DNA from: Pirellulales bacterium
GTDB lineage: Bacteria > Planctomycetota > Planctomycetia > Pirellulales > JACPPG01
Length of the DNA stretch: 64,000 bases
Direction of reading: 5' to 3'
Assembly (NCBI GenBank): GCA_036490175.1
Contig: DASXEJ010000231.1
Location: 1-64,000, forward strand
Shown: positions 1 to 64,000 of the stretch, in pieces
Layout of the letters: the number at the start of each line of letters is the position of its first letter
Numbering within the stretch: the stretch's first letter is position 1
Program-made: the position numbers and the translations under genes
Notes under the pieces: generated by a model
Seen by the model: only the letters and a program-made list of their open reading frames with translations
Databases searched by the model: none
What the model was told of the DNA's origin: nothing

Positions 1-47
1 ATGCTCGCCACCCTGCGCCGCCGCAGTCTGCGACAAAAGGTTTTTGA

Positions 48-281
48 ACTACGCCTGGCCGGCCCGGGCTCGCGAAAAATACGACAACTACTGGAATACA
101 CCGTCACAATGGCGGCGTAAAACTGCAAAAGTCGAACTTAGGGGCTCTGATTTTGGCCCTAGTCCACGGCTATGACCACGGCTTCGGAGAGGCCGCTAAG
201 AGCGACCTGACCGGAGCAATAATCGGCGCATGCATTGGAGCCCTCGCGGCTTGGCGATACGTTGATCGTAAACCGCCTTGA
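48..281 (+). CDS. possible small membrane protein or gene fragment
   Basis: An open frame without an in-frame ATG ends at the TGA at 279-281. Its last 50 or so residues look protein-like: a polar segment (YDHGFGEAAKSDLTG) leads into one hydrophobic stretch (AIIGACIGALAAW) and a basic tail. No start codon is convincing, so this may be the remnant of a gene or the end of one shifted out of frame. I do not recognise the family. The rest of positions 1-364 shows nothing else I can support. Confidence 0.2.
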   Translation, partial: TTPGRPGLAKNTTTTGIHRHNGGVKLQKSNLGALILALVHGYDHGFGEAAKSDLTGAIIGACIGALAAWRYVDRKPP

Positions 282-364
282 CTGCAATAACGCACTGCCC
301 CGCATTCTCTTGAAATTCTCAAACGGCATCACTACCAGGCTTCGGGTAGCGGATGATGCGCGCA

Positions 365-685
365 TCAATTTGATCGTGGCAGAATCGGTGGGAAGCCGAG
401 GGCCGCGAGAATGAACAGGCAATATGCCACTGCTGCGACAAAGCCCAGCAGCGAGAAAAGCCGCGGTCGCTCTACAAGTAATCCGATGCCAAGGCCGAGT
501 ATCGTGCCCACAACGGGCAGCGCATACCATAGTGGCATGAGAATCACCGGACGATCGAACGGTCCCCGTGATTGGCGAACGCAAGAGGCTACAATTGCCG
601 CGTCTATAGAGAGGCAGATGAATGCGGAGATCATCTGAGCCAGTCCGAACTGGAACCAGCGGCGGCGGGGCGGGGGCGTTACCAT
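365..685 (-). CDS. small three-helix membrane protein, unknown function
   Basis: This 106-residue protein starts at the ATG beginning MVTPPPRRRW. The frame stays open much further upstream, but that extension has no protein-like composition. Three hydrophobic segments are visible (around residues 13-36, 50-75 and 82-102), with a basic N-terminus, which suggests an inner-membrane protein. No catalytic motif is visible and I do not recognise the family. The gene is divergent from the cyclase gene to its right, with about 380 bases between them. Confidence 0.5.
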   Translation of the reverse strand: MVTPPPRRRWFQFGLAQMISAFICLSIDAAIVASCVRQSRGPFDRPVILMPLWYALPVVGTILGLGIGLLVERPRLFSLLGFVAAVAYCLFILAALGFPPILPRSN

Positions 686-787
686 GCATTTGATTCTACC
701 GTGATGGTGCGCGGGTGCGGGAAAGTGGTTGCGCCTACCAACCGTTGCATGAAGTCCACACGAGGTTGTGGATCCTGTGGTGATGTG

Positions 788-810
788 CACGGCTGGGAAA
801 GCCAGCCGTG
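788..810. repeat. perfect intergenic hairpin, repeat-family arm
   Basis: CACGGCTGG (788-796) and CCAGCCGTG (802-810) form a perfect 9-bp stem with a 5-base loop. The motif 'gtggcaccc' follows directly. Similar 'ggcatggcaccc' sequences occur at 59496-59509 and 62119-62132, so this looks like a copy of a dispersed intergenic repeat family. The rest of the gene-free stretch 686-1064 holds nothing else I recognise; it must contain the promoters of the two divergent genes. Confidence 0.5.
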
Positions 811-1064
811 GCACCCGGCACAGAGCGGATTGCTGTGCATGGAGATTACCGCACCGCATGCCGGTGGTCCGCCCGGCAGCTTGGCCGGTGGCTTCTCCGG
901 CGGCCCGCAAAGTTGGGCCCGCCAAGTTGGGTTTGCCTCGAACGCCCCCCGCAACGTAGGCTTGAGGGCGCGGCGGAAGGGCCTGAAACACCGCTAGCCA
1001 CGCCCCGGCACCTGCTGTGGTCGGCCGCACTTTTGATGACATACACCATGCTTGCCTCCTGCCC

Positions 1065-2834
1065 ATGATTCGCGTCACTGTTCACAACAGCAAGCAGCAG
1101 CGGCAATTGTCGCACGCCAGCGGCCCGCTGGAGTTTGGCCGTGTGATGCAGGGGGACACAGCCCGCGTGATCGTGGACGATCCCTTTGTATCCCGTGATC
1201 AATTGCGCGTGACCGAGCGGCAGGGGCGGTTGCACGTCGAAAATATCAGCCGCCACACGCCCATCGAATTGGTGGGCAAGGGAAGCAGTATCGACGTGGG
1301 CACGACCGGCGAGTTCGATCTGCCGCTGGAAATGCGAATTGGTACGACACGGATCACCATCGAATTCGAGCAGGGCGGAAAGCAGGGGCCCGATTCGTGG
1401 CAGACGATTCTTAAACCGGCTCCGTTGGACAAGGCGGCCATCGTCGCGCCGTTGAACCTGGTTGACGCCCGCGAGCCGATTACACCCGAGCGGCTGACGC
1501 AATGGTTCGAGACGGTGATCTCGGTGCAACGTGCGGCCGCGGGCTCGGCGCAGTTCTATCAAGAGACGGCGCAGGCCGTGGTGGGGCTGATCGGCTTGGA
1601 CGGGGCCCAAGTGTTGCTGCGGCGCGGCAACGATTGGGAAGTCATGGCCAACCACGCGCGGCGTGCGGGCAAACCGCTAGAGTACAGCCGCACGGCGCTT
1701 GCGCATGTTGTCGAAGAGCGGCGTACGTTCTATCGCACGCTGGACGTGGCCTCGACGCAGAGTCTGACCGGCATCGAATCGGTCGTGGTCTCGCCGATCG
1801 TCGACCCCTCGGGCGAGGTCGTCGGCGCGGTCTACGGCCAGCGCTATCGCAACCTGGGGAGCGAAGGGCCGGCCATTCATCCGTTGGAAGCGCAGTTGGT
1901 GCAATTGCTGGCGGCGGCGGTGGGGGCCGGACTGGCGCGGCAGCATCAAGAAGCCGAGGCGGCCCGCTCGCGCGTGCAGTTCGAGCAGTTCTTTTCGTCA
2001 GCACTGGCGAACCAATTGCAGGCCGATCCGACGATGCTGGAGGGGCGCGATTGCCAGATCTCGGTGTTGTTCAGCGATATCCGCGGCTTCTCGGGATTGT
2101 CAGAGAGATTGTCGCCGACGGCGACCTGCCAGTTGGTCGGCGACGTGATGGAAAGGTTGACCGCGCGGATCGTCGAGCATGGCGGTGTCGTGGTCGACTA
2201 CATCGGCGATGGCCTGTTGGCGATGTGGAATGCCCCGGCGCCGCAAGCCGATCACGCCGTGCTGGCGTGCCGGGCGGCGCTGGCGATGCTCGACGAGTTG
2301 CCATCGCTCAACGAATCGTGGCAGCAGACGCTGGGTAAGCCGCTCGACCTGGGGCTGGGAGTCAACACCGGCGTCGCGCGGGTTGGCAACATCGGCAGCC
2401 GGCGACGTTTCAAATACGGTCCGCTGGGGCACACGGTCAACCTCGCCAGTCGACTGGAGGGGCTGACCAAGCATTTGGGTGTGAAAGCGCTGGTGAGCGA
2501 ATCGACGTGGAAGGAGCTAGCCGGCTCCTTTGCCACCCGCCGGCTATGCCGAGTGCGCGTGGCGGGCATTGCCACGCCTCTCGATGTGTTCGAACTGCAT
2601 TCGGCCGCGCCAGACGATCCGCGCTGGAAGCGGCAGTGCGAGGGCTACGAAGCGGCGCTTACGCAATTCGAGTCGCGACGCTGGGACGAGGCCTGCCGGA
2701 CTCTGTACGCTCTGGTCGAAACTCAGGGCGATCGCTACGACATCCCCAGCCTGACGCTCATCGGTCGCGCGGTGGAATGCCTGAAAAGCCCCCCTGCGAC
2801 ATTCGAGCCGGTGCTCGACTTTGTTCAGAAGTAG
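1065..2834 (+). CDS. FHA-GAF class III adenylate/guanylate cyclase
   Basis: Predicted to make a cyclic nucleotide from ATP or GTP. From the ATG at 1065 the protein has 589 residues. An FHA-like phosphopeptide-binding domain comes first (about 1-105), then a GAF-like sensor (about 150-295), a short helical linker, and a class III cyclase domain (about 330-510). The cyclase has both metal-binding aspartates, in FSDIRGF (D338) and IGDG (D382), and the transition-state residues N459 and R463 in HTVNLASR. A helical C-terminal tail follows. There is no signal peptide or membrane segment, so it should be cytosolic. An ATG at 1017 would add 16 residues unlike an FHA start. Substrate choice (ATP or GTP) cannot be settled by eye. 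No neighbour suggests a pathway. Confidence 0.85.
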   Translation: MIRVTVHNSKQQRQLSHASGPLEFGRVMQGDTARVIVDDPFVSRDQLRVTERQGRLHVENISRHTPIELVGKGSSIDVGTTGEFDLPLEMRIGTTRITIEFEQGGKQGPDSWQTILKPAPLDKAAIVAPLNLVDAREPITPERLTQWFETVISVQRAAAGSAQFYQETAQAVVGLIGLDGAQVLLRRGNDWEVMANHARRAGKPLEYSRTALAHVVEERRTFYRTLDVASTQSLTGIESVVVSPIVDPSGEVVGAVYGQRYRNLGSEGPAIHPLEAQLVQLLAAAVGAGLARQHQEAEAARSRVQFEQFFSSALANQLQADPTMLEGRDCQISVLFSDIRGFSGLSERLSPTATCQLVGDVMERLTARIVEHGGVVVDYIGDGLLAMWNAPAPQADHAVLACRAALAMLDELPSLNESWQQTLGKPLDLGLGVNTGVARVGNIGSRRRFKYGPLGHTVNLASRLEGLTKHLGVKALVSESTWKELAGSFATRRLCRVRVAGIATPLDVFELHSAAPDDPRWKRQCEGYEAALTQFESRRWDEACRTLYALVETQGDRYDIPSLTLIGRAVECLKSPPATFEPVLDFVQK

Positions 2835-2894
2835 CGGCCCGGAAATGCCAAAGCCGTCTTCTGCCACCGTGAGGACAGAATTCGAAAGAGATTC

Positions 2895-3052
2895 TTGCCA
2901 CCGAGGGCACAGAGATCACCGAGGTGGAAGGATTTTATTTGCGCGTCGGCCGTATCGCGGTGTGCAACGCCATCTGTTGCTCCGTAATTTCTCTCTACCC
3001 TTTGGCCCTTTTTCCTTCTTCTTCTCTGAGTCCTCGGTGCCCTCGGTGGCAA
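2895..3052. repeat. paired intergenic inverted repeat (CCACCGAG family)
   Basis: TTGCCACCGAGGGCAC at 2895-2910 has a perfect 16-base inverted copy at 3037-3052, and each arm continues into further CACCGAGG/CCTCGGTG units. About 125 bases separate the arms, and the region holds no credible gene. Arms of the same type recur at 22384-22408 with 22610-22631, and at 27914-27921 with 27972-27979. It lies between convergent genes and could act as a transcription barrier, but that is inference. Confidence 0.7.
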
Positions 3053-3110
3053 ATCGTATTCGCCGCAGGCGCTTTGGCCTTGTCGAGCAACTGCGGGAAT
3101 TCTCTGTGTT

Positions 3111-3827
3111 CTACGGCAGCTCCTTCAGGTAGATGTTCTTGAAGTACAGCGTGTTGCCGTGGTTTTGCAGCTCGATCTGGCCGGTGGGGAAGAGTGGCTT
3201 GTCACGCTCCCAGAAGTTTTCCAGCACCACGTTGTCGGTGACCAACTCGCCGTTCAGCCAAACGCTGACTTTGTCGCCGACCATCTTGATGCGAAACGTG
3301 TTCCACTGGCCGACGGGTTTGTCGGCCTTCTTGGTGGGCTTTGAGGGATTCTTCTGGTTGTTGTAAAGGCCGCCCGAGCCTACGCCGTCCGCCACTTTCA
3401 AATCCGGATCCCAGATTTGCACTTGTGGCGTGCCGCGCAGGTAGATGCCGCTGTCGCCATCCTTGAGAATCTTCCAATCCAGCAGCAGCTCGAAGTTGCC
3501 GTAGTCCTTGGCCGTGCAGAGGCTGCGTCCCTTGCCATCGAAAACGAGCGCGCCGTCGGCAACGTTCCAGTGGGCCCGCATATCCTCGTCGGCCGCCTTT
3601 TGTGCGGCGGCCAATTCGCCGGCAGGCGCCTTGGCCTGCTTGGCGGGATTATCGAGCGGGCCAGCAGGCAGACCCTTCCAACCGGCCAGATCTTTGCCGT
3701 TGAACAAGGCGGTGAAGCCCGCGGGTGGTTGATTGTCGGCGGCCTGCGCCAACGAGGCCTGACAGCACAGTGCCCCGATAGCAATGAGGAGCGTGGGCAG
3801 AATGGAAAACTGTTGGGTGCGAGTCAT
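3111..3827 (-). CDS. secreted DUF1080 (3-keto-disaccharide hydrolase family) protein
   Basis: The 238-residue protein begins with a Sec signal peptide (MTRTQQFSILPTLLIAIGAL, cleavage probably after AQA near residue 28). A single DUF1080 domain follows, with the typical opening GFTALFNGKDLAGWKG and closing FKNIYLKEL. The family has a concanavalin-like jelly-roll fold; characterised members hydrolyse 3-keto-glycosides, and many copies occur in planctomycete genomes. The ATG at 3827 was chosen because the upstream open frame (to 4109) is not protein-like. A lysine- and alanine-rich insert (about residues 50-75) interrupts the N-terminal part. Substrate unknown. Confidence 0.85.
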   Translation of the reverse strand: MTRTQQFSILPTLLIAIGALCCQASLAQAADNQPPAGFTALFNGKDLAGWKGLPAGPLDNPAKQAKAPAGELAAAQKAADEDMRAHWNVADGALVFDGKGRSLCTAKDYGNFELLLDWKILKDGDSGIYLRGTPQVQIWDPDLKVADGVGSGGLYNNQKNPSKPTKKADKPVGQWNTFRIKMVGDKVSVWLNGELVTDNVVLENFWERDKPLFPTGQIELQNHGNTLYFKNIYLKELP

Positions 3828-4182
3828 GCGAAGAGTCCAAGACGATTTTTTGGCGGCCGACGCCGGCCCAGGCACGTGCTTAAGCGCGAGCGTACGACTC
3901 GAGGAATCGTGGGCCATCCTAAACGCGGCGCCGGCGGCGAGCAAGTTGGCGCTCGCAGGGCCCCGTTCCTTGGGGCGATTACACGTCGGCAGGCACCCCG
4001 CCTGTCGCGACGAGCACGCCGCGATGGCACGGCTTGCCAGTACAGGTCCCCAAGGCTTGGACATCCATTTAGTTGAAAGGACTTGAGGAACGGCTACAAT
4101 CTCGGGCACTCTTGTGGCGAAGTGCGTCGGCGGTGGCTCTTAGGCATCGACTTTCATCTTTGACCCGCGGAGGTGCTCTGCT
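3828..4182. other. gene-free stretch between divergent genes
   Basis: These 355 bases separate the DUF1080 gene from the molybdenum hydroxylase operon and should hold both promoters. I see no convincing -35/-10 pair, riboswitch, tRNA or repeat. Confidence 0.4.
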
Positions 4183-4806
4183 ATGGCGGATCAACGACCC
4201 TTCTCCGGCGGCGGCAGCAATGTCAGCCGTCGCGCGTTCTTAAAAGGCTCTGGTGCCGCGGCGGCGGCCACGGCGCTGGCAACTGGCTCGGGCGTCGCCG
4301 AAGCGGCCGACGAAAAATCGAAACTCGTCGGCCCTGGCGCCACGCCGATCAAGTTGAACGTCAACGGCCGCGAGCGCGTATTGCCGGTCGAACCACGCAC
4401 GACGTTGCTCGAGGCGTTGCGCTACAAGTTGAATCTCACTGGGGCCAAGCCGGTGAGCGTCGACGATTCCAGCGGCGCCAGCATGGTGATCATCAATGGC
4501 AAGCCGGCCAGTGCCAACACCGTGTTCGCAATCGCCTGCGTCGGCAAGAAAATTCAAACCGTCGAAAGCCTGGGCGGCGACAAACCGGACGCCGTGCCCG
4601 TCGCCTTCTTGCACAACGACGCCATGCAGTGCGGCTTTTGCACGCCGGGCTTTGTCGTGGCGGTGCGGGCCTTTTTGGACAAGAACCCTAAGGCGACCGA
4701 GAAGCAAATCCGCGAGGGGCTGAACAGCAATCTCTGCCGCTGCGGCACCTACGCCAATGTGATCATGGCCGCCGTCGAGGTGGTGAAGGGAGGCAAGCGT
4801 GGCTAA
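4183..4806 (+). CDS. molybdenum hydroxylase FeS subunit, plant-type cluster ligands lost
   Basis: Small electron-transfer subunit of a xanthine dehydrogenase/aldehyde oxidoreductase-type enzyme, 207 residues. The N-terminus carries a twin-arginine signal (SRRAFLKGSG, 15-24), so the complex is probably exported folded by Tat. A plant-type ferredoxin fold follows (about 56-130) and then the helical [2Fe-2S]-binding domain, whose ligands are intact (C150, C153, C185, C187 in QCGFC and LCRCG). In the ferredoxin domain the expected C-x4-C-G-x-C reads SVDDSSGAS, placing Ser92, Ser97 and Ser100 at the ligand positions; the fourth ligand position appears to be Asn112. One cluster is therefore predicted to be missing. 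The stop overlaps the next gene by 8 bases, which points to translational coupling. Confidence 0.85.
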   Translation: MADQRPFSGGGSNVSRRAFLKGSGAAAAATALATGSGVAEAADEKSKLVGPGATPIKLNVNGRERVLPVEPRTTLLEALRYKLNLTGAKPVSVDDSSGASMVIINGKPASANTVFAIACVGKKIQTVESLGGDKPDAVPVAFLHNDAMQCGFCTPGFVVAVRAFLDKNPKATEKQIREGLNSNLCRCGTYANVIMAAVEVVKGGKRG

Positions 4807-7003
4807 GAAATACAGCTGGCCCGAGCGGGGCACGGCCTCGCTGATCGGCAAACCGCACGATCGCATCGACGGCATGGCCAAGGCCACCGGCGTGGCGAAA
4901 TACACCTACGATGTCGCGCCCGAGCGGATGTTGCTGGCCCGCGTCTTGGGTTGCCCGCACGCGCATTGCAAGATCAAGTCGATTGACCTAAGCGGCGCCG
5001 AGAAAGTGCCCGGCGTCGTCAAGGCCATGGCGATGAAGGTCGAAGGGAACGAAGTTCGTTGGGAAGGGGATCCCATCGCGGCCGTGGCGGGCGAAAGTGA
5101 AGCGGCCGTGGCCGAAGGACTGAAGGCGATCAAGGTCGAGTACGAAGCGCTCGATATCTTCGTCAAGGACGAGGATCTGGCCGCCGCAGAGGCCGCCAAG
5201 CGCACGGGCAAACCGGCCAAGAATACCCAGCTCGAAAAAGAAGCCCCGGACGACGCCGACGAAGAGAAATTCGCCGATGAAGAGATCGCCCGACTGCTGA
5301 AAGAGTCGGATGTGGTCGTGGAAGGGCATTACGGCATCGACGTCATTACGCACATGTGCTTGGAGCCTCATGGCGCCACGTGCCAATGGGATGGCGACAA
5401 GCTGAATGCGTATCTGTCGACGCAAAACGTCTCGGGCACGGCCGGCCAGTTCGCCACGCCGCTCGGTTTGACGGCCGGAGACGTGACCGTGATCTGCGAT
5501 TTCATCGGCGGCGGCTTCGGCAGCAAGTTCCAGGTCGACAATTTCAACGTCACAGCGGCCAAGATCGCCAAGGAAGTCGGTCGGCCGGTGAAGCTGATGT
5601 TGGATCGCGATATCGAGCTGAAGACGGCCGGCTGCCGCCCCAGCGGATATATCAACGTCAAGATCGGCGCCGACAAGAACGGCGTGGTCAAGGTTTGGGA
5701 TTCGGAACATTGGGGGACCTTTGGCGCTACGCTGGGGGGCGTGGACCAGGGCGTGATCCCGTACGTGTTCAATCCCAAGAATCGCCGCCGCCGCGCGATT
5801 CCGATCATCACCAACGCCAGTCCGTCGCGCGCCTGGCGCGCTCCCAATCATCCGCAGGGAAGCGCGATGACACAGGTCGCGTACGACGATATCGCGGGCA
5901 AGCTCGGCCTGGACAGCTACGACGTTTTCTTGCGCAATTTGCCGACCGTCTCGAACGAGAAGCAAGAAATCTACAAGGCCGAGATGGAGATCGCCGCCAA
6001 GCTGATGGATTGGAAGGCCAAGTGGCACGCGCACGGCAAAGGCCCTGCCAAGGGCTCGGTCGTGAGTGGCCTCGGGATGGCCATTCACACCTGGGGTGGT
6101 GGCGGTCAGCCGTCGAACACCAACATCACCATTCACCCCGACGGCGCCGTCGAAGCCACGCTCGGCAGCCAGGATCTGGGGACCGGCACGCGGACCGTGA
6201 TCGCTTTGGTCACGGCCGAGACGTTCGGCCTGCCGCTCTCGGCCGTGAAGGTGAATATCGGCAGCTCGAAGTATCCGCCCAGCGCGGCCTCGGGCGGCAG
6301 CGTCACGATCGCCAGCGTCAGCGAATCGACCCGCCGCGCCGCGCAAGACGCGCTGCGACAGGTCAACGATTTGGTGGCCAAGAAGTTGGGCGTCGAGGCC
6401 GACACGCTCGTGGCCAAGGACGGCAAGATCTCGGTCGAGGGAGACGCCAAGAAATCGCTGTCGTGGAAAGACGCCTGCAGCTTGTTGGGCATGATGCCGC
6501 TAGAGGTGAAGGGAGAGTTCAAACGCCGCGACGATCAGGGGCTTTCCAGCTCGCAGGTCGGCGGCGTGCAGATGGCCGAAGTCGAAGTCGACAAGGACAC
6601 CGGCGTCGTCCGCATGCGAAAGTTCGTCATGGTCCAGGATATGGGCCTGGTCATTAATCCCAAGACCGCCAAGAGCCAGATGTACGGCGCGGCGATCATG
6701 GGAATCTCTTATGCCCTTTTCGAGCAGCGGATCATGGACCCCACGACCGGCGTGTTTTTGAATGCCGAGATCGCTGACTACAAACTGCCGCGGCTGGGGG
6801 ACATTGGCGAGATTGTCGTGGAAATCTACGAGCCCGATAGCGAATACAACCGCGGCGTCGTCGGATTGGGCGAGCCTCCGGTCATCAGCCCCGGAGCGAC
6901 CATCTCGAACGCCGTCTGCAACGCATTGGGCGTGCGTGTGCCGGTTTTGCCTCTAACGCCTAAACGAGTCCTTGACGCTTTGGCGAAAGCGAGGAAAGTC
7001 TGA
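4799..7003 (+). CDS. molybdenum hydroxylase large subunit (xanthine dehydrogenase family)
   Basis: Molybdopterin-binding catalytic subunit, 734 residues, GTG start overlapping the FeS gene by 8 bases. It has the a/b hammerhead start (GKPHDRIDGMAKATGVAKYT), the cofactor-binding segment FIGGGFGSK, and the family's catalytic glutamate in GLGEPP (E692). It has no signal peptide of its own, so it would be exported together with the Tat-tagged FeS subunit. The substrate (purine, aldehyde or aromatic N-heterocycle) cannot be told from sequence. Its stop overlaps the start of the FAD-subunit gene by one base, so the three genes form a tight operon. Confidence 0.9.
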   Translation: MAKKYSWPERGTASLIGKPHDRIDGMAKATGVAKYTYDVAPERMLLARVLGCPHAHCKIKSIDLSGAEKVPGVVKAMAMKVEGNEVRWEGDPIAAVAGESEAAVAEGLKAIKVEYEALDIFVKDEDLAAAEAAKRTGKPAKNTQLEKEAPDDADEEKFADEEIARLLKESDVVVEGHYGIDVITHMCLEPHGATCQWDGDKLNAYLSTQNVSGTAGQFATPLGLTAGDVTVICDFIGGGFGSKFQVDNFNVTAAKIAKEVGRPVKLMLDRDIELKTAGCRPSGYINVKIGADKNGVVKVWDSEHWGTFGATLGGVDQGVIPYVFNPKNRRRRAIPIITNASPSRAWRAPNHPQGSAMTQVAYDDIAGKLGLDSYDVFLRNLPTVSNEKQEIYKAEMEIAAKLMDWKAKWHAHGKGPAKGSVVSGLGMAIHTWGGGGQPSNTNITIHPDGAVEATLGSQDLGTGTRTVIALVTAETFGLPLSAVKVNIGSSKYPPSAASGGSVTIASVSESTRRAAQDALRQVNDLVAKKLGVEADTLVAKDGKISVEGDAKKSLSWKDACSLLGMMPLEVKGEFKRRDDQGLSSSQVGGVQMAEVEVDKDTGVVRMRKFVMVQDMGLVINPKTAKSQMYGAAIMGISYALFEQRIMDPTTGVFLNAEIADYKLPRLGDIGEIVVEIYEPDSEYNRGVVGLGEPPVISPGATISNAVCNALGVRVPVLPLTPKRVLDALAKARKV

Positions 7004-8007
7004 TGAAAGCCTTTGAATACGCGGCACCGACTCATACGTTGGGCGTGCTGGAGCTATTGAGCGACGATGCCGAATCGACGGCGATATTGGCCGGCGGCAC
7101 GGACCTTGTTCCGCTGATGGCCAAGATGATCGTCACGCCGCGGCGCGTCGTGAATATCACCGAAGTAGCGGGCCTGCGCGGTATCGAGGCCGACTCGCTG
7201 GGCGTTACGATCGGCGCAGTGACCTCGCTCGACGATTTGCTCGAATCGCCTGAGCTGGCCGAGTTTCCTGCGATTGGTCAGGCTATCGCGGGTATCAACA
7301 GCGTCACGTTGCAAGCTCAAGGGACGATCGGGGGCGAATTATTGCAGCGTCCGCAATGCTGGTATTTCCGTGGCGGTCATGGGCTGTTGGCAGATGACGG
7401 TCGTTGTGTCGAGGAGGGAGACAATCGCTATCACGCGATTTTTGCCAATGCCGGGCCGGCCAAATTCGTGTCGCCGTCGCGCATCGCGCCGGCATTGATC
7501 GCACTGAACGCGCGGGCCCGGATCGTGGGGCCTGGTGTCGAGGAAGAAACCATCATTCCGGTCGAAGCCTTGTTTCGCACGCCGCGCGACGAGCGGCAGC
7601 GAGAGCACGTGATCGGTCCAAATCAATTGCTGACGCATTTCCTGTTGCCGCGTGGCGAGCGGTCGGCCAATGCCACCTATGAGGTTCGCCAGACGGCTGG
7701 CCCCGATTTCCCCTTGGCCAGCGCCGCGGTAGCACTGTGGATCGAGGATGGCATCGTGCGCGACGCCAATATCGTGTTGGGACAGGTCGCGCCCACGCCT
7801 TGGGTATCGTACGCGGCCGTGCAAGCGCTCATCGGCCAGCCAGTAAACCTTGCCACTGCGACCGCGGCGGGCGAGGCAGCAGTCGAGGCTGCAACGCCAC
7901 TTTCGGATAACGGCTATAAAGTGCAATTAGCCAGCGTCGCCGTACGCAGGGCCATCCTGCTGGCGGCCGGACAAGAGACCGGAGGCATCGACCTGGTAAG
8001 TGGCTAG
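7003..8007 (+). CDS. molybdenum hydroxylase FAD-binding subunit
   Basis: FAD-binding electron-transfer subunit of 334 residues. The FAD motifs AGGTDL (about 31-36) and QGTIGGEL (about 106-113) are present, followed by a CO-dehydrogenase flavoprotein-type C-terminal domain. The segment RPQCWYFRGG after the second motif is seen in a subgroup of these proteins. It completes the usual set of FeS, Mo and FAD subunits, starts within the stop codon of the large-subunit gene, and has no signal peptide. Confidence 0.88.
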   Translation: MKAFEYAAPTHTLGVLELLSDDAESTAILAGGTDLVPLMAKMIVTPRRVVNITEVAGLRGIEADSLGVTIGAVTSLDDLLESPELAEFPAIGQAIAGINSVTLQAQGTIGGELLQRPQCWYFRGGHGLLADDGRCVEEGDNRYHAIFANAGPAKFVSPSRIAPALIALNARARIVGPGVEEETIIPVEALFRTPRDERQREHVIGPNQLLTHFLLPRGERSANATYEVRQTAGPDFPLASAAVALWIEDGIVRDANIVLGQVAPTPWVSYAAVQALIGQPVNLATATAAGEAAVEAATPLSDNGYKVQLASVAVRRAILLAAGQETGGIDLVSG

Positions 8008-8092
8008 AAGCCGTCGGCCGCGGTAACGGACACTATGGCGGACTGGTCGCAGCGCATCACGACCGTTGAACTTCCAGACGAGGATGATCTAC

Positions 8093-8332
8093 ATGGCAAT
8101 CGAAAACTTACACACCCTGCCAGACGCGGAAGCGGGGCAGGCCTCTTGTCGGCACCTGCGCTCCAAAGGAATGTTCATCACCGGCTGCGCCAATCCGGCT
8201 GTCGAAGATGGCCAAGTCGGCGATGGTCATTGCTGGTGCAACCTCACGCAGCACGTGCTCGGCCCGGACGATGATTTCGTCGAGCGCCGCATCTGCACGT
8301 CGGGCCGGTCTTGCTTCGTCGCCACGATTTAA
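8093..8332 (+). CDS. small Cys-rich protein, unknown function
   Basis: A 79-residue protein starting MAIENLHTLPDAEAGQ, with a weak GAGG upstream; an ATG at 8084 would add three residues. It contains several cysteines and histidines (SCRHL, GCANP, GHCWCNL, RICTSGRSCF), a pattern that could bind a metal or form disulfides. It lies 85 bases after the FAD-subunit gene in the same direction and may belong to that operon. I do not recognise the family. It has no signal peptide. Confidence 0.55.
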   Translation: MAIENLHTLPDAEAGQASCRHLRSKGMFITGCANPAVEDGQVGDGHCWCNLTQHVLGPDDDFVERRICTSGRSCFVATI

Positions 8333-8643
8333 AGGTGCCACCGGACAACGCTCACGAGGTGCGTCCGGTTGATACTACGATCGTTGAGAAAACGCTCATT
8401 TAACCGGTTCGCCTCGGAATAGTTGCTAGAATTCGCGCTTCCGCTTGCTTCCTGCCTACGCCAGACCCTGCCTGGCCCAGAACGGCGCGTTCCACTGTCA
8501 TGCAGCAAAACGCCTCGCGGTGAATTGCTGTTAGCCCACCGTTTTAGATCACGCCGCATTTTTCTCGGCGTAATTCTCAAAATCGCACTGTCACAAATTA
8601 CGCTGTCACAGATTACTTTTTTCAAACTGTTGGGAGTGTCACC
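8333..8643. other. gene-free stretch with short direct repeats
   Basis: These 311 bases hold no gene I can support. Near the right end 'ctgtcaca-attac' occurs twice in tandem (about 8588-8616), just before an A/T-rich run and the start of the esterase gene. The promoter of that gene is probably here, but no consensus -35/-10 pair stands out. Confidence 0.35.
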
Positions 8644-9366
8644 ATGCATCGCACCCTGAGTTATGTCACTTGCTTCGCAATTCTTTTGATCAGTGCCGTT
8701 TCGACGGCGCAGGCCGATGAGCCGGCCTCGGTCGTGCCCGTTCCGCGTGACGCCAAGTGGCTCGAACGGCACACGCAAATCAACGACCGCGCCAAGCAAG
8801 GCAACGTCGACGTGATCTTTCTGGGAGATTCGATCACTCAGGGCTGGAACGACAATGCTGTCTGGAAGAAGTACTACGGCGATCGGCACGCGATGAACGC
8901 CGGCATCGGCGGCGACCAGACCCAACACGTGCTGTGGCGGCTCGACAACGGCAACATCGACGGCATCAAGCCTAAGGTGGCGGTGATCATGATCGGCACG
9001 AATAACTGCGGCAGTGGGGCCAAGCCGGAAGATATCGCCGCCGGCGTGAAGGCGATCGTCGCCAAGCTGCGCAGCAAATTGCCCGAGACTAAGATCCTGC
9101 TGTTGGGTATCTTTCCGCGCGATGAAAAGCCCGATGGCGCCAAGCGGCTGGTGAACAAACAGGCCAACCAGTTGTACCGCGACGTGGCGGACGGCAAGAA
9201 CGTGGTCTATCTCGACATCGGCGATAAGTTTCTGGCGGCCGACGGCACGCTTCCCAAAGAGACCATGCCCGACTTCCTGCACTTGACCGAGAAGGGCTAC
9301 GAAATCTGGGCCAGCTCGATCGAAGCCAAGCTGGCCGAGTTGCTCGGCGACAAGGCGAAGAGTTAG
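8644..9366 (+). CDS. secreted GDSL-type esterase/lipase (SGNH hydrolase)
   Basis: A 240-residue protein with a Sec signal peptide (about 1-24, ending AQA). The SGNH blocks are all visible: GDSIT with nucleophile Ser63 (block I), GIGGDQTQ (block II), GTNN at 118-121 (block III), and DFLH with D210 and H213 (block V). It resembles the PAF-acetylhydrolase gamma-subunit and sialate/xylan acetylesterase group, which removes acetyl groups from carbohydrates. The true substrate is unknown. It acts outside the cytoplasm and is probably monocistronic. Confidence 0.88.
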   Translation: MHRTLSYVTCFAILLISAVSTAQADEPASVVPVPRDAKWLERHTQINDRAKQGNVDVIFLGDSITQGWNDNAVWKKYYGDRHAMNAGIGGDQTQHVLWRLDNGNIDGIKPKVAVIMIGTNNCGSGAKPEDIAAGVKAIVAKLRSKLPETKILLLGIFPRDEKPDGAKRLVNKQANQLYRDVADGKNVVYLDIGDKFLAADGTLPKETMPDFLHLTEKGYEIWASSIEAKLAELLGDKAKS

Positions 9367-9441
9367 CTCAGCCGCGGGCGCGGCCGCATTTCGCGCATGG
9401 CGGCGCACCGTGCGGCGCACAGATGGCGTGCGTAGCTCGCG

Positions 9442-10176
9442 CTAGTGGCGGCCGAAGCGTTCGCTCAGGCTGAGGCGAAAGATGACGCGGAGCGCGGTCC
9501 AGGCTTCGTAGAGATTGATCTTCGACTGTCCCTTGACCCGGTCCACGAAGGTGATAGCGGTTTCGCCCAGGCGGCAGTCTAGGCGTTTCATGCGCCACAA
9601 CATCTCCTCGTGGAACGAGTAGCCGCGCGAGATGAGCTGGCTGAAGTCGAGCTGCGCAAGCTTGGCCACGCGGTAGCAGCGAAAGCCTCCGCTGCAATCG
9701 CGGGTGCGCATACGGAGCAGCAGCCGGGTGTACCAATTGATGCTTTTGCTCATCATCCGCCGCCGTAACGGCCAACCCACGACGCCCCCGCCGGGCACGT
9801 AGCGCGAGCCGATCCCCACGTCGATCAGCTCCGCACCGTGGTCGTTCATCGACGCGCGCAGCGGCGCGATGTAGCGCGGATGATGGCTGAAGTCGGCGTC
9901 CATCGTGATCACGTAATCAAAGCTGTGCTCGATGGCATAGCGCAGGCCGGCGATGACGGCGCTGCCTTGTCCCAGTTTGCCCGGTCGGGCCAACAAATGC
10001 AGCCGTGCGAGGGTGGCGCTTTTTTCCCGCACCCAATTGCCCGTGCCGTCAGGCGAGTTATCGTCGACAACCAGCAATTCGACATCCGGCGCCGCGGCGA
10101 ATATGGCGTCGACCAGCGCGGGAAGATTCTCGATTTCGTTGTAGGTCGTCAAGGCGACCAGAGTCCGCTGCGACAT
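9442..10176 (-). CDS. GT2 glycosyltransferase, dolichol-phosphate mannose synthase-like
   Basis: A 244-residue family 2 glycosyltransferase close to polyprenol monophosphomannose synthases. Visible are the N-terminal nucleotide-binding region (TTYNEIENLPALV, LLVVDDNSPDGTG), the metal-binding MDADFSHHP, the GIGSRYVPGGGVVGW segment, and the acceptor-site DCSGGFRCYR. It lacks the C-terminal membrane helices of longer homologues, so it resembles the short catalytic form. It would transfer a sugar, probably mannose, from a nucleotide sugar to a lipid-phosphate carrier at the inner membrane. The start at MSQRTLVALT was chosen because the upstream frame is unlike the family. Confidence 0.88.
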   Translation of the reverse strand: MSQRTLVALTTYNEIENLPALVDAIFAAAPDVELLVVDDNSPDGTGNWVREKSATLARLHLLARPGKLGQGSAVIAGLRYAIEHSFDYVITMDADFSHHPRYIAPLRASMNDHGAELIDVGIGSRYVPGGGVVGWPLRRRMMSKSINWYTRLLLRMRTRDCSGGFRCYRVAKLAQLDFSQLISRGYSFHEEMLWRMKRLDCRLGETAITFVDRVKGQSKINLYEAWTALRVIFRLSLSERFGRH

Positions 10177-10535
10177 CGAACGCTCGGGGGTTCCGCGATT
10201 GGCAGGCCGCTCGGACTGCGTCTTAAAAAAGAGTACCACACGGCGAGCGACGGGTAGGGGCCGGGCCCTTGGTCGAACGAGACGCCCGCGAGCAAATCGG
10301 CCGCTCTGAGGGCGAAGTTTCAGGCCTGGTCCCGGGTGGAAAAGTGGGTTTATTCTAATTCGCGCGTGGGCGCCCGTCGATCCGCGCGTGAAGTGCCGCA
10401 GGAACGCGTGCGCCACCACCCAGGGGCGGCCCCTAATCGGGCGGAATAGTTGATGGGCACATCGATTTGCCCAGCGCGCAGCGCCACCGCAAGAGCAAAG
10501 GCGGGCGGCGTGCATCGGCACACGGCGGCTGCGCG
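10177..10535. other. gene-free stretch
   Basis: These 359 bases lie upstream of the glycosyltransferase gene and downstream of the small zinc-ribbon-like gene, both on the minus strand. The glycosyltransferase frame remains open through most of it, but the translation is low in hydrophobic residues and unlike the family. No promoter or structured RNA is evident. Confidence 0.35.
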
Positions 10536-10742
10536 TTACGCTTTCTTTTTTGCGATCGCCTTAAGCGCCGCCGACTCAGCTTTTTGCTTTGCTTCTAGCG
10601 CCGCGATCGCGGCAATCGTGCATGCGGGGCACTTCTTTTTCAAGAAGTTTTCCAGTCGCTGCTTCCCGTATCGCTCGTTCTTTTTGAACGTATAGGGGCT
10701 GCTATGCCCGCAGGCGCGCTTGATCTGCACCGTGCCTTCCAC
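10536..10742 (-). CDS. small zinc-ribbon-like protein with basic tail
   Basis: A 68-residue protein. A CGH near residue 11 and a CPAC near residue 38 could form a zinc-binding site. The C-terminus is a helical, lysine- and alanine-rich tail (EAKQKAESAALKAIAKKKA). Nucleic-acid binding is plausible from the charge but is inference. I recognise the general layout, not a named family. No operon partner is obvious. Confidence 0.5.
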   Translation of the reverse strand: MEGTVQIKRACGHSSPYTFKKNERYGKQRLENFLKKKCPACTIAAIAALEAKQKAESAALKAIAKKKA

Positions 10743-11034
10743 GGCTACCTCCCAACAATCCCGCCATCTATCCCCACCTTCTTATAGGCAAGCCAGGAAA
10801 CAACAGCAAGCGGAATGGCCGTCGATGCGTCCCTTAACGCAAACTGGCTCATCCCTGGGTGCGCGGCCCTGCTCTCTCTGGTGCCGGCCAGGTAAATCCA
10901 TTGCCTATCTCGCGAGCCCACCCTTCGGTATGAAACCCCGCGGCGGCATTAAGTTTCGCCCTGCCCCGCCGTCGGCAGCGGTCCTATAATCGACAATTAC
11001 CCGCCCTCTCGGCAGAACTCTCGCGCCAGGTACG

Positions 11035-12348
11035 ATGATCCGCCGCGTTCCTTCGATCCATCCGCCGGCCGTCCGCGATACGCTGCCGCCGACGACGGGC
11101 GTCACGTACGACACAGCTTTTTGGCTGTCGTATGTGGCCAATCTGGCGATCATGACTGGCCATAGCCTGCTGTTCCGTTATGCCGACGTGGTTTTCTTTT
11201 TCGGCGGCGGCGAGTTGCTGTTGGGATGGATTGTCGGCATCGGCATGGTCGGCAGCCTGGTCATGCGCGTGGCGCAGGGTGTGGGCATCGATCGCTACGG
11301 TCCTCGCAAGATGTGGCTGCTCTCGTCGTTACTCTTCATTGTGAGCTGCCTGGGACATTTGTTCGTTACGCAGGCCGAAGGGCCGCTGATTTTTCTGCTG
11401 CGTATTGGGTACAACTGCTCGATCGCCGGATTCTTTGGCGCCTCGATCACGTTCATTTCCGCCCGCGCGCCGCGCGCCCGCATGGCCGAAGTGGTGGGCA
11501 TGCTGGGCACATCGGGATTCCTGGCGATGGTGCTGGGCACGGCCCTGGGAGACGCGCTGTTGGGCGGGGCACCCATGACCCTTTATGGGTTGCGGTTAAT
11601 GTTCGTGCTGGCGGCGGCGCTCGGGGGCGTGAACATGCTTCTTTGCGCGCTGGCCACACGGCGCGAGAGCTTCCAGCCGCGCTCGCGGCATGTTTCGCCG
11701 TTCGGTCTGATGCGCCGGTATCATCCGGGCGCGGTATTGCTGGCCTCGGCGGCCACGGGCTTTGGCCTTAGTCTGCCGGGGACGTTTTTGCGCCCTTATG
11801 CAGAATCGATCGGCATCCCGGGCATTGCCCTGTTCTTTGCCGTCTATTGTCCCACGGCCTTCTGCTCGCGTTTTCTCGCGCGGGGGCTGCCGGCGCGGAT
11901 CGGCAACCGGCGAGTGTTGTATCTGGGGCTGACGGCGATGGTGGCTGGGATGCTGCTGTTCACGGTAGCCACGAACCAGTGGCTGTTGTGCCTGCCGGCG
12001 GCTTTCTTGGGCGTGGCCCATGCGCTGCTGTTTCCGTCGGTCATCGCGGCCGGCACGGCTCCCTTTCCCATGCGGTATCGCGGGCTGGCGACGACGCTGG
12101 TGTTGGCGATGTTCGATCTGGGGACCTTCGTCGGCTCGCCGATCGCGGGAGCCATCCTGTCGTATTCGTTTTTGGTGGATCTGCCACCGTTTCCCACCAT
12201 GTTCGTATCCGTGGCAGGCATGATCGGGGCCTGCGCGATCGCGTACGCGCTGTCGCGTCCGCGGGTGGCTTTGCCAGACACGCGCAGCGGAATCACGGTG
12301 CTGGGGCCGCCGGCAGGGCAGGCGGCGGGCCGGACGATTTCGCGTTAA
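11035..12348 (+). CDS. major facilitator superfamily transporter
   Basis: A 437-residue polytopic membrane protein with about twelve hydrophobic segments. The MFS signature between helices 2 and 3 is recognisable in GVGIDRYGPRKMW. The two halves are separated by a basic loop around residues 205-230 (ATRRESFQPRSRH). The substrate cannot be inferred. The N-terminal 25 residues (IRRVPSIHPPAVRD) are cytoplasmic and proline-rich. The gene stands alone, with about 290 bases before it. Confidence 0.8.
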   Translation: MIRRVPSIHPPAVRDTLPPTTGVTYDTAFWLSYVANLAIMTGHSLLFRYADVVFFFGGGELLLGWIVGIGMVGSLVMRVAQGVGIDRYGPRKMWLLSSLLFIVSCLGHLFVTQAEGPLIFLLRIGYNCSIAGFFGASITFISARAPRARMAEVVGMLGTSGFLAMVLGTALGDALLGGAPMTLYGLRLMFVLAAALGGVNMLLCALATRRESFQPRSRHVSPFGLMRRYHPGAVLLASAATGFGLSLPGTFLRPYAESIGIPGIALFFAVYCPTAFCSRFLARGLPARIGNRRVLYLGLTAMVAGMLLFTVATNQWLLCLPAAFLGVAHALLFPSVIAAGTAPFPMRYRGLATTLVLAMFDLGTFVGSPIAGAILSYSFLVDLPPFPTMFVSVAGMIGACAIAYALSRPRVALPDTRSGITVLGPPAGQAAGRTISR

Positions 12349-12486
12349 GCCCATTGCTGCGTTGCTGCGTTACCTCCTGCGGCCAGCCGCGTCGGGAACC
12401 TGCATCGAACTCCGGGCGGCGGCTTGTCAAAGTTAAGGTGGAACGACTCGATTTGTTCGTTTTTATGATTTTTTATGTCTTTTGTA

Positions 12487-12515
12487 TTGAGTTTGTTAAT
12501 TTCTGTTGCTATAGA
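12487..12515 (+). promoter_or_regulatory. candidate sigma-70-type promoter for the DUF2089 operon
   Basis: TTGAGT (12487-12492) and TATAGA (12510-12515) are separated by 17 bases, within a markedly A/T-rich stretch that contrasts with the G/C-rich surroundings. The DUF2089 start codon is 22 bases downstream of the -10 box. Position and spacing fit a housekeeping promoter. Confidence 0.45.
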
Positions 12516-12537
12516 TTATTGAGAAAGTGAAACCAGC

Positions 12538-12906
12538 ATGGCCGACCGCCTGCCTGTCAGCAATGAATGCCCCTACTGCGGCACCGCGATGACCGTTACG
12601 CAGATGGCCTGCGGTGCCTGTCGGGTGGCGATCATCGCGGATTTTCCCATGTCGCGGATGGCCGGGCTGCCGATCGAGCATCAGCGGTTTATCGAGATGT
12701 TCGTGCTGGCCGGTGGCAATTTGAAAGAGATCGCCGAGCAGGTGGGGGTTTCGTATCCCACCATCCGTTCGCGGCTGGACAAAGTGATCGAAGCATTGCG
12801 GGGCGAGATCGCCAAAACCCAACGTGTACACGGCAACCTGTTGGATGCCGTCGACCAGGGGCAGACCACAGCGGCAGACGCTGCACGGCTCATCAAACGA
12901 ATCTGA
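12538..12906 (+). CDS. DUF2089 family regulator (zinc ribbon plus helix-turn-helix)
   Basis: A 122-residue protein. Cysteines in CPYCG and CGAC (residues 11-28) form a zinc ribbon, followed by the DUF2089 core with a helix-turn-helix (GNLKEIAEQVGVSYPTIRSR, about 60-79) and a helical tail. The family is thought to regulate transcription, typically beside membrane-protein genes. Here a membrane-anchored TPR gene follows 16 bases later, so the two probably share a transcript and may act together. The promoter candidate at 12487-12515 lies directly upstream. Confidence 0.85.
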   Translation: MADRLPVSNECPYCGTAMTVTQMACGACRVAIIADFPMSRMAGLPIEHQRFIEMFVLAGGNLKEIAEQVGVSYPTIRSRLDKVIEALRGEIAKTQRVHGNLLDAVDQGQTTAADAARLIKRI

Positions 12907-12922
12907 CTGCGGAGGTATGGCT

Positions 12923-14299
12923 ATGACGCAAGGCAGTCTCGGCCAGTCACGTGACGACGGTCCGCGCGGCAATAGCGGTTACGTCGAAGGATCGCGTGGC
13001 AGTGCAGGAAGTGGATCGTTCGATGAACAAGCGCGTCTCGACGATGCGATGCGGCGCGCGGATCAATTACTTGTCAGGTCGCTCAAGGACGACGAACGGC
13101 GTCGTCACCAGCGGCGATTGCTTCTTTTTTCGTTAGGAGGGGCTCTCATGTTGGCGACACTCTGTGCAATTGTGGCGGCCGTGGCGATCGATCGGCCGGT
13201 CGGTACGACAAACAACGATCAGGCTAAGACAGACCAGCAATTACAACTGGCCGCGGCTGCGCCCGATGCCGCGCCGGCCGAAAGTGCGGCCCCCGCGCCC
13301 AACCCCGAACAAGCGGCGCAGTTTTCTATGACCGGCTGGCAACTGTTTCAGAGTCAGAATTTCGCCGCCGCGCTCGGCAAATTCGAACAAGCCGTGAAAC
13401 TCGATCCGCAGAACGCCGGAGCCTGGAACGGCTTGGGCTGGGCCAGCTTCAATTCCGGCGATCACGAGCGGGCCGAAAAAGCATTCCAACGTGTCATTAA
13501 AATGCAGCCGAAACATTCCGCGGCCCTGAACGGCCTGGGCCAATTGGCACTCCTGGAACGCAAATACGACAAGGCCGAGAAGTATCTGCTGAAGGCGGCT
13601 GCTTCGCCCGGCGCGTCGGCGGCCTGGTACGGCTTGACCCGCATCTATCTCCTGGAAGGGAAGTTCGATCAGGCAGCCAAGTGGGGGCGAAAAGCGGCTG
13701 CCGCGGATGGAGCGGACGAGACGTGCGAAGCGATGCTCAAAGCCGCCAAAGCGAAGAAGCTGTCCGACGAATTGCGTGCCGAGATCGAGCCGCCGGAAAG
13801 TGCTCCTATGCCGGTAGCGGCCGCGAAACCAGGTGTCGAGGGGACGGCCACGGTGGGGCGTGGCTGGCAATTGATGAATCAAGGTCGACGCGACGAGGCA
13901 AAGGCCGTCTTCGAGGCGATCCTCGCCAAAGCACCAAAGGATGCCAACGCACTGAACGGAATGGGCTGGCTGTTGCTCGGCGGCGGCGACGCATACGAGG
14001 CCAAGCCCTACTTCGAGCGAGCCCTGGCAGCCGATCCAAAAGCGGCCGGCTCGATGAATGGACTGGCGCGGGTGCTGATGAGCCAAGGAGACGACGACGG
14101 CGCAATCAAGATCTGGCAAGAGATGGTGGACAAGGTGCCCGGCCCACATGCCGGCACGTCGGGCCTGGCTGATGCCTATCTTGAAAAGGAAGAATTCCAG
14201 AAAGCAGTGCCGTTGTTGGAGCAGTTGGCCAAAGCCAACCCGAGCGACGGGCAACTGCAGAAAAAGCTGGCCCGCGCCAAGGCCGGCGGCAGCGAATAG
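12923..14299 (+). CDS. membrane-anchored TPR protein
   Basis: A 458-residue protein. The N-terminal 65 residues are polar and end in a very basic patch (DDERRRHQRR); one transmembrane helix follows (about 66-88), then an alanine/proline-rich linker and two blocks of TPR repeats (about 130-265 and 300-450), recognisable by units such as AGAWNGLGWASFNSGDHERA. The TPR part should face the periplasm and bind a protein partner. The ATG at 12923 was chosen because GGAGG at 12911-12915 is 7 bases upstream; an ATG at 12917 is too close to it. The gene is second in the DUF2089 operon. Confidence 0.75.
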   Translation: MTQGSLGQSRDDGPRGNSGYVEGSRGSAGSGSFDEQARLDDAMRRADQLLVRSLKDDERRRHQRRLLLFSLGGALMLATLCAIVAAVAIDRPVGTTNNDQAKTDQQLQLAAAAPDAAPAESAAPAPNPEQAAQFSMTGWQLFQSQNFAAALGKFEQAVKLDPQNAGAWNGLGWASFNSGDHERAEKAFQRVIKMQPKHSAALNGLGQLALLERKYDKAEKYLLKAAASPGASAAWYGLTRIYLLEGKFDQAAKWGRKAAAADGADETCEAMLKAAKAKKLSDELRAEIEPPESAPMPVAAAKPGVEGTATVGRGWQLMNQGRRDEAKAVFEAILAKAPKDANALNGMGWLLLGGGDAYEAKPYFERALAADPKAAGSMNGLARVLMSQGDDDGAIKIWQEMVDKVPGPHAGTSGLADAYLEKEEFQKAVPLLEQLAKANPSDGQLQKKLARAKAGGSE

Positions 14300-14369
14300 C
14301 CACGATCCCAGCAGTCCGACCGTGATGGAACAACTTTCCAACCCTGCGAGACAAGTGGAGCACGTTCCC

Positions 14370-15359
14370 ATGTCGTGGGGCAGACGAGGAGGATTGATCG
14401 CGGTCGGACTGCTGCTGGTTCTGAGCGTCGCTGTCACGCTTTTGTTTAAGGCGCGTCCCATAAGCACGAAGTGGCCGGCAGGGAGCGACGAAGAACGCTT
14501 TGCACGGGCCTTTGCGGCCCACGACCGCGAGCGGCGTCTCGACACGCTTAGCCAGGTGCTGCAAGTCGTGGGCATCGACATCGACGATCATGAAACGCCG
14601 CCTGTGGGCAAAGTCGCGCAAGAACTTCTCGTGCGCGACGGACCGAAGGCGATCCCGATACTGATCGGCGTGATCGACGCCGACAATTCCTACGACACGG
14701 TCTACAACGTTGGCTACCACGTGCTGCGCGGCCTGACGAACGTCGAGTACAGTCCGTTTCATGATGGCCCGTGGTGGCGGCGGTGGTGGGACTCGCACAA
14801 GCAGGATTTTCCCGCCGACGCGCAGGCGATTGGCATTCCCGAGTTCGACAAGTCGGACAACGGACGGGCCTATACGTCGTTTCCCGCAGATACGGACACG
14901 CTGCAGGGAAAGTTACGACTGGCGCCGGAAATTGTGCGCGAGTGGGCCGCGTTTCCGAAGACCGGCAAAATGCCGCGCGCTCGCGAGCAGGAATATGCCA
15001 TGGCATTAGCTTCGCATCAGGACCCCCACGCAATCCCGTATTTGATCGGCCTGGGTAAGGTTAGTCGTCGCGGCGCCCAAGACTTTCAGAACTCGCTGGG
15101 CGAACTCATCATGGCCGGAAGCGAATTTGAAGAGGTGCCGCTAGGATCTGGAAAGTATCTCGACCGCGTGATGGGAAGGTCTTATCAAGAGCTCAGCGGA
15201 GACGTCGATTGGTGGCTGGCCTGGTGGCAGGACCATAAGAACGAATATTCGGCCGACGTCGCCGCGATCGAAATTCCCGATTACCAAACACCTTTATCGT
15301 TCGATTGGCAAGAGGCTCAGGCGGCGAGTCATGGCAACGATCCCGAGGTGCCACGGTAG
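14370..15359 (+). CDS. membrane-anchored WWxxWW/HEAT-like protein, copy A
   Basis: A 329-residue protein with one N-terminal membrane helix (about 8-26). The body has helical, HEAT-like units (RDGPKAIPILIGVI, QDPHAIPYLIGL) and a twice-repeated tryptophan motif, WWRRWWDSHK (135-144) and WWLAWWQDHK near the C-terminus, each followed by 'AD-x-x-AI-x-IP'. It is clearly paralogous to the next gene along its whole length, which supports the ATG at 14370; an upstream ATG at 14325 would add 15 residues. The function is unknown. No enzyme motif is visible. Confidence 0.65.
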   Translation: MSWGRRGGLIAVGLLLVLSVAVTLLFKARPISTKWPAGSDEERFARAFAAHDRERRLDTLSQVLQVVGIDIDDHETPPVGKVAQELLVRDGPKAIPILIGVIDADNSYDTVYNVGYHVLRGLTNVEYSPFHDGPWWRRWWDSHKQDFPADAQAIGIPEFDKSDNGRAYTSFPADTDTLQGKLRLAPEIVREWAAFPKTGKMPRAREQEYAMALASHQDPHAIPYLIGLGKVSRRGAQDFQNSLGELIMAGSEFEEVPLGSGKYLDRVMGRSYQELSGDVDWWLAWWQDHKNEYSADVAAIEIPDYQTPLSFDWQEAQAASHGNDPEVPR

Positions 15360-15403
15360 CGGCGCGCCACCCAGGGGCGCGGAGCTGCGAGGAGCAATAT
15401 TCT

Positions 15404-17065
15404 ATGTCGTCAAGCGCAGGGGCCAAGGGACTGGTTGCCGGAACCTTGCTCGTTTGCGTGCTCGGTGGCGCGCTATTCTTCTGGATCGAACGGCAGGATA
15501 CGAAGTGGCCCACCGGCAGCGATGAAGAGCGATTGGCGCGGGCCATGCTGGACTATGACCGCGCGATGCGTAGCGACTGGCTGAGCGTACAACTGCGCCG
15601 GTTCGAGTTGATCGACGAGGAGTTCGAATGGGTCACCGACGTCGCCGCTGAGATTTTCGCGCGCGACGGCGCGCGGGCCATCCCGCTATTGATCGGTGTG
15701 ATCGAGGCCGATAACTCGTCGTCGACGCTATGTGGCATTGGTTACCACATGCTGGGCACAATGGCGAATGTCGAGCAAGACGCGTTTCACGATGGGGCCT
15801 GGTGGAGGCGTTGGTGGGAGCAGCACAAAGCCGAATACCCGGCCGACGTGCGCGCGATCCCGATTCCCCGGTTCGATAAATCGGACTTCGGCCGGCGGCG
15901 CAAGCCGTATCCCGACGACATTGACACGCTGCAAGCCAAGTTGCGGCTGGCTCCGGAGCTCGTTGCAGCGTGGAAGAGCTATAACGCCTCGGGCCGCGCC
16001 GGACCGCAGCCCGAGCCAGAAATCGGTGAATATGCAGCGGCGCTACGTGCGAACGACGATCCGCACGCCATTCCGTATTTGATCGGCTTGATTGCTGCCG
16101 TGCCGAGGAGCGACACGGCATATCGCGTGGGCTTCTTTGGTCTCGGCTACGACCCACGCCAGCCTTGGTCGCTCACGGATGTCGAATACGACGAATCGCA
16201 TGACGCTGTTTGGTGGCTGCAATGGTGGCAGGAAAACAAGTACCAGTACCAGGCCGATGTGCAAGCGATCGCGATCCCCGATTTTCGGCGGCCGCTTTCA
16301 TTCGCCTGGCACGAGTCCACTGACGATGACAAGTGGGATGAGTTGCACGATGTTCCCAGCATCGACACGACGGTGGCGGGCAATGACCAGATGCGCTACT
16401 TTCTGCACGGCCCTCGCGCCGCTGTCGAAGCGCCGAGCGCCGGATACAAACTGGTGGTCGCGATAACAGGCGGGAACGGCGGCCCAGCTTTTGCGCCGAT
16501 GGTGCGGCGCTTGCTCAAGTACGCCATGAGCGAGGAGTTCATTGTCGCGGAGCCCGTCGCACTTCCACACAGAGGAGCCATAGTTTGGCCCACGCGCGGT
16601 CACTACATCGAGGAGATTGGCCCGCCGCTGTTTTTTAGCGAGGATTTTGTCGAAGCGGTGATCCAGGACATCGGCCGGCGGCACTCAATCGATCGTCGCT
16701 TCGTATTCACGCTGGCCTGGAATTCGAGCGTGCCGGCAGCGTTCGCGATTGCCATGCAAGAGTCAACGGCGGTAACCGGCTCCTATATTTCGTTGCTCGT
16801 ATTACCTACCGAGTGGCCGGGATCGCTTGCCGCAGCGAAGGGGCGATCATTTCTGCTCACGCACACGTTGCGAGACAGCCAGGGCCGGTTTACCTGGTCG
16901 AAGCAGTCGCTGCAGCAACTTATCGACGCCGGCGCCATCGTGAAGTCGACCGACCATGGCGACCCGCGTGCTCGACTAGGTCTGGATTACGATCAAGTGC
17001 GCGAAGGTCTGCAATGGCTCGTCGGCCAGGCGGAAGTTCGCGCAGGGCAACTATCCGCGCCGTAG
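15404..17065 (+). CDS. WWxxWW/HEAT-like paralogue (copy B) with alpha/beta-hydrolase-like tail
   Basis: A 553-residue protein. Residues 1-305 align with the preceding gene: a membrane helix (about 8-28), KWP-TGSDEER-LARA, WWRRWW (133-138) and WWLQWW (270-275). Residues about 345-545 form an added domain resembling secreted esterases of the PHB-depolymerase/feruloyl-esterase type, opening with LVVAITGGNGGP and ending with a possible Asp and His in DHGDPR. The nucleophile elbow, normally G-x-S-x-G, reads WNSSV (439-443), so the serine is kept but both glycines are lost and activity is doubtful. A GAGGAG sequence lies upstream at good spacing. The last 15 bases overlap the convergent ExeA-like gene. 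Confidence 0.65.
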   Translation: MSSSAGAKGLVAGTLLVCVLGGALFFWIERQDTKWPTGSDEERLARAMLDYDRAMRSDWLSVQLRRFELIDEEFEWVTDVAAEIFARDGARAIPLLIGVIEADNSSSTLCGIGYHMLGTMANVEQDAFHDGAWWRRWWEQHKAEYPADVRAIPIPRFDKSDFGRRRKPYPDDIDTLQAKLRLAPELVAAWKSYNASGRAGPQPEPEIGEYAAALRANDDPHAIPYLIGLIAAVPRSDTAYRVGFFGLGYDPRQPWSLTDVEYDESHDAVWWLQWWQENKYQYQADVQAIAIPDFRRPLSFAWHESTDDDKWDELHDVPSIDTTVAGNDQMRYFLHGPRAAVEAPSAGYKLVVAITGGNGGPAFAPMVRRLLKYAMSEEFIVAEPVALPHRGAIVWPTRGHYIEEIGPPLFFSEDFVEAVIQDIGRRHSIDRRFVFTLAWNSSVPAAFAIAMQESTAVTGSYISLLVLPTEWPGSLAAAKGRSFLLTHTLRDSQGRFTWSKQSLQQLIDAGAIVKSTDHGDPRARLGLDYDQVREGLQWLVGQAEVRAGQLSAP

Positions 17066-18529
17066 CTTGGCGAACAGTTGCGAGTATTCCTGCCGATACA
17101 CGCGATCCGACGTCGGACGTGCGGCCGAGAGCAGCACTGGATCGTCTTCTTCGATGATGATCAGGTTGTCGTTGTCAGTATCGGCCCAGGCCACGGGGGC
17201 CGGAGGTTCGATGGGTTTGGCCGTTTGTACGTACGGCTCTAATAGCGCTGCCAACACGCGTCCCTCGGCAGAGTAAACGTGTGGCATTTGATCCCATACC
17301 GCCGCATGCGCCGAAGGGAACCGATCGACGATCACTTCCTCCTGGTCGAACCGCTCGGCGAATGGGTTGGTCGAATGGGCCACTTCGACGCTGGTCGCGC
17401 GACGCGGCGGCTCGCCTATTTCCAGCGACGCCAGGCGATCTTCCAGGGCGTCGAGCTGCTGCTCCGGATCTAGCGGCGCTGTTCGATCGAACGCGACCGC
17501 AGTATCCAATTCCTCAGCATCGTCGAGCGTAGCGGCACCGTCGAACCGCGCTAGCTCGTCTCGATCGGATTCAAGGTCGAGTTCGGATTCGTCCTGCACC
17601 GGCGCCAGCCGCAGGCCGATGTGCGGAGCATCCGAAGTTAGATCGACATCGTCGTCCAACTGCCCGAACTCGATCACAGCGTCTCCATGCGTGGCGGGCG
17701 CGGCGGCGCTCCAGGGGGTAGGCAACTGCTGCAGATCGGCCCAAGCTTCTTCGACTTCGCGTTCTCCCAATCGCTTGATGCCGCCGGCGCAGGCCAGCAC
17801 CAAGGCGTGATCGCACACCTGGTTGATCAACCGCGGCACGCCGTCCGTCGCGCGGTAGATACCCTCCAGGGCGGGCTCGGAAAAAATCTGCTGCGCGCCG
17901 ACTCCGGCTTTGGTCAGTTGCGCGCGAACGTATTCGAATGTCTCGCGACGATCGAGCGATTCCAGGTAACAACGCGCGGCGGTGCGCTGGCTGAACGATT
18001 CCAACTTCGGGCTGGCCAGGTGCTCTTCCAAAAGCGGGCTGCCGGCCATGACGAAGCGCACCCGCGGCTGCCCGCCGACGGTGACATTCGTGATCAGCCG
18101 GATTTCTTCCAGCACGCGGGCCGGCAGCGTGTGGGCCTCGTCGGCGATCAGCAGCATGCCGTCGCGCCGCGTCGCGGCGTGCGTCAAATGATCCACGAGC
18201 GCCAATCGCAGATCGCCATCGTCCAGACCACGGCAGGGCAATTGCAGCTCGAACAAAATCGCCTGCAGCAGAGCGCGCGGCGAATCAATGCGCGTGGTTC
18301 CCAACAGGGCCACTTCGTAGGCTTCGCCGAACTGATGTCGCAGCAACTGGCCAACGAGCGTTTTGCCCGTTCCCGACGGCCCGATCAGCACGCCCACCCC
18401 TTCGGCACGGTCGATGCAACGCACCAACGTGCGGCGGGCGGCCTCGATGGCGCGGGCCGGGAAGAATTGCTCGATTTGGGGCGCGGCCGCGAACGGGCGA
18501 CGCGATAGCTGGAAAAAAGATTCGTACAT
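17051..18529 (-). CDS. ExeA-like AAA ATPase
   Basis: A 492-residue protein starting MYESFFQLSRRPF, the usual opening of ExeA/GspA-type ATPases. Walker A is GPSGTGKT (50-57), Walker B is LLIADEAH with D130 and E131, and an AAA lid region runs to about residue 285. The C-terminal 200 residues are acidic and low in complexity, with no peptidoglycan-binding domain. Relatives help assemble type II secretion, or serve as MSHA-like or TniB-like partners. No secretion or transposon gene is nearby, so the role is open. The start was chosen at the family-typical N-terminus rather than at the 75-residue longer open frame. Confidence 0.82.
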   Translation of the reverse strand: MYESFFQLSRRPFAAAPQIEQFFPARAIEAARRTLVRCIDRAEGVGVLIGPSGTGKTLVGQLLRHQFGEAYEVALLGTTRIDSPRALLQAILFELQLPCRGLDDGDLRLALVDHLTHAATRRDGMLLIADEAHTLPARVLEEIRLITNVTVGGQPRVRFVMAGSPLLEEHLASPKLESFSQRTAARCYLESLDRRETFEYVRAQLTKAGVGAQQIFSEPALEGIYRATDGVPRLINQVCDHALVLACAGGIKRLGEREVEEAWADLQQLPTPWSAAAPATHGDAVIEFGQLDDDVDLTSDAPHIGLRLAPVQDESELDLESDRDELARFDGAATLDDAEELDTAVAFDRTAPLDPEQQLDALEDRLASLEIGEPPRRATSVEVAHSTNPFAERFDQEEVIVDRFPSAHAAVWDQMPHVYSAEGRVLAALLEPYVQTAKPIEPPAPVAWADTDNDNLIIIEEDDPVLLSAARPTSDRVYRQEYSQLFAKLRRG

Positions 18530-18813
18530 CGCAGCTTGCCTTATCTTCCTCGGTCCGCCCTCTTGTTTGCACACCCCAACACGCACCGCCCCGGTGACGC
18601 CTTGGGCATAAGTACATTCGGCAGCGGCTCCCCTGCCGCTCCACGCGCGTCCGAGCATTCTGGTCATGCCCGCGGTTTCAGGGGCATGGTGAGAGGCGCA
18701 TGCGGCCCTGACATGACGGATACGCCATGTGGACGTAGAATGACCAGAGCGCACGTATCGTCCACGTTTCGATCAACCCGCTGTCACCGGTTGCTATCAC
18801 ACCGATTGCTAGC

Positions 18814-19497
18814 ATGTTTCGCATCAAGATCTGCGGCATCACACGACCCGAAGACGCCACGGCGGCCATCGACGCCGGCGCCGATGCGATCGGGCTGAAC
18901 TTCTATCGCGCGAGCTCGCGCTTCGTCGAGGTGGGCGCCGCGAAGAAGATCATGGACGTCATCCGTGGGCGAGTGCTTGCCGTGGGTGTCTTTGTCGACG
19001 CACCGCCCGAGGAGGTGCATGCGATTACCAATGAGCTTAGGTTGGAACTCGTGCAGCTCAGTGGGAATGAAACTGCCAACCAAGTGAGCGAGCTGAAAGC
19101 ACAGCTCGGCCAGACGCCTATCATGCAGGCCGTGCGCGTCGGTCCGCAGGGGGACCACGAGGTGCTAGCACATCTGGCCGCGTGCCGGGATCTTGGCTGC
19201 TTGCCACAGATGATTTTGTGGGATGCCTACGACGCCACACAGTTTGGCGGGACCGGGCGAGTGGCCGATTGGCAGTCCGCGGCCCGCTTCGCGGCCAGCG
19301 GGGGTTTTACTCCCTTGGTCCTAGCCGGCGGGCTGCGGCCCGATAACGTTGCCGAGGCGATTCGCACGGTCCGCCCCCAGGGCGTAGATACGGCCAGCGG
19401 CGTCGAAGTCCGGCCGGGTGTTAAGGACTTTGAGAAAATGCGGTCCTTCGTTGCAGCCGCGCGTGGCGCATTCGACAAGCAACGCGTGGCTGACTAA
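18814..19497 (+). CDS. trpF: phosphoribosylanthranilate isomerase
   Basis: Third step of tryptophan synthesis: isomerises N-(5'-phosphoribosyl)anthranilate to CdRP in the cytosol. The 227-residue protein has the family opening [11 protein letters not shown] with catalytic Cys7, the LQLSG-type strand (here LVQLSGNE), and the phosphate-binding [10 protein letters not shown] followed by GVDTASGVE, which contains the general-acid aspartate. The length is normal. No other trp genes are in the window; ahcY follows 73 bases later in the same direction. Confidence 0.92.
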
Positions 19498-19557
19498 GAT
19501 ATCGCGGATTGCCGAACAGGCACTTCGCAAGCAAAACTCCCTTTGCATGCCCCTCAC

Positions 19558-19573
19558 AAGGAGTATATCCGTG
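19558..19573 (+). promoter_or_regulatory. Shine-Dalgarno site deciding the ahcY GTG start
   Basis: AAGGAG at 19558-19563 sits 7 bases before the GTG at 19571. It fixes the ahcY start at GTG rather than at the in-frame ATG at 19547, whose downstream residues (PLTRSIS) are not conserved in the family. Confidence 0.7.
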
Positions 19574-20884
19574 GCCCAGGTCGACACGCGGTTGCCGTTC
19601 AAAGTTGCAGACATGTCGCTGGCCGATTGGGGCCGCAAAGAGATCCAACTGGCCGAGAACGAGATGCCAGGCTTGATGGCGCTGCGCCACAAGTTCGGCA
19701 AGTCGAAGCCGCTAGCTGGCGCGCGGATCGCCGGCTGCCTGCACATGACCATCCAGACGGCCGTGCTGATCGAGACGTTGGTCGAGCTCGGCGCGCAGGT
19801 CACTTGGAGCAGCTGCAACATTTTCTCGACCCAAGACCACGCAGCCGCGGCCATCGCCAAGGCCGGCGTGCCGGTCTACGCCTGGAAGGGAATGAGCGCC
19901 GAGGAGTTCGATTGGTGCATCGAACAGACGTTGATCTTCCCAGACGGTCAGCCGCTGAACCTGATTCTGGACGACGGCGGCGACCTGACATGCATGGTTC
20001 ACCAGAAGTATCCCGAAATGTTGGCGGCCATCCGTGGCCTGTCGGAAGAGACCACCACGGGAGTTCATCGTCTGTACCAGATGCACGCCCGCGGCGAGTT
20101 GAAGGTGCCCGCGATCAATGTCAACGACTCCGTCACGAAGAGCAAGTTCGACAACTTGTACGGCTGCCGCGAATCGCTGGCCGACGGCATCAAGCGGGCC
20201 ACCGACGTGATGGTGGCGGGCAAGGTCGTCGTCATCGCCGGCTATGGTGACGTGGGCAAGGGTTGTGCCCGGGCCATGCAGTCGCTGGGCGCGCGGGTGA
20301 TCATTACAGAGATCGACCCAATCAACGCCTTGCAGGCCGCGATGGAAGGTTACGAAGTAACGACCATGGACGACGCCGCCCCACGCGGCAATATCTTTGT
20401 CACGGCCACGGGCAACCGTGACGTGATCATGGGCGAGCATATGAAGGTCATGCCCAATGACGCCATCGTGTGCAACATTGGCCACTTCGACCTGGAAATC
20501 GACATGGCCTGGCTGAACGGCCAGAAGACCGTCAAAAAGATCGAGATCAAGCCGCAGGTCGACCGTTATACGTTCGCCGATGGGCATTCGATTCTGATCC
20601 TGGCCGAAGGCCGTTTGGTGAACTTGGGCTGTGCCACGGGGCACCCGTCATTCGTCATGTCGAACTCGTTCACCAACCAGGTTATGGCCCAATTGGCCCT
20701 CTGGACCGAGGCTGATAAGTTCGGCCTGGGCGTGCATGTGCTGCCCAAGAAGCTGGACGAAGAGGTGGCCCGGCTGCACCTGGACAAGCTGGGCGTGAAG
20801 CTCACCAAGCTGACGTCGAAGCAGTCCGAGTATATTGGCATCCCGACCGAAGGGCCGTTCAAACCGGACTACTACCGGTACTAA
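19571..20884 (+). CDS. ahcY: adenosylhomocysteinase (S-adenosylhomocysteine hydrolase)
   Basis: Reversibly splits S-adenosylhomocysteine into adenosine and homocysteine, which removes product inhibition from methyltransferases. The 437-residue protein has the family's N-terminal LADWGRKEI, the substrate region [14 protein letters not shown], and the NAD-binding [10 protein letters not shown], and it ends with the conserved FKPDYYRY. It lacks the about 40-residue insert of some bacterial homologues. It starts at GTG with a strong Shine-Dalgarno and is followed by a clear terminator at 20974. It may be co-transcribed with trpF, an unusual pairing. Confidence 0.95.
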
Positions 20885-20973
20885 AAGCGAGAGCCGTCCA
20901 GGCCAGCATCGGCAACGACAAAGACTTGTCGGGCTGCCGCAAGGGCCCACAGGCGGACCGTTTGACAACTCGC

Positions 20974-21011
20974 CAGGGCTGCGGGATAACACCCGCAGCC
21001 CTGTTTTTTTT
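20974..21011 (+). terminator. rho-independent terminator after ahcY
   Basis: CAGGGCTGCGGG (20974-20985) pairs perfectly with CCCGCAGCCCTG (20992-21003) around a 6-base loop. A run of eight T follows at 21004-21011. It lies 90 bases after the ahcY stop and ends 45 bases before the next gene. Confidence 0.9.
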
Positions 21012-21056
21012 GAGCAGGCAAACCACCTTCAGCACGCGAAACCACTCTTTGCTGCC

Positions 21057-22358
21057 ATGCCCGAAATTCAAGCTTTCCGCGGACTGCGTTATGACCTGGG
21101 ACACGTTGGCTCGTTGAGCGAAGTCATCGCTCCGCCCTATGACGTGATTGGCCCGCAATTGCAGGACCAGCTTTACAAGCGGCATCCGGCCAACGTCGTG
21201 CGGTTGATCCTCAACCGGGACGAGCCGGGGGATGATGCGACGACCAGCCGCTACGCGCGGGCGGCCAAGTTCCTGAAGAACTGGCGCAGCGAGGGGATCC
21301 TTTCCACCGACCCCGATCCGGCCATCTATGTCTATCACCAGCAGTTCGACTATGCTGGCCGGACGCACACCCGGCGCGGGTTCATGGCCCGGATCAAGCT
21401 GCAACGTTTCGGGGAAGGGAACATCTATCCCCACGAAGAAACCATGTCCGGCCCTAAGCAGGACCGCCTGCTGCTGACCCGCGCCTGCAAGGCGAATTTG
21501 AGCCAGATATTTGGGCTCTATCCCGATCCGCAGAACGAGACCCAGCAGCTACTCGAAAATGCGATCGTGGCGGTGCCTCCGGTCGAGGCCACGGACCATT
21601 TGGGCGTCATTCACCGCATGTGGATGGTGACCGACGTAAACGTGATTTCGGCGGTCACCGCGTCGATCGGCCCGAAGCCGGTATTCATCGCCGACGGCCA
21701 CCACCGTTACGAGACGGCCTGCAACTACCGCGACGAGTTGGCGGCCGCCGGCACGCTGACCGGCAATCATCCGGCCAACTCGGTGTTGATGATGTGCGTC
21801 GGCATGGAGGACCCCGGCATGGTGGTGCTTCCCACGCACCGGCTGTTCCGCGGCCTGCCGGCCATGAAGTCGACCGACCTGATCGCCAAGCTGGGAAATG
21901 CCTTTACCACGCGGGTTGCCGGCGAAGGGGGAGACCTGGCACCCACGATTTGGAGCGAGATCGAGGGGGAAGGAGATCAAGGAACGCTGGGCCTGTACGC
22001 GGCCGCCGACGACCGTTGGGTGCTGGCCCGAATCACTCCGGCCGGCCGTGAGCGATTGGCCAAAATCGCCCCCGAGCACAGCCAGCCCTGGCGGGACCTG
22101 GGCGTCAGCATTCTGCATCGCTTGGTGATCGACACGCTGCTGGCCGGCCCCGACCTGTCAAAGCCCCGCTACGTCCACCTGGTGGACGAGGTGGTCGAAG
22201 GGATCGAAACGGGCGAGTTTCCGTTGGCGGTCCTGGTCATGCCGGCCACGGTCGACGACATCCAGACGATCAGCCGGCACCAGGAACGGATGCCGGCCAA
22301 GAGCACCTATTTCTATCCCAAGCTGCTCAGCGGGCTGGTAATTAATCCGCTCGAGTAG
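21057..22358 (+). CDS. DUF1015 family protein
   Basis: A 433-residue cytosolic protein matching the DUF1015 family across its length: PFRGLRY-like opening (QAFRGLRYDLGHVG), VIAPPYDVI (about 23-31), the HPANVVRLIL segment, YVYHQQFDYAGRTHTRRGF, a central YPHEETM, and the conserved IADGHHRYETA (about 215-225). The family has no established reaction that I can state with confidence. The ATG at 21057 is at the usual family N-terminus; the longer open frame runs through the ahcY terminator and is rejected. It is followed by the parS region. Confidence 0.85.
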   Translation: MPEIQAFRGLRYDLGHVGSLSEVIAPPYDVIGPQLQDQLYKRHPANVVRLILNRDEPGDDATTSRYARAAKFLKNWRSEGILSTDPDPAIYVYHQQFDYAGRTHTRRGFMARIKLQRFGEGNIYPHEETMSGPKQDRLLLTRACKANLSQIFGLYPDPQNETQQLLENAIVAVPPVEATDHLGVIHRMWMVTDVNVISAVTASIGPKPVFIADGHHRYETACNYRDELAAAGTLTGNHPANSVLMMCVGMEDPGMVVLPTHRLFRGLPAMKSTDLIAKLGNAFTTRVAGEGGDLAPTIWSEIEGEGDQGTLGLYAAADDRWVLARITPAGRERLAKIAPEHSQPWRDLGVSILHRLVIDTLLAGPDLSKPRYVHLVDEVVEGIETGEFPLAVLVMPATVDDIQTISRHQERMPAKSTYFYPKLLSGLVINPLE

Positions 22359-22442
22359 CGGCCGGCCGCTGCTGGCGTGATTTCACCACAGAGGCACTGA
22401 GGCACGGAGATGCCGAGTCTTGTCTCGTGCCGGGGATCTCAC

Positions 22443-22456
22443 GTTTCACGTGAAAC
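22443..22456. promoter_or_regulatory. parS: parS site 1 (ParB-binding palindrome)
   Basis: GTTTCACGTGAAAC, a perfect match to the core of the bacterial chromosomal parS consensus. First of three copies within 93 bases. Confidence 0.92.
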
Positions 22457-22483
22457 AGGTTCGCGATGATTGCGCAGATGGCG

Positions 22484-22499
22484 TGTTTCACGTGAAACA
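22484..22499. promoter_or_regulatory. parS: parS site 2 (full 16-bp consensus)
   Basis: TGTTTCACGTGAAACA, the complete 16-base parS consensus. Its centre is 42 bases from that of site 1 and 37 from that of site 3. Confidence 0.95.
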
Positions 22500-22521
22500 G
22501 TCAGTGCAGGAGTTATGCGCA

Positions 22522-22535
22522 GTTTCACGTGAAAC
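22522..22535. promoter_or_regulatory. parS: parS site 3 (ParB-binding palindrome)
   Basis: GTTTCACGTGAAAC, followed by A as in the full consensus. It is 226 bases upstream of the parA start. Confidence 0.92.
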
Positions 22536-22761
22536 ATCGCGCGTGGTGGAATCTGGACAGCCGGTCCTGATCGCCGTCTCCGCTATTCCGGCGCGGCATT
22601 GTCGTATTTAAAAACTCTGTGTCCTCGGTGGCAGAATTCTTACGTCGGCCAGCCTGACCTGGCGACAGGCACGGTTGGGCTATCCCTGGGCGGCGCGTCC
22701 CGATTAGAATTCTCCGCCCGGCTATGGATGGTCGGCGCGGCAAGCGAAGGGAGTCGCCCAG

Positions 22762-23508
22762 GTGAGCCGGATCCTCTGCGTGGCGAATCAGAAGGGGGGC
22801 GTCGGCAAGACGACCACCGCCGTGAACCTGGCCGACGCGCTGGCGCGTAGCGGCGCGCGCACACTATTGATCGATCTCGATCCACAGTGCAACGCCACCA
22901 GTGGGCTAGGAGTCGAGCCGGCGGAGCGGCATCCATTGGTCTCCACGGCACCCTTGCAAGAGTCGCTGCGCCCCACCTCGACCGCGGGGCTGGAAGTGTT
23001 GCCCGGCAGCCGCAACTTCCAAGATATCGAAACACTCAGCAAACACACCGAGAGTCAGGCCGCCACGTTGCGGCAGCACCTGGCGGGTGGGCTGACCGCC
23101 TACGACTATGTGCTGATCGATTGTCCCCCGTCGCTTGGCCAACTGACGCGCACTGCCCTGGCCAGCGCCAGCGAGGTGTTGATGCCCATCCAGTGCGAGT
23201 ACTTCGCCATGGAAGGGCTGGCCCAGATGATCGACGTCATTCGCCAGGTGATGAGCGTTCATCCGCAAAGGCTTCAGTTCGGGGGCATCCTCTTGACGAT
23301 GTATGACCACACGTTGGACCTGACGCACGAAGTCGACAACGAGGTGCGCGATTTTTTTGGCGAGATCGTATTTCAAACGGTGATCCCCCGCGACGTGGCC
23401 GTGGCCGAAGCGCCCAGCCACGGCCAATCGGTGCTGGATTATGCGCCGCGATCGCGAGGGGCCTGGGCTTACGCGGAACTGTGCATGGAGGTACTCGAGC
23501 GTGAGTAA
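22762..23508 (+). CDS. parA: chromosome-partitioning ATPase ParA (Soj-like)
   Basis: A 248-residue deviant Walker-type ATPase that moves ParB-parS complexes over the nucleoid. The deviant Walker A motif KGGVGKTT is at 11-18, the A' motif LIDLDPQCNATSG near 36-48, and Walker B in YVLIDCPPS. The absence of an N-terminal DNA-binding domain and the short length fit chromosomal Soj rather than plasmid type Ia ParA. It starts at GTG with GAAGGGAG upstream. parB overlaps its end by 8 bases, and three parS sites lie upstream. Confidence 0.93.
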   Translation: MSRILCVANQKGGVGKTTTAVNLADALARSGARTLLIDLDPQCNATSGLGVEPAERHPLVSTAPLQESLRPTSTAGLEVLPGSRNFQDIETLSKHTESQAATLRQHLAGGLTAYDYVLIDCPPSLGQLTRTALASASEVLMPIQCEYFAMEGLAQMIDVIRQVMSVHPQRLQFGGILLTMYDHTLDLTHEVDNEVRDFFGEIVFQTVIPRDVAVAEAPSHGQSVLDYAPRSRGAWAYAELCMEVLERE

Positions 23509-24481
23509 AGAACGACGACTTGGACGTGGCCTGGAAGCTTTGCTCGGTCGCCCCTTGGAAAGCTACTCGGCGCGCGAGCCAGCTGCCGACGCCGCAACTC
23601 CCGCCGATGCTAGCACTGGCAGCAGCGCAGGCGAACAAGTCTTGGTACCGGTCAGCGTCTACGAGATCGATCGCAATCCTTACCAGCCGCGACATGATTT
23701 CAACGACGCCGACATTGACTCGTTGGCCGACAGTATCCAAGAACACGGCATGTTGCAGCCAATCGTGGTCCGCCGGCAAGGCGACCGTTTTCAACTAGTG
23801 GCGGGCGAGCGGCGCTTGCGGGCAGCCATCAAGGCCGGCCTGGCGCAGGTGGCTGTGCAGGTCCGCGAAGTCGATGATCGGCAGGCGGCCGAGTTGGCCA
23901 TCGTCGAGAACCTGCAACGCAAGGATCTCAACCCTTTGGAAAAAGGGGGCTCGTTCCAACAGTATCTAGAGCGCTATGGCTGCACGCAGGAAGAGCTGGC
24001 CAAGCGACTGAAGATCGACCGCTCGACGGTGGCGAATCTGATCCGCCTGTTGGAGCTGCCCGAGGATGTGAAGTCCGCACTCCGCGCCGGCACGATCACC
24101 CAGGGACACGCGCGGGCGCTATTGCCCCTGTCCAGCGAGCGCGAGCAGATCGAATTATGCCAGCGCATTCAAAAGGAGGGTCTGAGCGTTCGCAGCGTCG
24201 AGGACCTGGTGCAACAGACCGTGCAGGCGGACGACGGACAGCACGCGCTGCGCCTGGTGACGGGCGAAGCGGAGGAACGCCCGGCCCGGCGACCACGCAG
24301 CCAGCACCTGGCGTCGCTCGAGCAAAAATTCCGCGCGGCTTTGGGCTCGAAGGTGGACGTCCGCGAGTCGTCCAAGGGACGCGGCCGGATCGTAATCCAC
24401 TTTAAGAACCACGAAGAGTTCGAGCGCCTGAGTAAACAACTGTGCGACGCCAAGAAGGGTGCGCAGAGCCACGTGGGGTAG
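23501..24481 (+). CDS. parB: chromosome-partitioning protein ParB (Spo0J-like)
   Basis: A 326-residue CTP-dependent DNA clamp that loads at parS. The N-terminus KERRLGRGLEALLG is typical of chromosomal ParB and is expected to contact ParA. The CTPase region includes NPYQPR and GERRLRA (in VAGERRLRAAIKAG), then ENLQRKDLNPLE. A helix-turn-helix (TQEELAKRLKIDRSTVANLI) reads parS, and a C-terminal dimerisation domain ends the protein. The GTG start overlaps parA by 8 bases. About 45 residues between the ParA-contact peptide and the CTPase domain are low-complexity. Confidence 0.93.
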   Translation: MSKERRLGRGLEALLGRPLESYSAREPAADAATPADASTGSSAGEQVLVPVSVYEIDRNPYQPRHDFNDADIDSLADSIQEHGMLQPIVVRRQGDRFQLVAGERRLRAAIKAGLAQVAVQVREVDDRQAAELAIVENLQRKDLNPLEKGGSFQQYLERYGCTQEELAKRLKIDRSTVANLIRLLELPEDVKSALRAGTITQGHARALLPLSSEREQIELCQRIQKEGLSVRSVEDLVQQTVQADDGQHALRLVTGEAEERPARRPRSQHLASLEQKFRAALGSKVDVRESSKGRGRIVIHFKNHEEFERLSKQLCDAKKGAQSHVG

Positions 24482-24664
24482 GTAATTTTCCTGGCGTCGC
24501 TATGCCAGTGCCACGGGTCCTCAGTTAACGTTCCGTTGGCTGCGGTGTGTCGCACGCCTGGCATGGAATCGCTCGCAGCATGCATCCCCTCGCGATTGCA
24601 GATAGAATAGGTCGCTGTGCGCGCGGTTAATATCCGCTACCGCGACGTGCGAGGGGGACGCATC

Positions 24665-25567
24665 ATGTCACGAAGCGATTGCCGATGGGGCATGGGTTTT
24701 GTCGCGCTGGTCGTCGTGGGCGCTGGCGTATGTTTCGCGAACGCGGGCGACGATAAAGCCCTAGCTGGAAAGCCATCGTTCGCCGGTGCCAAAGCCGGCG
24801 AGGCGCGCGACGTTGCTGGCATCCAACTTTGCTGGTGCCCGCCGGGCAAGTTCTTAATGGGGAGCCCAGCGACCGAGCCGGAGCGACGTCCGGGCGAAGA
24901 CCAGGTGGAAGTGACGCTCAGCCACGGTTTCTGGATTGGCAAGTACGAGGTCACTCAGGGCGAGTGGAAACGCGTGGTCGGTGAGTTTCCAGAAAAGCTC
25001 ACGGCCGGCGAAGGGGACGAGTTTCCGGTCTACAGCGTCAACTTCGCCGAGGCCGAAAAATTCTGCCGCAAGCTCTCTGAGTTGGCCCATGCCTCGGGCG
25101 CGCTGCCGCAGGATTGGGAGTTCCGGCTTCCCACTGACGCCCAATGGGAATACGCTTGTCGCGCTGGGACGACAACGGCCACGTCGTTTGGCGATTCCCT
25201 CAGCAGCAAGCAAGCCAATTTTCAGGGGAAACCGTACAACGGCGCCGAGACGGGGCCGTCGCTCAAACGGGCTGCGGCGGTCGGGAGCTATCCGGCCAAT
25301 GCCTGGGGTCTGCACGACATGCACGGCAACATCTTTGAGTGGTGCCGCGATTGGCATCACCTGAAATTGCCTGGCGGCGTGGATCCCGACCTCTACTTGG
25401 CACAAACCACGGCGCAGCGCAATCGAACGGGAAGCAAGTCACGGGTCCGTCGCGGCGGCTGCTGGGCCGACGAAGGATGGCCTTGCCGCTCGGCGTTCCG
25501 GCTGCGTTTCGAACCGGAACGGCGCGCAGACCACATCGGCTTTCGCGTCGTCGCCGTGCAGTTGTAG
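24665..25567 (+). CDS. secreted formylglycine-generating-enzyme-like (SUMF1) protein
   Basis: A 300-residue protein with a signal peptide (MSRSDCRWGMGFVALVVVGA..., cleavage probably near residue 26). The FGE-sulfatase domain shows PGKFLMGSPATEPERRPGE, WIGKYEVTQGEWK, FRLPTDAQWEYACRAGT, GNIFEWCRDW and RRGGCWADEGW. Of the paired active-site cysteines of true formylglycine-generating enzymes, only the second is evident (PCRSAFR); five residues before it there is no cysteine. It is therefore more likely one of the many relatives with other or unknown functions. The window's only sulfatase gene is 34 kb away. Confidence 0.82.
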   Translation: MSRSDCRWGMGFVALVVVGAGVCFANAGDDKALAGKPSFAGAKAGEARDVAGIQLCWCPPGKFLMGSPATEPERRPGEDQVEVTLSHGFWIGKYEVTQGEWKRVVGEFPEKLTAGEGDEFPVYSVNFAEAEKFCRKLSELAHASGALPQDWEFRLPTDAQWEYACRAGTTTATSFGDSLSSKQANFQGKPYNGAETGPSLKRAAAVGSYPANAWGLHDMHGNIFEWCRDWHHLKLPGGVDPDLYLAQTTAQRNRTGSKSRVRRGGCWADEGWPCRSAFRLRFEPERRADHIGFRVVAVQL

Positions 25568-25584
25568 CGAGCGCCGCGCCCGGG

Positions 25585-26175
25585 TCACTGAGGCGGAGAT
25601 GGAGATTGGGTCGGCTCGACAGTCTTCTTTTCCAGGGCACTCTTCATCGTGGCCAAGCCGCGCTCGAAGCCTTTGCCCAGCACGGCGTCCATGTCTGTGC
25701 ACAGGCACATCAGCTTGCCGAAAAAATCGTTCGTGCCGGAGAGCTTCCAGGTGACTTTAGTATCCGGTTCGGCCAGTCCGTTGGGCACCGAGGCGAATCG
25801 GAACGCCATGCGCGCTTTGCCAGCAAAGGGCCTGATGAATTCCTGATCGACATCGACCGAGTCGTTCGGTTCCGATTCGACAATGGTCAAGCTCCCCGCG
25901 CCAATCTGTTCGTTGCCATCCCAGGTGAAGCTGGCCCCCTTGCCGGCCGAGGGGGTCGAGATGGTGGACTTTGCATTGGGATCGAGATCTTTCCAGGGAC
26001 TCCAGGCGTCCCATTTTTGCAGATCGTTGACGCTGTCGAAGACCGCGGCCGGCGGCGCGGCGATCGTCGTCGATCGCTCGACCGAAAAATCGCTCGGTTG
26101 CACGCTGACGTAGATCACGAACAGGACGATGATGGCACAAAGTGCCACGAACGACAGCAGAATCTTTTTCCACAT
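25585..26175 (-). CDS. membrane-anchored SRPBCC (START-like) protein, copy 1
   Basis: A 196-residue protein starting MWKKILLSFV, with one N-terminal membrane helix (about 3-25) and then a polyketide-cyclase/START-like ligand-binding domain (ERSTTIAAPPAAVFDSVNDL, WDAWSPWKDLDPNAK). A proline-rich tail ends it. It is paralogous to the gene at 31139 (same start, same WxPW-K-LDPN segment); the alignment supports the start at 26175. The fold binds a hydrophobic ligand; which one is unknown. It lies next to the ArsR-SRPBCC modules, on the minus strand. Confidence 0.75.
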   Translation of the reverse strand: MWKKILLSFVALCAIIVLFVIYVSVQPSDFSVERSTTIAAPPAAVFDSVNDLQKWDAWSPWKDLDPNAKSTISTPSAGKGASFTWDGNEQIGAGSLTIVESEPNDSVDVDQEFIRPFAGKARMAFRFASVPNGLAEPDTKVTWKLSGTNDFFGKLMCLCTDMDAVLGKGFERGLATMKSALEKKTVEPTQSPSPPQ

Positions 26176-26294
26176 GAACCGACGGTCTCCCGAATCAATA
26201 GGTGCCAAAAGCCTGGGGCCAATCTACCCTGTCGTCCCGCCAGCGCCAGGGCATCGCGATCGCCGCGTCGTCTATATATCTAGAGGATATTCAT

Positions 26295-26318
26295 CCACAG
26301 GTTTCACAGATTACGCGG
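26295..26318. repeat. single arm of a CCACAG-type intergenic repeat
   Basis: 'ccacaggtttcacagattac' followed by 'gcgg' resembles the dispersed repeat families of this window and of planctomycete genomes. No partner arm is evident nearby. Confidence 0.4.
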
Positions 26319-26405
26319 AAAAATTCAGTGCTGTAACATCTTGGGCCGGTGCGTATAGCGCTTCGTACTCTCGCCCGAGGCGTGATGGGTTCATGTGGTC
26401 TGGTC

Positions 26406-27221
26406 TTATGATTTTGCGGCGGTTGCGGGAAACAGTTTCTCAATCCATGTTTGCCAGTGTGGTCCTTCATGGCGGGCGATTTCGGTCGCTTGGGCGCCGT
26501 AATAATAGCAGCTGACTTGTACGTAGACGGTCTCGCCGACCGTATTGACGATCAGTGAACAGGTTCCGGTCGTCGGCTCGTCGAGTCGCACCAGGGCGTA
26601 AAAATGATTTTTGCCGGCGCCCGTTTCTTGTACGATCCCGGCCGCGCGCGGCGCGTCGGCCGGCGCCCTCCAACGTTCTCCCGATTGTGCGCGGGTCAGG
26701 CCGAACGATTCGGTGAGCGTTTTCCACGCCTGCGATCGCGGGCCGGCGGCGACCGCCACTAGTGGTACGATCGCGCAGGACTGACCCGAGAAATGCGATA
26801 GATAGAGCCGCAAAATGCGGAAAAACGTCGGCCAGCCCTCTTCGACGTTTTCGAGTTGATCGTCCCAGTCGTCGCTGCTGGCGAAGAGGCTATGTACGAC
26901 CCGGACGAGGCACACGCCCCCTGCGCGGGCTTCGACGAACCACTGCGTGGCCAATGCCGGCGCGCTTGGTCCCAGGTCCTGGCTGTCGGCGGCAAATTGC
27001 TCGGGCGGTTGCCAGGCGGTGATCGTGGCCAGTGAATCGAGATCCGGGCCGAAGTGTCCGACGACCTTGCCGCCGACGCGGCCTTGGACTTCGCTGGGTA
27101 CGAACCAGGACGAGATGCCCGGCCCGGTCGCGATCGCCTGCCAAACTTGCTCGGGCGTGCCGGGGACTTCGATTTCGACTTGAACGGAACGACGCCCCGA
27201 CGGTTCTTTGTGCAGGCTCAT
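26406..27221 (-). CDS. SRPBCC/AHSA1 protein of ArsR module 1
   Basis: A 271-residue protein whose first 150 residues form an AHSA1-type START-like domain (VQVEIEVPGTPEQVWQAI, GISSWFVPSEVQGR). The C-terminal part (about 160-265) is a further alpha/beta segment with YALVRLDEP and VYVQVSCYYYG that I do not recognise. Its ATG overlaps the stop of the upstream HTH regulator by 4 bases (27218-27221), so the two are translationally coupled. Such proteins usually bind small hydrophobic molecules; the ligand is unknown. Confidence 0.8.
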   Translation of the reverse strand: MSLHKEPSGRRSVQVEIEVPGTPEQVWQAIATGPGISSWFVPSEVQGRVGGKVVGHFGPDLDSLATITAWQPPEQFAADSQDLGPSAPALATQWFVEARAGGVCLVRVVHSLFASSDDWDDQLENVEEGWPTFFRILRLYLSHFSGQSCAIVPLVAVAAGPRSQAWKTLTESFGLTRAQSGERWRAPADAPRAAGIVQETGAGKNHFYALVRLDEPTTGTCSLIVNTVGETVYVQVSCYYYGAQATEIARHEGPHWQTWIEKLFPATAAKS

Positions 27222-27835
27222 GACTGTTTCTCCTGCGGCAGTTTATTAGGAAGAGGATGCGCGACGACAATCAATCGATGGGCGCGACCGCCGGCGGACG
27301 ACGCATCGTGGTAGCGCGCTACAAGTGTTGTCATGGTGGTGGTCAGATCGCGAGTGAAGGCGGCGCGCTCGGCGGCGCTGCGAAAGCGGATCTCGGTATC
27401 GATCGAGAGAGTCGCCAGGCGCTTGTTGGTCTCGCGCGCCCGCGCGATCAGGGCGCCGACTTCGCGCACGACCCGCGCCGCAAGCGCGATCAGATAACCG
27501 GCCGAGAGGCGATCGACGATACGACCGGGTTCGGTGGCCACTGGCCCCAGGGCCGTGGGCGAGACGAGATACGACGAGGCCGTGGCCACCAGCAATCGCT
27601 CGGTAAGACCTCCCCACTTGCGTTTTTCGGCCACGCGGACCAGGCCATGAGCTTCGAGCGTGCGCAAGTGGTAGTTGATCTTTTGACGCGCGATGCCGAC
27701 GCGCGTGGCGAGCGTGGCCGCCGAGGCTGGCGTGCCCAGTTCGGCAAGCAGGCGTCCGCGGGTGGGGTCCAAGGCGGCCGACGCGGCGACCGGGTCGTCG
27801 ATGATCTGCACGTCAAGCATGAGAGCGTTTGTCAT
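27218..27835 (-). CDS. ArsR-like winged-helix regulator of module 1
   Basis: A 205-residue regulator with a winged-helix domain (DPTRGRLLAELGTPASAATL, ARQKINYHLRTLEAHGLVR, about 23-75) and a helical C-terminal domain of about 120 residues, longer than a classic ArsR protein. There is no cysteine-based metal site. It is the first gene of a two-gene unit with the SRPBCC gene. A perfect palindrome (27851-27870) covers its -35 region, which suggests autorepression. The -10 box is 6 bases from the ATG, so the mRNA is probably leaderless. Confidence 0.82.
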   Translation of the reverse strand: MTNALMLDVQIIDDPVAASAALDPTRGRLLAELGTPASAATLATRVGIARQKINYHLRTLEAHGLVRVAEKRKWGGLTERLLVATASSYLVSPTALGPVATEPGRIVDRLSAGYLIALAARVVREVGALIARARETNKRLATLSIDTEIRFRSAAERAAFTRDLTTTMTTLVARYHDASSAGGRAHRLIVVAHPLPNKLPQEKQS

Positions 27836-27841
27836 GCCCCC

Positions 27842-27870
27842 AGTCTGCCATTGACAAATTTATTTGTCAA
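27842..27870 (-). promoter_or_regulatory. module 1 promoter with overlapping 9-2-9 palindrome
   Basis: On the minus strand TTGACA (27870-27865), a 17-base spacer and CAGACT (27847-27842) precede the ATG at 27835 by 6 bases. The -35 box lies inside the perfect palindrome TTGACAAAT-TT-ATTTGTCAA (27851-27870), a likely operator for the ArsR-like protein. Confidence 0.65.
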
Positions 27871-27913
27871 CAAAGAAACGCTTATTCCGGCGGCTTTGTT
27901 CGAAAATCGTAGT

Positions 27914-27979
27914 GCCACAGAGTTGCGAAGCGCTGCTCGATTGTCGTGTTCTTTATCTGCGAGATTTGCGTCCTCTGTG
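27914..27979. repeat. short CCACAGAG inverted repeat
   Basis: CCACAGAG (27914-27921) has an exact inverted copy CTCTGTGG (27972-27979) with 50 bases between. It lies between two divergent regulator genes and is a short version of the dispersed repeat family. Confidence 0.45.
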
Positions 27980-28029
27980 GATCGAACTTGTGAGTGCAGC
28001 AGGGCAGGGCCTAGTCGCGAGCATTATGC

Positions 28030-28057
28030 TTGACATATTCCCATGCAGGAATAGACT
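28030..28057 (+). promoter_or_regulatory. module 2 promoter with 6-6-6 palindrome in the spacer
   Basis: TTGACA (28030-28035), a 16-base spacer and TAGACT (28052-28057) precede the ATG at 28064 by 6 bases, predicting a leaderless mRNA. The spacer contains TATTCC-CATGCA-GGAATA (28036-28053), a perfect inverted repeat and a likely ArsR operator. Confidence 0.6.
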
Positions 28058-28063
28058 TCGGAG

Positions 28064-28396
28064 ATGCCACGAGCCGCCACCACCGCCGATGTGTTCAATG
28101 CCATTGCCGAGCCGCGCCGCCGCGAGATCATCGACCTGCTACGCAGCGGTCGCAGGCACGCCGTCGGCGATCTGGTGACGCGTTTGCAGATTCCGCAACC
28201 GGCCGTGTCGAAGCATCTCGGTGTGCTCCGCAAAGTTGGCATCGTGTCGGTGACCAAGCAGGGCCAGCAACGGCTCTATCAGCTCAACGCCAAGGAACTG
28301 AAACCCGTGCACGATTGGGTCAAGACGTACGAACGATTCTGGACGCACCAGCTCTCGCGCATCAAGCAAGCGGCTGAACGGAAAGCGCGCGAGTGA
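28064..28396 (+). CDS. ArsR family repressor of module 2
   Basis: A 110-residue single-domain winged-helix protein (FNAIAEPRRREIIDLL, QPAVSKHLGVLRKVGIVSV, wing RLYQLN). It has no cysteine at all, so the metal-sensing sites of classic ArsR/SmtB are absent; it resembles the SdpR-type subgroup that is encoded next to AHSA1 proteins. It is followed 44 bases later by an SRPBCC gene. Operator and promoter are at 28030-28057. Confidence 0.88.
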   Translation: MPRAATTADVFNAIAEPRRREIIDLLRSGRRHAVGDLVTRLQIPQPAVSKHLGVLRKVGIVSVTKQGQQRLYQLNAKELKPVHDWVKTYERFWTHQLSRIKQAAERKARE

Positions 28397-28440
28397 TCGC
28401 GCGAACTTTTGAAAGCACCAAAGTCTCCTAGAGCATAATC

Positions 28441-28905
28441 ATGGCAACGGTCGCTACCGAGCTGGGCATTTCATCGCTGGAAATCGTCCGCGACGAGATT
28501 ATCTCTGCCCCAATCGAGATCGTGTTCGAAACGCTGCTCGAACACCTGGGTCCGCACATGGAGACCGGCCCAGGCAATGCGCTGCCGATGAAGCTCGAGG
28601 CGTGGCCCAGCGGGCGCTGGTATCGCGACCTGGGGAACAACGCGGGGCACTTTTGGGGTCATGTGCAAGTGATCAAGCCGCCCACGTTGCTAGAGATTTG
28701 CGGTCCCCTGTGCATGTCGTCCACGGCGATCAACCACGTGCAATACCGATTGACGCAGGAACCTGCGACGACGCGTCTGTCGTTCGTCCATCGAGCCATT
28801 GGAAACATCGCGGCCGATCATCGCGAAGGCATGCCTGACGGTTGGGCGCATAATCTGGCGAACATGCGGGCCGCGGCCGAGCGGCGAGCGCAAGCCGGCG
28901 GCTGA
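28441..28905 (+). CDS. SRPBCC (START-like) protein of module 2
   Basis: A 154-residue cytosolic START-like protein: IVRDEIISAPIEIVFETLL opens the fold, PMKLEAWPSGRWYRDLGNNA forms the central sheet, and a long C-terminal helix (GWAHNLANMRAAAERR) closes the cavity. It is second in a two-gene unit with the ArsR gene. Its activity is unknown; relatives bind hydrophobic ligands or act as chaperone-like activators. Confidence 0.8.
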   Translation: MATVATELGISSLEIVRDEIISAPIEIVFETLLEHLGPHMETGPGNALPMKLEAWPSGRWYRDLGNNAGHFWGHVQVIKPPTLLEICGPLCMSSTAINHVQYRLTQEPATTRLSFVHRAIGNIAADHREGMPDGWAHNLANMRAAAERRAQAGG

Positions 28906-29003
28906 CGCACCACGCCGAACGGCGTCCAGGCAATGTGCCCTCGGGCATGTGAACTGCGCGATCAAGCATCAAGCAGAGAAAAAAATATTCTTCGACGGCC
29001 ACG

Positions 29004-29061
29004 TTGACAGAAAGCCATTGGGCATGTAGTTTACCAATCAGTTAAGTAACCAGTCGGTTAA
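29004..29061 (+). promoter_or_regulatory. module 3 promoter with repeats and palindrome
   Basis: TTGACA (29004-29009), 17 bases and TAGTTT (29027-29032) form a candidate promoter. Downstream, ACCAATCAGTTAA (29033-29045) and ACCAGTCGGTTAA (29049-29061) are near-identical direct repeats; the second contains most of the perfect palindrome TAACC-AGTC-GGTTA (29047-29060). These end 6 bases before the ArsR start and probably form its operator. Confidence 0.5.
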
Positions 29062-29067
29062 ATACAG

Positions 29068-29418
29068 ATGCAGTCCGATCATCTCAGCACGACGTTTGCG
29101 GCCCTGGCCGACCCAACGCGGCGGGCCATTCTGGCACGGCTGTCGACGGGGGAATCCTCGGTGACCGAGCTTGCCAAGCCGTTCGAGATGACGCTGCCGG
29201 CGATCTCTAAGCACTTAAAAGTGCTGGAACGCGCCGGGCTGGTGGCGCGCGGTCGCGAGGCTCAGTGGCGCCCGTGCCGGCTCGAAGCGGCGCGGCTGAA
29301 GGAGGTGGCCGAGTGGGTTGAGCATTATCGCCGCCATTGGGAAGAAAGATTCGACCGTCTCGACGAATACCTGCAAGAGCTGCAAAAGAAGGCAAAGAAA
29401 CATGGTCGCAAAAAATAA
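29068..29418 (+). CDS. ArsR family repressor of module 3
   Basis: A 116-residue single-domain ArsR protein (FAALADPTRRAILARLSTGE, LPAISKHLKVLERAGLVARG) with a helical, lysine-rich end. It has one cysteine, outside any metal-site pattern. It belongs to the SdpR-like group paired with AHSA1 proteins. Its 3' end overlaps the following AHSA1 gene by 17 bases, so translation is coupled. Confidence 0.9.
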   Translation: MQSDHLSTTFAALADPTRRAILARLSTGESSVTELAKPFEMTLPAISKHLKVLERAGLVARGREAQWRPCRLEAARLKEVAEWVEHYRRHWEERFDRLDEYLQELQKKAKKHGRKK

Positions 29419-30403
29419 TCCTGCCAACGCCGAGGTGCCCGAGCTGGTGCTGACGCGAGTTTTTGACGCGCCGCGGGCGCTAGTCTTCGAAGTCTGGACC
29501 GATCCGCAGCATGTGGCCGCGTGGTGGGGGCCGCACGGATTCACCAATCCCGTGTGTGAATTGGACGTACGGACTGGCGGCAAAATGCGGATCGACATGC
29601 GCGGCCCCGACGGCACCGTATATCCATCGCTGGGCGAGTTCGACGAGATTATCGAGCCTGAGCGGATCGTATTTCGTAGCGGTGTATCGGATGGGCAGGG
29701 GGGCTGGTTGTTCGAGATCTTGAACACCGTGACGTTTGCCGAGCACGGCGGCAAAACGACGCTGACCCTGCGGGCGCGCGTCCTGAACGCGAAAGACGGC
29801 GCGGCGCCGTATCTGTCGGGCATGAACGAAGGGTGGTCGCAATCCCTCGAGCGTTTGGCGGCACACGTGGCAACCGCGTATAGCCGAAGCCTGGCAAACG
29901 TCCCCGCTGCGGCTGCCGGCACGGATGGCGCCAACGAAACGGATCGCGAAATCGTGCTCACGCGCGTGATCAACGCGCCGCGCGACCTGGTTTACGAGGC
30001 TTGGACCGATCCCCAGCACGTGGCGCAATGGTGGGGACCAGACGGCTTTAAAACGACGGTCCATGAGATGACGGTCCGCCCCGGCGGCGTGTGGCGATTC
30101 ACCATGCACGGCCCGGACGGTACGGACTATCACGACAAGGTTGTATACAGCAAGGTCGTGAAACCCACGCGGTTAGAGTATTCGCACGGATCGGATGACG
30201 ATTCTGGGTCCCCCCATTTTCAGGTGACGGTGACTTTCGACGAGCAAGGGGCGACGACGCGCGTTACGCTGCGGACGCTCTTCCTGACCCGTGAACAACG
30301 CGATTACACGATCGGCTTTGGAGCTGTGGAACTTGGCCATCAGACGCTCGCGCATCTCGAAGAGCATGTGGCGCGGATGAAAAATCAAGCGGCAAAGAGC
30401 TGA
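29402..30403 (+). CDS. tandem AHSA1 (SRPBCC) fusion protein of module 3
   Basis: A 333-residue protein containing two complete AHSA1 domains in tandem (about 14-158 and 184-325) joined by an alanine-rich linker. The repeats share VWTDPQHVAAWWGPHGF and AWTDPQHVAQWWGPDGF, which indicates internal duplication. Single-domain proteins are the norm, so this is a fusion, possibly replacing a homodimer. It is expressed with the upstream ArsR gene (17-base overlap). The ligand is unknown. Confidence 0.88.
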   Translation: MVAKNNPANAEVPELVLTRVFDAPRALVFEVWTDPQHVAAWWGPHGFTNPVCELDVRTGGKMRIDMRGPDGTVYPSLGEFDEIIEPERIVFRSGVSDGQGGWLFEILNTVTFAEHGGKTTLTLRARVLNAKDGAAPYLSGMNEGWSQSLERLAAHVATAYSRSLANVPAAAAGTDGANETDREIVLTRVINAPRDLVYEAWTDPQHVAQWWGPDGFKTTVHEMTVRPGGVWRFTMHGPDGTDYHDKVVYSKVVKPTRLEYSHGSDDDSGSPHFQVTVTFDEQGATTRVTLRTLFLTREQRDYTIGFGAVELGHQTLAHLEEHVARMKNQAAKS

Positions 30404-30525
30404 GACGCCAGAATTCCAGAAAACCAATTCTAGAGGGATGGCGGGCCGAGTTTGGGACGAAACGCGATGATGGGCGGCAAGCGTCCTGATATGTTTATTC
30501 ACAACCGCAGCACGGGAGACACACC

Positions 30526-30939
30526 ATGCAGATCAGTCCGTATTTGAACTTCGATGGTCGTTGCGACGAGGCGATCGAGTTTTATCGCAAAGCGATCGGC
30601 GCCGAAGTAACCATGCTGATGCGTTTCAAGGACAGCCCTATGGCGGCCGAGCCCGGCATGCTGACGCCTGGATCGGAAAACAAGGTGATGCATGCCAGCC
30701 TGAAAATCGGCGAATCCGATGTTATGGCTTCCGACGGCCGCTGCCAGGGTAAGGGGGGATTTCAGGGAGTAACGCTGTCGTTGAGCGTCGCGACCGACGC
30801 CGAGGCCGAGCGGTTGTTCAACGCGCTGGCCGACGGCGGACAAGTGCAGATGCCGCTGGCCAAGACGTTTTTCTCGCCACTATTCGGCATGCTGGCCGAC
30901 CGGTTTGGCGTGGCTTGGATGGTGCTGGTGCGGCAGTAA
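30526..30939 (+). CDS. PhnB-like VOC superfamily protein
   Basis: A 137-residue glyoxalase/VOC-fold protein opening ISPYLNFDGRCDEAIEFYRKAIGAE-like (the typical PhnB start) and ending FGMLADRFGVAWMVLV. The group is often called 3-demethylubiquinone-9 3-methyltransferase-like, but no methyltransferase motif is present and the function is unknown. Such genes commonly accompany ArsR-AHSA1 pairs, as here. Confidence 0.85.
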   Translation: MQISPYLNFDGRCDEAIEFYRKAIGAEVTMLMRFKDSPMAAEPGMLTPGSENKVMHASLKIGESDVMASDGRCQGKGGFQGVTLSLSVATDAEAERLFNALADGGQVQMPLAKTFFSPLFGMLADRFGVAWMVLVRQ

Positions 30940-31062
30940 AGAAAATATGAGCTAGCGAGCAGCATCTGCGCTACGGCCGATGCGCGCTACTGATGGATCG
31001 TCGTTCATTGATTATTGATCGTCGATCATCGAGAAACGGTCATCGGTCAAAGTTCGTGACTT

Positions 31063-31101
31063 AAAACCCTCTCCACTTGCGGGAGGGGGCAGGGTTAGGG
31101 G
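31063..31101. repeat. CCCTCTCC...GGGTTAGGGG intergenic repeat
   Basis: 'accctctccacttgcgggag' continuing into 'ggggcagggttaggggc' matches a G/C-rich hairpin repeat common in bacterial intergenic regions. An inverted copy lies at 35017-35052, so the two copies bracket the genes at 31.1-35.0 kb. Just before it, 'gatcgtcg' occurs twice with partial palindromes (30997-31027). Confidence 0.6.
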
Positions 31102-31138
31102 CAATCACTTCGAAACTTTATTGCAAAGGCGCATGGCG

Positions 31139-31678
31139 ATGTGGATAAAAATCCTCGCTGGCGTGGTTCTGGTCATCGTGTTGTTCATCGTCGTGGTGGC
31201 GTTGCAGCCGTCGTCGTTTCACATCGCTCGGTCAGCGAGCATCGCGGCGCCGCCGCAGGTGGCCTTCGAGCAGGTGAACGTGATCCGGAACTGGGAGCCC
31301 TGGAATCCGTGGCTGAAACTCGACCCGAATGTGAAAACGACCTACGAGGGTCCTGCCGAGGGAAAAGGTGCGATCTCGCGTTGGGTGGGTGATAAGAATG
31401 TGGGCGAAGGGAGCATGACGATCATCGAGAGCCGGCCCGACGAATTGGTGCGGCTGCGTCTCGATTTTCTCAAACCCTACGAATCGACCTGCACCGCGGA
31501 ATTCGCCTTTCAGCCTGAAGGGGATCACACCATGGTGACCTGGAGCATGGATGGCGAGAAGAACTTCGTCACTAAGATGATCGGACTGTTCATGGGCATG
31601 GACAAAATGATCGGCGAGCAGTTCGCCAAGGGGCTCACGGACATGAACGCCACGGTCGCGGCGAAAGAAAAGCAGTAG
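31139..31678 (+). CDS. membrane-anchored SRPBCC (START-like) protein, copy 2
   Basis: A 179-residue paralogue of the gene at 25585: MWIKILAGVV start, one membrane helix (about 4-24), then IARSASIAAPPQVAFEQV and WEPWNPWLKLDPNVK. The ATG at 31139 aligns with that copy; an ATG at 31133 would add two residues. It is predicted to sit on a membrane with the ligand-binding domain in the periplasm. DoxX follows about 80 bases later. Confidence 0.78.
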   Translation: MWIKILAGVVLVIVLFIVVVALQPSSFHIARSASIAAPPQVAFEQVNVIRNWEPWNPWLKLDPNVKTTYEGPAEGKGAISRWVGDKNVGEGSMTIIESRPDELVRLRLDFLKPYESTCTAEFAFQPEGDHTMVTWSMDGEKNFVTKMIGLFMGMDKMIGEQFAKGLTDMNATVAAKEKQ

Positions 31679-31756
31679 CGGCGTTGCCAGACGCAGTCTA
31701 CCGGCTGTCCGAAAACCTGGCGCGCATGTGAACTCATTCCTGCGAAAGGACAAACG

Positions 31757-32155
31757 ATGGCGACCGTGAACAAGAAATTGATGTGGGCCGGCTGGGTGGT
31801 TTCCGGCCTGGTGACGCTGCTAATGCTGTTTAGCGCCTCGGGCAAGCTGACTGCTTCGGAGGAACTGACCAAGGACTTTGTCGAGAAGCACGGTTACCCG
31901 GCGACCGTGCTAGTTCCGCTGGCCATTACCGAACTGGTTTGCGTGGTGTTGTACGTCGTGCCGCAAACCGCGGTCCTGGGGGCGATTTTGCTTACCGGAT
32001 ATCTGGGAGGCGCGGTGGCGACGCACGTCCGCGCCCAAGAAAACTTCGCACCGGCCGTGATTGCCGGCGTGTTGGTGTGGCTAGCGCTTTACCTGCGCGA
32101 GCCACGTGTTCGCGCCCTGGCGCCGCTGCGGCAGGTAACGCCCCCCGTTGCATGA
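31757..32155 (+). CDS. DoxX family membrane protein
   Basis: A 132-residue protein with four hydrophobic segments and the DoxX pattern ([55 protein letters not shown]). DoxX-like proteins are integral membrane proteins linked in some bacteria to thiol and redox functions; here nothing more specific can be said. A GAAAGGA sequence is upstream. It probably forms one unit with the SRPBCC gene before it. Confidence 0.85.
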
Positions 32156-32234
32156 GCGGGGAGAACATCGCCCGAGACCAGCGAACGAAGCAATCACCCG
32201 CGGCATCCTCTCAAAGCTCCGCAAGGAATTCTCT

Positions 32235-33350
32235 ATGAGCAAACTACGAGTGTTGGTGGGCACGCGCAAAGGAGCGTTTGTGCTGACGGCCGACGGCACG
32301 CGCAAGCGGTGGAGCGTCAGCGGCCCGCACTTTGCCGGCTGGGAGGTCTATCATCTGAAAGCCTCGCCCGTGAACCCGGACCGCATATATGCTTCGCAAT
32401 CGAGCGGCTGGTTTGGCCAGATCATTCAACGTTCGGACGACGGCGGGCAGAGTTGGGCGCCGGTCGGCAACAAGTTTGCCTACGACGGCGTGCCCGGCAC
32501 GCATCAATGGTACGACGGTACGCAGCATCCGTGGGAGTTTGCGCGGGTCTGGCACCTGGAGCCATCGCTCAGCGAAGCGGAATCGGTTTATGCCGGCGCG
32601 GAAGACGCGGCGTTATTTCGCTCGGTCGACGGCGGCACCTCGTGGCATGAGTTATCGGGCTTGCGTCAGCACAAATCCGGCCCGCAATGGCAACCGGGCG
32701 CCGGCGGCATGTGTCTGCACACGATCGTGCAGGATCCCAGCAATGCGCAGCGCCTGTTTGTCGCGATCTCGGCCGCCGGCACGTTTCGCACCGACGATGG
32801 CGGCCAGTCGTGGCTGCCGATCAACCGCGGTTTGCATTCGGCGCAAATTCCCAACCCAACCGCCGAGGTGGGTCACTGCGTGCATCGCATCGCGCTGCAC
32901 CCCTCGCGCCCGCACGTGCTGTTCATGCAGAAGCATTGGGACGTAATGCGCAGCGACGACTTTGGCGACAGCTGGCACGAGGTAAGCGGAAACCTGCCGA
33001 CCGACTTTGGTTTTCCGATCGACGTGAATCCGCACGAGCCGGACACGATCTATGTCGTACCTATCAAGAGCGACGCCGAGCACTTTCCGCTGGACGGCAA
33101 GCTGCGCGTCTATCGCAGTCGCACTGGCGGGAACGAGTGGCAAGCTCTGACAAATGGCCTGCCGCAGGAGAATTGCTACGTCAACGTGCTGCGCAACGCC
33201 ATGTCGACCGACGCGCTCGAACCGAGCGGCATCTATTTCGGCACGACCGGGGGACAGGTCTATGCTTCGGCGGATGCGGGCGAGCATTGGGCGCCGATTG
33301 TTCGCGATCTTCCGGCGGTGCTTTCGGTCGAGGTGCAGACATTGCCATGA
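32235..33350 (+). CDS. BNR/sialidase-like beta-propeller protein
   Basis: A 371-residue protein of repeated BNR/Asp-box units ([54 protein letters not shown]), predicted to fold as a six- or seven-bladed propeller. The N-terminus ([17 protein letters not shown]) starts directly with a blade and has no signal peptide, so it is cytosolic, unlike true sialidases. AAGGA lies 7 bases before the ATG. Its stop overlaps the start of the following MoaD-like gene (ATGA), which indicates a functional pair. Confidence 0.85.
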
Positions 33351-33643
33351 TTCGCGTGATGCTGCCGACGCCGCTGCGGATTCTGGCGCACACCTCGGCC
33401 GAGGTGGAGCTCGACGTCGGGACGCCAGTCACGCAGAGTGCCGTTCTCGACGCGCTCGAAGCCCGCTACCCGATGCTGCGCGGAGCGATCCGCGACCAGA
33501 TCACGCGCCGGCGGCGCCCGTTCGTTCGGTTCTTTGCCTGCGAAGAGGATCTGTCGCACGAGATGCCCGATGCACCGCTGCCAAATGCGGTTGCCCTGGG
33601 AAAGGAACCGTTTGTGATTATCGGGGCGCTGGCGGGTGGTTAG
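33347..33643 (+). CDS. MoaD/ThiS-like beta-grasp protein
   Basis: A 98-residue protein with the ubiquitin-like features of MoaD/ThiS: an N-terminal strand ([13 protein letters not shown]), a helix [26 protein letters not shown], and the C-terminal di-glycine (IIGALAGG) through which such proteins are adenylated or thiolated. It starts inside the stop of the BNR gene with a 4-base overlap. There is no MoeB/ThiF-like activating enzyme or molybdopterin gene beside it, so whether it carries sulfur or acts as a conjugation tag is open. Confidence 0.8.
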
Positions 33644-33701
33644 AAGTTGTAAACAAGCAAAGCAGTTTTCATCGGACACTACTTTGGTGAGCACTCACGC
33701 G

Positions 33702-34925
33702 ATGAATGGCGGAAAGACTACTGGCGGTGGCCTGTCGAAGTCACGGCTTGGCCGGCTTCACGATTGCATGGCTGGATATGTGGCTCGTGGCGAGGTGCCT
33801 GGCCTGGTGACGCTGGTCAGCCGGCGTGGCGAAACGCAAGTCAATACGATTGGCGCGAAGACGCTCGGCGGCGATCCGATGCGCCGCGACACAATCTTTC
33901 GCATCGCTTCGATGACTAAACCGGTCACTGCCGCGGCTGCCATGATCCTGGTCGAAGAGTGTAATTTGCGGCTGGACGACCCGGTCGATCGTTGGCTGCC
34001 CGAGTTGGCAAATCGTCGCGTGCTCACGCGGCTCGACAGCCCGCTCGACGATACGGTGCCCTCCGTGCGGCCGATCACGCTCCGCGATTTGCTGACGTTT
34101 CGGCTCGGATCGGGCATCGTGATGGCCCGGCCCGGAACGTATCCGATTCAAAAGGGGATCGATGAAGTACTGCGAGGTCTTGCGCCGCCCCATCCCCAAT
34201 CGCCTCCGGCGCCCGACGAATGGATCCGCCGTTTCGGCGCGCTGCCGCTATTGCACCAGCCGGGCGAGCGGTGGACGTATCATATCGGATCGGACGTGCT
34301 GGGCGTGTTGGTCGCGCGGGCGGCGGGCAAGCCGCTGGACGTTTTTTTGCGCGAGCGCATCTTCGAGCCGTTGGGGATGAAAGACACGGGCTTTAGCGTG
34401 CCGACAGCACAGATCGATCGCCTGGCGACAAGCTATGCGGCGGATCCCGCGACGGGCGGGCTGACCGTTTATGATTCGGCCGTGGGAGGAGATTGGGCCA
34501 AGCCGCCTGCGTTTCCGGCCGGCGGCGGAGGATTGGTGTCGACGGTCGACGATTACCTGGCCTTCGCGCAAATGCTGCTCCATTACGGCAAGGTCGGCGC
34601 CGAGCGGATCCTTTCGCGCCCGTCGGTCGAATTGATGACGGCCGATCATTTGACCCGCGAGCAGAAGGCCCTCTCGGGCCTGACCGCGGGCTATTTCGAT
34701 AGCCACGGCTGGGGATTCGGCGTTTCGATCGTGACGCGGCGTGACGATGTAGCCGGCAGCATCGGCACATACGGCTGGAACGGCGGGCTGGGGACGACTT
34801 GGACTTCGGACCCGTGCGAGCAGATGATCACGATCCTGTTGACGCAGCGCGCGTTCACGTCGCCCGTCCCGCCGGACGTGTGCCTCGACTTCGCCACAAT
34901 GGCCTATCAATCGATCGACGATTGA
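33702..34925 (+). CDS. beta-lactamase-family serine hydrolase (class C/EstB-like)
   Basis: A 407-residue penicillin-binding-protein-fold hydrolase. The SxxK motif is SMTK (S70, K73), the family segment around TLRDLLTF is present, YHIGSDVLGVLV covers the second-motif region, and GWGFGVSIV lies near the third. No signal peptide is visible, which argues against a secreted beta-lactamase and for an esterase-like or peptidase role. GTG starts at 33636 and 33687 are possible; the ATG at 33702 was preferred. It is last in the run that begins with the SRPBCC gene at 31139. Confidence 0.82.
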   Translation: MNGGKTTGGGLSKSRLGRLHDCMAGYVARGEVPGLVTLVSRRGETQVNTIGAKTLGGDPMRRDTIFRIASMTKPVTAAAAMILVEECNLRLDDPVDRWLPELANRRVLTRLDSPLDDTVPSVRPITLRDLLTFRLGSGIVMARPGTYPIQKGIDEVLRGLAPPHPQSPPAPDEWIRRFGALPLLHQPGERWTYHIGSDVLGVLVARAAGKPLDVFLRERIFEPLGMKDTGFSVPTAQIDRLATSYAADPATGGLTVYDSAVGGDWAKPPAFPAGGGGLVSTVDDYLAFAQMLLHYGKVGAERILSRPSVELMTADHLTREQKALSGLTAGYFDSHGWGFGVSIVTRRDDVAGSIGTYGWNGGLGTTWTSDPCEQMITILLTQRAFTSPVPPDVCLDFATMAYQSIDD

Positions 34926-35016
34926 CGGATGCCCGATCTGCATCCTGGGCGGGGAAGGGTTGGGAGCAGTTCGAAGCGTTTTCCTAGCGTGGCGCTCAGC
35001 ATGGCGGAGCGTTTTT

Positions 35017-35052
35017 GCCCCTCACCCTGTCCTCCGTCGCAAGGGGAGAGGA
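35017..35052. repeat. inverted copy of the 31063 intergenic repeat
   Basis: 'gcccctcaccctgtcctccg' continuing to 'tcgcaaggggagagga' is the reverse-complement form of the repeat at 31063-31101. It lies between the convergent hydrolase and ArsR genes and could terminate transcription from both sides (inference). Confidence 0.6.
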
Positions 35053-35065
35053 TTCTTGCGGGGCG

Positions 35066-35401
35066 CTAGAGTCTTTTCTTCTTATGTTTTTTATCGAGAT
35101 GTTTCTCCAGAGCGTCGAGCCGCGCGGCGAAGAAGTCTTGGAACTCGTTCGCCCAGGCCCACACCTCTTTGAGCGGTGCTGAGCGAAGGTGATAGATCCG
35201 CTGGCGTCCCTCGCGACGTTCGGAAACGAGGTCGGCGTCCTTAAGGATCTTCAAGTGTTGCGATATGGCCGAGAAGGAAATGCCGAACGGCTCGGCCAGG
35301 TCGCTCGCCCGACGTTCCCCCTGCCTGAGCAGGGCGAGCATCGTGCGGCGGGCCGGATGCGCGATCGCATGGAATACGTCATTCTCTTGAGCGGGGCGCA
35401 T
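35066..35401 (-). CDS. ArsR family repressor of module 4
   Basis: A 111-residue single-domain ArsR protein (FHAIAHPARRTMLALLRQGE, FSAISQHLKILKDADLVSER, wing QRIYHL) with a strongly basic end (KKHKKKRL). It has no cysteine, so no classic metal site. It lies 3 bases after the SRPBCC gene on the same strand; here the order is SRPBCC first, the reverse of the other three modules. Control is probably through the palindromic promoter at 36056-36084. Confidence 0.9.
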   Translation of the reverse strand: MRPAQENDVFHAIAHPARRTMLALLRQGERRASDLAEPFGISFSAISQHLKILKDADLVSERREGRQRIYHLRSAPLKEVWAWANEFQDFFAARLDALEKHLDKKHKKKRL

Positions 35402-35404
35402 GCG

Positions 35405-35935
35405 TTACTTCGTCCATTCCGGATAGAGCGCGAGAAGTTCCTCGAAGAGCGGCATCCAGTTCGGCAGCGGCCGATGGTCCAACTGCGCCTCGAGCCGATC
35501 GAGCAACACGTGCGTGCCGGGGGCAAAGCCGCGGGCCGTCTGCTGCGTAAGTCGGCGGTAGGTAACCGTCAGCAGCGTATCGCTTCCTTGCGGCATTAAT
35601 TCGTAGCGGAAAATCGCGTTCTCGCCGTTGGGCATGGGAGGCACCGGGGCGACATTCCATTCATGTTCGTAGATGCGCGGCGGCTGCCAGGTGAGAACTT
35701 TGCCGGTCACGTGAAACTGGGCGGGTCCGGCCACCATATCGACCGCGCCGCCGACGCGCCCCTCGATCGTGGCCGACGAACACATCAGCCACTCGCGCAG
35801 GTCGGCGGGATTGGTGATGGCTTCCCAGACCAGCTCCGGCGCGTGATGCAGCAGACGCTTGAAGACGATCGTGGCGCGATCCCCTTCGATGAATACGTGT
35901 CCTCGGCGCGTCGTATCGTGCGATTCGGTGGGCAT
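35405..35935 (-). CDS. SRPBCC/AHSA1 protein of module 4
   Basis: A 176-residue AHSA1-type START-like protein (TIVFKRLLHHAPELVWEAIT, ADLREWLMCSSATIEGRVGG, VLTWQPPRIYEHEW). The ATG at 35935 follows GAGGA at good spacing; a longer frame to 35989 lacks family similarity. It is first in the two-gene unit with the ArsR gene. The distance from the predicted transcription start leaves a leader of about 110 bases. Ligand unknown. Confidence 0.87.
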   Translation of the reverse strand: MPTESHDTTRRGHVFIEGDRATIVFKRLLHHAPELVWEAITNPADLREWLMCSSATIEGRVGGAVDMVAGPAQFHVTGKVLTWQPPRIYEHEWNVAPVPPMPNGENAIFRYELMPQGSDTLLTVTYRRLTQQTARGFAPGTHVLLDRLEAQLDHRPLPNWMPLFEELLALYPEWTK

Positions 35936-36055
35936 TTTGTTGTCCTCACATAGGCGATTCAGCAGAATAAGTACTTGTCGCTGTGGCACGTGCGCGGCTT
36001 GGTCCGCCCCTGTTGTTCGCGGTTTACTGGCCGTCGCATGTGCCGACTGAGAAGC

Positions 36056-36084
36056 ATATTATTTAGTAATAACTAAAATGTCAA
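36056..36084 (-). promoter_or_regulatory. module 4 promoter with operator filling the spacer
   Basis: On the minus strand TTGACA (36084-36079), exactly 17 bases, and TAATAT (36061-36056). The spacer contains the perfect 16-base palindrome TTTAGT-TATT-ACTAAA (36062-36077), so a bound repressor would block polymerase directly. This is the clearest promoter in the window. Confidence 0.8.
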
Positions 36085-36098
36085 GCCGAGAGGCGAGA

Positions 36099-36131
36099 AT
36101 TCCATTCGTGCGGATTACACGCGAATGGAAT
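36099..36131. repeat. ATTCCATTCG inverted repeat
   Basis: ATTCCATTCG (36099-36108) and CGAATGGAAT (36122-36131) are exact inverted copies with 13 bases between. It is upstream of the module 4 promoter. The remainder of the 365-base gene-free stretch 35936-36300 holds that promoter, a leader and nothing else I can name. Confidence 0.5.
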
Positions 36132-36300
36132 GCGGTGACCGGCGCCGCGCTAGAAACCGCTGCGTGAGTATTTACAATCTGAGATACGGCGCGCCCGATG
36201 CGTCGACTGTGGAGGGCGTTTGTAAATGCCCGTCAGAAGCGCGCCTTTTGGCGGCGCGGAAAACTACCGTGTAACACCCACTGAAGAACGGTGCTAGACG

Positions 36301-36687
36301 ATGCTGCGGTTACTCAGATTCCTTGAGCCGTTCATTAACGACCCCAACTACCGCTGGTTGAAAGTGCCGGCCGTGGCGTTTGTCGTCGGTCTGATATTCC
36401 TGACATCGATGATTCGCACGGTCGTCGATAATCCGGCCAAGCCGGGCTGGTCGGCAGATAAGCTGCCGATGGTGCTAGGCGTCGCCCTGGTCGGGGCCGT
36501 GCTGGGCGCCGCACTAGGTTCGGCGCTCGTGCTCAAGGACATCACGACCGAGCGGCTTGTGGCCGGCGAGCCAGTCAACTTGTTCTTGAAGCTCTGCTTT
36601 GCAAACGGGATCGTTTCGTTGCTGCTGTGGAGTGTGGTCGCGGTCGTGGCGATTATCACGGGCGTTGTAGTTTTTGCGCCGCTCTAA
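36301..36687 (+). CDS. small membrane protein, unknown function
   Basis: A 128-residue protein with about three membrane segments (VPAVAFVVGLIFLTSMI, LPMVLGVALVGAVLGAALGSALV, IVSLLLWSVVAVVAIITGVVV). A short N-terminal helix (MLRLLRFLEPFINDPNY) precedes them. No motif is recognisable. It stands alone; the convergent BlaR1-like gene ends 136 bases later. Confidence 0.6.
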   Translation: MLRLLRFLEPFINDPNYRWLKVPAVAFVVGLIFLTSMIRTVVDNPAKPGWSADKLPMVLGVALVGAVLGAALGSALVLKDITTERLVAGEPVNLFLKLCFANGIVSLLLWSVVAVVAIITGVVVFAPL

Positions 36688-36822
36688 TCCTGTGCCGTGG
36701 ACGAGGGAGTGCTGCTGGCAAGCGTTTGCCGCCGGCAAGACAGTGCTGCCAGCGAGTGAATTGACGTGCACTCCCGGCGTCGACCTGACACTGAGTGAAC
36801 TCCGGCCCGGCGCGCGTTCGGC

Positions 36823-39210
36823 TTAGCGGCGCCGTTCGTTGGACTCGGTCGTAACGTCATCAATCTTGATCCCGGGGAATGCCTCGAGGGCTTTCAATCG
36901 GGCGGCAGCGGTATTGAGCTGGCGGTGCGCCTCTTCAAGTTGTTGTGACGAGATGGCGCGTTGCGAGGCCAGCAACTTTGTGCGAGCGACGAGCTTGCGT
37001 TGGTCGCCCAGCTCGCGCATCGCTTCATCGTACGCCGTCTGGACGATCTTGGTCAGAAAATCCAGCTTCTGTTTGGCCGTCTCGCGTTGGATTTTCGCGG
37101 CCTTTATTTCCATGGCGGAGGTGTTCGTCCCGACGTGTTCGTACTTCTCGGCCAGACCGCTCACCTGATTTTCGGCAAGGTTCAATTCGCCGCGGGCTTC
37201 GATCAGCGCGATGCCCAAGCTCGTGACGTCAAGCTGTTCGACCGATCCTGCGGCCGCCGCCACGACCGTCGTGGTTTTGGCCGACGGTACGGGCTGCGCG
37301 CTTTCGACAGCAGGAGTCGACAGCTGAGTGGGGTACGTTGCCGATTCCAGCGTGACAGCGACCGGGGCTTTCGGAGCAGCCGGCTGTGCCCCCGCGAGGA
37401 GCGCCGTGGACGAGCCGGAGCGCGGCGCTGCGGCGGCCGCCACGACAGGGTTTTTCAATACGATGCCGGTTGACTTCAATAAAATGGTGTCGACGTCCTG
37501 CGGATTCTTGGCCGCCGTCTGGACGACAACATCGAACGATTTCAGATTGTTCTCGTCGTCCCACAAGTTCAGCGTGGTCGAACCGATTTTGCGCCCCTTG
37601 AGCTCAATTTTATGGACGGCAGTCTGCGTGACAGTGGCGATGGCTAGGTCCAAGATCTGAGCCCGGGAGATCACTTTTTTGGGCGTGACGATCTCGCTGG
37701 TCGTGCCGACGATGACTTTGATCTTGGGTTCGTCGGTCGCTGCCGGCCAAGGGTCGGCGTCAGAGTTAGCGGCGGGCGTAGTGACAGGCTCGGTGGCACC
37801 GTCAGTTTCAACGGCGGCGAGGGTCGAAGCGGCCGGGGCCGGGGTTGCACTTGCTTGTGGGCCGGCGGATGGATTTTCGGTTACTGCCGGTAGCACTGCT
37901 GCGCCCAAGTAGCCCGGTTCTTCCACTATCGTTGTGACAAGTGGCACGTTCGATGCGGGCCCCACTGCCTCCACCGTTGGTGCCGTGGGCTTGCTTGCCG
38001 GTTCGACCTGGCCACGCGTCCAACTGGGCGCCGCGACAATCGCCAGCACGGCAACCGTGACCAGCCCCGGCAACGAGATCTTGCTGACCACACGGTGAGA
38101 GAGGATCATCGACAGCCTCCTTTCAAAGGATTTACGGTCGCGCGAGCGCACGCCCAACGCGGGCACAGGTTCCAACGAGCAGGGGGGCAGCGAGAGTGCC
38201 AGAAAGGCCTCGGCATAGGCACGTCGCCCGTCAGGCAGCGTGCTGACGGCCAAGGCATCGCAGGCGATCTCCGCCGATTCGCGCAGCCGCCGGCGCGTGA
38301 ACAGGTAGAGCGGGTTCCACCACCAGATGATGCCAGCCGTGAGCTCGAGCCAGGCTGTCCAGTGATCGCCACGGCGTACGTGGGCCAACTCGTGGGCCAT
38401 GATGCCCTGCCAGCGCGCGAACTCGGTTTGGTCGGCGAGCGTCGCTGGCCAAATCAACTTCAAACGGCCCAAGCACCACACGAACGGCGACGAGTTCCCG
38501 TCGACGACGAAGAGTGGAATCTGCCGCACGCCAAACTCGCGGGCCAGCCGCACGCTCTCGGCCGACAGGTAATCAGGCGCGGCCGTGGCCTCGCGCACCA
38601 AGCGGGCGTAGCGTGTGATCATGCGCATATGTCGGATCGACACCACGACGCTGCCAACCAGCCACGCGATGCACAGCAAGCGAACGGGCGTGAACTCTGT
38701 ACCCCAGGATCGTAGGGCCAGCGCGACGGCCGAGCGTGGCGCATACGGCTTTGTGTCGTACGTGACCGTGTCTGCTGAGACATCCGCCGCGGGTCCGATC
38801 GCGTTTGGGGATGTTCCGGCGACGGCAAACTCGGAAGTCATTGCTGCCGCCAAGGGTTTTGCCGTGGATGGTTGCTCGGCCAGATCGACTTCGTGACCAG
38901 TGTCGCTCGGCTGCCCTGCCAGGCGTGATTTGTTATCGGACCGCGGCGCTCGTTCTGGCTGGATTTCCGACGCATTGATGTCGCCTGTTGGTGTAAGCGA
39001 TTCCACGCGATCAGCCAACAGCGACGGGAAATCGGGGGCCGCGACGGGCCACACAACCACGGGCGGCAGCAGAAACTTCAACAGCACGACCAGCCATAAG
39101 GCATGCTCGAGCGCGGGGCGCGTAGGAATCAGGCGACAAACAAGCGCGACCGCGGCCACCAACAGAGCGGTTGTTGCCACGTGCTGCGCGACCCACCACC
39201 AGATAGTCAT
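36823..39210 (-). CDS. BlaR1-type M56 zinc peptidase with pilus-N-like domain
   Basis: A 795-residue membrane protein. Two N-terminal helices (about 10-28 and 36-58), a long polar loop (60-165) and a helix near 178-192 lead to the M56 metallopeptidase core with HELAH (273-277) and the downstream ESAEIACD. Another helix (about 380-395) follows. Residues about 497-563 (VISRAQILDLAIATVTQT, GRKIGSTTLNLWDDENN) resemble the N-terminal domain of CpaC-type pilus secretins, where the usual BlaR1 sensor domain would be. A coiled coil (about 660-775) ends it. With the BlaI-like gene 26 bases upstream it should form a sense-and-derepress pair; the signal is unknown. Confidence 0.82.
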   Translation of the reverse strand: MTIWWWVAQHVATTALLVAAVALVCRLIPTRPALEHALWLVVLLKFLLPPVVVWPVAAPDFPSLLADRVESLTPTGDINASEIQPERAPRSDNKSRLAGQPSDTGHEVDLAEQPSTAKPLAAAMTSEFAVAGTSPNAIGPAADVSADTVTYDTKPYAPRSAVALALRSWGTEFTPVRLLCIAWLVGSVVVSIRHMRMITRYARLVREATAAPDYLSAESVRLAREFGVRQIPLFVVDGNSSPFVWCLGRLKLIWPATLADQTEFARWQGIMAHELAHVRRGDHWTAWLELTAGIIWWWNPLYLFTRRRLRESAEIACDALAVSTLPDGRRAYAEAFLALSLPPCSLEPVPALGVRSRDRKSFERRLSMILSHRVVSKISLPGLVTVAVLAIVAAPSWTRGQVEPASKPTAPTVEAVGPASNVPLVTTIVEEPGYLGAAVLPAVTENPSAGPQASATPAPAASTLAAVETDGATEPVTTPAANSDADPWPAATDEPKIKVIVGTTSEIVTPKKVISRAQILDLAIATVTQTAVHKIELKGRKIGSTTLNLWDDENNLKSFDVVVQTAAKNPQDVDTILLKSTGIVLKNPVVAAAAAPRSGSSTALLAGAQPAAPKAPVAVTLESATYPTQLSTPAVESAQPVPSAKTTTVVAAAAGSVEQLDVTSLGIALIEARGELNLAENQVSGLAEKYEHVGTNTSAMEIKAAKIQRETAKQKLDFLTKIVQTAYDEAMRELGDQRKLVARTKLLASQRAISSQQLEEAHRQLNTAAARLKALEAFPGIKIDDVTTESNERRR

Positions 39211-39236
39211 GTTGGCCTCGAGGGGCGAAAGGTGAC

Positions 39237-39650
39237 TCACTTGCCCGGCTTGCGCCGCGGGGTACGTTTGGCTTCCATTTGGTCGATCATCTGGCGAAAG
39301 CGCTGAATCTCTGCGGCGGTGAAGCGATGCCGTTCGGCAAAGGCCAGCACCAAGGGAGCTGCTTCGCCGGCGGAAAGCTCCTGGGCGACTTCGGTCAGTC
39401 GCTGGTGCATGACGTCCTCGCGCGAGACCGCTGCGCGAAACACGAAGGCGAATTGGCTGCGGTCGCTGGCCACGTAGCCCTTGCGTTCGAGCCGCTGCAA
39501 GAGCGTGATCACGGTCGAGCGGGTCCACTGCTGCCCCTGCCCGCTGAGCAGCTCGTGAATTTCACGAACGGTATCCGGCCCGTGATCCCAGAGGGCCATG
39601 AGGACCTGGCGTTCTGCATCGCTGAGCGCCGGTCGCGTTTCGTGGGTCAT
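39237..39650 (-). CDS. BlaI/MecI/CopY family repressor
   Basis: A 137-residue winged-helix repressor (LSDAERQVLMALWDHGPDTV, TRSTVITLLQRLERKGYV) with the C-terminal dimerisation helix (AEIQRFRQMIDQMEAKR). Repressors of this family are inactivated by proteolysis triggered by the partner M56 peptidase, whose gene follows. The ATG at 39650 is at the family-typical start. Inverted TTTACA/TGTAAA half-sites upstream may be its operator. Confidence 0.9.
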   Translation of the reverse strand: MTHETRPALSDAERQVLMALWDHGPDTVREIHELLSGQGQQWTRSTVITLLQRLERKGYVASDRSQFAFVFRAAVSREDVMHQRLTEVAQELSAGEAAPLVLAFAERHRFTAAEIQRFRQMIDQMEAKRTPRRKPGK

Positions 39651-39694
39651 GTGATCCCTCCTGCGCTGGGCTCCGCTACCCGGCGGTCCCATCC

Positions 39695-39740
39695 GTTTAC
39701 ACCGCGTCAATAAGAAGCAATTTATCGACGTGCTGTAAAC
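39695..39740. promoter_or_regulatory. candidate BlaI-type operator half-sites
   Basis: GTTTACA (39695-39701) and TGTAAAC (39734-39740) are exact inverted copies 32 bases apart, upstream of the BlaI-like gene. Known BlaI/MecI operators contain TACA/TGTA dyads, but closer together, so this could be two half-operators or chance. Confidence 0.35.
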
Positions 39741-39873
39741 AAGTCAAGAGCCGTGGGGAAAAAGGCGCGCGCGAGGGGGGGGGGCGAGTAAGAGACGCCA
39801 AGCGCGGGCGAAAGATCAATGCGGCGGCAGGGCCGCTTGGCTTACCGGACATCCGGGGCGTCTGGGTGCGACA

Positions 39874-40680
39874 TTGGCAATTGAATCCGTTGCTCAGGCC
39901 GAGTCCAATGAGGATCTAGTCACTCGGTCGCAAGTCAGTTGGGAAACAACCACGGCCGAAGTCGGAACGAACCGTCTCGTCGGACCATTGAATCTTGTGA
40001 TGCACACCATCTGCTCGGCCGCGGCGCGGCGTATTCTCTCGGTCGTGGCGGCACTGTTGATACTTAAGGTTACCGGCAGTGTACTGCTGAATTATCGCGA
40101 TTATATTCCACCGAACTTCGATTCCGGTTTTCTGCGCGGGCGGGAAGCATACTTCGCAGGCAGTTATCATTGGGTGTTCTATGCCCATATCGTGTCCGGG
40201 CCCCTCGCGCTCATCCTGGGACTGGTGCTGCTCAGTGAATATGTTCGGCAATGGTTTCCTCGATGGCATCGTGTGCTGGGGCGTTTGCAAGTCCTCGGAG
40301 TCTTATTGTTCGTGGCGCCCAGTGGTCTGTGGATGGCGTTTCATGCCGAGGCGGGGCCGATCGCGGCCTGCGGATTTGCTACTTTGGCCATAGCCACGGC
40401 AATTTGCACGGCCATGGGATGGCGATCGGCAGTGAAACGGCGATTTGCTGAACATCGTCGCTGGATGTGGCGGAGCTTCTTGCTCCTCAGTTCAGCCGTG
40501 GTGCTCAGAATGCTCGGCGGGCTTGCCACCGTGACCGGTGTTGGGGCACTGTGGATCGATCAAGTGACGCCGTGGGCCAGTTGGCTGGTACCGATCGTGG
40601 TGTTTGACTTGTGCGATGGTGGGAATCGATTGCGCAATCGAGCATTCATTCGATCCGTCCGCGCGAGCGCCGAACAGTAG
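39874..40680 (+). CDS. DUF2306 family membrane protein
   Basis: A protein of up to 268 residues with about seven membrane segments. The DUF2306 pattern is visible in FYAHIVSGPLALILGLVLLS, the RWHRVLGRLQVLGVLLF region, and the conserved basic AEHRRWMWRSF loop. The open frame begins at a TTG; the first ATG is at 40000 and would give 226 residues, still including every helix, so the first 42 residues are uncertain. The histidines in the helices suggest heme or metal binding, but the function is unknown. Confidence 0.75.
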   Translation: MAIESVAQAESNEDLVTRSQVSWETTTAEVGTNRLVGPLNLVMHTICSAAARRILSVVAALLILKVTGSVLLNYRDYIPPNFDSGFLRGREAYFAGSYHWVFYAHIVSGPLALILGLVLLSEYVRQWFPRWHRVLGRLQVLGVLLFVAPSGLWMAFHAEAGPIAACGFATLAIATAICTAMGWRSAVKRRFAEHRRWMWRSFLLLSSAVVLRMLGGLATVTGVGALWIDQVTPWASWLVPIVVFDLCDGGNRLRNRAFIRSVRASAEQ

Positions 40681-40761
40681 TAGATCGTTCGTGCGGTGGA
40701 ATCGACGCGGGGCGTCGAGCCACTCTCGATACCGAGTCCCTCAGGTTACGACCTGAGATCA

Positions 40762-41520
40762 CTACTCGTTATCGTCTGCAACGTGGTCCCCATCGCTAAT
40801 CGAAATAACGACGCGGCGTGCAGCAGCAGGCAAATTAGCGTTAATAAAAACGACTCTGCCATCGCAAAATGCCGCATTCACTCCACCGTTGTGTGCCAGC
40901 TTGGATGCCGGCCTCAGACCCATCACGAGCGATTCATCAGCATCCGTGGGAGCCATCCAAGGGACCGACTGCTGAGGCGCGACTTCGATCACCATCAGCG
41001 TTTCCGGCATTCCGTCGCTGATTTCAGACAAATGCCTGGGCTCTGTCAGACGAAAGCAGCCGTTAGTTGCCACGCTTGCCAGGTAAGTGGTGTGGTTCTG
41101 TGGAATGTCGGCTGCGGGACAATGAAACATCGTTAGCGGGGTTTGGCAGGCTTCCGCGTTCGCAGGATCGTCCCAGGCTTTCGACAGGTCGATCGTCTCG
41201 TAGAGGTTTCGCTGCTCAAGATAGGGCAGGATCAGCGTTCGCCAACTATGCAGGGGCCTGCCGACTGCGTCGACTGTGTAGGCAGGTGGCAAGGCATGGT
41301 AATCGCGTTCATAACTAAGCAGCGCGAGCGCAATTTGCTTGAGATTGTTTCCGCATTGTGCGCGGCGGGCGGCTGGCCGCGCGTTGCGTACGGCCGGCAA
41401 TAGTAAGCAGGCGAGCAAGGCTAGAATACCGAGCACGATCAACGCAGTGAGCCAGAATCTTGGCTTCTGCTGCGCAGATTCGTTGAAGTTGTCCGGGCTT
41501 GTGCCTGAATTTATGGACAT
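40762..41520 (-). CDS. DUF1559-like protein with H-x9-DG C-terminal motif
   Basis: A 252-residue protein with an N-terminal membrane helix (about 22-44, FWLTALIVLGILALLACLLL) followed by the DUF1559 sequence AARRAQCGNNLKQIALALLSY, HSWRTLILPYLEQRNLYE, and the terminal HNGGVNAAFCDGRV. Planctomycetes carry large numbers of these pseudopilin-like proteins, most with a type-IV-pilin-like cleavage site. Here the prepilin signal is not recognisable and the protein starts with 20 polar residues, so it is probably a membrane-anchored variant. Confidence 0.82.
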   Translation of the reverse strand: MSINSGTSPDNFNESAQQKPRFWLTALIVLGILALLACLLLPAVRNARPAARRAQCGNNLKQIALALLSYERDYHALPPAYTVDAVGRPLHSWRTLILPYLEQRNLYETIDLSKAWDDPANAEACQTPLTMFHCPAADIPQNHTTYLASVATNGCFRLTEPRHLSEISDGMPETLMVIEVAPQQSVPWMAPTDADESLVMGLRPASKLAHNGGVNAAFCDGRVVFINANLPAAARRVVISISDGDHVADDNE

Positions 41521-42092
41521 TGTCCTGCCTCCGGACTTGTCACGCCGAACGACGACGGGCAGTCCTGTCGAACGCGGTACGCAAGCAGATTCTACGTCTA
41601 ATCACAATTTAGGGCTAACCAGCCCACGGCGATGGGACGGCAGCGGTAGATATGAAACGCCCCTCCGCATACCTGCTGGTCGCGGGTAAGGCCTTCCATA
41701 ACGCTGGGAGCAACGATGCAAACTGCCGCTCCCTGCGTGACGCGCAATTAAGTCGAACGGGCCGAAATGCACGACTTTCTTGCGGGATCAGGCGACGTCA
41801 TGACCCGTCGCCGAGATGGCATGCTATTTAAGACCCCACCATTAGCCGTTTCGTCAAATCGTTTCGCATAGAGAGACGCGCGTGCGACCATCACTACCGG
41901 CACGATTCGCTGCGGAACCGGCCAACCGAGTGCGGCGACCAAGTTTGAAGGCGGGTGCCGAGGAATATGTTCGGCACGACGCCGATCGCCCGAGGGCACA
42001 AAGAGTATGAGACCCTGGCGGGCGCGGATTTCTGAACCGGTGCCGCTGGTCGATGCCGGATATGGATACGTCCGACCTGGAGCGATCCGGCG
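41521..42092. other. gene-free stretch
   Basis: These 572 bases lie upstream of the DUF1559-like gene and downstream of the PEP-CTERM gene. Short open frames exist on both strands but none has protein-like composition or a start site. No repeat, terminator or RNA is evident. Confidence 0.4.
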
Positions 42093-42860
42093 CTAGGCCG
42101 ACCGGTTGCGGCGGCGCCAGCTGGTGCCGCCGATGGTCAGACCGAGGAGCGACCAAACGATCAGGCTGCCCGGCTCGGGAGCAACCGTCAGGCCGACGGC
42201 CGAGGGATTGGCTTGGCCTCCCGCATAGGCGACGTTGTCAAACTCGAATGCGTACTGAGTACTTACGGCCACAACGGTATCAAACGGTAAGGCCGAGTTG
42301 ATATTCACGTAGTAGGTTCCATTCGCACCCTGATCGCCGTTCGCTACGGCGTTGACGTCGCCACCGCTAATGGATCCGACGAACGTGCTGCCATTGTAGA
42401 AATTCAACGTGTTGTACAAATCGACCGATCCCCACAGCAGCCCCAAATACTCCTGAGGACCATTGAACAAAAGAGTGACGGCAGAGCTTGTCGTACCGTC
42501 GCCGTCGCTGCCACTGGTGATGTACTGGGTACCGTCCTGGCCCGCACCTTGACCAAAGGCGGTTCCGTTGTCGCCAGAAAGATACGGTGCGGCGTAATAG
42601 CCGGAGGAAGAACCGCTCACCGCTTGGGCGTCGGGTGTGAACGCTACTCCAATGCTTCCGCCATCCGCCGAGCCTGATGCATTGGCGGCCGTACCACCAA
42701 CGGCCCCCGCAGGCAGGTCGTCGAATGTCACATAATCGGCCCCGGAGGCCGGACCGCCCCCGACCAGCGGAAGGATCGTCAGAATGTCGGCTTGGGCAAC
42801 CTGACCGAAGCCCAGCATCGCCGCCAAAGCAACCGCCGGCAAAAGTGTCTTCATGTGCAT
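42093..42860 (-). CDS. PEP-CTERM exported protein, copy 1
   Basis: A 255-residue exported protein. The signal peptide (MHMKTLLPAVALAAMLGFGQ, ending AQA) is followed by a serine/glycine-rich, beta-structured body and a C-terminal PEP-CTERM tag: APEPGS, a hydrophobic helix (SLIVWSLLGLTIGG) and a basic end (RRRNRSA). Such tags direct proteins to an exosortase that anchors or releases them at the surface; no exosortase gene is in the window. The start may be the ATG at 42860 or 42854. Function unknown. Confidence 0.78.
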   Translation of the reverse strand: MHMKTLLPAVALAAMLGFGQVAQADILTILPLVGGGPASGADYVTFDDLPAGAVGGTAANASGSADGGSIGVAFTPDAQAVSGSSSGYYAAPYLSGDNGTAFGQGAGQDGTQYITSGSDGDGTTSSAVTLLFNGPQEYLGLLWGSVDLYNTLNFYNGSTFVGSISGGDVNAVANGDQGANGTYYVNINSALPFDTVVAVSTQYAFEFDNVAYAGGQANPSAVGLTVAPEPGSLIVWSLLGLTIGGTSWRRRNRSA

Positions 42861-43039
42861 GGTCGGGCCCTTTGGATAGGACATGCCGGGTGAGGCACGA
42901 ATTGGTCAAAAACTCTCTTTTCATCCGTATGTAGGCCGCCGTGGACCCGATGCTGACGTGCGGGCGACCAAGAATAGGGGAATTCGCGCCAGGCGGGGGA
43001 TGAAAAAATGCGTTCCCACCTTCAGGATCTGAAACGCAG

Positions 43040-43336
43040 CTACCCTATGGCCAGCGGGGTGTTCGAGGCGACGTACCTGGTCGCCGTATTCACGCCCGGC
43101 CAAACGTCATGGTGTTGCGGCCAGTATGCTGACCAAATATCAAACGTTTTGCGCCCCAGCAACAGGTCAAACGGCATGTTCATTTGGCTTTTGACGGCCG
43201 CTGTGACCAGGGGATCCGAATAGGGAGCGAGCCACCCGCCATATGCGAAGCCGCCACTGGTATCTTCGCCAGGCCCGCCCGGGGCTTGTATGACCCCATC
43301 GAGCGAGACAAAGGCAAGCGCAACGACTTTTCTCAT
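43040..43336 (-). pseudogene. truncated DHFR-family (RibD C-terminal-like) gene
   Basis: The 98-residue frame matches the first half of DHFR-family proteins of the YwjB/YyaP type (MRKVVALAFVSLDGVIQAPG, PFDLLLGRKTFDIWSAYWP, NTATRYVASNT) and then hits a stop. The usual second half, which includes a GS-rich substrate segment and LLEHDLVDE-like helix, is absent from all three downstream frames. It is therefore a 3'-deleted gene, or at best a short non-functional protein. An intact relative follows upstream on the same strand at 43476. Confidence 0.75.
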
Positions 43337-43475
43337 GACACTAGTTGCTCCGACGTGCGCTGATCGCCGAGGCGGCGGAAATGATCAAGGCTGCAGAGAT
43401 GCCGCGGACAGCGCTCATGCTACGAAGCTACACGTTGCTGTATCACGACCATCATTAATGCATCTGAGGCGATCC

Positions 43476-44063
43476 TTATCTCAGATTTTGCAACGGTCCA
43501 ACGAACTTGTAGCAGTTGGCGAGTATGCCCGTTGGCGAAGTTTTCGTGCTCTCGAACGCAAATGCACGCGCCGGAGTTCCGGCCGCGAAAAGACGCTTCC
43601 CTTGGCCCAGCAGGACAGGATTGACTAGCAGCAGCATCTCGTCCGCGAGCCCATGCTCGAGCAGCGCCGAAGTCAGCGTCGAGCTGCCCGACAGGATCAG
43701 GTCTGGCCCGTCCTTCGCCTTGATGGCGCGAACACTTTCCACGAGGTCAGGACCAATGCCCTTGAACGGACCCCATTCCAGGCTCTCTGGCCGGTGGGTT
43801 ACGACATACTTCGTCGCCGCATTCAGCCTGTCCGCCATCGGGCTCTTCGGTGCCTTAGGCCAAAAACCCGACCACATATCGTAGGTTCGGCGGCCAAGCA
43901 GCAGATCGAATCTCTCGCCCCATTCCGAAAGGATCATCGCTAAACCAGCAGGAGTGCGATACGGCCCGCTCCAGTCGCCATAGGGGAAATTGCCGTCGGT
44001 GTCCGTACCGGCCTGGATCACGCCGTCGAGCGAGATATGTTCGATGAGTTTCAGCTTTCGCAT
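43476..44063 (-). CDS. DHFR-family protein (RibD C-terminal domain), intact
   Basis: A 195-residue protein with the full family sequence: MRKLKLIEHISLDGVIQAG, FDLLLGRRTYDMWSGFWP, the NAATKYVVTHRPESLEW segment, DLILSGSSTLTSALLEHGLAD, and LGQGKRLFAAG near the end. The family shares the NADPH-binding fold of dihydrofolate reductase and riboflavin-synthesis reductases; actual substrates of these small stand-alone members are mostly unknown. It is the only complete copy among three related sequences on this strand. Confidence 0.87.
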   Translation of the reverse strand: MRKLKLIEHISLDGVIQAGTDTDGNFPYGDWSGPYRTPAGLAMILSEWGERFDLLLGRRTYDMWSGFWPKAPKSPMADRLNAATKYVVTHRPESLEWGPFKGIGPDLVESVRAIKAKDGPDLILSGSSTLTSALLEHGLADEMLLLVNPVLLGQGKRLFAAGTPARAFAFESTKTSPTGILANCYKFVGPLQNLR

Positions 44064-44102
44064 TTGAAATCCTCCGTCACACTGGTTTCTAATCACAGCA
44101 CG

Positions 44103-44207
44103 TCATGGCTGGAGCTTCCAGCCTGTCGCGAAGCGATCCTCTGACTCGCCTGGGGATTGTATGACACCATCAAGGGAGACGAATTCGATTCAACGAGCTT
44201 TTCTCAG
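44103..44207 (-). pseudogene. N-terminal remnant of a third DHFR-family gene
   Basis: Read on the minus strand from 44207, the translation is LRKAR, stop, then IEFVSLDGVIQSPGESED... and GWKLQP before another stop at 44103. The block FVSLDGVIQSPG is unmistakably the N-terminal motif of the two neighbouring DHFR-family sequences. It has an internal stop and nothing recognisable of the rest, so it is a decayed fragment. The remaining gene-free sequence 44208-44446 contains no gene I can support. Confidence 0.7.
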
Positions 44208-44446
44208 GACGTCTTCCTCAACGGTCTTCGGGCGGACCGATTGCCTTGCCTTCACCGTGTAGTCGAATGGCGGGATCGAGATTAGACAAATCATCCAAAG
44301 AATTTTCGAGCCGGGTTTGCCTTGCCCAAATTGGCAACCGGATTTGAACTCGTCAGGTCAGGACGGGCAAAGCGAGTGTGACGAATTGCACGACGTGCTC
44401 CTCGACCTTCTGGAACGGGTTCGCGATCGCCGGAAGGACTAGCGAC

Positions 44447-45205
44447 TCAGCGATGTGGTTTGGGCCGCAAGTATTGATTTGGAACGTTTCCTAGCGGCGG
44501 AACCTTCCGCCCCGATGCTTCCAATAAACATTTCAGGTTGGAATAGATCTCGCCTTCGTTGCGGTGGACTTGAGGCAACAGGCCCATTTGAGCGTACGTA
44601 ATGGGCGTGACGTCAAAAAACGTCGTTTCCCACTCGTATCCTTTGCCCCAAGTGATGCCGGCAAGCCGGGTATCGGTGGTGGCGCCAGTAGTGAGCAGCA
44701 ATCGCATGATCGGCTCGGAGCGGTTATGGATTGAGTTCACGGTGTGGAATAGCGGCGTGTGCCCGTTGAGGCCGTGTTCGTCAACTTCTGCCCGCGCGTT
44801 GACGTCGGCTCCGGCTTCGACGAGCGCGCGCGCGGCGTTGAAGTTTCCATATTCCGCTGCCACGTGAAGCAGTGATACACCGACGAGCGGGGTGAACGCA
44901 GAGACCAGCGTCGTCCTGTGTTGCAGCAATGATGGCGTTGCCTGGATGGCAGCCTTGATTGCCTCGACATCGTTCAAGAGCACGGGCGCGACCACTGGGT
45001 CTCGAAGCGTAGCCCCCCGCGCGAACAACAAGCGAAGGCAATCGCCGAGGCGGTCAGATCGCTCATATTGTTCGAGTAGCCAGTCGACCGGCGATTTGCC
45101 GCGGATCGGTTCAACAGGGTTCGCCCCGGCCTCGAGTGCGATACGCACTTTGTCGACGTGATGGCCGTCGAACGCAGACAGTAGTTGTTGGTCGGCTGTA
45201 TTCAT
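44447..45205 (-). CDS. ankyrin-repeat protein
   Basis: A 252-residue cytosolic protein. At least three ankyrin repeats are recognisable, the clearest being SLLHVAAEYGNFNAARALVE followed by AGADVNARAEVDEHGLNGHTPLF and MRLLLTTGATTDTR; earlier repeats (SAFDGHHVDKVRIALEAGAN, RGATLRDPVVAPVLLNDVEA) are more diverged. Ankyrin repeats bind proteins; no enzyme domain is attached. The start at MNTADQQLLSAF was chosen because the longer frame is not protein-like. Confidence 0.8.
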   Translation of the reverse strand: MNTADQQLLSAFDGHHVDKVRIALEAGANPVEPIRGKSPVDWLLEQYERSDRLGDCLRLLFARGATLRDPVVAPVLLNDVEAIKAAIQATPSLLQHRTTLVSAFTPLVGVSLLHVAAEYGNFNAARALVEAGADVNARAEVDEHGLNGHTPLFHTVNSIHNRSEPIMRLLLTTGATTDTRLAGITWGKGYEWETTFFDVTPITYAQMGLLPQVHRNEGEIYSNLKCLLEASGRKVPPLGNVPNQYLRPKPHR

Positions 45206-45895
45206 GTGAGCAATCCGGCACCATCCCCGACACTCTTGCTCGGGTCTCCGAGCTTGAACGCCAAGCACTCACAATTCTATAGAAAGTTCAAATCGCGTCG
45301 CCAGTCGCCTTGGCAACGAACAACGGGAGTTGAAGTTGTGATGAGTCGTGGTAACAAGACACCGTTAGAACTTTTCCTGGCCGGCGTCATAGGCTGGCCG
45401 ACGGCTTTACACTCGACCGCAACGCCACCTATTGCACGTCCGGCGCGTCAATCGAAATGTCCACGCGTCTTAGCTTCTAGGACATAGTCGTCGATGCCAT
45501 CCGTTGCCGCATTGCGCGAGGTCGTTTCTCAACAACCATCGGATTTCGGATTTACGCGATTTCAGGGCGTTGAATTGCGAGATGGCAAATCGAGACTCCC
45601 GCCTGCGAGTTCGGTACGTCACCCACCGCAGGCACGACTAACAGCAATGAAAGGGTTTGCGGAACCGATTCGGAATTTGTCGCACCGCGGGTCGCCAACA
45701 AACTGGGCGGAGCCCACGTTTTGCTTGCAGATTTGCATTCGACACGAAGATTATTCAGAATCGGGAAGTCCGTAGCTCGCCCTCTCGGCCGAGTCAGCAA
45801 TTCAAGATCGACTAGCGAAATCCTGGCTGAGAGATTTTCTGGGTTTCTTCGACGGCCGATTGGCGAGCGCCGGCTCAAATATAGGAAGACCGCTA
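45206..45895. other. 690-base stretch without a confident gene
   Basis: Between the divergent ankyrin and PEP-CTERM genes. The only gene-like sequence is the 48-residue frame at 45341-45487 listed separately. Base composition is less G/C-rich than in neighbouring genes. A longer minus-strand frame (45552-45971) has no start site or recognisable domain and overlaps the PEP-CTERM signal peptide. The stretch may be a graveyard of decayed genes. Confidence 0.4.
45341..45487 (+). CDS. possible 48-residue protein or remnant
   Basis: The frame opens MSRGNKTPLELFLAGVIGWP, which resembles the start of short proteins I associate with planctomycetes, after GGGAG upstream. The second half (HSTATPPIARPARQSKCP) looks degenerate. 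It could be a small protein or the 5' end of a broken gene. Confidence 0.25.
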   Translation: MSRGNKTPLELFLAGVIGWPTALHSTATPPIARPARQSKCPRVLASRT

Positions 45896-46879
45896 ATGAA
45901 GTCGAAAGCAGCTTCCGTTCTCCAAATCGTAGCGCTGGCCGTCGCGACCGTTGGATGGTCTCTATCCGCAATTGCCGGCGAAATCTATATCGTTGACGAC
46001 AACACCATTGGCGCCTATCCCACCTCGGGCGCGACAGTGCAGAACACGCTGGTCACGGTGGTCCCGAGCGAGCCGGGGATAACGGGCCCGCCTGTAGGCG
46101 TCGCGGTGTCCGGAAACAATCTGTTTGTCCTCAGCCCCGGCAGTTCGCTGGGGGGCGCACAGCTTGGCGCCTATAACGCCACAACCGGAGCGACTGTGAA
46201 CGCCTCACTGCCCGTTGACCTGGGACTCGTCCTCGGGGTCGCTGCGTCTGGAGGGAATCTGTTTGTGGCGAACACCCAAAACAACAAGATTAGTGAGTAC
46301 ACGACCTCAGGGGCGACCGTGAAAGCCTCACTGGTCACGGGGTTGAACAACCCGTCCGTCGTTGCGGTGTCGGGAAATGATCTGTTTGTGGCGAACGCCG
46401 GTACTTTTGGCAGCAGCACGGAATTTGTTCCGGGAAGCGGATCGATCGGCGAATACAACGCCACGACGGGCGCCGTGATTCACAAGACGTTGGTTACGGG
46501 GTTGACTTCTAACGGGAACAATTATCCGGTTGGAATCGCCGTCTCGGGCGGGAACCTGTTTGTCACCAACCTCAATTCGGTTGCCGAATACAACGCCAGC
46601 ACGGGGGCCCTCGAGAGTTCGTCGCTCATCCCCGGAGTAGTCGCCCCTTACGGCATCGCCGCGTTCGAGGGAAATCTGTTTGTGGTCGACGCGGCTCAAT
46701 CCACGATCGGCGAATACACCACCTCGGGAAGCGCCGTGAATGCCTCGCTGATTACCGGCTTGGGCTCCCCGACTGCCATCACCGTGGCGCCTGAACCGTC
46801 GACTTGTGTATTGCTGACGACATGTGCTGCCGCGCTGCTGCTGTTCCGCCGGCGCGCGATTGCTCGCTCTCATCGGTGA
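45896..46879 (+). CDS. PEP-CTERM beta-propeller protein, copy 2
   Basis: A 327-residue exported protein with a signal peptide (about 1-27, ending SAIA), then repeats built round GVAVSGNNLFV (variants GVAASGGNLFV, VVAVSGNDLFV, GIAVSGGNLFV, GIAAFEGNLFV) alternating with IGEYTTSGATV-like units. This predicts an NHL/YVTN-like propeller. The C-terminus is a PEP-CTERM tag (VAPEPST, hydrophobic helix, RRRAIARSHR). An AGGAAG site lies 7 bases before the ATG. It would be sorted to the cell surface; its ligand is unknown. Confidence 0.82.
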   Translation: MKSKAASVLQIVALAVATVGWSLSAIAGEIYIVDDNTIGAYPTSGATVQNTLVTVVPSEPGITGPPVGVAVSGNNLFVLSPGSSLGGAQLGAYNATTGATVNASLPVDLGLVLGVAASGGNLFVANTQNNKISEYTTSGATVKASLVTGLNNPSVVAVSGNDLFVANAGTFGSSTEFVPGSGSIGEYNATTGAVIHKTLVTGLTSNGNNYPVGIAVSGGNLFVTNLNSVAEYNASTGALESSSLIPGVVAPYGIAAFEGNLFVVDAAQSTIGEYTTSGSAVNASLITGLGSPTAITVAPEPSTCVLLTTCAAALLLFRRRAIARSHR

Positions 46880-47145
46880 GCCAGTCGGTTTACACGCACT
46901 ATTGACGACCCGCCGCCAACGCCCCACCAAGCGCAGCCTCAGAGCGGCCCACGAGAATCACCGCAGCGATCTAAGGTCTCATTTATTCCTCATGTCGGTG
47001 AGACTCCCGCAATACGACCGTTTGTCGGCCGAGATCAGACGTTGGCCCGTTTGCGCTTGCGCCAGGATAGCACCCAGGGACTCACGCTCAGCGGCGGATG
47101 GCTTTAACGGCCCGCGGGCAGAAGTCACTAACGCCGCCCGTGCCG
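46880..47145. other. gene-free stretch before the tRNA terminator
   Basis: Nothing recognisable lies between the PEP-CTERM gene and the terminator of the tRNA gene. Open frames here are short and lack start sites. Confidence 0.35.
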
Positions 47146-47185
47146 CAACAGAAACGGCCCGTCACAGACTGCCGTGACGGGCCGT
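47146..47185 (-). terminator. rho-independent terminator of tRNA-Pro
   Basis: On the minus strand, ACGGCCCGTCAC (47185-47174) and GTGACGGGCCGT (47165-47154) form a perfect 12-bp stem with an 8-base loop, followed by TTTCTGTT. It starts 12 bases after the tRNA 3' end. Confidence 0.8.
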
Positions 47186-47195
47186 ATATCGGTAT

Positions 47196-47271
<76 letters not shown>

Positions 47272-47441
47272 AATCGTGGGCTGTGAACCGGATGGGTCGT
47301 GACAGCCAGTTAGGATGGTAACCGACGCCCCCCGATCCGGCAAACGCCTCCTAACGCCGGGCCATTACTGCCCGGCGGAGCGGCATGAGCATCGGCCCTG
47401 GCCGCGCCGGTGCACCTCCCGCGAGATCACGGAACATGCGG

Positions 47442-47906
47442 TCACGCGTGGCATGCTTCGGCAGCGACCAGTTGCTGATCGTAACGCCGTTGTAGATCCG
47501 CGAGCGCCGCGGTGTCTAGCGTTGCTGCCGCGAACAGTTTTTCCAGCAACCGGAAATACTCGTCTTGCGATCGAGCGGGGCTGAACGTGATCAGCACCCG
47601 GGCGCGCTGCGGGCCATGATTCGTGAAGCCGTGATGGACGCCGCGCGGGACAAAGGCCACCGAACCGGCCGGGCGTGTGAATAAATCGCCGGCCAGGTTG
47701 AATTCGACCTCTCCTTCGACAACGCACAGCGTCTCGTCCATCGTGTGGTGGACGTGATAGTCGACCGTGGCCGGGCCGATCGTCAGGTCGTACAGTTCGA
47801 AGGCCTGCGCTGATTCGTCGCCGTGTATCCGGGTGACAATATGAAACGGGCCTGCGTCAAACGTTTCGCCTTCGTTGGGTTCCAGGGCGAATGCGGTGCG
47901 CGGCAT
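47442..47906 (-). CDS. cupin-domain protein
   Basis: A 154-residue single-domain cupin. Cupin motif 1 is YHVHHTMDETLCVVEGEVEF (metal-binding His, His, Glu) and motif 2 is AGSVAFVPRGVHHGFTNHG (His). It probably binds a metal and may be a small-molecule sensor, isomerase or dioxygenase. AGGAG lies 7 bases before the ATG at 47906, which decides the start. A helical tail (ALADLQRRYDQQLVAAEA) closes the protein. Function unknown. Confidence 0.85.
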   Translation of the reverse strand: MPRTAFALEPNEGETFDAGPFHIVTRIHGDESAQAFELYDLTIGPATVDYHVHHTMDETLCVVEGEVEFNLAGDLFTRPAGSVAFVPRGVHHGFTNHGPQRARVLITFSPARSQDEYFRLLEKLFAAATLDTAALADLQRRYDQQLVAAEACHA

Positions 47907-48182
47907 GGCGGATCTCCTGGATGTGAGGAGCGGAAGCGTCGCGGAACTGCAGATGCATTGCTTTCGCTTACTACGGGAAGCATACCTCACGCCCGCCGCC
48001 GCCGGCGGATGTGGCCAGCGACGAACGGATTTGCGCTGCCGTGTCGGGCTGATAGCAAGCGAATTCGATCTGGGCGCGGCGGTCCGTTTCGGTTAATAAC
48101 TGCGACCCACTTCCTGCGTCCTTCGGCCGGGCGTGCCAAGGACGTTGCCGATTTACGATGCGTCTGCTCGGAGCAATTCTGC

Positions 48183-48530
48183 ATGGCCAAGTCGAGAAAG
48201 AAAGACAAGTCGGTTGCCCAAGCCGTGGTGAGCACGGCCGCTTATAGCTTGCCGGCGCCCGTGCGGGCGATCGTCAGCACCCGTTGGGGTGCGCGGCTGG
48301 CGGTCCTGATCGTGCTGGCGCTGTTGGGGACTGGAATCGCCACGGTCGATTGGACCAGCGGACGCCCGCGGCTGAAGTTCGACAAGCAGCGCGCCCAAGA
48401 GGTGCGGCAGGAAGTGCGCGAGCAAGTCGAATCGGTTGCCCACCGCAACCACGAAGGTGGGCTGTTGGAGAGCCACAGCGGCGAGCCAAAGAAGATCGGC
48501 GCCAGAATCTTCAAAACTGGGCCGAAATAG
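48183..48530 (+). CDS. small single-helix membrane protein
   Basis: A 115-residue protein with a basic N-terminus (MAKSRKKDKSVAQ), one membrane helix (about 40-57, LAVLIVLALLGTGIATVDW) and a charged, helical C-terminus (DKQRAQEVRQEVREQVESVA). No known domain. A larger in-frame opening upstream is not protein-like. The next small membrane-protein gene begins 24 bases later, so they may be co-transcribed. Confidence 0.55.
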   Translation: MAKSRKKDKSVAQAVVSTAAYSLPAPVRAIVSTRWGARLAVLIVLALLGTGIATVDWTSGRPRLKFDKQRAQEVRQEVREQVESVAHRNHEGGLLESHSGEPKKIGARIFKTGPK

Positions 48531-48554
48531 ACCCTCGCGAAGGATGGCCTTGGC

Positions 48555-48884
48555 ATGACGCGATTTGCTAGCCTGGCTGACTCTTTGCCCTTGCTGCGCG
48601 GACGCTCATTCGTTCCGCTGGCAACCGTGCCGGTGGGTTTGTCGATCGCGGCCGTGATCGTGGTGAGCATCGTTTTGCTGAGTGTGCTGGGCGTGGGGTG
48701 GTATCACGCCGTAATGCCTCGCGGCCGCTGCGGACGAAAGCACGCCAGGCACGGCTGGTTGTATGTGGCCCTGATCGGATTCATCGCTAGCGCCACACCG
48801 CTGATTCCGACAGTGATCTTTGCCGGCATGCAACGTTATGGACGCGTGCCGATGGCGCCGTTCGTGGTGTTGCTGAAGCTGTAG
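48555..48884 (+). CDS. small two-helix membrane protein
   Basis: A 109-residue protein with two hydrophobic segments (PLATVPVGLSIAAVIVVSIV and LYVALIGFIASATPLIPTVI) joined by a basic loop with cysteine and histidines (RGRCGRKHARHG). No recognised family. Its 3' end overlaps the convergent TIGR01777 gene by 49 bases, so one of the two ends may be wrong. Confidence 0.5.
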   Translation: MTRFASLADSLPLLRGRSFVPLATVPVGLSIAAVIVVSIVLLSVLGVGWYHAVMPRGRCGRKHARHGWLYVALIGFIASATPLIPTVIFAGMQRYGRVPMAPFVVLLKL

Positions 48885-49888
48885 GCGCCTTGCTCGGCCG
48901 AATTCGCAGCAACGCTGGACCGATTCTGCGCGGACCTGGCGTTGCCGGCTCTCCAACGCTGGCATAGTTCGCGCGCCCCCGCAGGCCAGTGCGGGAAATC
49001 GAAGGCGAACCCCGCCTCGAGCAAACGCCCGGGCACGACACGCCGGCTTTTCAGGATCAATTCCGATTCGGTCCGCATCAGGCGTGTGCCGATCGCCAAC
49101 ATCCATTCCGTGGCCGGCAAGCCGAAACGCGCGCCCCACGCCGCGCGCAGCCCTCGCATGAAGTCGGCATTAGGCAAGGGATTCGGCGCGGCCAGATTCA
49201 CCACGCCCTCGATTTCCGAGTGCTCGATCAGCCACTCGACCGCGCGGATGAAGTCTTGTTCATGAATCCAGGACATGTACTGCCGGCCATTGCCCGACTT
49301 GCCGCCCAGGCCGTGACGCACGAGCGACAGCAGCAGATCGAATGTGCCGCCTCGATCGACGTTCATCAACATCGCCAGTCGAAGCTTGAGGCGGCGGGTC
49401 TGAGGTGTGACGAACTCGTCGCACGTTTGCTCCCAGGCACGGGCCACCTCGATGCTAAAACGCCAGGTGTCGGGCGCGTGCGGTTCGTTACCGCCGAGAA
49501 TGCCCGTCAGTTCGTCGTTAGGGGCGTCGTAGCGGTGCGCGTAGATCGTGGCCGTACTCATTTGCAACCACGCGCGCGGCGGCTGCTGGCAGGCGTTGAT
49601 CGCCGCGCCGACAGCCCGCACCGAGCGCACGCGAGATTCCATGATCTGCCGCCGATGGCGATTGTTATACCGGCAATTGACGCTGCGGCCGGCCAGATTG
49701 ATCACGGCGTCGGCCTGTTCGAATTCCGCGGCCCAGTCGCCGACGGTCTCACCGTCCCAATAGACGTTGCGCCAAGCGGCGGCTCGTGGCTGCCGACTTA
49801 GGACGACGACATTATGTCCGGACTTATGGAAATACCGGGCTAGCACGTTGCCTACCTGGCCCGAGCCGCCGGGGATGACAATTTTCAT
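48836..49888 (-). CDS. TIGR01777 family NAD(P)-dependent epimerase
   Basis: A 350-residue extended SDR of the TIGR01777/YfcH type. It has the glycine-rich nucleotide site GGSGQVGNVLARYF (8-21), VINLAGRSVNCRYNNRHRR, the STATIYAHRYD region, and the C-terminal DUF1731-like segment (LGLPATEWMLAIGTRLMRTE-like, then ILKSRRVVPGRLLEAGF). The last 35 residues (SAQNRSSVAANSAEQ...) are an unusual low-complexity tail that overlaps the convergent small gene. Physiological substrate unknown; likely cytosolic. Confidence 0.87.
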   Translation of the reverse strand: MKIVIPGGSGQVGNVLARYFHKSGHNVVVLSRQPRAAAWRNVYWDGETVGDWAAEFEQADAVINLAGRSVNCRYNNRHRRQIMESRVRSVRAVGAAINACQQPPRAWLQMSTATIYAHRYDAPNDELTGILGGNEPHAPDTWRFSIEVARAWEQTCDEFVTPQTRRLKLRLAMLMNVDRGGTFDLLLSLVRHGLGGKSGNGRQYMSWIHEQDFIRAVEWLIEHSEIEGVVNLAAPNPLPNADFMRGLRAAWGARFGLPATEWMLAIGTRLMRTESELILKSRRVVPGRLLEAGFAFDFPHWPAGARELCQRWRAGNARSAQNRSSVAANSAEQGAYSFSNTTNGAIGTRP

Positions 49889-49993
49889 CGCGCGCCTCTA
49901 TGAATCGCGTTGTGATTCGGGGTCGTTGCGTCTTTTGGAGTAACCGCGAATAATTGCGATCTTTAACTCACCCTCAACTGCTGATGGGTCACC

Positions 49994-51004
49994 ATGTTTG
50001 AAAAGAACGTCTTCCTGACTGCTCAGCAACACATTCAAGACGAGCAGCGACGCCACCGACCGCATGCCAGTGGCGAGTTCTCGTGGCTGCTGTCGGGTAT
50101 CACGCTGGCGACCAAGGTGGTCGCCGCGCAGATCCGTCGCGCCGGGCTGGTCGACGTGCTCGGTACCACCGGCACGACCAACGTGCAGGACGAAGTGGTG
50201 CAAAAGCTCGACGTGCTGGCGAACCAGGCGCTGCTCACATGCTTGGGCAATCGCGGCAACGTGGGAGTGCTGGCCTCGGAAGAAAATGAAGACCCGGTGG
50301 TCGTGCTACGCGATCCGGCTTATGGCAAGTACGTGGTGATCTTCGATCCGTTGGATGGTTCGAGCAACATCGACGTGAACGTGAGCGTGGGGACGATCTT
50401 TTCGATCTTTCGCCGGCAACTCGACGGCGCGGCCTTGCGCAGCCCGGAAGATGACGTGTTGCAACAGGGCCTGAAGCAAGTGGCCGCGGGTTACGTGGTG
50501 TACGGCGCCTCGACGATGTTGGTCTACAGCACCGGCTATGGAGTGCACGGCTTCACGCTCGATCCCAGCTTTGGCGCGTATGTGCTCACGCACCCCAACA
50601 TGACCATGCCAGAGAGCGGACCGTACTATTCGGTGAACGAAGCGAACATGGCCAGTTTCCCCGACGCATATCGACGCTTTCTTACGCATTTGCGCGAAGG
50701 GAAAGCGGGCCGCACGTATTCGTCGCGGTACGTCGGCAGTTTAGTGGCCGACTTTCATCGCACGCTGCTCAAAGGAGGCATCTTTCTGTATCCTCCGACC
50801 GAGCGTCATCCGACGGGTAAGCTGCGCCTGATGTACGAGGCCAACCCCATGGCATTTCTGGCCGAGCAGGCAGGTGGCGTGGCGACCGACGGCAGTCGAC
50901 GCATCCTGGAGATCAAACCTGAGAGTCTGCACCAGCGCACGCCGCTGATTGTAGGGAGCCGTAAAGAGGCGACGCTGCTCGGTGAAATGCTGGGCAATAG
51001 CTAG
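49994..51004 (+). CDS. fbp: fructose-1,6-bisphosphatase, class I
   Basis: Gluconeogenic enzyme hydrolysing fructose 1,6-bisphosphate to fructose 6-phosphate. The 336-residue protein has the metal-binding ASEENEDPV and FDPLDGSSNIDVNVSVGTIF, the LVYSTGYGVHGFTLDP segment, the YSSRYVGSLVADFHRTLLKG substrate region and LRLMYEANPMAFLAEQAGG near the end. Length is normal. It appears monocistronic, with pyruvate phosphate dikinase encoded 5.6 kb downstream. Confidence 0.95.
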   Translation: MFEKNVFLTAQQHIQDEQRRHRPHASGEFSWLLSGITLATKVVAAQIRRAGLVDVLGTTGTTNVQDEVVQKLDVLANQALLTCLGNRGNVGVLASEENEDPVVVLRDPAYGKYVVIFDPLDGSSNIDVNVSVGTIFSIFRRQLDGAALRSPEDDVLQQGLKQVAAGYVVYGASTMLVYSTGYGVHGFTLDPSFGAYVLTHPNMTMPESGPYYSVNEANMASFPDAYRRFLTHLREGKAGRTYSSRYVGSLVADFHRTLLKGGIFLYPPTERHPTGKLRLMYEANPMAFLAEQAGGVATDGSRRILEIKPESLHQRTPLIVGSRKEATLLGEMLGNS

Positions 51005-51034
51005 ACGGCCGCGCCATATAGTCCGCAAGCCCGC

Positions 51035-52018
51035 TCAACTGCGGAAATCGCCGTGGCAGGCGTCGCAAGTCTTGTTCATCTGACTGGCCGCGCTTTGTGC
51101 TTTGGGCAGCTCGCCGTTCTTCGTGGCCTCGATGATTTCCTGGCATTGCCGTTCGAGCTGGTCGACGTATTCGCGATACGTCGCGTCGTCGGCGTACTCG
51201 TAGCCCTCGGTCTTGATGACCCGGGCCAGCACGGCCAACAGCTCGGCCTCGTGCAGGATCGCGTCGCGATGTTTGGTGAATTCCCCCTTGCTGCCGGTCC
51301 AGGGGCCCAGTCGTTCGCGCAGCGAACGCTCCATCCGCTTCATCAGCGGCGGCCGATTGGCGACCTCGGGCCATTGGAAATCCTCTTTGGCATCGCGGGC
51401 TTCCAGCGTGCCGCCGCGAACCAGTTCGCTGAGATCCTGACTGCGCAGCTTGGCTTCGTTAAATGAATTATCGGTGCCAACTTTGCAGTTGGAACCGGCC
51501 CGCCCGAACAGGTCGCGCAGACTGTTGGCGTCCTTCTGCCAGCGCACCTCGCCGTCGTATTGGCCAATGACGCCGAACAATACCCCCAGCAGCGTCAGTT
51601 CCTCGCGCGCGGCCTTATAGGCGCCCCCTTTGAATCCGGTTGGCGTCTGCACGGCTGTTGCGAGCGGCTGTACTTGGGCTTTGACCTCGTTTTCCAAAGT
51701 GGTCGACGAGACCAGCGGCGACCATCGTGACCCACTGGGGACCGTGGACGGAACTTTTAACGAGGGAGCGGACGGTGTGGCGTCGTCGGCCGCTTGGGGC
51801 GTTGCCTCACCTGGCGCGGGGCCGGTGCCCAGGCGCTCTCGGGCATCGGTGAAGAACGTTTCCAAAACGGCGCGCTCCCACTTGGGAGGTGGGGCGAGCT
51901 TGGCAGCCGGGCGACTCCCCTTGGGGCGGTTTAACGGCTGCTGGGCGACCGTCATATTGCACGGCGCGACAAACGTCACGACCAGCACCGTCAGGAGAAT
52001 TGTCGTTGGATTTGACAT
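51035..52018 (-). CDS. exported cytochrome c'-like protein
   Basis: A 327-residue protein with a signal peptide (MSNPTTILLTVLVVTFVAPC, ending VAQ). A proline/alanine-rich linker (about 30-95) precedes a helical domain ending in a single heme-binding CDACH just before the C-terminus (KTCDACHGDFRS). A heme site at the very end of a four-helix domain fits class II cytochromes c (cytochrome c'). It should be periplasmic. The start at 52018 was chosen at the signal peptide. It is divergent from the apbE-like gene. Confidence 0.75.
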   Translation of the reverse strand: MSNPTTILLTVLVVTFVAPCNMTVAQQPLNRPKGSRPAAKLAPPPKWERAVLETFFTDARERLGTGPAPGEATPQAADDATPSAPSLKVPSTVPSGSRWSPLVSSTTLENEVKAQVQPLATAVQTPTGFKGGAYKAAREELTLLGVLFGVIGQYDGEVRWQKDANSLRDLFGRAGSNCKVGTDNSFNEAKLRSQDLSELVRGGTLEARDAKEDFQWPEVANRPPLMKRMERSLRERLGPWTGSKGEFTKHRDAILHEAELLAVLARVIKTEGYEYADDATYREYVDQLERQCQEIIEATKNGELPKAQSAASQMNKTCDACHGDFRS

Positions 52019-52242
52019 GCGGAAACTTCGCGATCGACGACCCATCGGCTTGTTTGTGCCCAAATGCGGCGGAACGGAGACCGTCCGCTGGTCCCACCAT
52101 CGATTATTGGTCCACTGGCGAATCGCAACAAGTCTGGCGGACGTTTCGCCACAGCCAAGCGTCGCTTCGCACAATTAGACAAGCCAATCGCACCCGGTCG
52201 ATGCTTATGGTCGTCGCGTGGGCCAAGTAGAGCGGGGCAGGA

Positions 52243-52248
52243 TATAAT
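52243..52248 (+). promoter_or_regulatory. -10 box of the ApbE gene
   Basis: A perfect TATAAT ends 7 bases before the ATG at 52256, which predicts a leaderless or nearly leaderless mRNA. No consensus -35 box is present at 15-19 bases upstream. Confidence 0.4.
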
Positions 52249-52255
52249 TCGGTTG

Positions 52256-53362
52256 ATGTCGCGACCTACCAGCAATCGCCGTGAGTTCCTGCAAGGCCGC
52301 GCCGCGGCCGATGCACTGGCCGCGGCTATTGATAGGGTTCTTCCCGCCCCGCAGGCGGATCCATCGGCCGCGCCGGCAGCTTCGGAAAGCCAGGACGGCG
52401 ACCGCTATTTGGTGCAATACGCACGGCAGGCCATGGCCTGCCAGTTCGCGGTGCTGCTCAACGCCGGGCAGTACGACGAGGGGGCCGAATCGGCGATCGC
52501 GGCGCTCGATCTAGTCGAGCAGTTGGAAGAACAACTGACCGTCTATCGCGACACGAGCGAGGTCATGCTCGTCAATCGGGAAGCCGCAGCCCGTGAAGTT
52601 GTACTCGAGCCGGGCGTCTATGCCCTGCTTTCGAACGCAGTGCGCATGGCGCGCGAGACGGGCGGGGCCTTCGACATAACCGCCGGTCCCCTGGTAAAGA
52701 CCTGGGGGTTCTACAAGCGGGCCGGGGCCATCCCCAGCGAACATGATCTGCAAACGGCGCTCGCGCGCGTGGGCAGTCAGCATATTGTTCTCGACGACGC
52801 GCGCCACACGATCCACTTTGCCAAGCCTGGCATGGAGCTGAATCTGGGGGCGATCGGCAAGGGTTATGCCCTCGATCGGTCTGCACAGCTTCTGGCCGAC
52901 GCGGGCGTGGCCGACTTTCTGCTGCACGGCGGACAAAGCAGCGTGCTGGCGCGGGGATCGCGCGGCGGAGCGGCAACCGGAGGCTGGTCGGTGGGCCTGC
53001 GCGATCCGCTGCGGCCCGAGCGTCGCCTGGCCGAAATTCGGTTGCGCGACCGGGCCCTGGCCACGTCGGGTGCCACCCACCAATTCTTTCGGCATCAGGG
53101 GAAGCGCTACGGGCATATTCTTGACCCGCGCACGGGGTGGCCGGCTGCCGGAGTCTTCTCGTCGACGGCCCTGGCTCCCACGGCGGCCGAAGCGGATGCC
53201 CTCTCGACGGCGTTCTATACAATGGGGGTCGAGGCGGCGCGGGCCTTTTGTGCCGATCGAGCGGAAATCGGAATGGTACTACTATATCCTGATAAGCAGG
53301 GAAGTTCGGTCGAAGTTGCCACGGCCGGGCTGGAAGCCGGCGATTGGCGGTTACTCGACTAA
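52256..53362 (+). CDS. apbE: FAD:protein FMN transferase (ApbE family)
   Basis: A 368-residue flavin transferase that attaches FMN to threonine in target proteins. Family motifs are AGPLVKTWGFYK, LNLGAIGKGYALDRSAQLL, LLHGGQSSVLARG and YGHILDPRTGWPA with the metal-binding aspartates. The N-terminus has a twin-arginine-like stretch (SNRREFLQGRAA), but the following segment is only weakly hydrophobic, so export by Tat is possible, not certain. No flavinylated partner (RnfG, NqrC or FMN-bind protein) is encoded nearby; a cytochrome gene is divergent. Confidence 0.88.
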   Translation: MSRPTSNRREFLQGRAAADALAAAIDRVLPAPQADPSAAPAASESQDGDRYLVQYARQAMACQFAVLLNAGQYDEGAESAIAALDLVEQLEEQLTVYRDTSEVMLVNREAAAREVVLEPGVYALLSNAVRMARETGGAFDITAGPLVKTWGFYKRAGAIPSEHDLQTALARVGSQHIVLDDARHTIHFAKPGMELNLGAIGKGYALDRSAQLLADAGVADFLLHGGQSSVLARGSRGGAATGGWSVGLRDPLRPERRLAEIRLRDRALATSGATHQFFRHQGKRYGHILDPRTGWPAAGVFSSTALAPTAAEADALSTAFYTMGVEAARAFCADRAEIGMVLLYPDKQGSSVEVATAGLEAGDWRLLD

Positions 53363-53502
53363 TCGGACCTGTTTTCGACTAGGCATGAGGGCCCTCTCCT
53401 CTATAGATTATCCAGCCTACATATACTGAGCCGGTTGCCTACGAATAGAATGCGTGGGCCGAGTGCGCTTTCCAGGCGGCCACGATCGCGGCCCTGACAT
53501 GC

Positions 53503-54180
53503 ATGTTTGACATCCTCCAATTAGAGCACGCTTCGTACCTCGGCATCATCGCCGTCCTGATCCTGACGGGATCGGGGCTGCCCGTGCCTGAAGAGGTGCC
53601 CATTGTCGTAGCCGGGGTGGCCGCGTATCACGGCCAATTGAACCCTTGGCTGGCGCTGGCCTCGTGCTTCGTCGGCGCCATCTTGGGCGACTGCGTGATG
53701 TACTCGATTGGCTATCATTTTGGCCATAGCGTGCTGCGCGAGCATCCTTGGTTTGCACGGTTTCTCAAGCCCGAGCGCGAAGCCCACATCGAGCAACTCA
53801 TTAATCAGCACGGTTGGAAGATATTCTTTCTGACGCGGTTTCTGGTCGGTCTGAGGTCGCCCGTCTATTTGACGGCGGGGATCCTACGGATGTCGTTCCG
53901 TCGCTTCGTGCTGGTTGATTTGTTTTGTGCGGCGATCGTCATCTGCACGTTCTTTGGGCTGAGTTATTTCTTCGCCGAGCGGATTACGGATTGGTTTCAG
54001 AGAATTCGCAACGCCGAAGTGGCGTTGACCGTTTGCCTCGTGGCGGCCGTGGGAGCGGTGGCGTTGTTCTTTTACGTCCGCCATCGGCGACGGCTGGCGC
54101 GGATTCGCGTGCGCAGGCAATTGCGTTCCGTACGATTGGATGCGCGGGAGCGCGGGCCCGAGAGAAAGACCGCCGGCTGA
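53503..54180 (+). CDS. DedA/SNARE-associated (VTT domain) membrane protein
   Basis: A 225-residue membrane protein of the DedA family, whose members are implicated in lipid (undecaprenyl phosphate) flipping and envelope homeostasis. The conserved GSGLPVPEEVPIVVAG region, GAILGDCVMYSIGYHFG, and FFLTRFLVGLRSPVYLTAG with the essential arginines are all present. The C-terminus is a long basic tail (RHRRRLARIRVRRQLRSVR). A hypothetical gene follows 44 bases later, possibly in the same unit. Confidence 0.88.
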   Translation: MFDILQLEHASYLGIIAVLILTGSGLPVPEEVPIVVAGVAAYHGQLNPWLALASCFVGAILGDCVMYSIGYHFGHSVLREHPWFARFLKPEREAHIEQLINQHGWKIFFLTRFLVGLRSPVYLTAGILRMSFRRFVLVDLFCAAIVICTFFGLSYFFAERITDWFQRIRNAEVALTVCLVAAVGAVALFFYVRHRRRLARIRVRRQLRSVRLDARERGPERKTAG

Positions 54181-54224
54181 ACTGCCCGCTGCTACACGCG
54201 TCGATACCCAGAGGGCTCATCATT

Positions 54225-55283
54225 GTGACGCTCTTGGCCGAACTCTGGACGAGTAGGTATCGTGCCACAATTGTGGCGGCGCTGCTGGCGGGAGTCGCCG
54301 CGCCCGCCTGGGGCCAATCGCGGCAGATGGATGGCAGCCTGGTCGGCCAGCTGCGCATGTTTCAGTTGCGCGCCCTGTCGGGCCGGATCGCGGCCACGTC
54401 GCGGGCTTCGCAGCAGAATCTGACTTCGAACCGCAACAACGGTCCCCGACGCGAGAAGTTGGCGATCGACCTGGCCGGCGGAATGCCCAACGTCAGCTAC
54501 GAATGTTCCACCAGCGACGAGAAGCTCAGCTTCGAGATCGTCGGCGGGAACAAGGTCACTATCGAAGTCATGCCGCGCTCGGCCAGCAACCATCCGACCA
54601 TCCGATTCGTACAGCCGGCCGAAGGTTCGCTATCGTTGACGGTCGATGCCGCCGGGCACGTGACGACTTACCATGCCCCCACGTTGTGGCATTTGCTGTT
54701 GATCGAGTCCGAGGTTTGCCACGAGCACCTGATTCCTTTCCTGGAAATCATGCGGCCGAGCTGGCAACTCGAGCGGCGAGCGCGACAAGTCGAAGAGGCG
54801 CTCTGCCGGGCCGATTCGAACCAGTTCCGGCTATACCACGCGGCCTGGGGGCAAAGCGTGGCCGCATTGACCAACGATCGCTATGCCCAACGCGAACGGG
54901 CCGAGCAGCAGCTTTTCGGGTCGGGGCCTGCCGTGCTCCCCTATTTGCGGAGCCTGGAACGGGCGGACCTGGACGCCGAGCAACGGTTCCGCATCAAGCG
55001 CGTCATGCGCAGCTTATCGTCCGAAGGGGACGAAGACACGCCCGAGCGCGTCACGCTTTGGCTGTCGGGTGACCCGCGGACCTGGTACGCGTTGCTGTCG
55101 CGCCGCGATCTGGCTGTGCGTCGCACGGCACTTGCGAGGCTGTCGCGGTTGCTCGAGGCGGCCGTGGATTTCACGCCGGAAGCGTCGCTAGCGGAACGGA
55201 ATCAACAACTGGCAATACTGCGCGAGCGATTTGCCGATGTATTGGATCCGCCAGCGCCCACACAGATTAGCGCCCCGCAATAG
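54225..55283 (+). CDS. exported helical protein, unknown function
   Basis: A 352-residue protein starting at a GTG, with a likely signal peptide (VTLLAELWTSRYRATIVAAL, ending PAWG). The middle region is beta-rich (EKLSFEIVGGNKVTIEVMPR, GSLSLTVDAAGHVTTYHAPT), and the C-terminal 150 residues are helical and HEAT-like (RAEQQLFGSGPAVLPYLRSL). I do not recognise the family. It lies 44 bases after the DedA gene; the longer in-frame opening inside dedA is rejected because it runs in another frame of a conserved gene. Confidence 0.6.
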   Translation: MTLLAELWTSRYRATIVAALLAGVAAPAWGQSRQMDGSLVGQLRMFQLRALSGRIAATSRASQQNLTSNRNNGPRREKLAIDLAGGMPNVSYECSTSDEKLSFEIVGGNKVTIEVMPRSASNHPTIRFVQPAEGSLSLTVDAAGHVTTYHAPTLWHLLLIESEVCHEHLIPFLEIMRPSWQLERRARQVEEALCRADSNQFRLYHAAWGQSVAALTNDRYAQRERAEQQLFGSGPAVLPYLRSLERADLDAEQRFRIKRVMRSLSSEGDEDTPERVTLWLSGDPRTWYALLSRRDLAVRRTALARLSRLLEAAVDFTPEASLAERNQQLAILRERFADVLDPPAPTQISAPQ

Positions 55284-55332
55284 GCGTCGAGGCACGCGCG
55301 CTCGTGGAACGAGTTTGCTCCGCGATGCCGAT

Positions 55333-56163
55333 CTAGTATTCGCGCTTCTCGTCCGCGAAGTACAGATTCAGGATCGAGTTGCGTACGCCGGCGCCGCTGG
55401 GCAACTTCTCGCGACCGTGCCAGCTTTTGCGCCACAGCGAATTGGAGACGGCAAAAGCGTAGCCGCTATTGGGGGCGAACGGGAACTGCTTCACCTTGGC
55501 GAATCGTCCATGCCAGGAGACCAGTCCCCGCAGCGACGTTAGGCGGCGCTTGTACAGCGCGGTTCCCAAGGCAAGCTGCGTGCGATCCTTCGGCAGGTAC
55601 AGCTGCATGGTCACGATCTTGGCCCGGCCATCAGGATGGGGGGGGATCTCGTAACCTTCCAAATCGCGCAGCAGACAAGGTCGGCAGTAGGCGACCAGAC
55701 GCTCGACGTCGGACTCGGGCATGGCGAATCTGAGGGCCAGATCCGGCGCTAGTTTGCGAAAGATGGCTGATTTTAATTCCGGGGCGGAAAGTGCGCGGGA
55801 GACGCTGTCCCAGATCGTGCGCTGTCGCTCGGGCAGTGCCGCCAGGTCATCGTCCACCAACGGCAAGACGTCGCGGGTGCTGACGCCGTCGTCGCGAGAA
55901 TGCTTGTAGGGATGGATCGCGCGATAGCAAGAACCGTCCGGCAACTGCGCCATCATTTCGGCGTAAACGTCGGCTGGAAAAAGGCCCTCCAGGTAGATGT
56001 GCGAGAAGGGCTTGTGCTCGGCCGGGGTCTCGTCGACCACGCGCAGCATGTGGGCGAGCATCTCGCGGCTTGTGTCCTTTGGCACGGCAACCCCAACCAT
56101 CTTGTGGATCCTTCCCGCAGTCGTCCAATTCACGTAACTCGCCGGGTCAGGGATTGTCGACAA
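55333..56163 (-). CDS. possible 2OG-Fe(II) oxygenase-like protein
   Basis: A 276-residue cytosolic protein. The middle contains PPHPDGRAKIVTMQLYLP, where H-x-D could be the first part of a 2-oxoglutarate/Fe(II) oxygenase site, and the end has SWHGREKLPSGAGVRNSILN, where His and Arg could supply the distal ligand and the 2OG contact. This matches the layout of uncharacterised oxygenase-like proteins often encoded near sugar-modification genes. The assignment rests on these motifs only. It stands alone here. Confidence 0.5.
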   Translation of the reverse strand: MSTIPDPASYVNWTTAGRIHKMVGVAVPKDTSREMLAHMLRVVDETPAEHKPFSHIYLEGLFPADVYAEMMAQLPDGSCYRAIHPYKHSRDDGVSTRDVLPLVDDDLAALPERQRTIWDSVSRALSAPELKSAIFRKLAPDLALRFAMPESDVERLVAYCRPCLLRDLEGYEIPPHPDGRAKIVTMQLYLPKDRTQLALGTALYKRRLTSLRGLVSWHGRFAKVKQFPFAPNSGYAFAVSNSLWRKSWHGREKLPSGAGVRNSILNLYFADEKREY

Positions 56164-56625
56164 AATGGGCCTCGCGATCTAGCCGAACGTGGTAGAGAAA
56201 AGAATAAAAATATCGCGCGCTGTCTCCTCAAAGAGCGCCCTGTCTGCGAAGCCTTATCGGTTAGCTAAGTGGTAGGACGTGAGTCGGCGTGACATTTCCG
56301 CATTTTTTAGATAGGCAACTACGCTAGCACTCGAGGCTTAGATCCGACACCTGTTGGCGGCTGGCAACGAACGATCGCGAAATCAAAATCGAGCGCCTCC
56401 ACGGGCGGCGCATCCGGCTGGCTTCGGCCGGGATTAAAGGATCGTAAGGCCGCACTGACGCAAGCACCCGTTTCTTGACGGTCCGATGCGGCACTGCTAG
56501 ACTCACCCGACTGTACGTGACGGCCCCACCTCGACCGGTTCGCCTTCGATAGGCACGCCCGGCAGCCGCTGCAGGCTCGGCGACCGTTCTCTTTCCATTC
56601 TCGCTTTGCGCGAAGGATGCCTACC
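56164..56625. other. gene-free stretch before ppdK
   Basis: These 462 bases separate two divergent genes. I see no gene, repeat arm or riboswitch. The only clear signal is GAAGG at 56612-56616, 9 bases before the ATG at 56626, which favours that start over the ATG at 56617. Confidence 0.4.
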
Positions 56626-59352
56626 ATGGCTAGCAATGTGAAATATGTCTATTCGTTCGGCCGCAATGGCAGTGATGGCGACGCCAAGTTGCGCGACCTG
56701 TTAGGTGGTAAAGGGGCGAATCTGGCGGAAATGACCAAGATCGGTCTGCCGGTCCCCGCCGGGTTCACCATTGGCACGAACGTCTGCACCTACTACTACG
56801 ATCACGATAGGAAATATCCGCCCGAGCTGCGCGACGCGGTCACGGCCGCTATGGCCAAGATCGAAGCCGAGATGGGAGCCAAATTCGGCTCGACCACGAA
56901 CCCGCTGTTGGTTTCGTGCCGTTCGGGTGCGCGCGAATCCATGCCCGGCATGATGGACACGGTGCTCAACATCGGTCTCAATGATCAGACGGTCGAAGCC
57001 CTGGCCAAGGGGTCGGGCAATGAACGTTTTGCCTGGGATAGCTACCGCCGCTTCGTGCAGATGTACGGCGACGTGGTGCTGGACATGAAGCCCAAGAGCA
57101 AGATGGACCACGACCCGTTCGAGGAGCTTCTGGACGCCAAGAAGAAAAAGGTCGGCGTGAAAAACGATTCCGACCTCACGGCCGCACATCTCAAGGAGCT
57201 GGTCGCCGAATTCAAGCAGGCCATCAAGCGCGGCACGGGCAAGGATTTCCCCACTGAGCCTATGGACCAGGTATGGGGCGCGATCGGCGCTGTGTTCGGC
57301 AGCTGGATGAACGATCGAGCGGTTGTGTATCGCCGCACCTACGGGATTCCGCACGAGTGGGGAACCGCCGTTAACGTGCAGGCAATGGTTTTCGGCAACC
57401 TCGGCGACGACTGCGCCACGGGCGTGGCTATGACCCGGGACGTGGCGCTCGGTTTGCCGGGGCTCAACGGCGACTACTTGATCAACGCCCAAGGAGAAGA
57501 CGTGGTGGCCGGCATCCGCACTCCCAAGCGGATCGAAGAGACGCTCGAAAAGGACATGCCCAAGGCCTATCACGAGCTGAACGAGATCGGCAAGAAGCTG
57601 GAGAAGCACTACAAGGAAGTGCAGGATATCGAATTCACCGTGCAGCGCGACCGGGTGTGGATGCTGCAAACCCGCAACGCCAAGCGGACCGGCTTCGCCG
57701 CCGTGCGGATCGCGGTCGACCTGGTGAACGAGGGCTTGATCACTAAGCAAGATGCCCTGCAGCCGAAGCGCATTCCGGCAGACGATCTGAATCAGCTTTT
57801 GCAGCCGATCTACGACCCGCAAAGCAAGAAGGCCGCGCTGGCCGAAGGGCGCATGCTGGCAAAGGGTATCAACGCCGGGCCGGGAGCCGCCTCGGGCAAG
57901 ATCTGCTTCCATGCCTCGGATGCCGAGGCCCAGTGGCTGAAAGACAACAAGGTCGAGCTGATTTTGGTGCGCCGCGAAACCAGCCCCGAAGATCTACGCG
58001 GTATGAAGATCGCCAAGGGCATCCTCACCGCCTTTGGCGGCGCCAGCTCGCACGCGGCATTGGTCAGCCGACAAATGGGCAAGGCCTGTATCGTGGGCTG
58101 CTCGGATCTCTCTGTCGATTACCACAAGGCGACGGTCACCGTTGCCAACCAGGTGCTCAAGGAGGGAGACGTCATCTCGATTGACGGCTTTACCGGCGAG
58201 GTTTTCAAGGGGAAGGTGGAAGAGCGCCCCAGTGAGATCTTGCAGGTGCTGATCAACAAGACACTCAAGCCGGCTGAATCGGAAACCTACAAACGCTACG
58301 AGCAGCTGATGACCTGGGTCGACGAGCATCGCAAGCTGAAGGTGCGAACCAATGCCGACGAACCGAAGCAAGCGCTGGAAGCGATCTCGTTCGGGGCCGA
58401 AGGAATTGGTTTGTGCCGCACCGAGCACATGTTCTTCGATCACATCGACGACTTCCGCGAGATGATCCTGGCCGACACGCTCGAGGATCGCGAGAAAGCG
58501 CTCGCCAAGCTGCTTCCGTTCCAACGGAAGGATTTCGACGGATTGTTCCGTGCTATGGACGGACGACCGGTCACGATCCGCTTGCTCGACCCCCCTTTGC
58601 ACGAGTTCCTACCCCACTCGGCGGCCGAGCAAGAGGCGCTGGGCAAGAAGATCAACATTCCCGCGGCCACGATTGCGCAACGGGTGACGGAGTTGCACGA
58701 GTTCAACCCGATGCTCGGTCATCGCGGCTGCCGATTGGGAATCGTCTATCCGGAAATCACGCGGATGCAGGCCCGCGCCATCTTCGAAGCCGCTTGCGAC
58801 GTGAAGAAGGCCGGTATCAACGTCGAGCCCGAAGTCATGGTCCCGCTGGTTGGCTTCGAGGCCGAGCTGAAGGATCAAGAGCAGATCATCCGCGAAACGG
58901 CCACCACGGTCTTTGCCGAGAAGAAGATCGAGATTCCCTATCTCGTCGGCACGATGATCGAGGTGCCGCGGGCGGCCGTGGTATCTGAGCAGATTGCCAA
59001 GCGGGCCGAGTTCTTCAGCTTCGGCACCAACGACCTGACGCAGACCACGCTCGGCATGAGCCGCGACGACTATGCCGGCTATATCAACTACTATCGCGAG
59101 CACGACATCATCGGCAACGATCCGTTTCAGACGATCGACCAGGCCGGCGTCGGCGAGCTGATGAAGTTGGGCGTGGCCGGAGGCCGCAAGGCGCGACCGA
59201 ACTTGAAGATCGGCATTTGCGGCGAACACGGCGGAGACCCGGCGAGCGTTCACTTCTGCCACAACATCGGCCTGGACTACGTCAGCTGCTCGCCATTCCG
59301 CGTGCCCATCGCACGCCTGGCGGCTGCCCAAGCCGCCGTGGTGAAGAAGTAG
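56626..59352 (+). CDS. ppdK: pyruvate, phosphate dikinase
   Basis: Interconverts pyruvate, ATP and phosphate with phosphoenolpyruvate, AMP and pyrophosphate; either glycolytic or gluconeogenic. The 908-residue protein has the N-terminal nucleotide-binding part ([31 protein letters not shown]), the swivelling phosphohistidine domain with [20 protein letters not shown] (His476), and the C-terminal PEP/pyruvate domain with [13 protein letters not shown] and [10 protein letters not shown] (Cys865). The phosphohistidine motif reads GGAS rather than the more common GGMT. Length is normal. fbp is 5.6 kb upstream. Confidence 0.95.
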
Positions 59353-59374
59353 CGACAACTGTCGCCTGTAGAAG

Positions 59375-59447
59375 AAACCACGAATCGCGCGAATGATGCG
59401 AATAAAGAATTGTCTTTTATTCGTCCAATTCGTGTGATATGTGGTTT
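59375..59447. repeat. AAACCACGAAT...ATTCGTG...GTGGTTT inverted repeat
   Basis: The left arm 59375-59406 (AAACCACGAATCGCGCGAAT and on) and the right arm 59414-59447 are imperfect inverted copies over about 32 bases, forming a long hairpin 23 bases after the ppdK stop. It belongs to a repeat type common in planctomycete intergenic regions and may help end ppdK transcription. A further short repeat, GGCATGGCACCCGT, is at 59496-59509. Confidence 0.65.
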
Positions 59448-59537
59448 GCGCAGTCTGCTGTAGTTGTCTCGAAAAACATCTCCACGCTGTGCGTAGGCAT
59501 GGCACCCGTTCACCCTCGGCATTTGGGCGCTGTGGAT

Positions 59538-60860
59538 TTATGTGCCTGTGGCGGGGTTCCACCAGGCGTCTAGCAGCGCACGCAGCTCGATGACCTTGTC
59601 GGCATTTTGGCCGGCCATGTTCTTGGTCTCGTGCGGGTCGTGGGCCAGGTCGTAGAGTTCGACGGACTCGTTCGGTTCGTTTATGCGATCGGGCACGATC
59701 AATTTCCACGGGCCCGCGACTGCCCAACGCCAGCGCAGATTGGCCGCCGGCTTTTCGAGGTCGATGGCGTTGTGCGTAAAGCATTCGCCGAAGATGGCTG
59801 GACGATTCTTCACGGCCCGCTCGTCGAGCAGATTCAGACCCGGCATGTTCTTGTCGGGTGCCTGGCCCAGTGCGGTCAGGATCGTGGGCACTACGTCGAG
59901 CGACAGCACCGGAACTGCTGACGTGCGGGGAGCGATCTTGCCGGGCCAACGGACCATGATCGGCGTGCGTAATCCGCCATCGTACGGAGATAGCTTGGAC
60001 TTGGGGGCCACGCGATCGGCCTCGGGGCTTTGAATCCAGCCGTTGTCGGCCAGGTAGACGACGATCGTATTATCGGCCAGTCCTTGTTCGTCGAGATGAT
60101 CGAGCAGTTGGCCGACCGTTTCGTCGAACCAGTCGATCATGCCCCAGTACTTGGCCACCGCAAGGGAGCTGGCGCGGTGCTGGTATTTGCTCAGCAGCCG
60201 CTCGGGTGGATTGTGTGGCGTGTGCGGCATCATCGGCGCGTACCACACCAGAAATGGCTTGTCCGCCGTGCGCGCGGCGCGGACAAAATCGAAAATCGGC
60301 TGCATCGTTTTGCGGCCGATCTGCAAACCTTCGTCGCCATGGCGCTGCCCCACGGTCATGCCGCTGGTGAATCCGCCGCGGCGATAATCTCCTTGCCACC
60401 ATTTGCCGGTTTGCAGGCTTAGATAATCTTGGGTGCGGAGAATCCGCGGCAAGGTCGGCGTCTCGTCCAGGAACCGATTCATCACCTCGCGCCCCTGGGT
60501 GAAAGCCGCCGACTGATGGAACTGCTGCGGCGACATGCCCGCGGGGATCGCCGGATCGTTACACGTGATGCGGTGCTGGTGCGGATACTGCCCTGTGATG
60601 ATCGACGCCAGGCTCGGGCAGCATAAGCTGCTGGGAACGTAGCCGTGCGTAAAGGTCGCGCTGTCGCGGGCCAACCGGTCGATGTGCGGAGTGTGGATCT
60701 CCGGATGCCCCATAAACGAGTAATCCGTCCATGCCTGATCGTCGGAAATGATGAGTACGACGTTCGGCCGATCGGCCGCGATGACAATGGCGGCGTCGCA
60801 AGCCGCGACAATGAGTAGCGCAAGGCATGGCAGCCAGCGCAATGGCCAAGAGCGTATCAT
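59538..60860 (-). CDS. secreted sulfatase with atypical active-site signature
   Basis: A 440-residue sulfatase-fold protein with a signal peptide (about 1-29). Metal ligands are in LIISDDQAW (D40, D41). The formylglycine site reads CCPSLAS (C80-S86): the modifiable cysteine, proline and serine are present, but the arginine of the C-x-P-x-R signature is leucine (L84). Further family segments (GYVPSSLC, ITGQYPHQHRITCND, FLVWYAPMMPHTPHNP, TIVVYLADNGW) are normal. It would remove sulfate from an extracellular polysaccharide or glycoside; the substrate is unknown. It is divergent from the FAH-family gene. Confidence 0.87.
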   Translation of the reverse strand: MIRSWPLRWLPCLALLIVAACDAAIVIAADRPNVVLIISDDQAWTDYSFMGHPEIHTPHIDRLARDSATFTHGYVPSSLCCPSLASIITGQYPHQHRITCNDPAIPAGMSPQQFHQSAAFTQGREVMNRFLDETPTLPRILRTQDYLSLQTGKWWQGDYRRGGFTSGMTVGQRHGDEGLQIGRKTMQPIFDFVRAARTADKPFLVWYAPMMPHTPHNPPERLLSKYQHRASSLAVAKYWGMIDWFDETVGQLLDHLDEQGLADNTIVVYLADNGWIQSPEADRVAPKSKLSPYDGGLRTPIMVRWPGKIAPRTSAVPVLSLDVVPTILTALGQAPDKNMPGLNLLDERAVKNRPAIFGECFTHNAIDLEKPAANLRWRWAVAGPWKLIVPDRINEPNESVELYDLAHDPHETKNMAGQNADKVIELRALLDAWWNPATGT

Positions 60861-61028
60861 GGTGTCGATTCCCCGAACTTCGGCCGGTCTCGCTGGTCCC
60901 CGTCGTCCAAAAGCGAACCGGCCGCCGCCACATTATACGGTGCCGGTCGGTCGTCTTGACAATCCCCGGGCGCGCGTCAAGCTGGCGGTGCTCGCATTCC
61001 CCACCTGATACTCACCAAGGGTCATCTG

Positions 61029-61985
61029 ATGCGTCTCTGTCGGTTCCTTCACGATCGGACCCCGCGTGCCGGCTTCTACGGCGAAGAGTTTATTGTGCCC
61101 GTGGCGGCGGCTGCCAAAGCCTTTGGCGATGCCACGCATGAGTCGCTCACGTTGCCGTCTGGCGACGAGTTGATCGCGTTGTTGCCAGGGGGCGAGGCCC
61201 ACGCCGTGGCAGCAAAACTGTCCGCCTGGCTCGATCGCGCTGGGGCTGCCCTGCCACAATCGGCCCGCGTTCCCACGGCAACCGCACACTTGCTGGTGCC
61301 GATCCCGCGCCCCAGCAAGATTCTGCTGCTGGCCGGCAACTATGCCGAGCATATTCGCGAAGGAGGCGGAGTGGCGGCCGAGCGCGCCGAGACTTTTCCT
61401 TACGTTTTCATGAAGCCGCCGACCACGACGCTTACCGATCCTGGCCAACCGGTGAAGATTCCCACGATCTCGCCCGGTGCGATCGATTGGGAACTGGAAT
61501 TAGCCGTCGTCATCGGACGCAAGGCCAAGGGAGTTAAAGAGGCCGACGCACTGAGTGTGGTTGCCGGCTACACGGTGCTGAACGACATCTCGAATCGCAA
61601 GTTCCGTCCCAACCCGGGCCGCAAGAAACGCGAGAAGGATGTCTTCTTCGATTGGATGCACGGCAAATGGCATGACGGTTTTTGCCCCTGCGGACCCTGC
61701 GTGACCAGTGCCGATGCTGTGCCCGACCCGCAAGCATTGGAAATGAGGCTCCGCGTCAGCGGCCAGGTCAAGCAAGATGCCTCGACCGGGCTGATGGTCT
61801 TTCCGGTGGCGGCCGTGATTGAGTTCATATCGAGCTTCGTCACGCTCGAGCCGGGTGATATCATTTCCACCGGCACGCCCTCTGGTGTAGGAAACGCCAC
61901 GGGCACGTACCTCAAGCCTGGCGACGTGATGGAAGCCAGCATCGCAGGGATCGGCACGTTGGTGACGCCGCTCGTGGCAGAGTGA
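61029..61985 (+). CDS. fumarylacetoacetate hydrolase family protein
   Basis: A 318-residue FAH-family enzyme. The catalytic domain (about 97-315) shows KILLLAGNYAEHIREGG, the metal-binding glutamates in DWELELAVVIG, the VAGYTVLNDISNRKF loop, and the terminal LEPGDIISTGTPSGVG. Relatives hydrolyse, decarboxylate or isomerise acylpyruvates and 2-hydroxy-dienoates. A cysteine-rich insert (FCPCGPC) in the lid region is unusual. Start and length fit the family. The substrate cannot be stated. Confidence 0.88.
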   Translation: MRLCRFLHDRTPRAGFYGEEFIVPVAAAAKAFGDATHESLTLPSGDELIALLPGGEAHAVAAKLSAWLDRAGAALPQSARVPTATAHLLVPIPRPSKILLLAGNYAEHIREGGGVAAERAETFPYVFMKPPTTTLTDPGQPVKIPTISPGAIDWELELAVVIGRKAKGVKEADALSVVAGYTVLNDISNRKFRPNPGRKKREKDVFFDWMHGKWHDGFCPCGPCVTSADAVPDPQALEMRLRVSGQVKQDASTGLMVFPVAAVIEFISSFVTLEPGDIISTGTPSGVGNATGTYLKPGDVMEASIAGIGTLVTPLVAE

Positions 61986-62100
61986 ACGGCGTTCAGACGC
62001 GATGCCCTAGAGTTTGAATTGACGTGATGGGTGCCTGGGTGCCATGCCGGGTGCGATGTCCATGCGGGCGTGGACCTGTCCTCGAACGGAAAGTAGTTCG

Positions 62101-62124
62101 CATGCCCACGCGAGCGTGGGCATG
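62101..62124. repeat. perfect CATGCCCACGC hairpin repeat
   Basis: CATGCCCACGC (62101-62111) and GCGTGGGCATG (62114-62124) form a perfect 11-bp stem with a 2-base centre, followed by GCACCCGT. Related sequences occur just upstream ('gggtgcctgggtgccatgcc', about 62028-62047) and at 59496-59509. Confidence 0.65.
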
Positions 62125-62177
62125 GCACCCGTGAAGATTAACAACGGACTTCCGACGATATCGCAACCGCATAGACC

Positions 62178-63188
62178 ATGTTCCGTCGCAATTCAACGCA
62201 TCACGAACTGCCGCTACCGCTGTTGATCACCGGGATTGCCGGTGTGGCGGGCTACAATGCGCTCGCGTATTTTCAGGCGCGCTATCCGGGCCAGGTGATC
62301 GGCATCCGCCAGCAGGATAATTGGCGATTTCAAGGCGAGGGCATTGTTCCATGCAACGCCGAAGATCCCGTGGGTCTGGCGAGCCTGTTTGAAAAGTACC
62401 AGTTCCGCAGCGTCTTGGATTGCGCTGGTAACTGCGCGCTGCGGGCCTGCGAACTCGATCCGGAGCTGGCGTGGCGCATCAACGTCGACGGTGTGCGCAA
62501 CCTGGTCGATTGCCTGGCAGTGAGGCCAGCGCGATTGGTACACCTGTCGATCGATCTCGTTTTTTCCGGCAACGGTACGGGCGGACATGTCGAGGACGAC
62601 CCGACCGATCCTGTGACCGAGTACGGCCGCACGATGGTCGCTTCTGAGCAGTTGATTCAAGCAGCGTTGCCCGAGGCTTGCATCCTGCGGATCTCGTTGC
62701 CGATGGGGGTCAGCTTCAACGGTCATGCCGGCGCGATCGATTGGATTCAATCGCGCTTCAAGAAGTCGCGACCGGCGACGCTTTACTACGACGAAGTGCG
62801 GACGCCGCACTACACCGACTGCTTGAACGAGCTGTGCGAAACGATGCTATCGCGCGAGATCGCCGGTTTGTTCCATGCCGGCGGACCGCGGCCGCTGACA
62901 TTGTTTCAGATTGCCCAAGTGATCAATCGCGTGGGAGGTTACCCGCCCGAGTGTCTGATGGGATGCTTGCGGGCAGAAGCCGGTCCGGTGCCCCCGCGGG
63001 CTGGCAACGTGGCCATGAACTGCGACAAGCTGGCGGCCACATTGGGCTATGAGTCTTTCGACCCCTGGCCGGCCGACCCCCGTTTCGTGCCAACCCACGA
63101 CACCTGGCACTACGAGCGATCGGCCGATGAACCTGGCTCGTTCGAGTTGCTATCGCAAGTGCTCTATCGCAATCCGCTACGACGCTGA
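62178..63188 (+). CDS. RmlD-like extended SDR reductase, catalytic Lys replaced
   Basis: A 336-residue extended short-chain dehydrogenase of the dTDP-4-dehydrorhamnose-reductase type. The NAD(P) motif is GIAGVAG (19-25), DCAGNCALRACELDP matches the family's second-strand region, and HLSIDLVFSG contains the catalytic Ser region. The Y-x3-K pair reads YGRTM (149-153), so the lysine is methionine. It may therefore be non-catalytic, use another base, or belong to a divergent subgroup. No rhamnose-synthesis genes are nearby. Confidence 0.82.
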   Translation: MFRRNSTHHELPLPLLITGIAGVAGYNALAYFQARYPGQVIGIRQQDNWRFQGEGIVPCNAEDPVGLASLFEKYQFRSVLDCAGNCALRACELDPELAWRINVDGVRNLVDCLAVRPARLVHLSIDLVFSGNGTGGHVEDDPTDPVTEYGRTMVASEQLIQAALPEACILRISLPMGVSFNGHAGAIDWIQSRFKKSRPATLYYDEVRTPHYTDCLNELCETMLSREIAGLFHAGGPRPLTLFQIAQVINRVGGYPPECLMGCLRAEAGPVPPRAGNVAMNCDKLAATLGYESFDPWPADPRFVPTHDTWHYERSADEPGSFELLSQVLYRNPLRR

Positions 63189-63360
63189 TTCTCCTCGCAC
63201 GGTGTCTGCGGACGGGCCGAAGGGCGGGAAACTCATCGCGGCGCACGCTGATATTGTGGCACTCCCGCAATTGTGATAGCACTCCCTCCCCGGCCGCTTC
63301 GGACATTGTGGCTTTGGGCCTATTTGTCCGTTCTTCGCGGCAACCCTACGGCGAGGTCGC

Positions 63361-64000
63361 GTGGGAGTGCATGCATCACCTCCGGCAGAATTGATCGAGC
63401 GATTGGGCCGATTGCAATTGGCCACGGCGCATCAGGTGCGCGCGGCGCAGCGCCACGCTCGGCGGCTGGCAAAGGATCTGGCGTTATTCGACTCGGTATG
63501 GGTCGATGCGCTGGTGCAGGCGCGTACGCTCACCACGTTTCAAGCCGCGCGAATCAATGCCGGCAAGAGTGACAGCCTGCGCGTGGGACCATTCGTGCTG
63601 CTGGCTCAACTACCTTCGCCGAGCTACGGCGCGTGCTATCGGGCGCGCGAAATTGGTACCACGCAGGAAGTGCGGCTGACCGTCATCGATTGCCCGGATG
63701 ACCCGGACGCGATGGTCGCTCGCATACGATCTGTGATCGAAATTTCAGCAGCGATCTCCACGCCGCATGTGATTCCGATCGAGCGCTGTGGCGCCGATGG
63801 ACCTCGGGTGTGGGTCGTCTCGCCCCAAGTCAGCAGCCGAACAGCCGGCGAATTGCTGATTCGCGGCGGCCGGCTTCCTCCGGATGTGGTATGCGAGATT
63901 GCCCGGCAAATGGCCGCAGCGTTGACCGTGTGCGAAGTCCGGGGAATCGTGCACGGCGACATCTCGGCCGGGCAGTTGGTGCTGGATCCGTTAGGCGGCG
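63361..64000 (+). CDS. Ser/Thr-kinase-like protein, probable pseudokinase (partial)
   Basis: The gene runs off the right edge; 213 residues are visible from a GTG preceded by GCGAGG. The N-terminus (VQARTLTTFQAARINAGKSD, then LRVGPFVLLAQL) is typical of planctomycete Ser/Thr kinases. In the kinase-like domain the glycine loop is degenerate (LPSPSYGACY), the ATP-binding lysine position appears to be in EVRLTVID with no lysine, and the catalytic loop reads HGDISAGQLVLD (198-209) in place of HRDLKPEN, so Lys and Asn are missing. It is most likely a regulatory pseudokinase. Confidence 0.7.
   Translation, partial: MGVHASPPAELIERLGRLQLATAHQVRAAQRHARRLAKDLALFDSVWVDALVQARTLTTFQAARINAGKSDSLRVGPFVLLAQLPSPSYGACYRAREIGTTQEVRLTVIDCPDDPDAMVARIRSVIEISAAISTPHVIPIERCGADGPRVWVVSPQVSSRTAGELLIRGGRLPPDVVCEIARQMAAALTVCEVRGIVHGDISAGQLVLDPLGG

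Follow-up and report, generated by a model that had tools for sequence, protein, structure and literature searches.

The window analysed here is a stretch of 64,000 nucleotides that forms part of one contig (C231) of a Pirellulales genome of 7.58 Mb in 393 contigs. On its forward strand, the FeS, molybdenum (Mo) and FAD subunits of a molybdenum hydroxylase are encoded side by side. The preliminary description of this DNA recognized a three-subunit operon, and the three genes do adjoin, but a fourth gene of 79 codons that also belongs to the operon had gone unnoticed. The features that matter for the argument are as follows:

4183..4806, + strand: FeS subunit gene, 207 aa, PaoA/CutS-like, with a predicted empty N-terminal ferredoxin domain (translation, Pfam, alignment, structure match)
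4219..4281, + strand: Tat signal (SRRAFLK) of the FeS subunit, residues 13-33 (Pfam PF10518, 27.6 bits, over cut-off)
4456..4482, + strand: former C-x4-C-G-x-C loop of the FeS subunit, now S92-VDDS-S97-GA-S100 (codons, alignment)
4516..4518, + strand: former fourth ligand of the FeS subunit, now Asn112 (codons, alignment)
4558..4770, + strand: Fer2_2 helical domain (FeS I) with C150, C153, C185 and C187 intact (PF01799, 84 bits)
4799..7003, + strand: Mo-cofactor-binding subunit, 734 aa, PaoC/XdhA-like, with the GGGFGSK, QDLGTGTRT, SGGS and GEPP motifs kept (Pfam, NCBIfam, motifs)
7003..8007, + strand: FAD subunit, 334 aa, with the AGGTD and TIGG FAD motifs kept (Pfam, motifs, structure and sequence matches)
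7357..7458, + strand: relic of a PaoB/HcrB-type [4Fe-4S] insert in the FAD subunit, with a cysteine only at the first ligand position (C119) and a private C134 (alignment)
8093..8332, + strand: small unannotated gene, 79 aa, with four family-invariant cysteines (C19, C49, C68, C74), operon-linked (position, alignment, genome searches)

Judged from the encoded proteins, the best reading of the operon is a putative Tat-exported heterotrimeric Mo hydroxylase from the PaoABC/Hcr branch of the xanthine oxidase family. Among the marks of that family, the FeS subunit has Fer2_2 with all four FeS I cysteines, the Mo subunit has MoCoBD_1/MoCoBD_2 and the GxGEPP motif with its catalytic Glu (PF02738, PF20256 and PF01315 over cut-off), and the FAD subunit has AGG and TIGG (PF00941, PF03450). 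The Mo active-site motifs are conserved, with GLGEPPVISPGA retained in the subunit, and an XdhC/CoxI-type Mo-cofactor insertion factor is encoded in the same genome. The mark that the window protein lacks is an FeS II domain with the C-x4-C-G-x-C...C ligands, where it has S, S, S and N instead.

The loss at this site is plain at the level of codons. Positions 92, 97 and 100 of the FeS subunit are all AGC (the first at 4456-4458) and position 112 is AAC (4516-4518), and in phmmer alignments Ser92, Ser97, Ser100 and Asn112 lie opposite the C-x4-C-G-x-C...C ligands of CutS (1ffu_A), PaoA (5g5g_A) and 4zoh_C, just as the preliminary description had read them. Pfam recovers the Tat signal and Fer2_2 from this protein and gives no match to Fer2 (PF00111) even at E 1; Fer2 is over its cut-off in the cluster-bearing relatives. 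An AlphaFold2 model (m9706dbcc47e5) has the plant-type ferredoxin beta-grasp fold, with good confidence outside the signal region (residues 51-120 mostly at pLDDT >80) and a TM of 0.91 to CutS (1ffu_A). Since its alignment was made up of cluster-bearing relatives and it contains no cofactors, the model supports compatibility with the fold and not cofactor content. It is very likely, on the residues present, that the N-terminal domain of the FeS subunit carries no [2Fe-2S] cluster (FeS II).

The searches began with the genomes of 58 relatives and were extended to the class (199 genomes), the phylum (294) and the order (297). In the 80 operon regions that were fetched, the FeS, Mo and FAD subunit genes adjoin wherever the contig permits. 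None of the 40 other close orthologues fetched has the ligand set; they come from 12 families of the order, apart from one that was probably transferred. Two further genomes of the same genus (G001 and G003, 83-84% identical) show the loss, as do 38 more loci, and sequencing error, which had been named beforehand as something that could undo the observation, is ruled out by this recurrence in about 40 other genomes. Within the order, in a tally that covers close orthologues only and used a query profile built from ligand-less members, 41 of the 42 genomes passing E 1e-52 (G228 included) have the ligand-less type; the sole exception, G588, has a divergent cluster-bearing copy.

Of 99 homologues in the alignment, 53 have four cysteines at the N-terminal ligand positions, 12 have one, 34 have none and not one has two or three; the 12 keep a cysteine at just one of the former ligand positions, never more. 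One cysteine or none is thus found in 46. All 41 members of the window's clade and five genomes of a neighboring family, f22, have lost the set. The FeS I set, which the preliminary description had called intact in the window's protein, is complete in 99 of 99. Serine has been retained in the clade at position 92 in 35 of 40 members, at position 97 in 33 and at position 100 in 31, and Asp94 is found in 38 of 41. The serine codons are mostly AGC or AGT, a single step from the cysteine codons (TGY), as expected of simple substitution. C119 of the FeS subunit, proposed earlier as an example of another cysteine that might enter a functional ligand set, is present in only 30 of 41 clade members and is not conserved in the second lineage; no such set was found.

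The second ligand-less set consists of five f22 genomes (L185-L188 and L192), which have Asp, Lys, Glu, Ala, Gly or Ser at the former ligand positions. The replacements at positions 92, 97, 100 and 112 are mostly Asp in these genomes (KDDG, DDDG), in contrast to Ser in the window's clade. One further operon (L184, G214) is ligand-less and nested within the window's clade. Its genome is assigned to a different family of the class, f22, and the operon was therefore probably acquired by horizontal transfer.

The subunits were concatenated for a tree, minus the ligand stretch and the signal peptide, and the 27 ligand-less clade rows that were sampled fall on one branch (SH-aLRT 100). Its sister is an f22 clade in which seven rows are cluster-bearing and five are ligand-less. 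The preliminary description had asked whether the four-ligand loss forms a clade; such a clade is recovered, but the loss happened at least twice and not once. A single origin of all ligand-less rows lowers the log-likelihood by 156 and is rejected (AU p=2.7e-6), which rules out one origin for all the losses and leaves at least two losses of the FeS II ligands. A constraint that unites the five ligand-less f22 rows is not rejected (p=0.17). As read from the tree, the loss is shown to be ancestral in the window's clade and separate in the neighboring f22 lineage; a regain of four cysteines in place of multiple losses would be implausible.

The FAD subunit adds an earlier step to this history. 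An FAD subunit is not universal in the xanthine oxidase family, and the one found here is of the HcrB/PaoB type with an insert, its best matches being 5y6q_B and 1rm6_B. Both partner subunits had been described as intact. This stands for the Mo subunit, with its motifs kept, but the FAD subunit has lost three of the four cysteines of a PaoB/HcrB-type [4Fe-4S] site. The four insert cysteines are present in most outgroups and in families f23 and f26; three of the four are replaced (by Leu; by Ser, Arg or Lys; and by Ala) in f21, f22, the Acidobacteriota relatives and the window's clade. The topology of the tree shows the putative [4Fe-4S] cluster of the FAD subunit to have gone first and FeS II later, a stepwise loss. 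The branch joining f21 to the rest has a support of 85, and a smaller tree instead pairs f21 with f23; given these differing placements, the [4Fe-4S] loss could have happened twice. The FAD motifs themselves are equally conserved in the ligand-less clade and in intact relatives, with AGG, T108 and Y226 each found in 36 of 36 members of the clade and the second glycine pair in 33 of 36.

The empty ferredoxin domain is under purifying selection. Its dN/dS is 0.02-0.20 in close pairs, similar to that of the C-terminal domain, values that are rough because several synonymous distances are near saturation. With these ratios and the conserved Mo and FAD motifs, the earlier judgment that the operon is not dead is well borne out.

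The 79-aa gene at 8093..8332 belongs, by its distribution, to the operon system throughout the wider family. Its relatives are encoded just downstream of the FAD gene, and in 58 of 58 of them the four cysteines, one Lys, a Trp, a Gly-Pro and an Arg are invariant. In two genome searches, 35 of 42 genomes with the operon had the gene, regardless of whether the FeS II ligands were there, and all 11 operon-less genomes lacked it. The protein has no match in Pfam, NCBIfam or the PDB and no export signal of its own. As it is also found with full-chain relatives, and given the lack of an export signal, the protein does not specifically compensate for the loss.

A second gene cluster also tracks the presence of the operon and often adjoins it (for example at L154, L155, L169, L170, L172, L176, L178, L179, L182 and L184). 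It encodes three proteins, all secreted: a DUF1326 variant, a member of an unnamed family (YTLRYGQQPVDGNHVGTSPTRDF) and a member of another unnamed family with an invariant C-x2-C-[AS]-I-x-M-x5-C-x-CC-Q. The trio in the window's genome lies apart from the operon contig, on contig C303 (L226:7228-9322). The third, Cys-rich protein accompanies the operon in most parts of the class and is absent from ten operon-less genomes; it is also found in G004, where the operon was not found. Both the 79-aa protein and the Cys-rich secreted protein were considered as compensating genes specific to the ligand-less type and rejected, because both occur with cluster-bearing relatives and so mark the whole system and not the loss of FeS II. 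Three genomes of genus g124 (G217, G223 and G191; L195-L197) have cluster-bearing operons without either gene, and the g124 operons perhaps have a different function. No CxxCH motif of a c-type haem partner was flagged in the four commonest neighboring gene families or in the two loci of the window's own genome, and no paper on DUF1326 was found in the open-access literature.

A linear chain from Mo through FeS I and FeS II to FAD is treated as standard in the xanthine oxidase family. In Kdh, a homologue, the successive spacings between cofactors are 13.5, 13.8 and 10.8 Å, and every gap in the solved family members is below about 15 Å (PMC8305194). Without FeS II, the gap between FeS I and FAD would be up to about 24.6 Å, an upper bound taken from Kdh. 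A Moser-Dutton estimate with an assumed reorganization energy of 0.8 eV gives 300-1100 transfers per s over 17 Å, 5-18 per s over 20 Å and <0.1 per s over 24.6 Å. These distances and rates suggest that the chain is rerouted at FeS I, or is slow, or is unneeded. The preliminary description had offered a shortened or rerouted chain or a structural role; this remains the reading now that the loss, the clade and the live operon are confirmed, but it was made with the earlier [4Fe-4S] loss in the FAD subunit unnoticed.

In the mechanism we propose, the empty ferredoxin domain would act as scaffolding that keeps FeS I, the Mo subunit and the FAD subunit assembled. Substrate would be oxidized at Mo and the electrons passed on to FeS I. 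The chain would be cut short there, most probably with the electrons taken up by a carrier approaching from the side where FeS II used to be, and the 79-aa four-Cys protein is a candidate for this carrier. A single long tunneling step from FeS I to FAD would be a less efficient option. The electron flux would be expected to be low, or to be sent to an acceptor other than that of PaoABC. Taken as a whole, with an empty scaffold domain, a chain truncated after FeS I and a carrier at the vacated side, this mechanism is a tentative proposal that could quite possibly be right. The broader claim, that this is an FeS II-free family of Mo hydroxylases that evolved at least two times and bypassed the canonical wire through a new exit from FeS I, for example via the 79-aa protein, is more doubtful.

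The full retention of the FAD motifs counts against an exit before FAD, and electrons may still arrive there. It is because these motifs are so well kept in the ligand-less clade that the main rival is a chain that still ends at FAD, in which a long step of about 17-22 Å from FeS I would suffice if the enzyme is slow, and a limit on turnover elsewhere would have led to the loss of FeS II. Over such distances the Moser-Dutton estimate comes to about 1-1000 per s. We regard this rival as unlikely, given that a near-linear arrangement like that of Kdh would stretch the gap to 24.6 Å, with <0.1 per s, and that solved members of the family keep their gaps below about 15 Å (PMC8305194).

It is also conceivable that catalysis at Mo calls for no net export of electrons, as in a hydration, an isomerization or an internal redox reaction, and that the distal centers became dispensable and were lost singly. 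The stepwise order of loss, with [4Fe-4S] first and FeS II later and more than once, would fit this idea, as would the fact that FeS I, beside Mo, was never lost. FAD motifs that remain as conserved as in intact relatives argue the other way, and the idea seems improbable.

Another route would keep a metal or a cluster in the N-terminal domain by way of other ligands, whether Ser, the Asp of the second lineage, C119 of the FeS subunit or a cluster supplied by another protein. The loop is kept, with the serines and Asp94 at the frequencies given above; Asp occupies two former ligand positions in the second lineage; and C119 is found in 30 of 41 clade members. No conserved Cys or His has taken the place of the lost ligands, however, the serine codons are mostly one step from those of cysteine, and in the plant mFDX-like protein the loss of one Cys is sufficient to abolish the cluster (PMC10069907), all of which makes this very improbable. 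Relaxed selection on a decaying operon, as two ligand sets lost over time might hint, is hardly credible and is refuted at the clade level by frames open across 12 families, FeS-gene dN/dS of 0.02-0.2 and intact Mo and FAD motifs.

A clade of apparently working enzymes without FeS II suggests that a shortened electron path is tolerable. Cluster-bearing sister enzymes supply natural controls, and the ligands were lost a second time independently, so that the need for FeS II in turnover is directly testable, and the role of the empty ferredoxin domain and the point of electron exit can likewise be tested in the ligand-less clade. The analysis also reveals a linked, uncharacterized gene set in the class of the window's genome.

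Set against known systems, the operon shows both likeness and divergence. Ferredoxin folds without a cluster have precedent in the plant mFDX-like protein of complex I, which lost cluster binding with one Cys and was kept for assembly (PMC10069907); that is a separate protein and not a domain of a molybdoenzyme, while the case here is a domain of a Mo hydroxylase. A search of the open-access literature, a scope outside which most subscription papers lie, found no Mo hydroxylase without FeS II, in agreement with the preliminary description, which knew of no such variant. Cluster-less ferredoxin domains as such are thus already known, and an FeS II-less Mo hydroxylase would be new as far as was searched. 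PaoABC (YagTSR; 5g5g), the periplasmic aldehyde oxidoreductase of E. coli, likewise has three related subunits and a Tat signal on the FeS subunit (PF10518 here). PaoA has both [2Fe-2S] ligand sets, whereas the window's FeS subunit has only the FeS I set, and PaoB-type relatives have the four [4Fe-4S] cysteines of which the FAD subunit here has lost three. The gene order, FeS-Mo-FAD, also differs from that of PaoABC, the extra 79-aa four-Cys gene is present, and the window's proteins score far below the NCBIfam equivalog cut-offs (124.5 against 322 for PaoA and 329.9 against 1180 for PaoC). HcrABC (4-hydroxybenzoyl-CoA reductase, 1rm6) and the Methylobacillus aldehyde oxidase (5y6q), which give the best FAD-subunit matches and share the insert region, keep all four insert cysteines, and their small subunits align as the ordinary two-cluster type. 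CutS/CoxS of CO dehydrogenase (1ffu, 1n5w) provide the closest solved fold to the FeS subunit (40% identity, TM 0.91); they have both clusters, and the FAD subunits of CO dehydrogenase are without the [4Fe-4S] insert.
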